Virus record (IMG/VR): IMGVR_UViG_3300030118_006072
Location: 548 to 36,214 of that record
Source of the DNA: a virus
Length of the DNA: 35,667 bases
Direction: 5' to 3' (one strand)
In this document: one piece after another, positions 1 through 35,667 of the stretch
Numbering within the stretch: the stretch's first letter is position 1
Layout: each line of letters opens with the position of its first letter
Notes under the pieces: generated by a model
Databases searched by the model: none
What the model was told of the DNA's origin: nothing
The model's input: the letters and a program-made list of their open reading frames with translations, nothing else
Translations under genes and position numbers: made by a program

Positions 1-3
1 AAA

Positions 4-423
4 ATGTGTAAAGTAGCAGAAACTGAAGAATATCTTTTTGCTAAAGTTTGTGATAATTGTGGTAAGGGTATGGATAGTGGATATATAATAGGTGGTAATA
101 CTTATTGTGATAGAAATGATAGTGAATGTAGAAAGACAATCTTTAGTGATAAAGAATGGGATGAGCATTATGATGATGAGGGCGATGATTGTTGGACTAC
201 TTGGGAATTAGAAGATGATATTAATTATACTATATGGGGACATGAAGTAGAAATGGCTAAGTGTTGTAGTAAGATTAGCAAGAATGAGTTTGAACGAGAG
301 CTTGAATATATTGATGGTAGTCCTACCGAATCAGAAACGTATAGGTGTAAGGTATGCGATAAAGAATGGGAAGTTCCTTGTTATATAGTGCGTGAGTGGG
401 ATGATGTCGAGCCCCAATCCTAG
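4..423 (+). CDS. Cys-rich zinc-ribbon-like phage protein
   Basis: This 139-residue acidic protein has two cysteine clusters. The N-terminal one is a CDNC pair near residue 16 with further Cys near residues 35 and 42. The C-terminal one is a CKVC pair followed by another Cys about ten residues on. The pattern suggests two small zinc-binding ribbons, as in many orphan phage proteins; a precise role cannot be given. The ATG lies three bases from the window edge, so no ribosome-binding site can be checked, and the true start could lie further upstream outside the window. It is followed by a G/C-rich stretch and then a separate four-gene group. Confidence 0.6.
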   Translation: MCKVAETEEYLFAKVCDNCGKGMDSGYIIGGNTYCDRNDSECRKTIFSDKEWDEHYDDEGDDCWTTWELEDDINYTIWGHEVEMAKCCSKISKNEFERELEYIDGSPTESETYRCKVCDKEWEVPCYIVREWDDVEPQS

Positions 424-568
424 CGGATCCAACCCGATCAAGCAGCTCCCCTGGGGCAATTTAGGGGGGTGTTATGGTATGGAGGTGCTTATAATATTGC
501 TCAAAAAGGGCAATTATGGGACAAAATTTTTTGACAATCAGTTATAATTTTATAAATAAGGAGTAAAA
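424..568 (+). promoter_or_regulatory. Intergenic region upstream of the 569-1259 gene group
   Basis: The first 50 bases are clearly more G/C-rich than the surroundings and contain CTCCCCT (449-455 region) that can pair, with one G-U, with AGGGGGG about ten bases on. The hairpin has no T-tract. Further on are TATAAT boxes at 490-495 and 543-548 and a perfect TTGACA at 531-536. None of these form a canonical 17-bp-spaced promoter, so the promoter call is weak. The region ends in AAGGAG (558-563), a good ribosome-binding site for the gene at 569. Confidence 0.3.
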
Positions 569-775
569 ATGAGCAAAATAATAAAAATGAAAAAACCAAA
601 TGAATGCGATATGGTGGTAACTTTAACTATACCATACGTTCCAAATTGTAAAAAAAGTTTTATTGATAATTTACCAAGTTATTTAACCAAAGATTTGTTT
701 AAAAGTGATTTGGTGATTATTGACAATGTGCAAATGTGTAATGAAAGATACGTTGAAGAAATGGAGGATGAATAA
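569..775 (+). CDS. Hypothetical early protein (68 aa)
   Basis: A small protein with a lysine-rich start and an acidic C-terminus (MEDE). I do not recognise a family. Its reality is supported by an AAGGAG ribosome-binding site five bases before the ATG and by its place as first gene in a tightly packed group. The next ATG follows its stop codon directly. There are two cysteines but no zinc-finger spacing, and no signal peptide or membrane segment is evident. Confidence 0.6.
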   Translation: MSKIIKMKKPNECDMVVTLTIPYVPNCKKSFIDNLPSYLTKDLFKSDLVIIDNVQMCNERYVEEMEDE

Positions 776-1012
776 ATGAAAGAACTAAAACTAGCAATTG
801 AGAAATTAGAAAAATTACAATGGATATGTGAACCGAATATTAATTTTGAGATAGTTGATATTATATCTCTACTCAAAAATGTTGAAAAAAGTGATTTTGA
901 TAATTACGACAGGAAGAACAAAGAACGAATTGAAAATGTCTTAATTGAATTCGATCAAAATCCAATAACCTCAAATTTCAACCAATTCCTAAGATGGAGA
1001 TTTAGAAAATGA
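776..1012 (+). CDS. Hypothetical early protein (78 aa)
   Basis: The ATG directly follows the TAA of the previous gene, and a GGAGG-like stretch (atggagg, about 761-767) serves as ribosome-binding site, which suggests translational coupling. The protein is charged and probably helical (ELKLAIEKLEKLQ at the start). It ends in the basic, aromatic WRFRK. No known domain was recognised. Its stop overlaps the start of a small membrane protein in an ATGA junction. Confidence 0.6.
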   Translation: MKELKLAIEKLEKLQWICEPNINFEIVDIISLLKNVEKSDFDNYDRKNKERIENVLIEFDQNPITSNFNQFLRWRFRK

Positions 1013-1134
1013 AAAATATATTATATATAATTGTAGCTTTTGTAGTTGGATACTTTTTATATGATTACTTGATATTTATCGCAATGATTTTTCTTTACCT
1101 AATAGTTTTAGGGATTGCGAGTTTATTTGTATGA
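1009..1134 (+). CDS. Small membrane protein (41 aa)
   Basis: This very short gene starts at an ATG that overlaps the previous stop (ATGA at 1009-1012). The product begins MKNILYIIVAFVVGYFLYDY and is almost wholly hydrophobic, with one or two membrane segments separated by a short YDY turn. The ATGA overlaps on both sides strongly suggest that it is translated by coupling. Possible roles are small-holin-like activity, superinfection exclusion or host-membrane modification, but none can be assigned from sequence alone. Confidence 0.55.
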   Translation: MKNILYIIVAFVVGYFLYDYLIFIAMIFLYLIVLGIASLFV

Positions 1135-1259
1135 TAGAATTATATGAATATTTTAAAATGTATATCGTAATTGGAATTTACTTTGTAAGTATATTGATAA
1201 CAATTTTAATGGTTATAGCCTTTATATACTTTATGGTAACACTTTCTTTATACCCTTAG
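1131..1259 (+). CDS. Small membrane protein (42 aa)
   Basis: It starts within the stop of the preceding small membrane gene (ATGA at 1131-1134). The product has a short amphipathic start (MIELYEYFKM) followed by one long hydrophobic stretch rich in Ile, Val and Phe, then ends LSLYP. It is likely a single-pass membrane protein. It is the last gene of the 569-1259 group, since a strong terminator begins eight bases after its stop. The two adjacent tiny membrane proteins look like a functional pair; the function is unknown. Confidence 0.5.
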   Translation: MIELYEYFKMYIVIGIYFVSILITILMVIAFIYFMVTLSLYP

Positions 1260-1266
1260 TCAAGAT

Positions 1267-1324
1267 ACAGAATCTCCTATCCCCTATTCCAGATCCATGG
1301 AGTAGGGGTGGATTCTGTTTTTTA
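1267..1324 (+). terminator. Rho-independent terminator
   Basis: The outer stem is ACAGAATC (1267-1274) with GATTCTGT (1311-1318). After a small asymmetric internal loop, the inner stem pairs CCCCTATTCC with GGAGTAGGGG. Six T residues follow at 1318-1323. It ends transcription of the early group 569-1259 and separates it from the XRE operon. Confidence 0.9.
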
Positions 1325-1378
1325 TACCCTTGAGCCTTAAATTTACAGCCTAAGTACCAATTCGCATTTATAATGCTA

Positions 1379-1495
1379 GTGAGTCAGAGTCTTAGGTTCA
1401 TCTTCTGTTGCAGCTTTACTCACAATCCCTTTTGGTAACTGCATTTGCGGATCCTATGAGCCAAAAGGTTGTAGAACTCAAACCTCATAGGGTTT
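1379..1495 (+). ncRNA. Candidate structured leader RNA with H-type pseudoknot
   Basis: Four perfect 8-base segments lie in the order A-B-A'-B': CCTTTTGG (1428-1435), CCTATGAG (1453-1460), CCAAAAGG (1461-1468) and CTCATAGG (1484-1491). A pairs with A' and B with B', which is the topology of an H-type pseudoknot with the stems directly abutting. Stem B can extend to 12 pairs with wobbles (1449-1460 with 1484-1495). A further GTGAGT (1379-1384) pairs with ACTCAC (1418-1423). A TATAAT at 1369-1374 would place transcription start at about 1381, right at the first stem. No known riboswitch class was recognised. The pairing is seen directly; that it is transcribed is inference. Confidence 0.5.
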
Positions 1496-1570
1496 ATAAT
1501 ATATGCAAATTATATTGAAAATACCAAAGGGTAATTTTATATTTTAAGATTAAAAGGGTAATTTTTATGC

Positions 1571-1603
1571 TTGTAAAATTTTTCTTGTACAAATGATTAT
1601 AAT
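1571..1603 (+). promoter_or_regulatory. Putative XRE promoter and operator
   Basis: TATAAT at 1598-1603 lies 22 bases before the XRE start. Upstream are TTGTAA (1571-1576, a long 21-base spacer) and the palindrome TTGTACAA (1585-1592), which sits where a repressor would block polymerase. The TTGTA half-site recurs in the perfect palindrome between the divergent late promoters at 30954-30975. Autoregulation by the downstream HTH protein is an inference. Confidence 0.4.
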
Positions 1604-1625
1604 TAATTAAACTAAGGGTATGAAT

Positions 1626-1820
1626 ATGAATATTAGACGACCACAAATCAAAGAAGCAATACAAAACTCAGGCTTAAAGCAAAAATTCGTAGCAGAAAAG
1701 CTTGGAGTATCAGAAATAACATTATCATACTACATTAGCGGCACTAGGAATCCTTCAAGGGAAAGACTTAGAGATTTGGCTAGAATATGTAGATGTAAAA
1801 TATCAGACCTGGAGGGCTAA
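1626..1820 (+). CDS. XRE/Cro-like helix-turn-helix regulator
   Basis: A 64-residue single-domain DNA-binding protein of the Cro/CI (HTH_3) family. The sequence shows the typical pattern: a first helix (IKEAIQNSGLK), then KFVAEKLGVSEITLSYYISG as the helix-turn-helix, then an RNPSRERLRDLARICRCKISDL tail that matches the closing helices. There is an earlier in-frame ATG at 1620, but the ribosome-binding site AAGGG (1614-1618) is one base from it and seven bases from the ATG at 1626, so I chose 1626. It is the first gene of the nuclease-SSB operon; the next gene overlaps it by one base. It is likely the phage's transcription switch; no second CI-like repressor is seen. Confidence 0.85.
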   Translation: MNIRRPQIKEAIQNSGLKQKFVAEKLGVSEITLSYYISGTRNPSRERLRDLARICRCKISDLEG

Positions 1821-2596
1821 TGGCTAAAGCATCTATAACAGATTTAGTAAAAAGATATAACAAAAGAGTTGACCTTCGTAGAGTACAAGCATCTAATGGA
1901 AGATGGTACATCAACGCAAAATTAAAAGACCCAACCCCTAAACCCTCAATGACAACAATAGATAGTATTATAGATAAAGGCGCAGCTTATGAGAAATGGC
2001 TACTTACTGCCAAAGATCCCTATGCTTGGAGAGATTATAAAGCAGACTTAGGCACTTGTGTGCATAATTTAATAGAAATTCTAATTCTAAGTGGCGAGTG
2101 CGTTATAACTAATGAGATGAAGGGTAAATTCCAGGAAAACGAAATCAAGAAAAGAATATTAAGTTTTTTAGCTTGGTGGGAAGAACACAAACCTGTGCCG
2201 ATTGCAACTGAAATTAGATTGTATCACAAAGACATACCTTGGTGTGGCACCGTAGATTTCGTTTGTTTTAGTAGAAAGCTTAACAAATATTTAATGGTTG
2301 ACTTTAAGACAGGCAATGAATATAAATCACATCAAGTGCAGCTTAACGGATATAAAATGATTTGGGATAAACTATTTAAAGATTTCACAATAGATGCAAT
2401 ATATGGTTTATATTTAAAGGATGGATGGGTAAAAAAGCCAACTTTCGGCTTCAAAAAGTTTCCTATAAGCAAAGATCTGCCCAACTATGTTTATAGGTTA
2501 TGGAAATGGGCAAACCAAAACTCAAAGGGGGAATTAGCTCCTGCTTTGCCGAGGGAATTCCCCGATGAGTTTACAATTCAGGAGGAATCCAAATGA
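1820..2596 (+). CDS. PD-(D/E)XK nuclease (RecB/Cas4-like exonuclease)
   Basis: A 258-residue protein with the core of the PD-(D/E)XK nuclease superfamily. Features include a helical GTCVHNLIE segment near residue 80, a CGTVDFV strand with Asp146, a LMVDFKTG strand with Asp161 and Lys163, and a downstream HQVQLNGY helix with the Gln/Tyr typical of RecB-type nucleases. It probably degrades or trims DNA ends for recombination or replication, or recycles host DNA. The following gene encodes an SSB-like protein, matching the common phage pairing of exonuclease with single-strand binding protein. The start ATG overlaps the previous stop (TAATG) behind GGAGGG. Distinguishing a recombination exonuclease from a Cas4-like or restriction-like enzyme is not possible by eye. 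Confidence 0.8.
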   Translation: MAKASITDLVKRYNKRVDLRRVQASNGRWYINAKLKDPTPKPSMTTIDSIIDKGAAYEKWLLTAKDPYAWRDYKADLGTCVHNLIEILILSGECVITNEMKGKFQENEIKKRILSFLAWWEEHKPVPIATEIRLYHKDIPWCGTVDFVCFSRKLNKYLMVDFKTGNEYKSHQVQLNGYKMIWDKLFKDFTIDAIYGLYLKDGWVKKPTFGFKKFPISKDLPNYVYRLWKWANQNSKGELAPALPREFPDEFTIQEESK

Positions 2597-2940
2597 GTAA
2601 TGAAAAGAAACCATCATTAAAATTTAAAGCTAACTTACCCGAGGATGTTACTTTAACTTTTGATGAGCCACTAACAGGTGAAGGACAATATGGTACTTGG
2701 TATATGTACGGATGTATGCATAAAGGTGAGGAGAAAGTATTTTTTCCATCTGAATTGCTACATAAGATGATTCAACTAGGTGGTCATGGCAAAGATAGTA
2801 AAATAACTATTTTAAAAAACGAAGGTGATGATGGTAGAATGTTTTTTACCTTAGATGGTAAGACTATTAATGAAATGCAAGAGATTGCAAATCAAGCAGC
2901 TGCCGTTGCACCAGATCCAAGCGAGGACATTCCTTTTTAA
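2593..2940 (+). CDS. Single-stranded DNA-binding protein (OB-fold, acidic tail)
   Basis: A 115-residue protein whose C-terminus, DPSEDIPF, is a close match to the acidic tip of bacterial SSB (DDIPF), which recruits replication and repair proteins. The body contains alternating beta-type segments (TLTFDEPL, GTWYMYGC, KITILKNEGDDGRMFFTLDG) compatible with an OB fold. It would coat single-stranded DNA made by the neighbouring nuclease or during replication. A strong AGGAGG (2580-2585) precedes the ATG, which overlaps the nuclease stop by four bases. The body is divergent, so the call rests mainly on the tail and context. Confidence 0.75.
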   Translation: MSNEKKPSLKFKANLPEDVTLTFDEPLTGEGQYGTWYMYGCMHKGEEKVFFPSELLHKMIQLGGHGKDSKITILKNEGDDGRMFFTLDGKTINEMQEIANQAAAVAPDPSEDIPF

Positions 2941-3404
2941 TGTCATTAAAGTTGAAAGTCAGCAAGAATGGCAAAGAATATTATGCCGATGCCGACAAGG
3001 TTTTTGCTTGGTTGATGGACAGATTCTTGAACAATCAAGAGAAACGTACAGAAGCCAAGCTTGAGCCTTACAAAGACAGAGTAAAGAATTTTTTTGAAAG
3101 TTTAACAACAACAGAAAAAGATTGGTATGATGAGTTAAAGAATGCATACCCAGCTATAGATATAGACTTTGCATTAAAGAGAGCAAAGCTATGGTTACTA
3201 AGCAATTATAAAAAAGATTTTAAAAAGTTTTTAATGAATTGGATGAGTAAAGAAAATCCCACTATTCAGGTGGAGCAAAAAAGACAGATAGAGCCAAGAA
3301 GGGTCAATAGATACATTCCTCCAACTGCAAAAGATGAGGATTGTGCTGATCCTGAAGAAATACAACAAATATTTAAAAACTTTGCAAAAGGAAAGAAAAT
3401 ATAA
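2940..3404 (+). CDS. Possible replication-related protein (154 aa)
   Basis: The protein contains FALKRAKLWLLSNYKKDFKK followed by FLMNWM, a helical segment resembling the 'A..WL..NP..K..KFL.NWL' motif near the C-terminus of several phage replication or helicase-loading proteins. After that comes a basic, proline-containing linker (PRRVNRYIPP) and an acidic-helical tail. There is no catalytic motif. It follows the SSB gene by a TAATG overlap and precedes another small gene the same way, so all are one translational unit. I infer a DNA-replication accessory role; a direct family assignment is not secure. Confidence 0.4.
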   Translation: MSLKLKVSKNGKEYYADADKVFAWLMDRFLNNQEKRTEAKLEPYKDRVKNFFESLTTTEKDWYDELKNAYPAIDIDFALKRAKLWLLSNYKKDFKKFLMNWMSKENPTIQVEQKRQIEPRRVNRYIPPTAKDEDCADPEEIQQIFKNFAKGKKI

Positions 3405-3634
3405 TGGATGAATGGGAAAAAGCATTTAAAGATAAAATAGACTTAGTTGGTGACATAAATAGAGCCAAATACAAAATGTTAGAAATAGCAATCTCAGGAC
3501 TAACTGCAATTAAACAACAAGGTAATCCTATTGCAGAAAATACATTAAAAGAAATGATTGCAGCTATTCCACAAGAATTAGAGTTAGATGTAAATATACA
3601 AATCGAAAAAGCCCTACGTTTAGATGAAGAATAA
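3404..3634 (+). CDS. Hypothetical protein (76 aa)
   Basis: A small, acidic, predicted helical protein (DEWEKAFKDKIDLVGDINRA at the start, LRLDEE at the end). The ATG overlaps the preceding stop (TAATG), so translation is probably coupled to the putative replication protein. No domain was recognised, and there is no membrane segment or cysteine. Its position in the nuclease/SSB operon suggests a helper role in DNA metabolism. Confidence 0.55.
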   Translation: MDEWEKAFKDKIDLVGDINRAKYKMLEIAISGLTAIKQQGNPIAENTLKEMIAAIPQELELDVNIQIEKALRLDEE

Positions 3635-3692
3635 CTTTTACTATTCCTTTGTGTTATATTCAGATAGGCGTAGGGTAAATTAGGAGATAATT

Positions 3693-3845
3693 ATGAAAGC
3701 ATTAAAATCTTTAGATATTTTTAACAATTGGTGGTACGGAACGCCAATCAACAAAAAGAAAACAAAAAAAGGAGTTAAAAAGGATGACAAAACTAGCAAA
3801 TTTGATCTTCGAGGTCTTGGAGGCGAACGAAGAGGCAAGAGATGA
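3693..3845 (+). CDS. Small basic protein (50 aa)
   Basis: This short gene has a TAGGAG ribosome-binding site (3681-3686) six bases before its ATG. The product starts with a hydrophobic/aromatic part (LDIFNNWWYG) and continues as a lysine-rich chain (INKKKTKKGVKK), ending GGERRGKR. The composition suggests nucleic-acid or membrane-surface binding; no family was recognised. Its last third overlaps, in a different frame, the next small gene. Confidence 0.45.
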   Translation: MKALKSLDIFNNWWYGTPINKKKTKKGVKKDDKTSKFDLRGLGGERRGKR

Positions 3846-3915
3846 TGATGATGTTCTGTGTTTTGAAGTATGGAACAAATTAGCCCCTGGAAATTACCTA
3901 ATGAGCAATCCATAA
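3784..3915 (+). CDS. Small acidic protein (43 aa)
   Basis: An overlapping short gene, preceded by GGAG (3771-3774) at good distance. The product is MTKLANLIFEVLEANEEARD continued by an acidic run of Asp residues and FEVWNKLAPGNYLM. It resembles small phage helical proteins, but no family was recognised. It overlaps the 50-residue gene by 62 bases and the next gene by 46 bases, so one of the three may not be real. Confidence 0.4.
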   Translation: MTKLANLIFEVLEANEEARDDDDVLCFEVWNKLAPGNYLMSNP

Positions 3916-4052
3916 GGAGGACAAGAAGAAAAGTCCAAGAGCACTACGAATCAACTAGGGGTACAAAGTATTACAAGAGAAAGTCAAATCAATCTAATGT
4001 AAAATCGAACCTTAGAATGATAGCAGCAGAGTCTACAAATCTAAACTACTAA
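3870..4052 (+). CDS. Small basic protein (60 aa)
   Basis: A basic protein (RRTRRKVQEHYESTRGTKYYKRK) ending TNLNY. It has no convincing ribosome-binding site for the ATG at 3870. A perfect AAGGAGG lies inside the gene at 3914-3920, but no start codon follows it in this frame. The stop overlaps the methyltransferase start (TAATG), which supports it as a leader or coupled gene. The basic, tyrosine-rich composition suggests DNA binding. Moderate support only. Confidence 0.45.
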   Translation: MEQISPWKLPNEQSIRRTRRKVQEHYESTRGTKYYKRKSNQSNVKSNLRMIAAESTNLNY

Positions 4053-5017
4053 TGAATATAAATCTATTAGAACTATTCTCAGGAGTGGGTGGATTCTCAG
4101 TAGGTATAGAACAAGCAGGTATAAATATAGGTTGGCATGGTTTTTCTGACATCGATCAGCATGCCAACAAAACCTTTCAAAGGAGATTTCCAAATGCCAA
4201 AGAACTCGGATCAGTTGTCGATATTGACCCAAAACAATTACCAAGCATCGACCTCGTCACTTTCGGATTCCCTTGCCAAGATTTGTCAAACGCTGGAAAA
4301 CGAAGAGGACTTAAAGGCTCACGAAGTAGTTTATTCTTTGAAGCGATGCGAATCATTGAGGCTAAGAAACCCAAGTATTTTATCTTTGAAAACGTCGAAG
4401 GGATTTTTTCAAGTAACGACGGAAAAGACTTTGAAATCATATTGCGAACAATCGCCGACTGTGGGTACGATGGTCAATGGCAATTACTTAATACTAGGTG
4501 GTTTCTCCCCCAAAATAGATCCAGGTGTTACTTTGTTGGACATATTAGAGGAGAATGTAGACCCAAAGTATTTCCTATCGAAAAAAATGATAGAAAGAAT
4601 CGACAACGCAGAGAAGGAGAAGCTAAAATAAGTTGCGCCCCTAGTAGAGAATATGGGTGGAAAGATGTATCTCCAACACTATGTGCGAGAGATTACAAAG
4701 ACCCTAAGCTTGTGCAGATCGCAAAAGTAGCTAATGGTGATGCAGGTAGAGTTTTTGACCCTAATGGGATTGCTTGTACATTGAAAGCAGAAGGTGGTGG
4801 ATGGGGAGCTAAAACTGGACTTTATAGAGTTGATAAGCTATTACAAAACTCTAACATTCGTAGGCTAACACCATTAGAGTGTGAAAGATTACAAGGATTT
4901 CCAGATCATTGGACAGAAGGTCAATCAGATACACAAAGATATAGACAGATGGGTAACGCAGTTAGCGTGCCAGTAGTTAAGGCAGTAGTTGAAAGACTAT
5001 ATGGAATACGGACTTAA
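4052..5017 (+). CDS. DNA (cytosine-5) methyltransferase
   Basis: A complete C5 methyltransferase of 321 residues. Motif I is FSGVGGFS at residue 9 (AdoMet binding), motif IV GFPCQ has catalytic Cys75, motif VI is ENV at 113-115, and motif VIII is QNRSR at 154-158. A variable target-recognition region lies at about 180-265, then RLTPLECERLQGFPDHW (motif IX) and YRQMGNAVSVPV (motif X). It transfers a methyl group from AdoMet to cytosine in a specific DNA sequence. No cognate endonuclease gene is next to it, so protection of phage DNA from host restriction is the likely role. Translation is coupled by TAATG to the small upstream gene. A 164-residue alternative frame inside it is discussed under findings. 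Confidence 0.95.
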   Translation: MNINLLELFSGVGGFSVGIEQAGINIGWHGFSDIDQHANKTFQRRFPNAKELGSVVDIDPKQLPSIDLVTFGFPCQDLSNAGKRRGLKGSRSSLFFEAMRIIEAKKPKYFIFENVEGIFSSNDGKDFEIILRTIADCGYDGQWQLLNTRWFLPQNRSRCYFVGHIRGECRPKVFPIEKNDRKNRQRREGEAKISCAPSREYGWKDVSPTLCARDYKDPKLVQIAKVANGDAGRVFDPNGIACTLKAEGGGWGAKTGLYRVDKLLQNSNIRRLTPLECERLQGFPDHWTEGQSDTQRYRQMGNAVSVPVVKAVVERLYGIRT

Positions 5018-5219
5018 CAAGAGAAAAGCTAAGTCTGAATTTTACTGCGATATGTGCAAACAATATTATATGAGGCATTTTAGTTATGAATGGGGAACAT
5101 TTCCAATTCTACCTAAAACTCCAATGGAAATATTAAATATATGTGAAAAGTGTGCGATCAGGGAAAGTAAATTAAAAAACAAAAAACAATTAAAGGAGCA
5201 CTATGAGTCATCCCTCTAA
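5001..5219 (+). CDS. Small zinc-finger-like protein (72 aa)
   Basis: It contains CDMC near residue 16-19 and CEKC near residues 52-55, a four-cysteine arrangement expected to bind one zinc ion. The remainder is basic and aromatic. An in-frame TTG at 4989 could extend it by four residues; I chose the ATG at 5001 because it has a purine-rich GAAAG upstream. Both options begin inside the end of the methyltransferase gene, so translation is probably coupled. Its end overlaps the following nuclease gene by 17 bases. Function unknown; nucleic-acid binding is likely. Confidence 0.55.
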   Translation: MEYGLNKRKAKSEFYCDMCKQYYMRHFSYEWGTFPILPKTPMEILNICEKCAIRESKLKNKKQLKEHYESSL

Positions 5220-5562
5220 AACAAAGGGTAACAAATTTGAACGTGACTGTTGTAAAAAAGCAGAGCTATATGAAATACCAAGCAAAAGAGCATGGGGTTC
5301 AGACGGTAGATCATTAGGTTTACATCCAGAAGTAGATATTGTTTTGGGTGATAAAAACTATAATGATGAAATGCACGTTCAATGTAAGATAAGAAAGCGT
5401 TTACCTACTTATATTTTTCCAAAGGACGAGGCTATAGATTCTCAGCTTATTAGAGAGGATAGAGGTGAAGCCTACATAGTTATTAGGTATGATGATTATC
5501 TTGCAGAAATGCGTAGAATGCGCCAATTAAAAGACAAATTAGAGCTATACGAGGGTAAGTAA
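5203..5562 (+). CDS. Hjc-like PD-(D/E)XK nuclease (putative Holliday junction resolvase)
   Basis: A 119-residue protein laid out like archaeal-type Hjc resolvases. KGNKFERD contains an N-terminal acidic residue (Glu13), a Ser/Arg/Trp-rich turn follows (KRAWGSDGRS), then PEVDIVL with Asp45 and HVQCKIRK with Gln60 and Lys62. The usual E-x-K of the third motif is thus Q-x-K, seen in part of the superfamily. It would resolve branched DNA made during replication or packaging. GGAG at 5194-5197 precedes the ATG. It is the last gene of the left plus-strand block and converges on the late block. It could instead be another small structure-specific nuclease. Confidence 0.65.
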   Translation: MSHPSKTKGNKFERDCCKKAELYEIPSKRAWGSDGRSLGLHPEVDIVLGDKNYNDEMHVQCKIRKRLPTYIFPKDEAIDSQLIREDRGEAYIVIRYDDYLAEMRRMRQLKDKLELYEGK

Positions 5563-5589
5563 CTCCTCCGTCATCCGTGTACCCTTGTA

Positions 5590-5617
5590 AAACAAAAAGC
5601 CCCTATAAAAGGGGCTT
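5590..5617 (-). terminator. Rho-independent terminator of the late block
   Basis: AAGCCCC (5597-5603) and GGGGCTT (5611-5617) form a perfect 7-bp stem with a 7-base loop. Read on the minus strand the stem is followed by TTTTTGTTTT, a proper T-tract, so it terminates the long leftward late transcript just after the gene ending at 5647. On the plus strand no T-tract follows, though the hairpin may still slow rightward transcripts. Confidence 0.85.
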
Positions 5618-5646
5618 AATGTTGAAGGGGTTTGGGCGAGGATAAA

Positions 5647-6744
5647 TTACCAAACCTCTTCTAGTTCAAATGCTACATTGTAAGTATTATGTGCAACCTG
5701 ATTAAATGATATTGTTTTATCTACGAACTTAACAATATGAAACTCTTCAACATCTTGATTTGGCTGGAAGACGAATGGTAAGACTCCGTTCATTGTGCCA
5801 TACCATACCTTAGAAATAAAATTATCTTGAATTTTATCGTAATGACCAGAGTTTGTTCCATCATTAGTAGGAGTAAAATTAAATGGTGCGCTACCTGTGT
5901 CTGTTGCGTTTTCAAAATCTAATTCAGGCTTTAATTTTGTATCGTCAATATAACTAAAGCTCATTGACCATTTTTTTCTTGAATTTAAATATGTTCCTAC
6001 AAATTGATTCTTGACTGATGCAGTTCTAGGATTAGTTTGAAATGGCATTAAGCCACCTTGCAACCACGATGGTCTACCCCTATGATTTATTTGCGTAAAA
6101 TCTTTACCACCAATTGTTCTTATATTTTTAACCCCATCATTGGTATAACTTTCTGTAAGCTCCATATCAGGACTAACTCCAGGAGTATAATCCCATCCAA
6201 ATGAAAGACTACCAATTTCAAAATTTCCACCAAGGGTCGAACTAAATAAAAATTGAATTCCTACATTATGCTTAGTATCATCATTTATCCAAGGGTTATT
6301 AAAAGTACATAATGCGTAACCAGCTTTTAAAGGCAATACTTGTGAAAATCCAGTATCTGTACCATAAATATTATTTAAATCAGTTAACATATCTAAGTAT
6401 TCGCCTTCAAGTATGTTAGTATTATCACTATTAGTATTAGAAAGTATAGATAAATTTAAATCTATAGCAGGGTCATCTGAGTCTTTTTCTTTCACCCCAA
6501 AAACTCCAAACCAGCTCAAACTTGGAATAATTTTACCTGACTCTACCTTATCATCTGGTGATCCGTAAACAAGATTAAATGCTGCTTCACCCCCACCTGT
6601 AATTAAAAATTCATTAGAGCTCCAAGGATTAAGTTGAAATACATTTTCACCTTGAGATTCACTAATATCTACTAAAGCTAATGTGTATCCAAGCAAACCT
6701 GCATCTATATAAAATTTCGGTTGATTCATTCTACCGTATGACAT
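5647..6744 (-). CDS. Tail-tip/baseplate structural protein (365 aa)
   Basis: The last gene of the leftward late block, directly behind the hub gene and the cohesin-like gene. The protein is beta-rich with many aromatic residues and no transmembrane segment. The C-terminal half has a repetitive strand-rich pattern (WSMSFSYI; VWYGTMNGVLPFVFQPN; NVAFELEEVW) reminiscent of distal-tail or tail-tip proteins. I do not recognise a specific family. Its ATG overlaps the previous stop (TAATG), and a G-rich ribosome-binding site (GGGGGGTAG) lies about eight bases upstream. Position and composition point to a virion protein at the tail tip. Confidence 0.6.
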   Translation of the reverse strand: MSYGRMNQPKFYIDAGLLGYTLALVDISESQGENVFQLNPWSSNEFLITGGGEAAFNLVYGSPDDKVESGKIIPSLSWFGVFGVKEKDSDDPAIDLNLSILSNTNSDNTNILEGEYLDMLTDLNNIYGTDTGFSQVLPLKAGYALCTFNNPWINDDTKHNVGIQFLFSSTLGGNFEIGSLSFGWDYTPGVSPDMELTESYTNDGVKNIRTIGGKDFTQINHRGRPSWLQGGLMPFQTNPRTASVKNQFVGTYLNSRKKWSMSFSYIDDTKLKPELDFENATDTGSAPFNFTPTNDGTNSGHYDKIQDNFISKVWYGTMNGVLPFVFQPNQDVEEFHIVKFVDKTISFNQVAHNTYNVAFELEEVW

Positions 6745-7409
6745 TAATAACTACCCCCCTCACTTGTAGAAGTAGATGTGTTACTTCTTCTCATAGTGTT
6801 TCTCATTGTATTTTTGACTCCATCAGATTTTCTTATAAGTTCATATCCAGTTTCCATCTTAGAACTTAAATTTTTCATACCTTTATTTTTTAAAGTTTTA
6901 AAAGTATTATTAAGCTTATTAAAATTAGTATCTATATCCTTAAATTTATCAGTAGCTTGTTCTGCAAAAAATCCTTTTATTTGTGTATTCTTACCTGAAA
7001 TTACAATGTCAAAAAACTTAACATTTCCAAGATATGTAAATAATGTTTGTTTACCTGTTATAGCTTGTCCACCAAAAGAAAAATATAACAAAATACCTGT
7101 GTTATTATTTGCAGTCATAATCCAATCACCAGATCCATTATTTATATTATTTGGGTTACCATGTTTTGATGTAATTCTTAATTTTCCACTATATTTTATC
7201 TGAACACCATAAACATCACCAGTAGTTTGAATTTCTGCAATTCCATTACCATATATTACTTTAGCTGTAACTGGCTCTACAAAATCTCTAGCTTGTGCTT
7301 GTTTTAAGCTATACTTGTTATGATTTAAGCTTAACTTTTCTCTTTTTGTAAGTTTTCTTTTTGTCAGGCTACTTACGTTTGGTGCTGTTTCTGCAACATA
7401 TTCTGCCAT
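6744..7409 (-). CDS. Cohesin-like domain tail-tip protein
   Basis: A 221-residue protein in three parts. A basic N-terminus (about 1-45) is rich in Lys/Arg. A beta-rich domain (about 48-138) follows the pattern of cohesin-like domains of marine surface proteins: a hydrophobic strand GIAEIQT, then DVYGVQI (65-71), GDWIMT (94-99), and LLYFSFGGQAI (107-117) ahead of a closing strand. A helical, probably coiled-coil C-terminus (about 148-200) ends in a Ser/Thr-rich tail. The gene directly upstream ends in a dockerin, the classic cohesin partner. Expected in the virion near the tail tip. Ribosome-binding site AAGGTAG. The family call is by eye only; the position-specific matches are visible but distant. 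Confidence 0.5.
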   Translation of the reverse strand: MAEYVAETAPNVSSLTKRKLTKREKLSLNHNKYSLKQAQARDFVEPVTAKVIYGNGIAEIQTTGDVYGVQIKYSGKLRITSKHGNPNNINNGSGDWIMTANNNTGILLYFSFGGQAITGKQTLFTYLGNVKFFDIVISGKNTQIKGFFAEQATDKFKDIDTNFNKLNNTFKTLKNKGMKNLSSKMETGYELIRKSDGVKNTMRNTMRRSNTSTSTSEGGSY

Positions 7410-7431
7410 AATCTACCTTTTGTTAAAATTA

Positions 7432-10400
7432 TTATGAGTTTAAAATTATATTAATTACTGTGACAACATCTAGTACATCAACATTGCCATCTTCATTTAC
7501 ATCTGCCTCAGGAGTAACCTCTGCGTTTCCTAAAACCTGATTAACCATCTGAACTACATCTAAAACATTTATCATTCCGTCACCATTTACATCTCCAGGT
7601 TGTGCATATTCACAACTACCATCATCTGTATTTGCATCTGGATTGTAGTTACTCGCTGTACTATCTGTACATCCATAGATAGGCTCTGAAACAGAATCGC
7701 CAGCATCGCCAGATATTGGTGGAGGTGCATCTCCAACTAACAAATCAATTTCAGAATTATATGCAGTCTTTCCTGACCAATCATGCATTTGAGTCATTCC
7801 AAGTGTTACTGTCATATTTTTATTTAACTTAACTTTGTCAATAATGAATATTGGCAATATAGATTGACCAAGTCTAGTTTCATAATTTATGATATCATCT
7901 CCACCCTCAACTGGCGTAATATTTTTTAAAAAGTTTTCGTAACTATAATCTTGACTATTAACTGTAACGTCATCACCAAGAAGCTTATCAATATTTACAA
8001 TATCACCAATTTCTAGCCCTATATATTTAATTGGAAGTGTAATTTCAAGTTTTTGATGTATGTTCATATTCCAACCTAAAACATATTGTGCTAAAGCTCT
8101 TGCCGAATGAACATCATTTATATAGTTAGCTTCTATCGTTTTTTCTGCATTTAAGAAATTTGTTTCTACTGCATCTTCATCGTAAGCAAGAGTTGAATCT
8201 ATGTTATAAAATTCTTGCAGAGTCGTATCTGTTGGGGAAGTACCTAAATCCTCATAATATTGCTTTATAGCAGGAATATCATACCAATAAAACCAGTCAG
8301 TTGCATACTCGAAATCACCACTATAACTAGTTTGATTGTATTTAACTCTACATCTTCCTATGATATCTTCTGTTCTTGTTTGTGTAACTTTATAGTTAAT
8401 AACATCATATTTATATATAGTTTTAGATATGTCAGTTGCGCCTCTATCCCTAGAATATCTGTTAGGGCTAGGTTGTGGCACGTTTGAATTTTCTAACCAC
8501 CAATGCACTCCAATTGGTTCGTATTCTCCATTTACTCTATTCTTTAAAAATGTATCTACATAGTCATAAAATTTAGTACCTAGACAATCATCTGGATTAT
8601 CTTGAGAAGGAGTATTTGCAAAACACCTATTATTAGACGAATTCCAATGAGTTTGTTTTCCACCGTGAGCATAAGAATTAAAGTTTTCCCAATCAGAAAC
8701 ACTTGCGTTGAAATCGCTGCCATCATTTGGATTTCTATAATAGACCATAGAATGGTTTGGCCAAGCATATCCCCTTCCTTCATAGTTAGGATCATAAGAA
8801 TCAACTTGCATAAAAACATTAGGAAATCTATTTTTTTTCCAGTTACCATTTAAATTTGATCCCGTCTGTTGATGGTATATAGTTCTATTTTGAGGAGCAA
8901 TCATTGTGGTTCTCCTGTATGTTTCATCATGAGTACTCACACCAGTAAATTTTTCTGATGTCCAATAACCTGGTTTGATATCTATATTAGAAGCATCAGT
9001 TTGGCTATTAAAGTCCATACCTATTGCTGAAATTGACAATGGAATATTTCCAGATTCTGCAAAATTACTTAAATTTCCAGAGCCATCTTCTATAGCTTCC
9101 TTGACGTGTGAAAAATTAAAAAGATTTTCTATTCCTGGTGCTCCAAGCGCATCTAATCTTTCATATATCCATGCATTTCTTAAATCATGTATGCTACCAT
9201 CCATTCTATATGTGGCATCGGTAGTGCCAATATAATCTTGCCACTCCCATTGCGTTCCATCGTCTTCAACGTAAACAATTTGATTAGGCCTTGGCAATCT
9301 TCCCTCTACAGTATACCATCTTGTAACCAATTTCCATGCCCCGCCATCAAAGCCTTGTTGTCGTTCGTGCTCAAGAACTACACTATCCAATAAAATCCCA
9401 TAACCTGTTTGCGTTTCTGAGTTTAATAGTTGGTAGTTGGAAGAATAAGGTTCTGTATCTTCGTAAAAGTCATATCCTGCTCCAATAAGAGTCATATCAT
9501 AACTTCCCATATAAGTTCCTAGTGTTTGATAATAAGCTTCATAATTAGGATCTGGTTGGGGATTATTTGATGTACCTCCCCCTCCTAATAAAGTATCGTA
9601 ACCGTGTGTATATCTTGCCCAATAATTACCACTAGATATTCTATCTACATTTGAAGGAAATTGATGTACAACAAGTGTATTAGGGGGGTAATCTTCATAG
9701 CTTTGAAATGGCATACCTCCTTCCATCATTATCCATGATTCTCCCGATCTTCTAACGTAATTATCGCTTGTGCTACCCCCAATATGTGACAATCCAGTCA
9801 TATCTTGTGCATCCATCCCAGAATAGCTTGTTCTCCAAGCAGATAATTCACCAATCCCTATTTCAAAAGGCTCAAATAAAACTGGAGCTTGGCTATGAGT
9901 TATCATTGTAAATCGAACTCTAATATCTTGAGGTAGCCCATAATCACATGAAAGGTCATCTATGTTCGCATTTGCATTATAATTTTCTGCAATCTCGTCT
10001 GTACAACCATATACAAACAAGCCATCATCAAAACTTGTTTCATAATAACAAAGATTATTATCTATTGTCGCAGAGCTATCATAATATCCTGATACACTTG
10101 GAATTAATCCGTCATTAAATAAAATTTCAGCCATTTCTTCTGTAATTGCGTTTGGATCCTTACATCCATAAGTCCAACTTGACTCAGGAATATTATTTAC
10201 AAGACAACTACCATCATCAAGTGTAGCTGACGAATCATAATTATCAGCAAAAGGGTATGTGCATCCTTCTATCAAATCTTCTGGTTGATCATATGAGTTG
10301 TACTGAGATTTTATTGTAATAAAAGTAAAGTCTAATCCATCAAAAAATGGTATTATTCGGCTTTGCGATGAAATATTTTCTAAAATTTCTTTTGCAGGAG

Positions 10401-13056
10401 CAGACTCTGTTTGTGAAAATCCTAATTTATGCCTTTCATTATAGAGTAATATAGAGCCATCTTCTTGTGGTAGCCAAATTGGAGATGAAGCATGCTCGTC
10501 AAAGGCAAGCTCCCATAAATTTCCATATTTTGCAGTTTCCCAAGTATATTTAAATTCATGTCCTAGTTCTGAGGTCATTATATCTGAAACAACAGCAGCT
10601 GGATTTGATATTACTAAGCTTGAATCATAACTAAAATCGGAAAACAAAAAGGAATTAATGCCTGTCTGATTTATTTTTCTACCATGTTTTAAATAAGCAT
10701 ACAAATCAATATCATTAAAGTCTTCTGCTGCATAAATCATGTAATAACCTAAAGCTTTAATCCACATTTCACCTGTTTCTGCAAGATCTGGTACATCATA
10801 ATCATCTAATGTTCCCCCTACATCAAGAAGTGTTACTGCTTGGCTAGAATCCCATAAATTAAAAGATAAGCTTTTAGGAGGATTTCCTGGCTCTGAATAA
10901 AGCATCATAGTATCTTGAATTCCATAAGTAGCTGTTAATTCATTGTGTATTAAATCATAAGAGCCATTATTAAAAGTATCATATCCATCTCTTACTTCAG
11001 GTGGTAAATAATTTTTAAAAATACCTGCATTAGCCCACGATAAAACAGTAAAACTTCCTCGATGCTGATATTGATTACCCCAAGAATCTGTAGACCCTGT
11101 AAAATCTATAAACATACCTAAAAAGTTTGTTGATTCAGCAAATCCTGTATAATATATATCATTTACATAGCTACCTTCACTATCAGGTATAGCCATTACT
11201 GCAGCAAACATATCTTGCCAATCAAAGCCTTGTTCAGGGTTATTAGAGTTCCACTCAGCTGCTGGCAATTTTGAAAATGTTAAAGTTCTTAAATTTTCCT
11301 CAGGACTTGCAAACTCTGAGCCCATTTTTATTTTTACACCTTCCCAATCAGAATAGTCAGGGTTTACTGTAACACGATTAGATGCATGTAAACTAGCAAA
11401 CCACCCACCTGCAACCTTGTCATCAATCCAAAAAAGTAAAGCTGGCTCTGAGCCCATATTCATAGAGCTTGTGTCAGTTGGGTCAGATAATTGACCTGGG
11501 TAATCTGCATCCATATATTCATACTGCACTCTAACTCTACCAAAATTATCATATTGACCATCTGTTGATGTTGGCGTTGTATATTTATCAAAATTTATAG
11601 GTCGTTCGTCACTATATATACTATTTTCTATTCTAGCAATCATGTCTGCTTCTATTGTAAAGAAGCATCTTTGATTACTTGAAGCATGAGGTGGCGATTC
11701 AAATACGCAATCTACACCAACCGTAGCTCCTGTGTATTGCCAAGTATCTGTATTAAATGTTTCATTTACAGGTAGTCCCATATTAAGCAATACATCTTTG
11801 TTAAAACCTATCTCTCCTCCGACATAAGTTTCATTGCTAAAATCGACTAGTCTAATATATTCGTTTGCACTAGTATAATTCTCGTTCCATGCAGTTAATT
11901 CATCTTCGCCTACAATTTCCCTATTATTGTATTTAATGCCACCGCTTAGTAACTCACCTTCATCTAGATATCCAGGAAATCCATTTTGGTATCCACCCCA
12001 AACTGAAGATGAAGTTACCCATTGAACGTCTTTATTTGTAGACTCCCATTTTCTTATTGGGAATTTTTTAGAAGCTGCTGCATCTACGCCTTGCTCAGGA
12101 GTAGTTATATTTATTGTTTCAAACAACATATTACTTGAGGGTTGCTCTGGTATACTCTTATTGAAATGAAACTCTGCTTCACATTGATTGTCAGCAAACA
12201 AATTCACAGAACCATTTTGAGCTATTTTATTAAATTTTATTTCATTTTTATTAGGTACTTCGCTCCATTGATCGCCACCAACAATAGGAGCACCTTCCCA
12301 ATCATCTGATTGTTCGTTATATCTCCTAAATAAGCCACTATGAGTTCTAAGTAATCTAGATTCATTTGCTCCTTCAAAAAAATGAACTCCTTTTACTGAG
12401 TTATCACCGTAATAAGCTACCTCATTGTCAAAAACTCCATGTGTAGCTGTATCTGTATCAGAAACTGTTTTATATAATGGCGAGTAAACAAAGTATCCAT
12501 AGTTCATAGGATATGGATTTAATGAAAACTTTCCATAATCTTCTATGGATAATCTTTTGTAAGGTATTTTTTTATTTAAAACTTTAGAGCTTAAATCTTC
12601 GCATTGTATTATAATTTTTTGACCACTATTTTTTATTTTTGTAACCACTCCACTATAAACTTTAGGGCAATCACCAAAATACTCGTTATGTTCTGAAACT
12701 AACCATAAACCTATTTCTTGACCTACTATATCTGTATTTGAAATCAATGCAAAATGTTGAGCCAAAGTTTTCCCTGCATACTTTGCATTTACACAATTAA
12801 ATGTTAGATTAGATATTTTATATTCGCTTTTAATAACATCTATAGAAGACGAAAATGTAGGAAAATCTTTAAGCATTGGAACAATAGGATGGTCTACTGA
12901 AAAAGTTGAATTACTAAATTGTCTTGTACTTATAGTTAAGGCAGACCCAACCGTTGGTTTTCCATCAGGATTATGACTACCCAAAGTTATGACAGGCATA
13001 ATGCTTGCATGATCATTCTCAACACCAATTTTAAAAAGCTTATTAAATGTCTTCAT
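7432..13056 (-). CDS. Giant tail hub / tip protein with GCTD repeats and C-terminal dockerin
   Basis: At 1874 residues this is the largest protein of the window, directly after the tape measure (TAATG overlap), where siphophages encode the hub or host-specificity protein. The N-terminus (about 1-175) looks like a hub domain, for example the segment with VYSGVVTKIKNSGQKIIIQ. Near 1640-1780 a second hub-like segment appears (LALAQ-type helices, then LEIGDIVNIDKLLG and IFIIDKVKLN). Between them is a long aromatic, beta-rich region without recognisable domains. Three cysteine repeats lie at 931-1037 and one at about 1794-1817, and the last 54 residues are a dockerin. It would form the tail tip, penetrate or bind the cell surface, and display the added modules outward. 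The repeats and dockerin look like acquired host-type surface modules. Confidence 0.8.
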   Translation of the reverse strand: MKTFNKLFKIGVENDHASIMPVITLGSHNPDGKPTVGSALTISTRQFSNSTFSVDHPIVPMLKDFPTFSSSIDVIKSEYKISNLTFNCVNAKYAGKTLAQHFALISNTDIVGQEIGLWLVSEHNEYFGDCPKVYSGVVTKIKNSGQKIIIQCEDLSSKVLNKKIPYKRLSIEDYGKFSLNPYPMNYGYFVYSPLYKTVSDTDTATHGVFDNEVAYYGDNSVKGVHFFEGANESRLLRTHSGLFRRYNEQSDDWEGAPIVGGDQWSEVPNKNEIKFNKIAQNGSVNLFADNQCEAEFHFNKSIPEQPSSNMLFETINITTPEQGVDAAASKKFPIRKWESTNKDVQWVTSSSVWGGYQNGFPGYLDEGELLSGGIKYNNREIVGEDELTAWNENYTSANEYIRLVDFSNETYVGGEIGFNKDVLLNMGLPVNETFNTDTWQYTGATVGVDCVFESPPHASSNQRCFFTIEADMIARIENSIYSDERPINFDKYTTPTSTDGQYDNFGRVRVQYEYMDADYPGQLSDPTDTSSMNMGSEPALLFWIDDKVAGGWFASLHASNRVTVNPDYSDWEGVKIKMGSEFASPEENLRTLTFSKLPAAEWNSNNPEQGFDWQDMFAAVMAIPDSEGSYVNDIYYTGFAESTNFLGMFIDFTGSTDSWGNQYQHRGSFTVLSWANAGIFKNYLPPEVRDGYDTFNNGSYDLIHNELTATYGIQDTMMLYSEPGNPPKSLSFNLWDSSQAVTLLDVGGTLDDYDVPDLAETGEMWIKALGYYMIYAAEDFNDIDLYAYLKHGRKINQTGINSFLFSDFSYDSSLVISNPAAVVSDIMTSELGHEFKYTWETAKYGNLWELAFDEHASSPIWLPQEDGSILLYNERHKLGFSQTESAPAKEILENISSQSRIIPFFDGLDFTFITIKSQYNSYDQPEDLIEGCTYPFADNYDSSATLDDGSCLVNNIPESSWTYGCKDPNAITEEMAEILFNDGLIPSVSGYYDSSATIDNNLCYYETSFDDGLFVYGCTDEIAENYNANANIDDLSCDYGLPQDIRVRFTMITHSQAPVLFEPFEIGIGELSAWRTSYSGMDAQDMTGLSHIGGSTSDNYVRRSGESWIMMEGGMPFQSYEDYPPNTLVVHQFPSNVDRISSGNYWARYTHGYDTLLGGGGTSNNPQPDPNYEAYYQTLGTYMGSYDMTLIGAGYDFYEDTEPYSSNYQLLNSETQTGYGILLDSVVLEHERQQGFDGGAWKLVTRWYTVEGRLPRPNQIVYVEDDGTQWEWQDYIGTTDATYRMDGSIHDLRNAWIYERLDALGAPGIENLFNFSHVKEAIEDGSGNLSNFAESGNIPLSISAIGMDFNSQTDASNIDIKPGYWTSEKFTGVSTHDETYRRTTMIAPQNRTIYHQQTGSNLNGNWKKNRFPNVFMQVDSYDPNYEGRGYAWPNHSMVYYRNPNDGSDFNASVSDWENFNSYAHGGKQTHWNSSNNRCFANTPSQDNPDDCLGTKFYDYVDTFLKNRVNGEYEPIGVHWWLENSNVPQPSPNRYSRDRGATDISKTIYKYDVINYKVTQTRTEDIIGRCRVKYNQTSYSGDFEYATDWFYWYDIPAIKQYYEDLGTSPTDTTLQEFYNIDSTLAYDEDAVETNFLNAEKTIEANYINDVHSARALAQYVLGWNMNIHQKLEITLPIKYIGLEIGDIVNIDKLLGDDVTVNSQDYSYENFLKNITPVEGGDDIINYETRLGQSILPIFIIDKVKLNKNMTVTLGMTQMHDWSGKTAYNSEIDLLVGDAPPPISGDAGDSVSEPIYGCTDSTASNYNPDANTDDGSCEYAQPGDVNGDGMINVLDVVQMVNQVLGNAEVTPEADVNEDGNVDVLDVVTVINIILNS
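7435..7596 (-). other. Type I dockerin domain at hub C-terminus
   Basis: Residues 1821-1874 contain two duplicated calcium-binding loop-helix units. DVNGDGMINVLD and DVNEDGNVDVLD each have Asp1, Asn3, Asp5 and Asp12 of the dockerin loop, and are followed by VVQMVNQVL and VVTVINIIL helices. Nothing is missing from the canonical pattern. Dockerins bind cohesin domains; a cohesin-like domain is encoded by the very next gene. Confidence 0.9.
9946..10266 (-). repeat. Three GCTD-type cysteine repeats within the hub protein
   Basis: Residues 931-1037 hold three copies of a module of the form GC(T/K)(D/Y)xxAxxY(N/D)xxAx(I/L)D(D/N)xxC. One copy carries an insertion of about 20 residues. A fourth, cleaner copy (GCTDSTASNYNPDANTDDGS, ending in Cys) lies at about 7605-7677, just before the dockerin. 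Each has two cysteines and acidic loops that probably bind calcium. These repeats are familiar from large secreted proteins of marine bacteria. Confidence 0.8.
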
Positions 13057-16000
13057 TATTCTAAAATATTATCCCCTCGCCTTATGGCCTCTCGTATTTT
13101 TGGTATAGCTTCGTCAATAATAAAATCATCCGATAAAATATTTCCTTCGAAATTTATTACAATATTAGTTGGTTCACTTTTTGGCATTTCATTATTTTGC
13201 ATCCCTTGAATTAAACCACCTTTTCCATATCTACTCATTCCAACTAAACCACCTGATCCATATCTACCTTCTAACAATCCTTGTCTGACAGCCATACTAG
13301 AGCCTATAGAACCAAGCCCAATAAATGGTCTTGCATCACGAATATCCATTGCTAAATTGTTAATTTTTTTCATATTTTCTACACCCATAGCTTGTACAGC
13401 TTGCCTGCTCATAACAAATTCACCTTGCTCTGCTTCGATTATTGTTCCACCTTGACTATGTCTTTGACCTCCAACAAGTCCTCCGTACTCATAGCTTGGT
13501 GGTTGTTGCGCTGCAATAAATCCTGCTTGAGCTGCTCCAAAAGCTGCAATTAAGCTTATCCAAGGTTGCCCTCCAGTTGCCCAAAATGTAGCGTACGCTT
13601 CCATCATAGCTCGACCTGTACTTACAGCAACCTCTGATAAAGAAATGGCTTTTTGATAATTAAAAGCCTTTGTTCTTTCATCTGCATGGTCTTCTGCAAT
13701 CTGTTTTTCCATTTTCTTTTGATCAGCAGCATTCGCTTTTGTGTATCTTTCTGATAGTTTTAATCTTTCGAGGTCTGCTTGATATGCCTTTTCTACTTTT
13801 TCTTGATATGCATCAACAAACATAGCTAGAGTATCTGTAAACATTTCTGTTATATCAAGCAATCCTCCTGCGATTGCAAGAGCTTTATCTTTTATTTCAA
13901 ACTCTTCTATTGCTGCATCAAAATCAGCAAGTTTAGCTTGAATTTCATCAAAAGGTTTTCCTAGCTCAGTAGCCTCTTCTAAATAGGCTTTTCTTGCATC
14001 TCTTAATGTATCAATCTGAGAACTAAAAGCACCAGAATGCTTTGCTAAAAATCCTGAGGTATCAGGAACGTCTAATGCATCCATAGGATCTAAGTCTGCT
14101 AATCTTTGTCGACTATCTATGAGCTCTTGTTCTGATTCAATTATATCAAAATATCTATCATTTAACTTCTCATATATTATAGCTTTCTGCTCTTCTGTAA
14201 GATTTAAGTCTTTACTTGTAGATAGTAACTTTTGTAAAGCTCTTATTCTATCCATCTCAGTAAATTTAACTTCATCTATCATTGCCTGTAGTTCGGTTTG
14301 TGTAGCAAGAACATTTTTATCGATTTCTAAGACATCGGCCTTTATAATACCCATCTCTACACCTTGGCTGTAGAGTGTATTATATCCATCTATTTCTTGT
14401 TGTCTTAATGCTATTAAATCATTCTGTGTTTGTGTTTCCTCTCTTCGCTGTTTTTGAATTCTATCCATCAATAGCTCTAAAGAAGTCATGTTAGCCATTC
14501 TTTTTTCGTCAGTCAACGCCTCAACACTTTTTATTTTACCAGACTTGACCATTTCATCGTATAGCTTACCTTCTTCTGCTCTAAGTTTTATTGTTTTTGC
14601 TATTAAATGATCTCTTGTAGCAACTTGAGTTTCTAAATTTGTTTTAAACTCTTCATAAGTATCTCCTAATAAACCTAAATTTCTAGCCTGATCTACATCA
14701 GTTCTTATTAGATGCATTTTATTTCGTAAAGATTCTTCCTCTTTCTGATTTGCTAATTGCAATTGGCTAACATAGTAAGCGTAACCTTGCGCTGTATATC
14801 CGAGAAATTCAGCTAGAACTGGATAATCTCTAATTAAATCTTCTTTAAATTGCTTAGATAATTTTTCAGCAGCTAAAGCATCTTCTGTATTCATTATATA
14901 TAACTTGAATGCTGCATCTGTGTCACCTTGTGCTGCATCAAACTCAAGTATTGCCCTTTCAGCATTTCTTTTTTCATCTGTTAGGGCTTGAGTGCTTATA
15001 GCTTGGTCGTCAATCGCATTTATTGAGGCTTTATAGGCAACAAGTTCATCTCTTTGAGCTTTTAGTCCTGTGTCAGATATCTTGTTGTGTTTTTCCATAA
15101 ATTTTGTAAGTCTAGCTTGCGCCCTTCCACCTACATGAAGATTGTTAACATAATCACTATATTGTTTATTTAGTATTTCGTAACCTGCATCTAATACTTT
15201 TATTCTGTCAGCTAATTCTTGTTTTTTATCAGAAGTTAAGTCAGTTGCTTCCATTTGAAGTTCAAGCTCACTTCTTAATTTTCTATATTCAGAAAAATCT
15301 CCCATAAACCCAGCAACTGTACCTTTTGTAGATGCTTGAAATAAAGATTCTAGTTTTTGCTCTATATTTCCAAAAGTTTCCTCTACACCTATATTATTCA
15401 TCGCCTTAAACTCATCTGATAAAAATCCTAAAGATTCTGCGACTTTTTTCTGCATATCATTCATTCCATGATACATTCCCTCAACATGCTTTTGCATATC
15501 TTCAAAATTTTGTAATTCTATAACGCCCAATGCTATTTCTTTATTTACATCATCTGTAGTTTGAAGACCCAACATCTGAGTTTTAATATAATTTTTATAC
15601 ACCTCATCTAGTAATGCATAGTTCTTAATAAGAGTATCCATATTGTTGGATGAATTTTTAAACTCTAAAGCTTGTTTTTTTATGCTTGCTAAAAACTCTG
15701 GATATGATTGTAATTCTAGGACACCACTTAATTTATTTAAATCATCTGTATATTTTTTTATAGCAGCATCTACATCATCTATTGTCATACCAACACTATC
15801 AAGCATCTTTTTATTATTTTTATTAGAAACTAAAAAGTCTATATTAGATTGTATTGCTTCTTTTTGTGATTTTTTTGTACCTTTATATAGATTTGTAAGC
15901 CTATCTTCTAACTTTTGATTCTCTTCATTTAATTTCTTAGTTCCGTCTGTTAATTTTCTTAAATGCTCAGGAATATTGTTTTCATCATAAAATCCTGAAT

Positions 16001-17840
16001 CTTCGATATCTTTAAGTATGGTTTGTAAATTGGTGTATTCATCACGTTGCTTTTTAAGCTCATCTTGCATTTTTTGAAGAGTCATTACATCGTCTTCTTT
16101 TACAATAGGATTTTCTAAGAGTTTATCTCTTTGATCATTGAGAGCTTTTAAAACTATTTCAAACTGACCTGCTTCAAAAGTATTTGCTTTTAAAAATCTG
16201 CCTTCTTTTTGGAAAAGTTTTAACATTTCTATTTGCTTGTCTATTACCTTAACTCTTTCCTCATTACTATCAGCTAATATTTTTTTATAAATCTTTATAA
16301 ATTCCATATCATCTGTGCTAAATATCGGCTCTTCTTTTTTTCTTCCTTCTAATATTCCTTGATAGTAGTCTTCTAAGTCTGCCTGATCTTTTCTTACCTT
16401 TATAACTTGTTGTATCTTAGTTACTAGGTTTGCTAAGTATCTTATATTCCTACTTCCTGCTTCAAAGGCAGCTTTATCGGCTTTTGTTTGTTCGCCTGTA
16501 GCAGACACATTTTCAAGGATTTCTTCTCTAGCTTTTAGCAACGCTCCAGTTAAATCTCCTATTGCATCTTCCATTGATTCTGTATTTTCAATGTCAAACA
16601 AACCACCTTCTCCAGCAAATGCTTTTTCTATACTACTCAATGACTCGCCTAACTCATCTTTCAAGAATGAATTCATTTTTTGCATTTGCTCCATTCCAGT
16701 TCCAATGCCACCGAAATCCATAAACATAAATTCATCAAAATCGCCTAAGTCAAACAATTCTTTTCTTAAATCTTTAACATCACTAGCTAAGTTTGCAATT
16801 TTCTCTATTGAATCTTCTGTATTTAATATAATTTTAAATCCTGCTAGTTTCTGTGCTTCTACTCCTAATTCTTCCATTTCTCTAACTAAAGTTGCAAGTG
16901 GACTTTCATTTATTTCCTTAAAAAATCTACCTAATTCATTAGCTAAATTAGTAATTACACCCATTGTGGCTTCAGCAGCTGGCATCAAGAGATTACCAAG
17001 ATCAGCTTGCATTCTTTGGGTAGCATCCTGCATATTAGAAAGCCTCCCTACGTAGGTATCTGCCATCGCTTCTGTTGCGCCCTGTATACCTATAAGAGGA
17101 TCTCTCATTGCTCCTATTAATGCTTTTCTAAATTCTGGCAATGTGAGTTTTGATATATCGTCTACTTTAGCAAATGCTTTTACAAGATTAAGCACACCTC
17201 TTTCCCGAAGTATATCAGCAGCACCTGCTCCTCCTGCGAATGCTCTACCAAATGCATTTGCTGCTTCAGTTGCGTTTGTACCCATAAATGCAGCAAGGTC
17301 TGTAATTTCAGTTAATAATTCTCTTGAATCTGCACCAAACGCTTTTAATTGAGCTCCAGCATTAACTATATCGTCTAAAGCAAATGGAGTCTTTGCAGCT
17401 TGTGCATTAAATTGCTCAAATGCCGCCTTACCTTCACCTATCGAACCAAATAATTGTGTTAATCTAACTTGTAAGGATTGAAATTTAGCAGCTTGATTTA
17501 CTGCTGCTTTTGTTACATTAGCTATAGGTCTAGTAATTAATCCAAATGCAAAACTAGTAAGAAGAATTTTATTTCTTAAAAGGGCAGATGAAGCCAATAA
17601 TCCATCAAATCCCTTTTTGCCTTCTCTATTTGCTTTTGTTACACGCTGTTGTGCTTTTTCTTGTTTTTGCGCATTTTTAACTGCTTGTTGTTGCACTTTG
17701 TCATACTTTATTGCTTGCTGAGTTGCTATATCTGTTTGATTTTGCAACTTATTTTTTGCATTAGCAAGATTATGTATAGCTTTAGTTAATTGTGGTGCGC
17801 CTTTTTGCGTGAACTCAACTGTTATTTTTTGCTTTGGCAT
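13056..17840 (-). CDS. Tail tape measure protein
   Basis: A 1594-residue protein with the hallmarks of a tape measure. It has an N-terminal Lys/Gln-rich coiled coil (about 20-75) and a hydrophobic stretch (about 90-120). The conserved core is FGSIGEGKAAFEQFNAQAAK with TPFALDDIVNAGAQLKAFG at about 135-190. Very long helical coiled-coil regions follow, and the C-terminus carries GGLVGGQRHSQGGTIIEAEQ followed by GEFVM, usual in the family. It fixes tail length during assembly and may later leave the tail with the DNA. By the general rule of about 0.15 nm per residue, a tail of roughly 240 nm is expected. It overlaps the T-frame chaperone by 26 bases and is coupled to the hub by TAATG. Confidence 0.95.
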   Translation of the reverse strand: MPKQKITVEFTQKGAPQLTKAIHNLANAKNKLQNQTDIATQQAIKYDKVQQQAVKNAQKQEKAQQRVTKANREGKKGFDGLLASSALLRNKILLTSFAFGLITRPIANVTKAAVNQAAKFQSLQVRLTQLFGSIGEGKAAFEQFNAQAAKTPFALDDIVNAGAQLKAFGADSRELLTEITDLAAFMGTNATEAANAFGRAFAGGAGAADILRERGVLNLVKAFAKVDDISKLTLPEFRKALIGAMRDPLIGIQGATEAMADTYVGRLSNMQDATQRMQADLGNLLMPAAEATMGVITNLANELGRFFKEINESPLATLVREMEELGVEAQKLAGFKIILNTEDSIEKIANLASDVKDLRKELFDLGDFDEFMFMDFGGIGTGMEQMQKMNSFLKDELGESLSSIEKAFAGEGGLFDIENTESMEDAIGDLTGALLKAREEILENVSATGEQTKADKAAFEAGSRNIRYLANLVTKIQQVIKVRKDQADLEDYYQGILEGRKKEEPIFSTDDMEFIKIYKKILADSNEERVKVIDKQIEMLKLFQKEGRFLKANTFEAGQFEIVLKALNDQRDKLLENPIVKEDDVMTLQKMQDELKKQRDEYTNLQTILKDIEDSGFYDENNIPEHLRKLTDGTKKLNEENQKLEDRLTNLYKGTKKSQKEAIQSNIDFLVSNKNNKKMLDSVGMTIDDVDAAIKKYTDDLNKLSGVLELQSYPEFLASIKKQALEFKNSSNNMDTLIKNYALLDEVYKNYIKTQMLGLQTTDDVNKEIALGVIELQNFEDMQKHVEGMYHGMNDMQKKVAESLGFLSDEFKAMNNIGVEETFGNIEQKLESLFQASTKGTVAGFMGDFSEYRKLRSELELQMEATDLTSDKKQELADRIKVLDAGYEILNKQYSDYVNNLHVGGRAQARLTKFMEKHNKISDTGLKAQRDELVAYKASINAIDDQAISTQALTDEKRNAERAILEFDAAQGDTDAAFKLYIMNTEDALAAEKLSKQFKEDLIRDYPVLAEFLGYTAQGYAYYVSQLQLANQKEEESLRNKMHLIRTDVDQARNLGLLGDTYEEFKTNLETQVATRDHLIAKTIKLRAEEGKLYDEMVKSGKIKSVEALTDEKRMANMTSLELLMDRIQKQRREETQTQNDLIALRQQEIDGYNTLYSQGVEMGIIKADVLEIDKNVLATQTELQAMIDEVKFTEMDRIRALQKLLSTSKDLNLTEEQKAIIYEKLNDRYFDIIESEQELIDSRQRLADLDPMDALDVPDTSGFLAKHSGAFSSQIDTLRDARKAYLEEATELGKPFDEIQAKLADFDAAIEEFEIKDKALAIAGGLLDITEMFTDTLAMFVDAYQEKVEKAYQADLERLKLSERYTKANAADQKKMEKQIAEDHADERTKAFNYQKAISLSEVAVSTGRAMMEAYATFWATGGQPWISLIAAFGAAQAGFIAAQQPPSYEYGGLVGGQRHSQGGTIIEAEQGEFVMSRQAVQAMGVENMKKINNLAMDIRDARPFIGLGSIGSSMAVRQGLLEGRYGSGGLVGMSRYGKGGLIQGMQNNEMPKSEPTNIVINFEGNILSDDFIIDEAIPKIREAIRRGDNILE

Positions 17841-18180
17841 GTGCTTCTTTCTCTTTTTTATTTAGGGCTGATTTTATTATAAATACTTTTTTTATCCACT
17901 CTACTGGTTGATCCTCGTAAGTTCCTGGGTAAGGTTGTATGCCAAACTCTTTGCAATAGAAATACCTCTCTATATCAGTTTGTGATTCAGGGCAATATAT
18001 AGCTTTACTACATGCAAAAAAAGGTAATTGTGTCTTTACTGATTGTACTACATCAAATTCTTTTTTTGTTTCACTATTTAACGCTATAGTTTCTTCTATA
18101 ATTAAATCTATTATATGCCAAACATCCTCATCGCAAGTAAACCTTACATTTGGTCTAGTGCCATTTATAAATATAGGCAC
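17815..18180 (-). CDS. Tail assembly chaperone, T part (made by -1 frameshift)
   Basis: The reading frame is open from its stop upstream to beyond the slippery site at 18267, without any ribosome-binding site of its own. The GTG at 18180 is only the first possible start and is probably not used. In the fused reading it adds about 150 residues to the G part, giving a G-T fusion of about 254 residues, as with lambda gpG/gpGT. The segment just after the shift reads ILIDDWVGGFYSDSYPYDAL, which looks like real protein. It would coat the tape measure and recruit tail tube subunits. It lies between the major tail protein and the tape measure, the canonical place. Confidence 0.8.
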   Translation of the reverse strand: MPIFINGTRPNVRFTCDEDVWHIIDLIIEETIALNSETKKEFDVVQSVKTQLPFFACSKAIYCPESQTDIERYFYCKEFGIQPYPGTYEDQPVEWIKKVFIIKSALNKKEKEAHAKAKNNS

Positions 18181-18214
18181 TAGAGCATCATATGGATACG
18201 AGTCGGAATAAAAC

Positions 18215-18273
18215 CCTCCGACCCAATCATCTATTAAGATGTTGAGTTCGAGTCGGAGGTCACTTCGTTTCCC
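18215..18273 (-). promoter_or_regulatory. Programmed -1 frameshift signal
   Basis: The heptamer GGGAAAC (18273 down to 18267) is read G-GGA-AAC in the G frame, a perfect X-XXY-YYZ slippery site differing only in the last base from lambda's GGGAAAG. Seven bases later CCTCCGAC (18259 down to 18252) can pair with GTCGGAGG (18222 down to 18215), a perfect 8-bp stem with a 29-base loop. The -1 frame is open through to 17815. Confidence 0.85.
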
Positions 18274-18578
18274 CCAAATGTAGCTTTTAATATTTCAGAA
18301 AAGAAATCATTCCTTTCTATCATATCAAGCTGATCTATTACTTCATCAGTTGGTGCTCCATTTGGATTTGTTGCAAACTTTTTGAAATCCCCACCTACTA
18401 TAAGTTCTCTCATCCAACGAGTTATCATAGCTTGTGGGGCTTTCATGTCAACTTTTTGCCAATTACCATCCTTATCTTCAACGTGATTGTATTCTATGTT
18501 ATCTGAAATACTATCTTTCATATCTCTGGTAATTTCTTTAAGTTTTAGTTTACGTCCTGTACTTAGTTTTATTTCCAT
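18234..18578 (-). CDS. Tail assembly chaperone, G part
   Basis: A 114-residue acidic/basic protein of the size and position of gpG-like chaperones, between the major tail protein and the tape measure. It contains a helical region (TRWMRELIVGGDFKKFATNP; IDQLDMIERNDFFSEILKAT) and ends in a Ser-rich tail (TSDSNSTS). The codons at residues 102-104 contain the slippery heptamer G-GGA-AAC, so a fraction of ribosomes would move to the -1 frame. The ribosome-binding site is GAGGA before the ATG. No family name can be assigned beyond context and the frameshift signal. Confidence 0.75.
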   Translation of the reverse strand: MEIKLSTGRKLKLKEITRDMKDSISDNIEYNHVEDKDGNWQKVDMKAPQAMITRWMRELIVGGDFKKFATNPNGAPTDEVIDQLDMIERNDFFSEILKATFGGNEVTSDSNSTS

Positions 18579-18602
18579 TTTTTTATCCTCTATTGTTTAT
18601 TG

Positions 18603-19610
18603 TTATGCTGCGTTATCAAAAGTAATTATAGCTGTGTCAGCTGCATCTCTAGATGCTTTACCACTTACATCTAACATCATTATATCGCCTTCGCTATAAG
18701 CTACGTTTGTGAGTACGCCATTATCTATGTCAATCCCAAATGCACCTGAGTTAGTAAATTGAAACATATCTGCAGCTGTAGCAGCTGTTTGTGTATCAAA
18801 TGAATTTACTAAATCTTTAGTGTTATTATCGTATTTAACTTGAGTATCAAATGTTACAGCAAACTCTGTTCCTCTTACCATTTGCTCATATCCTGTTGAC
18901 TTAGCACCTACTCCTAAAACAGGATTGTCTAGAGTTACTGAAAAACTATTCATAATAACTTCTTGTCCTGCTACTAAATGAGCTGATGATGTTCCAAGAA
19001 ATGAATCTGTGGAGTTCGAGTATTTGTTACCCCCAATGCTAGCTGCATTATCTAATGTTGGAATCATACCACTAACTAGCGTTGCAGAGAACTTTAATCT
19101 TCCCGAATCTGTTCCTGTATCTGCTGATAATGTAAAATTACTTACCATCATACCTGGGAATATTAAATGTCTTGCTTTTGCTGGGCTAGTAAGATCAGGT
19201 GCAGCTATAACTATAGTTAATGTTCTGCATTCTGTATCTGTGTAGCTTGTACCATATATAACTTCAGGTGGTGTATACGTTGCTGCTAGAGTAATGTCTG
19301 TAGAAGTATCTGTATGAGCACAGATGTTTTGCAATAATGCTTTATGACCTACATCATTGTGCATAACCCCTGATAATGATAATTCAACAGTTCTTAGTTT
19401 ATTATCTTGAAAGAAGTCATCATCTCTCAAAAATCTACCACCTGTTCTAACATCAAGTGCTTGATTAACATTTAATGATGGGTAACTAACACTATCAACA
19501 TTTAGTGCATACATACCTGAAGCAGCAGCTGCACTTGTACCTGCTGTACCTTCTGCTATTACCCAACACGAAAAGTCTTTTGGACTAAAATTTGCGCCAT
19601 CTTTTGCCAT
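18603..19610 (-). CDS. Major tail (tube) protein
   Basis: A 335-residue Ala/Thr/Ser-rich, beta-rich protein that lies just upstream of the G/GT chaperone pair, as the tube protein does in most siphophages. The typical features are an N-terminal segment with VDSVSYPSLNV, repeated strand motifs (FTLSADTGTDSGRLKFSATL; MNSFSVTLDNPV) and few cysteines. It polymerises around the tape measure to form the tail tube. The ribosome-binding site is AAGGAG. At 335 residues it is longer than minimal tube proteins (about 150-250), so an extra domain near residues 250-335 is possible. Confidence 0.75.
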   Translation of the reverse strand: MAKDGANFSPKDFSCWVIAEGTAGTSAAAASGMYALNVDSVSYPSLNVNQALDVRTGGRFLRDDDFFQDNKLRTVELSLSGVMHNDVGHKALLQNICAHTDTSTDITLAATYTPPEVIYGTSYTDTECRTLTIVIAAPDLTSPAKARHLIFPGMMVSNFTLSADTGTDSGRLKFSATLVSGMIPTLDNAASIGGNKYSNSTDSFLGTSSAHLVAGQEVIMNSFSVTLDNPVLGVGAKSTGYEQMVRGTEFAVTFDTQVKYDNNTKDLVNSFDTQTAATAADMFQFTNSGAFGIDIDNGVLTNVAYSEGDIMMLDVSGKASRDAADTAIITFDNAA

Positions 19611-19822
19611 TATTTAGCTCCTTTCTTTGCAGAAGATTTATTAACTGCATTTAAAGAAGAACCCTCTGCTTTAACTTCTTTAACGAGTGATTTATACTCA
19701 CTTGGAATAGCATCAACTTCAACGGTTTTACCGTCATTTAGAGCTTCCCAAGTCTTCACGTCCCAACCATGAACTTTGTAATCTCTAGGTAAAGTTCTTA
19801 GTGTGTTTATCTTGATTTTCAT
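19610..19822 (-). CDS. Hypothetical protein in neck/tail cluster (70 aa)
   Basis: A small protein with a basic, serine-rich tail (NKSSAKKGAK) and a compact N-terminal part (TLPRDYKVHGWDVKTWEALN). It has a very strong ribosome-binding site (AAGGAGGG) and sits between a tail-completion-like gene and the major tail protein. A virion or assembly role is inferred from context only. It resembles the 62-residue protein at 29150-29338 in layout (short fold then Lys-rich tail), which may be convergent. Confidence 0.55.
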   Translation of the reverse strand: MKIKINTLRTLPRDYKVHGWDVKTWEALNDGKTVEVDAIPSEYKSLVKEVKAEGSSLNAVNKSSAKKGAK

Positions 19823-19834
19823 GTATATCCCTCC

Positions 19835-20272
19835 TTATGAGATATTTCCTGTGTGTTGACCTTTCCAAACGAGTAATACCACATACTCGTTTTCTTCTTC
19901 TAAAGCATTGAGTTCTGTTGCTTCTATTTTGCAATTAAATAGATTGCTAGAATCACTAAGTGTTGTAGCTCTATTATTTTGCACTAATGCTTCAATTCTT
20001 GACGTATATCTTAACACATGTTCTAGTGCAGATATATTTATATTTTTATCTAAAAAGTAATAAAACATATTTATTGTATACTCTTTAGTTTCTCCATGTG
20101 TAAGCATCTCTACTAACTCGCTACCCACAGGATCTAATCTTATATATTGACTGCCTTGTGGTCTAGTTTCATGACCAACGTAAACTGGCACAGATCCGCC
20201 AAACTCATTTCTAAATATGTTTTTAATTTTATTTAATATCTTAGTATATGTATCTTCAGGTGTAATAGCCAT
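19835..20272 (-). CDS. Putative tail terminator/completion protein
   Basis: A 145-residue mixed alpha/beta protein in the position, between the head-tail adaptor and the major tail protein, that usually holds the tail terminator (gpU-like). Its start, YTKILNKIKNIFRNEF, then a short strand (VPVYVGHE) and a C-terminal strand (EEENEYVVLLVWKG) fit the small tail completion fold. It would cap the tail tube and join it to the head. No sequence motif proves this. Confidence 0.55.
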   Translation of the reverse strand: MAITPEDTYTKILNKIKNIFRNEFGGSVPVYVGHETRPQGSQYIRLDPVGSELVEMLTHGETKEYTINMFYYFLDKNINISALEHVLRYTSRIEALVQNNRATTLSDSSNLFNCKIEATELNALEEENEYVVLLVWKGQHTGNIS

Positions 20273-21465
20273 TAATATCCTCTATGCCTTGTCATTTTAA
20301 TTCCTGATATATCTGAAACGTCTGTTTCTTCATTTATACCTCTTACTTCAACTTCCCATTCATCGTTTAAAGTAGCTATGTCTGAGTCTGAATCACCTGC
20401 AAAACGTATTTGGATTCCATAAGCTAATAACTGATAATCCCCCGTAATAATAACATTTTCTCTAACCTTATTTGATTTCAACTTTTCTGAATCTTTTATA
20501 AAAGCATCAAACTTACAAGTTCCCAATACTCCAGGGGTTGTAATTACCACTTTTATTAAATCAAAGTCTACACTTCTTGCTGTACCTTTAAGATCTACTG
20601 GTCTTAAACTTCCGTCTGTATACTGAACATCTCTAACAACGCCTTTTGATGCATCTCCAGTATTTTGAAACCCTAAAGATGCTCTGCCTGTATTAAGTAG
20701 CTCTATATTCTTTTCAAATTCTGCTTCTATAGATTCTAAAACTTCAGAGGTTGGATTATTGGTTCTAATCATAAATGCTGCAGCTATTAAGGCAGTTGTT
20801 CGGATTATAATATAATCAAACTCACCTGCGCTATTCTTCCATTGTGATTTAGGAAGTTTAGGATCTAACCTAGAATCAAGATACCTACTTGCATCTGTTA
20901 TAAATTGAGCTACCATTGCATTAAAATTCTCACCAACTTCTACTAAAGAGTCCGCTGGGTTAGAGTCATACTTTAATATTATAAAATCATTGTCAGCATC
21001 GTACAAATTATCGCCACTTGCAGCTGGTTGAAAATGTAAAAATATATCTGCGCCACTATCATGCGTTGTGGCAGTTGTACCTAAAACTCCTCTTACTACA
21101 GTTAAAGTATCAGTACTTGCATTATTCGCAGCTTCTACATACATAATTTCATCGTCTACTTTTATAAAAGTATCTGCTGTAAAATTAGTATGTAAAGTAA
21201 TATCCATTGTTACATCTGTAGCAGAAAGCGATTCTCCACAATCATCAACTTTAGTTGTTCCAATAGTTTGATTTCCTGATTGTTGAGATTTTCCATCAAT
21301 AAATAATTGAGTCATTAAACCTGAGTCATAAGCTACATAGTAAGTGTCCCCACTTATAGTTTCAGTTGTCCAACCATATATTGGAGTTTTTTGATCATAC
21401 TCATCAAGCTGTGGAAATACTCTTTTTAATTGTTTATGTGTACAATATCTTGGTGCTGATGCCAT
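20272..21465 (-). CDS. Head-tail adaptor protein with inserted beta module
   Basis: A 397-residue protein. The middle section, MVAQFITDASRYLDSRLDPK followed by an aliphatic helix (IIIRTTALIAAAFMIRTNNP), matches gp6-like head-tail connectors that form the ring below the portal. Residues 95-142 carry a beta module (IKVDDEIMYV ... LTVVRGVLGTT ... H) also present in the 527-residue protein encoded at 22280-23863. The C-terminal part is beta-rich (VKVVIT-like strands, FKDAF). It has a GAGGT ribosome-binding site and is the gene just above the tail terminator. Confidence 0.65.
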   Translation of the reverse strand: MASAPRYCTHKQLKRVFPQLDEYDQKTPIYGWTTETISGDTYYVAYDSGLMTQLFIDGKSQQSGNQTIGTTKVDDCGESLSATDVTMDITLHTNFTADTFIKVDDEIMYVEAANNASTDTLTVVRGVLGTTATTHDSGADIFLHFQPAASGDNLYDADNDFIILKYDSNPADSLVEVGENFNAMVAQFITDASRYLDSRLDPKLPKSQWKNSAGEFDYIIIRTTALIAAAFMIRTNNPTSEVLESIEAEFEKNIELLNTGRASLGFQNTGDASKGVVRDVQYTDGSLRPVDLKGTARSVDFDLIKVVITTPGVLGTCKFDAFIKDSEKLKSNKVRENVIITGDYQLLAYGIQIRFAGDSDSDIATLNDEWEVEVRGINEETDVSDISGIKMTRHRGY

Positions 21466-21710
21466 TATTTACCTCTCATTTTTCTTCTTACTTTTTTAGA
21501 GTATTTCGCTCTTTGTTTGCCAGCTTTAGTTGCTTTTCTTTTTTTTCTATTTTCGTATGCCTTTTGGCTAGGAGTAAGGCTATCCCTAACAGATTTAGGT
21601 AAGTATCTTCCACGCTTACTCTTAGGCTTCTTTTTATCTTTAGGGTTAACATAATCCCATTTTTGCTTAGTCCATTTCTTTAAAGACTTTTGTGACTTTT
21701 TAAGTGCCAT
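21465..21710 (-). CDS. Small basic protein with GRYLP motif (81 aa)
   Basis: About 40% Lys/Arg. The core, W-x-W, then SKRGRYLPKSVRDSLTPSQK and AYENRKKRKATKAGKQ, matches a compact domain I know from marine phages and large algal viruses (GRYLP ... L-T-P-xQ-xA-xxNRxKRxxTKxGxQ). That domain has no firm biochemical role. The location in the neck region together with three other basic proteins suggests a virion or internal DNA-binding component. Translation is coupled to the previous gene (TAATG). Confidence 0.6.
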   Translation of the reverse strand: MALKKSQKSLKKWTKQKWDYVNPKDKKKPKSKRGRYLPKSVRDSLTPSQKAYENRKKRKATKAGKQRAKYSKKVRRKMRGK

Positions 21711-21916
21711 TACCTATAGCCTCCACCTGCAGCTTTATATCTACGAGCAAGCATCTGTGCTTTACGAGCACTCCATTGACCTGCTCTACCTCCCTTTGTA
21801 CCTCTTTTAATAGCGTAGAACAACCTCTTCCTTAACGCAGGCTTTGTATAGTTTCCTGCTTCATTAACTCTACTTTTTGTTCTACGCTTTTTTGTTCTTC
21901 TTTTTTTTCTCGCCAT
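21710..21916 (-). CDS. Small basic protein with GQWSARKAQ motif (68 aa)
   Basis: The product starts MARKKRRTKKRRTKSR and then has VNEAGNYTKPALRKRLFYAI with GGRAGQWSARKAQMLARRYK, a domain widespread in marine phages and some giant viruses, function unknown. A longer reading starts at 22006, but the first 30 residues would lie inside the preceding gene. The ATG at 21916 sits two bases after that gene's stop, so I chose it. The extreme basicity suggests DNA binding or packing inside the capsid or neck. Confidence 0.65.
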   Translation of the reverse strand: MARKKRRTKKRRTKSRVNEAGNYTKPALRKRLFYAIKRGTKGGRAGQWSARKAQMLARRYKAAGGGYR

Positions 21917-21917
21917 A

Positions 21918-22178
21918 TTACCATGCCTTGCAAGACCAATATCTTGCTTTAGTTTTTGGGCCAGGATTTGCACAATTATGCCTAGCTCTAAATGATTTTC
22001 TTGCACTTTTATTTCTTTTTCTAATTTTCATATTAGGGTCACCAAAGGTTACTCTTTTTACTTTTCCTGATCTAGTCTTTACAAAGACTTGAGATTTTTT
22101 TCTTCCATAACCTGGCTGTCCCCTTCTAATACGAGAGGGCTTATTCAATCTAACTGATTTACCTTTGAATTTTGCCAC
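21918..22178 (-). CDS. Small basic protein with RKSFRARHNC motif (86 aa)
   Basis: It has a basic N-terminus and the conserved C-terminal block VTFGDPNMKIRKRN, RKSFRARHNC and ARYWSCKAW. The His and two Cys could bind zinc. This block is recurrent in marine phage and algal-virus proteins with no assigned function. It starts with GTG at 22178, one base after the stop of the 26-residue peptide gene, so translation is probably coupled. It lies in the cluster of basic proteins between the structural protein at 22280 and the head-tail adaptor. Confidence 0.65.
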   Translation of the reverse strand: MAKFKGKSVRLNKPSRIRRGQPGYGRKKSQVFVKTRSGKVKRVTFGDPNMKIRKRNKSARKSFRARHNCANPGPKTKARYWSCKAW

Positions 22179-22179
22179 G

Positions 22180-22260
22180 TCACTTTTTCTTTCTTTTATA
22201 CTTCATCTTTTTAGATTTTTTCTTCTTGCCTTTTTTCTTATACATCTTGCCATATGCCAT
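22180..22260 (-). CDS. Tiny lysine-rich peptide (26 aa)
   Basis: The product MAYGKMYKKKGKKKKSKKMK plus six more residues is nearly all Lys. It has a proper AGGAG ribosome-binding site and sits immediately before the GTG start of the 86-residue basic protein, in line with the other small basic genes. Similar mini-peptides are known at the front of basic clusters in marine phages (from general memory). It is supported by its ribosome-binding site and tight packing, but cannot be proved as translated from sequence alone. Confidence 0.45.
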   Translation of the reverse strand: MAYGKMYKKKGKKKKSKKMKYKRKKK

Positions 22261-22279
22261 GCCTATAATCTCCTATATT

Positions 22280-23863
22280 TTAATAAAAAACTAAAGTTCT
22301 TATTGTAGTATTTACTTTTGGATTTAAGCTCCTTGCATAAATCCTATCTACTATGTTTCCTTGAGCTCCCGTAGATTCACTTATCTCAGCATCTCCTCCT
22401 GCAAGAGCAGACCCTACGTTGACTGATATTTTCATTTCTGCATTAGGAGGACATCCATCAAAGCTTATTTCTCCTGTTTCATAATTTACCGAACCTGACC
22501 CACCATTAGCTCTAGTTAATGCACCTCTACCATCGTCAAATAAATATTCCTCAGTTATTGTTTTAGTAATATTTTTAAAATCCCTAGTTGTATCATCTTG
22601 CACGTCTGCTACTCTTGCAGTATCTTGAGTTACATTGAAATCACCTTGGCTAAATAAGTTTGTTCCTGTTGTTCCTGCATCTAGAGCTATCGCACTTGAA
22701 CTCTTGTTTGTATTTGATGTAAATCTTACATCACCATTAATAAGACCTACGCTTACATCTAAAACTGAATTGTCATTTATAGCAGTTTGTATTAATTTTA
22801 GTACAGAAGAATAAGTTACCGATGTGCCTGTTGTGATGTTAAGCTCTTGCTGTACACCACCATCTTGTGTTATTTTAAAATAATACTGAGTGCTAGCAGT
22901 CAAACCTGTTGATTCTGCTAATGTTTTTCCAGTTAATCCACATTCTTGAAATGCTCCAGCCGTGTAAAACCTTATAGCTATTGAACCTGGCACTATACCA
23001 TCTATATTTGCAGCTGTAGTATCTCCTGCTGAATTTCTTCCTTGTCCAAAAAATGATGAGCCTTTATAAGCTCCGTACTTATCTGTTTGCACAATCGTGT
23101 GATCATTAAATTCAACTAAATGATTTCCAAGAAAAAGATAAATATTTGAAGTGTTTGTATGAGAAGCAGCTGCGCTACCCAATTGTGCTCTTTTAACAGT
23201 TAAATTATTTCCTGATACAGCTGTAACTTCCATGACTTCGTTATCAATTCTAAAGAAATCTCCGACCATAAATAAATCGCCATCTCCTACTGCAATTGTG
23301 GTTACCACGCCATCGTGAGCACCATTTAAGTCTGTACCTATATCTACACCGACTTTACCAGAATCATAATCAGTAAGGCTAGAAACTAAAGTGTCTGATA
23401 TTTGAGTGTGATTTGCTGCACTTGTTACAGCTCCAGGGTCACTACTATTATCTCTTGTGTATGAAACAAATTTATTAGAAGGTAAAACAAAATGATCACC
23501 TGGAGGTAAAATTGTATTAAATGTAGTCCACCAAACAACTTCAGTCCCTGACTCTGTACTTGCAATTGTACCAGTTTTCTCGGTATCGGCAGTAGCATCA
23601 TACAATTGTGTTCTAATTGATATCTCAGCTGCTGCATTGCCTTCATTATGAATACATATAGTTTTTGCACCTTGAAGTTTATTTCTACCTTTAGTAGTAC
23701 CTAATTCTACTAATTGATAAAACTCACTTGATCCTCCATCAGGAGCAGCTCCATTATCTAATTCTTGTGTAAAGTCTAATACGTCATGATAGCTTGATGA
23801 TTTGCTAAAAGAGTATTTATTGCTCCCTGCTGCTAAATTTGTCGTTTGCGTGTAATTCTTCAT
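22280..23863 (-). CDS. Virion structural protein (527 aa)
   Basis: A beta-rich, Thr/Ser/Gly/Asp-rich protein without membrane segments. Residues 191-244 contain the module IDNEVMEVT ... LTVKRAQLGSA ... SHTN, the same fold-like unit as in the head-tail adaptor (its residues 95-142). The C-terminal part has fibre-like strands. It sits between fibre-like genes and the basic-protein cluster, so it is probably a virion protein: neck, head decoration or fibre base. The family is not recognised. The ribosome-binding site is AGGAG. Confidence 0.6.
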   Translation of the reverse strand: MKNYTQTTNLAAGSNKYSFSKSSSYHDVLDFTQELDNGAAPDGGSSEFYQLVELGTTKGRNKLQGAKTICIHNEGNAAAEISIRTQLYDATADTEKTGTIASTESGTEVVWWTTFNTILPPGDHFVLPSNKFVSYTRDNSSDPGAVTSAANHTQISDTLVSSLTDYDSGKVGVDIGTDLNGAHDGVVTTIAVGDGDLFMVGDFFRIDNEVMEVTAVSGNNLTVKRAQLGSAAASHTNTSNIYLFLGNHLVEFNDHTIVQTDKYGAYKGSSFFGQGRNSAGDTTAANIDGIVPGSIAIRFYTAGAFQECGLTGKTLAESTGLTASTQYYFKITQDGGVQQELNITTGTSVTYSSVLKLIQTAINDNSVLDVSVGLINGDVRFTSNTNKSSSAIALDAGTTGTNLFSQGDFNVTQDTARVADVQDDTTRDFKNITKTITEEYLFDDGRGALTRANGGSGSVNYETGEISFDGCPPNAEMKISVNVGSALAGGDAEISESTGAQGNIVDRIYARSLNPKVNTTIRTLVFY

Positions 23864-23871
23864 TTTATCTC

Positions 23872-24639
23872 CTAGCCTTTAATATAATATTTTACATACA
23901 CCTTTGCGTGTAAATCGTTATTTGTTCCGTTTTGTTTTGCCATAAAAAGTAATACTTTTGCTGTATCTACAGCACTTGTTGTCGCAGAAAGACTGCTTAT
24001 ATACATCTTAGAATTATCATATGAAGTTGCTGACTTACTATATAATACTGCTCCATTAGATAAATCTCCACTAGCAGTAGCTAAATCAAATGCATTTAAA
24101 CTAAATTCTATATTATCTGAACTGCTACTATCTCCTACATAAAATACGTCTACCCCCGTAATAACTATTGAATAAGGTAAGTAAGAATATGTAGCTACTG
24201 CGTGTAAAATACTATCTCCACTTACATCAAATGTTGTCGCAGGATTTGAACTAGTCCCCATGTTGTTGTCAACTGATGAAGCTAATGATGAGCCATTTCC
24301 ATAAAGTAATGGAGTCCAAGTATTAGCTGCCAAACTTAGGTTGTTACAATTAAATTCAAAGCATCCTGAATTTACTATATTATTCATTGCGGTTACTGTT
24401 TGCGCACTTGTGCTTACGCTAAAAACTGAAGTTGATGCCGCATTTTGTACATTAAAAGTTGTGGTCGTATTATCATTTTGTGGCTTTATAGCAACTTGAT
24501 CATCTGACAACTCAATTGCACTAGCCGCTCCAGTTCCATCTTTAAGTGTTTGCTTTGATGTAGTGATACCACTTCCACTATTATCAACTATTAGTAAATC
24601 ACCAAACCTATCTTTTACTGTTGAATTTCCTAAACTCAT
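23872..24639 (-). CDS. Fibre-like virion protein (255 aa)
   Basis: The N-terminus (MSLGNSTVKDRFGDLLIVDN) and Ser/Thr/Asn-rich body with short repeated strands are typical of phage fibre or whisker proteins. A C-terminal globular region ends in KVYVKYYIKG. A perfect AGGAGG precedes the ATG. It lies directly after the 543-residue fibre-like gene and before the 527-residue structural protein, so these three probably build one appendage. No enzymatic motif is seen. Confidence 0.55.
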   Translation of the reverse strand: MSLGNSTVKDRFGDLLIVDNSGSGITTSKQTLKDGTGAASAIELSDDQVAIKPQNDNTTTTFNVQNAASTSVFSVSTSAQTVTAMNNIVNSGCFEFNCNNLSLAANTWTPLLYGNGSSLASSVDNNMGTSSNPATTFDVSGDSILHAVATYSYLPYSIVITGVDVFYVGDSSSSDNIEFSLNAFDLATASGDLSNGAVLYSKSATSYDNSKMYISSLSATTSAVDTAKVLLFMAKQNGTNNDLHAKVYVKYYIKG

Positions 24640-24647
24640 TTATCCTC

Positions 24648-26279
24648 CTAAGTTGTTACATCCCATTTAAATACTACGGTTGCATTTACATCTTGTGGTG
24701 CAGATATTGGGTCTATTGATATTGCATATATTCTGCCTTTTGTAAGTACATTATCTCCACTATGTGCTCCAGTAGTAAAATCAAATTCTACTGTTGTGTC
24801 ATCTGCAACATCTACAGCTACATCCCATCTACCCGCTCCTGCACCAGGAACTTCAGTACCATCTGAAGATTCATAAAGTAAATTTCTAAATGTACCACTT
24901 TGTGCTATTTCACTTCTCCACATAATTTTTTCTAATGTACCATTGTATGGTGCAACAAATGCAATGAACTCATTATTACTTGTGGTACTTGTTCTTTCTA
25001 TAATGTATCCATTTAATGGTAAAAATGATGCGCTAGATGTGGTTGAATTGTATCCAACTCTTTGAATGTCATACACACCTATGTCTGATAATACTTGTGA
25101 TGCCGTTCTGCCCTCTACTTTTGTTCCATCAATTTTTAAAAAATCATTGTCTGCAACATTAGCATTACACTCTAAAATATTACCATCACTTATACCAGTA
25201 GCTTGGTCACCAGTATTTGTTCCACTTAAATTACCTATGTCTGTTAAATCTTGTGCTGATAAAGAGCCAGTACCAGTTATATAATTACCAGATGCTTGAG
25301 CACCAATATCACTTAAAACATCTGATGTGCTTCTTCCTTCTAGTGTGTCAGCATCCGTCCATCTAGCATATTGATTAGTTGATGGAGTTCCAGAAATATC
25401 TATTGCCCCACCGCCACCACCACCAGAGTTGTCATCTACATATTTTTTTGTTGCTATTTCATAATCTGAACCAGGGGTATAATTACCTCCATTGTCTTTA
25501 ACATAAATATTACCAGATGCTGCATCTAAGGTTATATCTCCATCTGCATCGACAGTAAGATGTCCTTCTGCACCATCGCTATCAATTGTTGATAATGTCG
25601 TTTCACCATTTGCATTAACATCTACATCAAAGCGATTTGAAGTATTATTTGAAAATACTTGTATAGTTTCTCCATTTCCACAATTAAATCTAAATACATT
25701 ACTTCCGCCTGAGTCAGTTGCAAATTCCATGATACTATTTGATCTTAAATATGAAATTCCACTTGTATTTTTTATTGAAAAAAAATTAGAAGAATCTGCT
25801 ACATCATAAACTTTAAAAAGAGCAGAACCAGTAATCGACTCTTTACCAAAAGCAAACATAGTACCAGTTGAGGGAGCACTAAATCCGAACAAATCGTCAG
25901 AAGTATTATCTCCCATCCAAAAGGAATTTAAGTCACCGCTAATATTGACAAAGAAATCTCCACTATCGCCCTTAATTTTTACCTTATCTGCAACAATATC
26001 CAAATCGCCAGTTCCTACAGTTTTAATTGTCAAGTCATTATTTGAATCTGCTACTTCAGGAATTATATGTTTTGCTAAATGATTGTCTACATATGCTTTA
26101 TTTGCTAATTCGTAATCAATGGTTGGAACTTTATCATATCCTACTTCATCTTCTGATAGTAGTAGCTTTGTTGGTTTTTCTGATATAAATAAAGGGCTCA
26201 TTATGCTACTAAGACCATTGGTCATATTTGCATATACTTCCTTAATTCTATCAGTTAAGTTTTTACTTGCTCCTGCCAC
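24648..26279 (-). CDS. Tail/neck fibre protein with YVD motifs and Gly hinge
   Basis: A 543-residue protein with features of phage fibres. ANKAYVDNHLAKH (about 60-72) and ATKKYVDDN (about 276-284) are copies of the 'xxKxYVDxx' repeat found in many fibres. A run of six glycines follows as a hinge, and there are Asp/Ser/Gly-rich strand repeats (GDGDITLDA-type). The C-terminal domain after about 400 is likely the receptor- or glycan-binding head. It starts with GTG overlapping the previous stop (TAGTG). It is far from the tape measure, so it may be a head or neck fibre rather than a tail-tip fibre. Confidence 0.65.
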   Translation of the reverse strand: MAGASKNLTDRIKEVYANMTNGLSSIMSPLFISEKPTKLLLSEDEVGYDKVPTIDYELANKAYVDNHLAKHIIPEVADSNNDLTIKTVGTGDLDIVADKVKIKGDSGDFFVNISGDLNSFWMGDNTSDDLFGFSAPSTGTMFAFGKESITGSALFKVYDVADSSNFFSIKNTSGISYLRSNSIMEFATDSGGSNVFRFNCGNGETIQVFSNNTSNRFDVDVNANGETTLSTIDSDGAEGHLTVDADGDITLDAASGNIYVKDNGGNYTPGSDYEIATKKYVDDNSGGGGGGAIDISGTPSTNQYARWTDADTLEGRSTSDVLSDIGAQASGNYITGTGSLSAQDLTDIGNLSGTNTGDQATGISDGNILECNANVADNDFLKIDGTKVEGRTASQVLSDIGVYDIQRVGYNSTTSSASFLPLNGYIIERTSTTSNNEFIAFVAPYNGTLEKIMWRSEIAQSGTFRNLLYESSDGTEVPGAGAGRWDVAVDVADDTTVEFDFTTGAHSGDNVLTKGRIYAISIDPISAPQDVNATVVFKWDVTT

Positions 26280-26509
26280 TAATCAGTACCTTCATAATTC
26301 TTCATCTTTGGAAATTTGTCTACAAACTTTGCTATTTCTAAATCCTCTAACCTTCTATGTATTTTTAGAATTGTATCTTTCTCATACAAGGGGGGATGCG
26401 CCTCCCTCTCAAGCTTTTGCAATCGCTTTTGAATATTCAACATCCCCTCTTCATTTTGCATTTTTTTCGAAAACAATGGGAATAGCTTATTTGCTAACCA
26501 TTTAATCAT
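26279..26509 (-). CDS. Hypothetical protein (76 aa)
   Basis: A basic, helical protein (MIKWLANKLFPLF, then charged heptad-like repeats NIQKRLQKLEREA and KIHRRLEDLEIA), probably forming a short coiled coil with an amphipathic N-terminal helix. The start has GGAG at good distance and overlaps the end of the upstream gene by eight bases. It lies between the membrane proteins of the lysis region and the fibre genes. Role unknown; a membrane-associated structural or lysis accessory role is possible. Confidence 0.55.
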   Translation of the reverse strand: MIKWLANKLFPLFSKKMQNEEGMLNIQKRLQKLEREAHPPLYEKDTILKIHRRLEDLEIAKFVDKFPKMKNYEGTD

Positions 26510-26795
26510 CGCTCCTTAGACCTTTAATAAGACCTCTAACCATTGAGCCAAATACATTGTCAACAAGATCAATAAACCAAGGCTCTATTGTTGAGTTCCA
26601 TACTTTCTTTGTTGCCGACCATCTTGTTAATCCAAGTGTCATTACTTTTCCTAAACTTTCAAAAGCTACTTCTACTACTCCGCAAATGTTTTCATTAGGT
26701 ATCTTTTTTAGTACCCATAAAACAACTGCTGATCCACCTCCTCCAACTATTAGTCCTGAGTTCTCCCCTAACATTCCTAATACTGATTCAAACAT
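26502..26795 (-). CDS. Small membrane protein, holin candidate (97 aa)
   Basis: The N-terminal half contains a hydrophobic Gly-rich segment (SGLIVGGGGSAVVLWVLKKI), probably one membrane span, followed by an amphipathic, Trp-rich part (KVMTLGLTRWSATKKVWNST, then IEPWFIDLVDNVFG). The layout recalls an unnamed family of small proteins seen near endolysins in marine phages. Being in the same cluster as the GH24 lysozyme and two other membrane proteins makes it a holin candidate. It has a strong AAGGAGA ribosome-binding site. Confidence 0.5.
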   Translation of the reverse strand: MFESVLGMLGENSGLIVGGGGSAVVLWVLKKIPNENICGVVEVAFESLGKVMTLGLTRWSATKKVWNSTIEPWFIDLVDNVFGSMVRGLIKGLRSDD

Positions 26796-26809
26796 GCTTT
26801 TCTCCTTTT

Positions 26810-27205
26810 TTAATCTTTTTTATAACCATTGGTTTTAAAATTGCTAATGTCAATCTTCTCCATTGGTCTAGTCATTATAAAGTCTTTCAACTTACTATTC
26901 TGTATTTCTAAATCTTCGCCACCACTTATATATGGCTCTCCATCGTGTGTATGACCTACGTTATACACTATGATAGAGCATTTAAATAAACCTACACGAA
27001 CTATTCTCCCTGCATACTTCTTACCTTCTAACCAAATGTAGATAACATCGCCTACATTTATAGCATTACCCCAAAATATTTTAAAGCTTTCTGTTAGCCC
27101 TTCTATCGTGGATCTGAAAAGTATTGCCAAAAAACCAACTACAAATAGCCATCCATAGCTTCCTATAATATCTGTTCCTATTGCTTGTAATTGTTGTTCG
27201 TTCAT
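26810..27205 (-). CDS. MscS-like beta-domain membrane protein
   Basis: It has one membrane helix (about residues 16-30: SYGWLFVVGFLAILF), then a stretch like the pore-proximal helix (about 31-48) and a beta domain at 48-115. The beta domain reads INVGDVIYIWLEGKKYAGRI, then VRVGLFKCSIIVYN and EDLEIQNSKLKDFIMTRP, which parallels the small-conductance channel pattern (GE/D-x-V-x-I ... G-x-V ... R/S ... V-x-IPN-x-x-I). It lacks the first two helices and the large C-terminal cage of full MscS. It may form pores or merely use the fold as an adaptor. The neighbouring endolysin cluster suggests a lysis role. Family by eye only. Confidence 0.5.
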   Translation of the reverse strand: MNEQQLQAIGTDIIGSYGWLFVVGFLAILFRSTIEGLTESFKIFWGNAINVGDVIYIWLEGKKYAGRIVRVGLFKCSIIVYNVGHTHDGEPYISGGEDLEIQNSKLKDFIMTRPMEKIDISNFKTNGYKKD

Positions 27206-27209
27206 TCAT

Positions 27210-27461
27210 TTACTTGTCTTGTAATAATCGTTCTAAATTTTTAAAGCCTTCATCTATCTTAGACTCTATTCTTGCAATTTTTACTTCTAGATTTTGAGTC
27301 TTATCTTTATTAGACATAACTTTTTTTCTATTATCTTTTACATCCTCTTCTACTACTTGTATCCTATTATCTGTTGCACCTTGCGTGAACATAAACGTGC
27401 CAAGTATTGTAGCTAGGGTTATAATAGTTCCTAGTGATATTTTCTTGTCTATCATTTTCAT
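27210..27461 (-). CDS. Membrane-anchored coiled-coil protein (83 aa)
   Basis: A short N-terminal cytoplasmic stretch (MKMIDKKIS) is followed by one hydrophobic segment (LGTIITLATILGTFMF), then a long charged coiled coil (RIQVVEEDVKDNRKKV ... KIARIESKIDEGFKNLERLL). This resembles XhlA-type hemolysin/holin-associated proteins and some i-spanins, though it has no obvious lipoprotein partner. Located in the endolysin/membrane-protein cluster. There is no clear ribosome-binding site, and the ATG two codons downstream is an alternative start. Confidence 0.55.
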   Translation of the reverse strand: MKMIDKKISLGTIITLATILGTFMFTQGATDNRIQVVEEDVKDNRKKVMSNKDKTQNLEVKIARIESKIDEGFKNLERLLQDK

Positions 27462-27500
27462 TTATAAAATTTTGGTAATGGAGTTGTGTCGCTCCAAAAC

Positions 27501-28712
27501 TTATATGACAATTTCGAATATTGTCTTTTTTTCTTTTGTTTTACTTGCGCTTTTGGCATTATATGCCTCCAATGATTTATCGATGTTATAACCTACACCG
27601 TTTGTATGTTGCAAATCTATTTTTATACCATCTCTATTGCCATCTTGATAAAATATATAGCAATTTTGACTTGCTCTACCAGTTAAGTTCAAAGCCTTGT
27701 CGGCATAGTCGTTATTTCCAACTAAGCTACTTGATCTGGCGTATCCATCCCCTATTCTCGCACTATGTACATGACCAAAGAGCATATAGTCGATAGCGAT
27801 TCCCTTAAGTGAGTATCTACCAACTATTTGATTAACAGATGATTCTAGTTTACCCCTTAGAGATCCATGTCCATGCAGTAGCAATACGTTTTGACCTGCT
27901 ACATTTATTACTAATTCTGATGGATTCCCTTGTATAAATTTAACATTACTTTCTCTAAATAAATACCTTAAACATTGAAAAATTGTATAATCATAGTTAT
28001 CAGATGCTATAATCTTTGACCAACCCATTTCTGGATTAGCCCTACCTTCGTTACCAATAATAGAAGCAACTGATACGTTGAAGTCTTCATTTAAATCTAA
28101 TATAGCCTGCTGAAGGATATCCACAGCAAGAAATGTAGCATTAGCTCTGTTAGTAGCTTGATTTAAGAGTTCATCGAGTCTACGATCACTATTCATCATA
28201 TCACCAGTCATAGCAACAACAACATTACTTATATCTGCTGTTTTAAAGTACCTTTTAGCCTTATTTACAAAGGTTCTTATTCTTTCCGATGCAACACTAA
28301 AATCATATCGATTGTTTTCTAATTCTACGATTTCATTGAAATGAATATCACTCAGTTGCAGTACGCCGCAGGCTTTATTATTAACCTTAAATTTATTGGT
28401 AGACTTATTAAGGTTGTTGTTTTCAAAGAGCGTTACTAATTGCTTAGTATATTCTTCAATCGCATTCTCAACCCTCGCATGTTCTCGAAATGCTTTATTT
28501 TGAATTCTATTTTTATCTTGGGCACGCTGTTTTTGCTTTGATAAACGTACATTCTCTCTTATGATATCCAAGTCTGCATCGTAGATCGGATATATAGTAG
28601 AGCATTTACACTTTCGGCACATCCATCTTTGCGCACCTTTATAGTCCTTGCCCTCTTTGCGCATACCTATATGGTAGCAATTAGGACAAACTAACTTTTT
28701 TTGGTCTATCAT
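27501..28712 (-). CDS. Zinc-ribbon metallophosphoesterase
   Basis: It starts with a zinc ribbon: Cys9/Cys12 and Cys32/Cys35, with further Cys37, similar to the ribbon found in IS1-type transposases and other DNA-binding proteins. A charged linker follows, then a calcineurin-like phosphoesterase domain: QLSDIHFNE (Asp122, His124), MTGDMMNSD (Asp171), IGNEGR (the Asn of the usual GNHE motif), LLHGHG and FGHVHSA. These residues would bind two metal ions and cleave phosphate esters, probably in nucleic acids given the ribbon. It lies between endolysin and membrane genes. A nuclease, DNA repair or anti-defence enzyme are all possible. The SD site AGGAGGT is perfect. Confidence 0.75.
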   Translation of the reverse strand: MIDQKKLVCPNCYHIGMRKEGKDYKGAQRWMCRKCKCSTIYPIYDADLDIIRENVRLSKQKQRAQDKNRIQNKAFREHARVENAIEEYTKQLVTLFENNNLNKSTNKFKVNNKACGVLQLSDIHFNEIVELENNRYDFSVASERIRTFVNKAKRYFKTADISNVVVAMTGDMMNSDRRLDELLNQATNRANATFLAVDILQQAILDLNEDFNVSVASIIGNEGRANPEMGWSKIIASDNYDYTIFQCLRYLFRESNVKFIQGNPSELVINVAGQNVLLLHGHGSLRGKLESSVNQIVGRYSLKGIAIDYMLFGHVHSARIGDGYARSSSLVGNNDYADKALNLTGRASQNCYIFYQDGNRDGIKIDLQHTNGVGYNIDKSLEAYNAKSASKTKEKKTIFEIVI

Positions 28713-28727
28713 AGACCTCCTGGCTTG

Positions 28728-29153
28728 TTATTGTGACTTAACTATTTCACTTAACTCTTTAGCCCTATTAGGACTATCTGACCTTGCCCATTTACTATCG
28801 AGCATCTCCTCGCCCGCCATTAAAAAGTTATCATCTTTTATGTATTGTATTGTTTTTTTAAATCTTCGTACTCCATAGAATCCGATCTGGAATATCATAT
28901 TTATAAGAACTTCTTTGATTTCTTTGGGCTTACGCCAAAACCAAGAGTTCCAATCTTCGTTAGCCTCTATGGTCGCTAGTATACTCCTAATCTTTTTATC
29001 TAAGATTAGGTCGGCTACCTCTTTATCCATATATAAATCTTTTATAGCGAACCCATACCCTATGGTATCATAGCCATTAGGGCATTTATAAACATGAGGT
29101 TCGTATCCCTCATGTAAAGCAATTTGTTTTTTTAAATTACTTAAATCTTTCAC
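28728..29153 (-). CDS. GH24 endolysin (phage lysozyme)
   Basis: A 141-residue lysozyme of the T4/lambdoid type, hydrolysing the MurNAc-GlcNAc bond of peptidoglycan. Catalytic Glu15 is in LHEGYEPHVY. The Asp of T4 lysozyme (Asp20) is here Cys24, followed by NGYDTIGYG with Thr30, so the E-8aa-C-5aa-T variant that is common in lysozymes of this family is present. The C-terminal part has the helical RWARSDSPNRAKELS-like end. It begins with GTG in a GTGA overlap with the preceding gene. No signal peptide, so a holin is needed. The neighbours include membrane-protein candidates. Confidence 0.85.
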   Translation of the reverse strand: MKDLSNLKKQIALHEGYEPHVYKCPNGYDTIGYGFAIKDLYMDKEVADLILDKKIRSILATIEANEDWNSWFWRKPKEIKEVLINMIFQIGFYGVRRFKKTIQYIKDDNFLMAGEEMLDSKWARSDSPNRAKELSEIVKSQ

Positions 29154-29338
29154 TTCTTTTTCTTTGAAGATTTCTTTTTTGGTGCAGGTTTTGATTTTGC
29201 CTTTGGTGCTTCTTTTACAACTTCTATTTCATATATACCTGCTTTTGAAAAGTTTTCGTATTGTTTTTCCGATAACTCTTCTACTCTTCCGTATCCATCA
29301 AACCCACTTGGTGCATTTTTTAAAAATTTAACTTTCAT
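29150..29338 (-). CDS. Small protein with Lys/Pro-rich tail (62 aa)
   Basis: A compact beta-like segment (KVKFLKNAPSGFDGYGRVEE then EIEVVKEA) with a very basic C-terminus of Lys, Pro, Ala and Ser. It directly follows the capsid gene and hairpin and precedes the endolysin. It may be a minor virion or head-decoration protein; the family is not recognised. A strong AAGGAG precedes the ATG. The layout is like that of the 70-residue protein at 19610-19822. Confidence 0.5.
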   Translation of the reverse strand: MKVKFLKNAPSGFDGYGRVEELSEKQYENFSKAGIYEIEVVKEAPKAKSKPAPKKKSSKKKK

Positions 29339-29352
29339 ATATCTCCTTAGTT

Positions 29353-29383
29353 AATGCCTAGGGGGCACAGCCCCCTTAGCATT
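29353..29383 (-). terminator. Hairpin between major capsid gene and endolysin group
   Basis: AATGC, then TAGGGGG (29359-29365 region), a five-base loop, then CCCCCTTA and GCATT form a near-perfect stem in either strand. Neither side has a clear T-tract, so it is probably an attenuator or mRNA 3'-end stabiliser that keeps the capsid mRNA more abundant than the downstream lysis genes. Confidence 0.5.
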
Positions 29384-29395
29384 ATTATTTGACTA

Positions 29396-30355
29396 TTAAG
29401 ACTGCCAAGCTGCAGCTGTATCTTGATCGTTTTCAACCAATGATATAGCTTTTACTTGATTAGTGTCTTGTAGTAGTGCACATCCATAAACCATGTCTGT
29501 TACCATTTTATGTGCGATATACTCCATATCGTACTCAGCTACAGGAGTTGGTTGCTTGCTATAAGCAATACCTAAAGCTGATCTATGTATTACATAACCA
29601 CCTGGCCTACGAGTGTCTGCTAGTGCAGAACCATCCTCAGCAGTTGTATCTGCATGAATAGTATCATTACCAACTTCAGGAGATTGAATTACAGGCATTC
29701 CCATAATTGTTCCTACTGCTCCAGTTGGTAAGTTAGCAGCACCAGTTTTGCTAATGTGGATAAAGTCATCTAATGTAAATAATGATGCAAATAGTCTATT
29801 AGATAGAACCATTACACATTCATCTGGATTTAGATTTTGACTATATACATATCTCATGATGTGTGCAATTCTAGCTTTATTTAAAACTCTGTCTACGCTA
29901 TCGTCACCATTATCTAGCTGTACTGCATTTAAGGTAGTAGCTAGTTTAGTAAATAGTGCTTTTTCTACATGTAAAGCAAGCTTGTATCCCATTGACTCTG
30001 AAATTCCACTTGTTAAATCATATGAAGATTGAATCTTAGCCATATCGTCAATCATTACCGCTGTTGCATAGTGCTGATTGATTGTAATGCTATGCTCTAC
30101 TTCTGTGTTAGTTGCAAAGTCAATTGGTATGCCTTGTTGTTTTTCCTGTGCATCCGCTACATCTTGATATGTAGGAATGTGTATTTTGTCACCGCCACCT
30201 GAAACAAGTGCCGAATAATCGCTTGCTAAGTCACCTAAGACCAACTTTTTATTAAACGAAGCTCTAATCGCATCTGTCCAAATCTCTGGAATAAATACGG
30301 CTGCTTCGGTCAATAAAGTTTGATCATTAGTGTTTATGATCTGAGTTGTTGCCAT
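29396..30355 (-). CDS. Major capsid protein
   Basis: A 319-residue protein that directly follows the scaffold gene and precedes a strong hairpin. The sequence fits the HK97-fold coat of the T7/P22-like type. It has an N-terminal arm (LLTEAAVFIPEIWTDAIR), a GDKIHIPTY strand, and helix EKALFTKLATTL. Near the end are LPTGAVGTIMGMPVIQSPEV and the final GGYVIHRSALGIAYSKQP region, typical of T7-like coats. It forms the icosahedral shell. Ribosome-binding site GGAGAAAATAG. No maturation protease is seen in the window. Confidence 0.85.
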   Translation of the reverse strand: MATTQIINTNDQTLLTEAAVFIPEIWTDAIRASFNKKLVLGDLASDYSALVSGGGDKIHIPTYQDVADAQEKQQGIPIDFATNTEVEHSITINQHYATAVMIDDMAKIQSSYDLTSGISESMGYKLALHVEKALFTKLATTLNAVQLDNGDDSVDRVLNKARIAHIMRYVYSQNLNPDECVMVLSNRLFASLFTLDDFIHISKTGAANLPTGAVGTIMGMPVIQSPEVGNDTIHADTTAEDGSALADTRRPGGYVIHRSALGIAYSKQPTPVAEYDMEYIAHKMVTDMVYGCALLQDTNQVKAISLVENDQDTAAAWQS

Positions 30356-30371
30356 CTCTATTTTCTCCTAA

Positions 30372-30917
30372 TTATGAGCTTGCACCTGGCTTTTTAACAG
30401 AGTTTTTAATTAGTTGACCCCAATTAGCCTTCATGTCTTCGGGATTATTCCAATTAACCTTTAAGTCTTTGGTCTTAGTCCTAGGATTTCCAGCTACTTC
30501 AGGAGCATTGCTCTTTGTAGTATTAATTTTATTAGTTACATATTCAAGAGTGTCAAGATCAAGTTTAGATAATCTTTCTTTCTCTTCTTCAGGAACTGAC
30601 TCAAGAAGGGTTGCTCTACGACTTTCTTCATAAGCTTGCCATTTTTTAGCAGTTGAAGCAAGTGACTCATTTTCAGAAGACGCCTTTTCATATAAGGTTT
30701 TAAAATCTTCTTTCTCTTTAAGCCTAGCTTCTTCAATTGAGGTAAACTTTTTTTCAAGTTCTGCTATTTTTGCCTCAGCCTCCTGTGCCCTTTGTCTATA
30801 CTTCTTATTTTCATAAGTAAGTGAGCTTTCTGTATCGGACAATTTTACATCTGCTCCTGTTGAAGCTCCTTGGCTGTCTGCTACTGAAACTTCGGGTTGT
30901 TTTGTATCTTCTGACAT
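30372..30917 (-). CDS. Scaffolding protein
   Basis: Starting at ATG 30917 (181 residues) there is an acidic N-terminus, then a long charged coiled coil (KYRQRAQEAEAKIAELEKKF onward), and a basic C-terminus (NWGQLIKNSVKKPG), which is the classic layout of a phage scaffold that directs capsid assembly. An earlier in-frame ATG at 30962 would put 15 extra residues in the promoter region. The GAGGAGAT ribosome-binding site (30920-30928) fits only the 30917 start. It is the first gene of the leftward late block. Confidence 0.85.
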   Translation of the reverse strand: MSEDTKQPEVSVADSQGASTGADVKLSDTESSLTYENKKYRQRAQEAEAKIAELEKKFTSIEEARLKEKEDFKTLYEKASSENESLASTAKKWQAYEESRRATLLESVPEEEKERLSKLDLDTLEYVTNKINTTKSNAPEVAGNPRTKTKDLKVNWNNPEDMKANWGQLIKNSVKKPGASS

Positions 30918-31010
30918 GATATCTCCTCTAGATATAGTGTTAATATGATACTTTATATACAAAATCTTGTATATATCCTTGTAGGTAACTTATATTACTT
31001 ACTAGGAATT
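30918..31010. promoter_or_regulatory. Divergent late promoter region with 22-bp palindrome
   Basis: Between divergent scaffold and terminase genes lies the perfect inverted repeat TATATACAA (30954-30962), a 4-base spacer AATC, TTGTATATA (30967-30975). On the plus strand TTGTAT (30967-30972) has TATATT (30991-30996) 18 bases on, a fair promoter for the terminase operon. The mirror-image TTGTAT on the minus strand lies 18-19 bases before ACTATA/CTATAT, a weaker promoter for the scaffold block. The palindrome covers both -35 elements, as expected for a shared operator. Confidence 0.65.
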
Positions 31011-32336
31011 ATGCAATCTTTAAATGAAGATCTAGTAAATTTTAAAAAGAAATGGTTTGACTTTATGGGTTACACGCCACATAATGGTCAAATGAGATTG
31101 CATTATCCCAAAAAAGAGGATGCTAGGTTTTTTGTCATGGTTTGTGGTAGAAGATTTGGTAAATCTACCTCCGCAGCAATGGAAGCAACGTATTATGCCT
31201 CACAACCTAATAAAGTTATATGGCTAGTAGGACTATCTTACGATAAGGCCGATATTATGTTTCGTGAAGTGTGGAAGCGAATGGTTGTTGGTAAAGCCAA
31301 CGATATAGAGAAAGCCTCTGAAAAAGAGAGAATCATTCGGTTTAAGTGGGGCACAACAATTGAAGCTAAATCAGCAGACAACCCTGACTCATTAGTTGGG
31401 GCAGGACTTGATTTGCTTGTAATAGATGAGGCAGCTAAAGTTAAAAAAAAGGTATGGGATATGTATTTATCTCCTACTTTAGCTGACAAAAAAGATAGTA
31501 AATGCATATTTATATCTACTCCTGAAGGATTTAATTGGCTTTATGATTTATATTTGTTGGGTCAAAAAGATAAATTGTGGGAGTCGCATCAAGCACCATC
31601 TTGGGAAAATCAATTTGCTTTCCCTGAAGGTAAAGAAGATCCGTTTCTTGTAGAAAGAAAAAGAAATATGTCTAAGGAGATGTTTGACCAGGAGTTTAAG
31701 GCTGCATTTACTTCGTTTGAAGGCAGAGTATATCCATTTGATAGGCAAAAAGATGTAGGTAGTTATCCTTATAATCCAAATTATCCTACATTTTGCTCAA
31801 TTGACTTTGGGTATAGAATGCCTGCTGTTGGTTGGTTTCAAGTATATAAAGTTAATGGAATAGAGCACATAAATATGATTGACGAAATATTGCACGAAAA
31901 AAATATAAAAACAGATGAGCTGGCAAAAAGAATACTTAGTAAAAAATATAATGTTAGAGCTTATTATGGTGACCCAGCAGGTATGCAAGCTCAAGGACAA
32001 TCGGGATTAGGAGATATTGAAATTTTTAGACGTAACGGAATAGATGTTAGAACAATTAGAGATAAAACATCTAGAAATATTGCTTCAGGTATCTCTCATG
32101 TTAGAGGATATATTGAAGATGCCAACAACGAGAGATTTTTGCATTTGGATTATAAATGTCAAGGAATGGCGCAAGACCTTGAAACCTATAGGTATCCTGA
32201 GGCTACTGATAACAAAGAATTAAAACCAACTCCAATAAAAGACGGAAATTCTGACCATGGATGTGATATGTTAAGATATTTTTTCATTAATAGATTTCCA
32301 ATTAAAAATAGAAAATTAAATGTGAGGTCTAGATGA
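31011..32336 (+). CDS. terL: Terminase large subunit
   Basis: The motor and nuclease that packages DNA into proheads. The ATPase half has a Walker A CGRRFGKS (residues 45-52) and a Walker B LLVIDE (135-140). The C-terminal nuclease half has an RNase H-like SIDFGYRMP, YYGDPAGMQ and NSDHGCDMLRYFF, providing the acidic residues for metal-dependent cutting. The ATG at 31011 follows AGGA; the longer reading from 30945 would run through the promoter. It is translationally linked to the portal gene by a four-base overlap. No small subunit is next to it. Confidence 0.95.
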   Translation: MQSLNEDLVNFKKKWFDFMGYTPHNGQMRLHYPKKEDARFFVMVCGRRFGKSTSAAMEATYYASQPNKVIWLVGLSYDKADIMFREVWKRMVVGKANDIEKASEKERIIRFKWGTTIEAKSADNPDSLVGAGLDLLVIDEAAKVKKKVWDMYLSPTLADKKDSKCIFISTPEGFNWLYDLYLLGQKDKLWESHQAPSWENQFAFPEGKEDPFLVERKRNMSKEMFDQEFKAAFTSFEGRVYPFDRQKDVGSYPYNPNYPTFCSIDFGYRMPAVGWFQVYKVNGIEHINMIDEILHEKNIKTDELAKRILSKKYNVRAYYGDPAGMQAQGQSGLGDIEIFRRNGIDVRTIRDKTSRNIASGISHVRGYIEDANNERFLHLDYKCQGMAQDLETYRYPEATDNKELKPTPIKDGNSDHGCDMLRYFFINRFPIKNRKLNVRSR

Positions 32337-33637
32337 CAGTAGAAGAAATTATTAAAGATTCAGTAAGCGTAGCAAAGCTTGTAAACGCAAAAGCAAGAAG
32401 GGAAGAGGTTTACAAATTGCTTGACTATTACTCAGGTAGTGAAACTCATAAATATATAGATGGGTATTTTGATGCAGATGCTTTTAGAGAAATTCCTCTG
32501 TATGAAGCTAATTTTACAAAAAGATTTATAAATAAGATGTCAAGAATATATACAGTAGGTGCAAATCGAATTGTAAATAACCAATATGACATTTTAACTA
32601 GAAAAAAAGATGCAAGAATGAAGCATATCGAAAGAATGACTAGGCTTTGTGGGTCTATAGCAACGCAAGTTATTTTTAGAGATGATATGGATCAGCCTTG
32701 CTTTGATTATAAGCCAGTATATTATTTTGACGTGCATATGGGAGAAAATCCCTTTGTTCCTGAGGCTATAACTTATCCTATAATGCAAAATGTAAGTGAC
32801 ATTAGTTATTCTGAAAAATTAATGTATGCATATTGGGATAAAGGCAGGCATGTCAAGTTTGACGAAGATGGTAATATATTAGAGGAATTCGATCATGGTT
32901 ATGGAATTATACCATTTTTATTTACACATAGAGAAGAGCAGTTAGATAGTTTTTTTGTTGAGGGGGCTAATGATATTGTTAATTGCAATGAACAAGTAAA
33001 TATTACTATGACTGAACTACAATTAGGCCTTAGATTCCAAATGTTTGGTCAACCATATGTAACTGGGGTCTATAGTGACAAAGGTATGAAGAGAACAGGT
33101 AGTGATCAGATTTTAGACCTTCCTGAGGGCTCAAGCTTTGGAATAGAAGCACCTCAAGGTGATATTATGTCTGTAATAGAAAGTGTAAAGTTCCAAGTGG
33201 ACTTAGTTGCACAAAATAATCATTTATATGTGCAGTTTGCCCAAGATGGAGGTGAAGTTCCATCTGGTATTGCACTTAAAATTAAAGACTTAGAAAGATT
33301 TGAAGATTATCAAGACGATTTAGAGCTTTGGCATTTATATGAGAAAGAATTATATGAGGTTGAGCGAAATATCGCTGAATACAATGGTTTTTCTATGCCA
33401 AGGGAATTGAGAATTGATTTTAATGAGCCTGAGTATCCCAAAACAGTTACAGACCAAATATTGTTAGACAATCATAGACTTGAAAAGAATATGGTTACAG
33501 AAGCAGGATTGTTGATGGAATACAATAAAGACTTAACAAAAGAGGAGGCAGAATCAATTGTCGAAGAAAATAGACAAAAAAACCAAAAACTCTCAATCTT
33601 TGAAACAATTCGTAATCAAACTCAAAGAACTGAATAA
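32333..33637 (+). CDS. Portal protein (SPP1-like)
   Basis: A 434-residue protein following the terminase by an ATGA overlap. It has characteristic portal features: an N-terminal YYSGSETHK, NFTKRFINKMSRIYTVGANR, the VPSGIALKIKDLERFED motif near residue 305-322 and a C-terminal acidic/basic helical tail (LTKEEAESIVEENRQKNQKL). It forms the twelve-fold ring through which DNA enters and leaves the head and that binds terminase and the neck. Only the canonical SPP1-type features are visible by eye; an exact subfamily cannot be given. Confidence 0.9.
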   Translation: MTVEEIIKDSVSVAKLVNAKARREEVYKLLDYYSGSETHKYIDGYFDADAFREIPLYEANFTKRFINKMSRIYTVGANRIVNNQYDILTRKKDARMKHIERMTRLCGSIATQVIFRDDMDQPCFDYKPVYYFDVHMGENPFVPEAITYPIMQNVSDISYSEKLMYAYWDKGRHVKFDEDGNILEEFDHGYGIIPFLFTHREEQLDSFFVEGANDIVNCNEQVNITMTELQLGLRFQMFGQPYVTGVYSDKGMKRTGSDQILDLPEGSSFGIEAPQGDIMSVIESVKFQVDLVAQNNHLYVQFAQDGGEVPSGIALKIKDLERFEDYQDDLELWHLYEKELYEVERNIAEYNGFSMPRELRIDFNEPEYPKTVTDQILLDNHRLEKNMVTEAGLLMEYNKDLTKEEAESIVEENRQKNQKLSIFETIRNQTQRTE

Positions 33638-33791
33638 GTTTGATTTAGTTGTAGAAGGTAATATCGAAGAAGTAATCGCAGACCCAAAAGCGTGGGCAGA
33701 AAAAACTGCTGAAACTATTTTAGCTAAAGAATCCGACCGAATAAAGAAAGCAAAGCAATTAGGAGAAGATTTTGCAAATAAAATCCGTTAA
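33558..33791 (+). CDS. Small Lys-rich protein overlapping portal end (77 aa)
   Basis: It starts with TTG, and a strong GAGGAGG (33542-33548) inside the portal gene lies nine bases before it, so this non-ATG start is probably used. The protein is basic and helical (KKIDKKTKNSQSLKQFVIKL; DRIKKAKQLGEDFANKI). The overlap with the portal gene (80 bases) and the next gene (20 bases) indicates a compact operon. No family was recognised; a head morphogenesis or scaffold-like role is likely by context. Confidence 0.55.
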   Translation: MSKKIDKKTKNSQSLKQFVIKLKELNKFDLVVEGNIEEVIADPKAWAEKTAETILAKESDRIKKAKQLGEDFANKIR

Positions 33792-34317
33792 AATATCTTT
33801 TGACCCAAAAAAACTTGAAAAACAGTTAAAAACTAGTATAATTGATAATACAATGCAAGAATATACAGATATGGTTGCAAAAACCACCAAATCTGATTTA
33901 GAAGCAGGTAAAGATATTTATGGTAAAAAGTTTGAACGAATAACTCCAGTTACAAAAGAAATTAGGCAACTAAGAGGCTTTACAGGTACAAAGCCACTAA
34001 TTCAATCTGGTGATATGAAAAATTCCATCAAAAGCAAAAAATTAGGTAAAAATAAATATGCAATAGAAGCTAATTCTTATGGAAATAGATCTAATAAAAA
34101 CGTACATCAAACTGGATTTAGGCTAAGTGGTGGAATAAAGCAAGAACAGCCTTATATCGAAGACGTGCATTACAACTTTTCAAAAGTTGGTAAGATACCT
34201 GCAAGACCTTGGTTTCCAGATCAAGATAGTGTTGAGGGTTCTCAGACTATAAACGATAAATTTGAATTGATAGCTAAAAGATATTTTAATAAATTTAATA
34301 AAGCATTTAAAAAGTGA
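33772..34317 (+). CDS. Phage virion morphogenesis protein (gpG-like)
   Basis: It starts with TTG six bases after AGGAG (33761-33765). The sequence has the pattern of the Mu gpG/tail-completion family: a helical N-terminus, PLIQSGDMKNSI, then NVHQTGFRLSGG and KIPARPWFP at about residue 140-146, followed by a helical tail. Such proteins help complete head and tail joining. It is placed between the portal operon and the MuF-like gene. The conserved PARPWF is especially convincing. Confidence 0.75.
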   Translation: MQIKSVKISFDPKKLEKQLKTSIIDNTMQEYTDMVAKTTKSDLEAGKDIYGKKFERITPVTKEIRQLRGFTGTKPLIQSGDMKNSIKSKKLGKNKYAIEANSYGNRSNKNVHQTGFRLSGGIKQEQPYIEDVHYNFSKVGKIPARPWFPDQDSVEGSQTINDKFELIAKRYFNKFNKAFKK

Positions 34318-34324
34318 GGAACAA

Positions 34325-34846
34325 TTGGCTGAACTAGAGGAGATATATAATGAAGAAGGCGAAGAACAAGAAAACAATACTCTCTTATGGGCTGCTCTCG
34401 GATTATCTTTTGGAATCGATATTTTCGTTTCAAGAATTAATCGTGAGATTGAAGTATCACGAGGAGCAGGAATGGATGATGCAGCAATCATCGGAGCTCT
34501 CGCTGGGGATCTTTCTACCAATGGAAGAATCTTTGGGGAGTTCAGAAATGCTATCAAATCAGCAGTTGTACTTGGAGTTATGCAAGGTTTTAGAGTCGGA
34601 CAGGATAACATTTATGGGGATAGCCTAAATTTTAAGTGGGTTTCTGTAGGTTCACCAAGAATATGTCCTGATTGCGAAGAGCGTGTAGGATCTATACGAA
34701 CATGGAACGAATGGGAACAACTAGGAGTCCCAGCAAGTGGATTTTCGGTCTGTAAGGAATATTGTTATTGCCAATTAATACCTGCTGACTACCCAATAGA
34801 TGATTTTGTCATCGTAGAGGGTATAGGCGCAGAAAGAACTCGATAA
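34325..34846 (+). CDS. MuF-like head morphogenesis protein
   Basis: It starts with TTG after GTGAGG. Its C-terminal part shows the MuF-type signature: PRICPDCEERVG, WEQLGVPASGF and CKEYCYCQLIP, a zinc-binding motif of four to five cysteines at about residue 117-150. The N-terminal half is helical (AIIGALAGDL; AVVLGVMQGF). MuF proteins assist capsid assembly near the portal and may be packaged. It ends the right-hand plus block directly against the convergent small genes. Confidence 0.8.
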   Translation: MAELEEIYNEEGEEQENNTLLWAALGLSFGIDIFVSRINREIEVSRGAGMDDAAIIGALAGDLSTNGRIFGEFRNAIKSAVVLGVMQGFRVGQDNIYGDSLNFKWVSVGSPRICPDCEERVGSIRTWNEWEQLGVPASGFSVCKEYCYCQLIPADYPIDDFVIVEGIGAERTR

Positions 34847-35032
34847 TTACTTTAAATCACCACCAACATGAAACTTTAAGCTATCTTTTTCTAGCTTTTT
34901 GACCTTTTTTTCAAGTTTTTTAACTTTTTTATCCAAAATATTGTCATTTTCTACATAATCAAGGACTTTTTCTAACTTAAACTGTTTAGCTATCGCTTTT
35001 ATCGCTAGATTTATTATCATCTTTTGTAGCAT
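34847..35032 (-). CDS. Small Lys-rich coiled-coil protein (61 aa)
   Basis: The product has a hydrophobic helix start (IINLAIKAIAKQFKLEKVLD) and a highly charged coiled coil (DKKVKKLEKKVKKLEKDSLK). A GGAGG lies six bases before the ATG, a convincing site. The stop abuts the end of the MuF-like gene on the other strand with no gap. It overlaps the next upstream gene by 47 bases in another frame. Family unknown. Confidence 0.55.
   Translation of the reverse strand: MLQKMIINLAIKAIAKQFKLEKVLDYVENDNILDKKVKKLEKKVKKLEKDSLKFHVGGDLK
34878..34900 (+). terminator. Possible terminator of terminase-portal operon
   Basis: AAGCTA (34878-34883) can pair with TAGCTT (34892-34897) with an 8-base loop and T-tract TTTTT continuing to 34900, followed by further T-runs. 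The stem is only six pairs and lies inside an opposite-strand gene, so the call is weak. Confidence 0.35.
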
Positions 35033-35213
35033 TCTGTTCCTCCGCTTTTTTCTTCATCTCTGCCTCTTTTTCTACTAAGAATTTTTTAAATTCCACCTCA
35101 TCTCCCTTAAAATCTATATATGCTCCTAATAAATTAAAGCATTTTGTAATAGTTTGAGTTAGATAAGTTATTTGCTGATCTCTATCCTTGTTTGTTATTT
35201 TAGGTTTTGTCAT
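34986..35213 (-). CDS. Small charged protein (75 aa)
   Basis: It starts with a basic N-terminus, then ITYLTQTITKCFNLLGAYID, which resembles a helical packing motif, and a very acidic/basic tail (AEMKKKAEEQNATKDDNKSS and more). GAGGA precedes the ATG. Coiled-coil and low-complexity features suggest a small interaction or scaffold-like protein. It overlaps the downstream 61-residue gene, and both have good ribosome-binding sites, so both may be translated. Confidence 0.5.
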   Translation of the reverse strand: MTKPKITNKDRDQQITYLTQTITKCFNLLGAYIDFKGDEVEFKKFLVEKEAEMKKKAEEQNATKDDNKSSDKSDS

Positions 35214-35228
35214 ATTATCCTCTTTTTT

Positions 35229-35429
35229 TTACCAAAGACTTTGTTTGGCTCTTTGGTTTCGTTTTTTATAGTATTCTGATACACATTTTGCGCATCTACT
35301 CTTATTTGCCCCGTAATCTGTAGGCTTTAGAATTTTTTTACAAGCGTTACACTCAATTCCTCCGTCTTTAAACCTACTTTTGTACTTTTTTTCTTGCCAT
35401 AGGTCGTAGCCGCTTTTCATTACATCCAT
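35229..35429 (-). CDS. Zinc-finger-like protein (66 aa)
   Basis: Two cysteine pairs, CNAC at residues 27-30 and CAKC at 46-49, fit a single zinc site. The chain is otherwise basic (YKKRNQRAKQ). The sequence ACKKILKPTDYG ... SRCAKC recalls small HNH-associated or recombination-endonuclease-VII-like zinc modules, but the catalytic part is missing. It lies in the leftward small-gene group at the right end. AGGA precedes the ATG. Confidence 0.55.
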   Translation of the reverse strand: MDVMKSGYDLWQEKKYKSRFKDGGIECNACKKILKPTDYGANKSRCAKCVSEYYKKRNQRAKQSLW

Positions 35430-35451
35430 TTTCCTATTTCTCCATACATTT

Positions 35452-35580
35452 TTATGATATACTTTCGGAGTTTTTCTTCAATTCTTTTTTTCTTAGCTTC
35501 TGTCTTCGCTTCCATAGCTTTATTGCTTCTCTTCGCTTTTTGCGATTCATTTTTCTTAACTTTGCTTTTCTGTTTGGCAT
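35452..35580 (-). CDS. Small arginine/lysine-rich protein (42 aa)
   Basis: A short gene whose product starts MPNRKAKLRKMNRKKRREAI and continues KLWKRRQKLRKKELKK. It is the type of tiny basic peptide widely seen in marine phages. There is a purine-rich stretch GGTGA upstream of the ATG. It sits between the 66-residue zinc protein and the truncated zinc ribbon, in the same direction. The extreme charge suggests nucleic-acid binding; otherwise unknown. Confidence 0.45.
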   Translation of the reverse strand: MPNRKAKLRKMNRKKRREAIKLWKRRQKLRKKELKKNSESIS

Positions 35581-35585
35581 TCAAA

Positions 35586-35667
35586 TCACCATTTCCCTAC
35601 AGGGCACTTCATCATCTTTAATTTTGCCTTTATATTCATAAAACATCCACATTTACTACAACCTAGC
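35586..35667 (-). CDS. Truncated zinc-ribbon protein (C-terminal end only)
   Basis: The minus strand at the window edge reads GCSKCGCFMNIKAKLKMMKC then PVGKW and stop. The pattern C-x2-CGCF-x-x-K-x-K ... KCPxGKW is a zinc ribbon that I know as frequent in T4-like and marine phage proteins. At least one more Cys pair must lie beyond the edge, or the visible Cys pairs form the whole site. The start is outside the window, so the size is unknown. Confidence 0.6.
   Translation of the reverse strand, partial: LGCSKCGCFMNIKAKLKMMKCPVGKW

Follow-up and report, generated by a model that had tools for sequence, protein, structure and literature searches.

A conserved pseudoknotted RNA of uncultured phages, very probably the product of a stand-alone gene, represents a previously undescribed RNA family

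The DNA analysed here (the window) comprises 35,667 of the 36,214 bases of an IMG/VR virus record. At the locus of interest, a plus-strand early operon opens with xre, encoding a small HTH protein, and continues with an exonuclease gene and an ORF at 2593-2940 that the initial annotation had named SSB and for which we found no Pfam or PHROG match. Upstream of xre, and assigned below to the minus strand, lie the parts of a proposed non-coding RNA (ncRNA) gene, namely a promoter-like sequence, a core of about 150 nt with seven helices (1349-1491) and, 3' of the core, a module in which two copies of a repeat (R) flank a hairpin (H), referred to here as R-H-R (1247-1331). A structured element had previously been placed at 1369-1625, an interval that needs widening to 1245-1527. 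The features are collected in table 1.

Table 1. Features of the ncRNA locus and the adjoining divergent operon (window coordinates; minus-strand helices are given 5' to 3' on the RNA).
Feature	Position	Strand	Remarks
Helix B	1491-1484 with 1460-1453, 8 bp	-	double-sided changes in 7/7 modelled pairs; 99.2% of cells paired, n=35
Helix A	1468-1461 with 1435-1428, 8 bp	-	pseudoknotted with B and P4; 99.2% of cells paired, n=35
Helix P4	1443-1437 with 1415-1409, 7 bp	-	pseudoknotted with A and P7; 6/6 modelled pairs covary, n=35
Helix P7	1423-1418 with 1384-1379, 6 bp	-	stem sequence varies by phage
Helix P3	1407-1404 with 1388-1385, 4 bp	-	stacked on P7; 3 pairs with double-sided changes in 11 close homologues
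Helix P1	1396-1391 with 1354-1349, 6 bp	-	pseudoknotted with P3 and P7; double-sided changes in 5/6 pairs
Hairpin P2, GCATT/AATGC	1364-1376	-	4/4 pairs covary; contains TATAAT 1369-1374
Repeat R, copy 1, AAGGGTATAAA	1321-1331	-	identical to copy 2
Repeat R, copy 2, AAGGGTATAAA	1247-1257	-	identical to copy 1
Hairpin H, between R copies	1267-1318	-	GGGGATAGG-type bulged 3' side; shape alike in nearly all members
Proposed ncRNA gene	1245-1494	-	5' end ~1491; 3' end not before ~1247
Promoter-like TTGGTA-N18-TATATT	1498-1527	-	ends 6 nt before stem B; 9/12 matches
xre upstream region	1510-1621	+	27-bp tandem repeats; AAGGGTA at 1527, 1554 and 1614
xre, small Cro/C1-type HTH protein	1620-1820	+	Pfam HTH_3, E 5e-13; first gene of the divergent early operon
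Exonuclease (phrog_298)	1820-2596	+	divergent operon; E 1e-26

Homologous loci occur in 34 other phage contigs, giving 35 members with the window, and they were reached by independent routes: relatives of the large terminase (TerL), a leader DNA match, motif scans and relatives of the nuclease. The terminase has 50 relatives of 70-90% identity among viral contigs, and the first leader homologue, located upstream of an xre-nuclease pair, was found among the records of these relatives (71% over 113 nt, E 2e-5). Further homologues came from motif scans and from protein scans for nuclease relatives; a scan of the viral contigs with the nuclease protein gave nothing useful. The 35 members were confirmed by covariance models R1 and R2, while two additional loci (L155 and L166) matched the motif and not the model. 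R1 aligns to the window at 1494-1343 on the minus strand with 117 bits (E 9e-22), the window being one of the model's own sequences.

Searches of Rfam 15 with the window and six relatives returned no match at the gathering cut-off, and a permissive Rfam search gave sub-threshold chance matches only. BLAST against isolated phages, including with the leader DNA, yielded none or chance matches, and the pelagiphages HTVC010P, HTVC011P and HTVC008M scored at chance level. Seven matches to the exact 16-mer CCTATGAGCCAAAAGG proved unrelated, and seven pattern matches in one-per-species cellular genomes were attributed to chance; none of either set fits the covariance model. The RNA common to at least these 35 uncultured phages is a previously undescribed RNA family, absent from Rfam 15 and from the open-access literature searched. 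Judging by their AT-rich sequence and a weak terminase similarity to pelagiphages, among many others, the phages may be marine.

Two pairs of complementary 8-mers do lie where the initial annotation had put them, CCTTTTGG (1428-1435) with CCAAAAGG (1461-1468) and CCTATGAG (1453-1460) with CTCATAGG (1484-1491), and they are the sole interleaved perfect 8+8 pair within 70 nt in the whole window. Dinucleotide shuffles lead one to expect 0.03 abutting pairs and 0.30 pairs of any form per window strand, whereas for the local 295-nt gap the chance is 0.0005 and 0.004, respectively; when the whole window is searched, the pairings are thus less rare than the one in 10,000 originally suggested. Judged from the window sequence alone, the pairings are suggestive. 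We accept them as real because comparative evidence settles the question: in the homologues both A and B covary, with the compensatory changes that had been proposed as a test. The simple nested fold is unremarkable (z of -1.2 to -1.6 on the plus strand and +0.5 on the minus strand), as expected if the structure is pseudoknotted.

The two stems turn out to be merely one end of a larger structure, on the strand opposite to that first assumed. Read 5' to 3' on the minus strand, the helices follow in the order B, A, B', P4, A', P7, P4', P3, P1, P3', P7', hairpin P2, P1', so that successive helices (B/A, A/P4, P4/P7, and P7 and P3 with P1) are interlocked in a chain of pseudoknots; we know of no other RNA with such a run. 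In a MAFFT alignment of 11 close homologues (39 pairs), 98.1% of cells are paired, 23 of the 39 pairs show double-sided changes, and covariation reaches 0.459 as opposed to 0.03-0.09 in slid controls. Realigning the window by one column in P1 and P2, where its register is shifted, brings the count to 427 of 429 paired cells, with P1 pairing at 100%. For helices B, A and P4 across all 35 members, the corresponding values are 98.9% paired and a covariation of 0.663 (0.05-0.09 when slid); helix A, to which no model was ever fitted, contributes two covarying pairs. The stem of P7 reads UCAG/CUGA, UCGG/CCGA, GUGAGU/ACUCAC or GUAUCA/UGAUAC in different phages, and the sequence of P2, including the TATAAT at 1369, likewise varies among relatives with its pairing retained.

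Distant members (L118, L120 and L143-L147), placed by hand, have the same helix order with unrelated stem sequences. P3 was found in every member so placed, P2 is absent from L118, L120 and L147, and helix A of L147 carries a bulge. An automatic descriptor of P4, P7, P3 and P1 fits 21 of 26 distinct members, at most one in 60 shuffles being as good for each; in its strict form it fails for some distant members (L160, L168, L173, L163 and L152), at least three of which form the chain by eye with a P1 of 5 bp. The core nucleotides are strongly conserved, including the segments GGUUUGG, UACUUUUGGC and ACCAAAAGGGG. Close relatives (L087:1738-1770 and homologues) and L143 carry an AT-only hairpin (AATTATA...TATAATT) after P1, which the window lacks, about 36 nt being missing there. 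In another member (L110:1-185), some 30-40 nt are inserted between B' and P4 and helix A is mismatched (CTTATTG/CAAAAAG); this copy is either degenerate or an assembly chimera.

The strand follows from the wobble pairs. In the 11-sequence set, the non-Watson-Crick standard pairs are all G·U on the minus strand (14 cells, with no A·C), and no pair would be G·U on the plus strand, where the mirror fold loses these cells and is 94.6% paired. Comparison of the 35 members shows U·G, C-G and U-A replacing one another at fixed positions of B and P4 on the minus strand. Hairpin H is more stable on the minus strand in 30 of 31 members (mean 6.3 kcal/mol), the sole exception being the window itself (-29.1 on the other strand and -23.9 on the RNA strand). 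Because variable pairs show G·U rather than A·C and H folds better there, we assign the RNA to the minus strand; on this comparison of sequences, it appears practically certain that the conserved RNA structure is real and belongs to that strand. The locus illustrates that a strand assignment can be reversed by the asymmetry of its G·U pairs.

The R-H-R module is present in all 31 members examined. The R copies are 7-18 nt long, identical within a pair, typically 62-90 nt apart, and flank H; the longer pairs far exceed chance (0-2 of 200 shuffles), the shortest (L146, L163 and L152) not being significant alone. R differs from phage to phage (AAGGGTATAAA in the window, AAGGGGATAGATATAAAG in L094, AGGGTTATAATA in L118 and AAGAGGAAGCA in L162), the copies agreeing within each phage. 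Exact AAGGGTATAAA occurs in the 35.7 kb only at the two R sites, and in the window and most tested loci R was found nowhere else on the sequence at hand; being almost confined to its two places, R was rejected as a genome-wide operator. XRE is a doubtful reader of R, since L087 and L092 have identical XRE and different R, and no segment of the core complementary to R was seen. L092 combines an L087-like core with an L088-like R-H-R, and the core and the module therefore recombine separately. Reading the hairpin at 1262-1323 mainly as a plus-strand terminator was rejected, as many members lack a U-run and the minus-strand form is the more stable across the family; a plus-strand T-run occurs in only some members. 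On the RNA strand H has no U-run either and so does not resemble an intrinsic terminator, a GC hairpin followed by such a run. Note also that both minus-strand copies of R have AAGGGTA, the 7-mer repeated upstream of xre, as their core (1251 and 1325), and that five of the ten copies of this 7-mer in the window fall within 370 bases, a pattern not seen in relatives.

Promoter-like sequences are weak individually, the window's own score of 9/12 being reached by shuffles 13.5% of the time, and become apparent in the family, with a mean of 9.0 over 35 members against 7.5 in shuffles. Most members have a TATA-like hexamer whose end lies 4-10 nt ahead of stem B and, 16-18 nt upstream of it, a hexamer resembling a -35 element; the best site is TTGACA-N18-TATATT in L143. 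No terminator or 3' end of the ncRNA was found. Wherever the flank is long enough, the nearest neighbours of the RNA on either side are genes of the opposite strand, and no gene on its own strand comes after it, whereas a cis-regulatory leader or riboswitch lies upstream of the gene it regulates, on the same strand. Since both flanking gene blocks are opposite, the locus is very probably a stand-alone phage ncRNA gene, divergent from the early recombination operon, rather than a leader or riboswitch. An independent RNA was very probably the right one of the three options initially offered, and the statement that it belongs to no known class holds as well: a real and conserved pseudoknotted RNA has no Rfam family match.

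In most members the divergent operon begins with an HTH protein; other first genes are found in L143, L144-L146, L154, L157, L160, L161, L168, L171 (the Sak annealing protein), L173 and L174. The distance from the RNA to xre is 125-130 nt in most XRE-first members, although the intervening DNA diverges. The tandem AAGGGTA repeats upstream of xre are possible operators in the window; in L087 (1460-1590) and its homologues, three tandem RTTATATTT-N-TGNATT repeats of about 30 nt lie between the RNA and xre and are possible XRE operators. The window's 258-aa exonuclease is split in L090 (1910-3003), L087, L088, L089, L092 and L094 into an N-terminal ORF of about 120 aa and a C-terminal ORF of about 160 aa, with a third, overlapping ORF of about 95-112 aa between them.

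Several known systems share some of these properties. GOLLD and ROOL, large ornate RNAs of several hundred nucleotides from phages and bacteria, are likewise stand-alone structured RNAs, partly in phage DNA, recognised by covariation (PMC12286853, PMC2864571). The present RNA differs in its pseudoknot-chain core of about 150 nt, its helix order and its lack of an Rfam match. Lambda OOP RNA and P22 Sar RNA are short antisense RNAs that also come from the minus strand of an early control region; in contrast, no divergent gene overlaps the pseudoknot-chain RNA, whose fold of several pseudoknots is conserved. In satellite P4 the early control region uses an immunity RNA, CI, instead of a protein repressor; CI arises by processing of the early transcript and base-pairs with the leader of that transcript, whereas the RNA found here is encoded on the other strand and has a putative promoter of its own. 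The Put and EAR processive antitermination RNAs, compact structured RNAs at the transcript start in phage or bacterial control regions, act on the polymerase that transcribes the operon they belong to, and the RNA described here has no same-strand operon. ToxI, the RNA of type III toxin-antitoxin systems, is also a phage-related RNA pseudoknot and consists of tandem short repeats before a same-strand toxin gene (PMC5086642). Our locus has a single core and no same-strand gene downstream.

The best explanation overall, to which we would give slightly less than an even chance, is a stand-alone minus-strand ncRNA acting in trans as a ribonucleoprotein (RNP) scaffold or decoy. The trans-acting RNP mechanism as such is put forward tentatively, by analogy and because no gene accompanies the RNA on its strand. 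The RNA would be made early from a sigma70-like promoter sharing a divergent control region with xre, would fold co-transcriptionally into a compact, stable scaffold and would act in trans as an RNP scaffold or decoy, its conserved core meeting a conserved partner, probably of the host, and the two identical R copies around H being read by a phage-specific partner. A bolder reading, plausible though less likely than not, is that of a new class of phage RNA: an RNP of about 290 nt with a pseudoknot-chain core and a 3' R-H-R carrying a phage-specific identity read by a cognate factor. If true, such an RNA would give uncultured phages a specificity element made of RNA, serving early host takeover, immunity or replication.

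Among the other readings, a cis-acting switch is rather unlikely: transcription of the RNA, or its product, would set the level of xre, nuclease and SSB in the place that cI/PRM occupies in lambda, a Cro-like XRE controlling both promoters. XRE/HTH as the usual first divergent gene, the RNA-to-xre spacing, nearly constant in most such members, and the AAGGGTA tandem repeats that the window has between the two promoters would fit, but a number of members start the operon with another gene, and a mere interfering transcript needs no conserved seven-helix fold. Neither is a link to a replication origin probable, with the transcript entering the R direct repeats as initiator sites and being, or controlling, the replication primer by a logic like that of ColE1 RNA II. 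It would account for R copies that are paired, phage-specific and otherwise unique on the available sequence of nearly all members tested, and for the adjoining recombination/replication genes; against it, H is selected as RNA, the R spacing varies (62-90 nt) and no initiator gene was recognised.

A self-cleaving or otherwise catalytic RNA, that is, a new ribozyme, appears very unlikely. Compact interlocking pseudoknots are typical of small ribozymes and the core nucleotides are strongly conserved, but no Rfam ribozyme matches, a cleavage product cannot be inferred, and the helix order is, to our knowledge, that of no small ribozyme. It differs from the nested double pseudoknot of HDV-like ribozymes (P1-P2-P3-P1'-P4-P2'), and whereas group I introns have a P3-P7 core with splice sites inside a gene, this locus is intergenic without an Rfam intron match. 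The reading initially proposed, a plus-strand structured leader or riboswitch of the xre operon, is already contradicted and highly improbable. The position upstream of xre and the largely preserved pairing of the mirror fold speak for it; however, G·U pairs and the favoured form of H are on the minus strand, the RNA points away from xre, and in several relatives xre is immediately preceded by a plus-strand promoter-like sequence of its own (e.g. TTGACA-N17-TAAACT in L092). The TATAAT at 1369-1374, proposed as the promoter of that leader, sits in the stem and loop of P2 and is not conserved, and was rejected for these reasons.

The fold and the R-H-R module are new in kind, whereas phage-borne orphan structured RNAs such as GOLLD and ROOL were already known. 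A new class of structured RNA that covaries strongly in most of its helices is an uncommon find, and here a pseudoknot-chain topology is joined to a module in which the two repeats vary in concert between phages. The RNA occupies the site of the early switch of temperate phages and does so in phages for which no close isolated relative was found, and it thus provides a concrete molecule for asking what use RNA has in early infection. Elsewhere in the window, two adjacent giant genes of 1874 and 1594 aa without a PHROG match (7432-17840) lie in a minus-strand block that also contains the major head protein gene, and a strong intrinsic terminator on the minus strand (5597-5617) lies just past the end of the minus-strand gene block.
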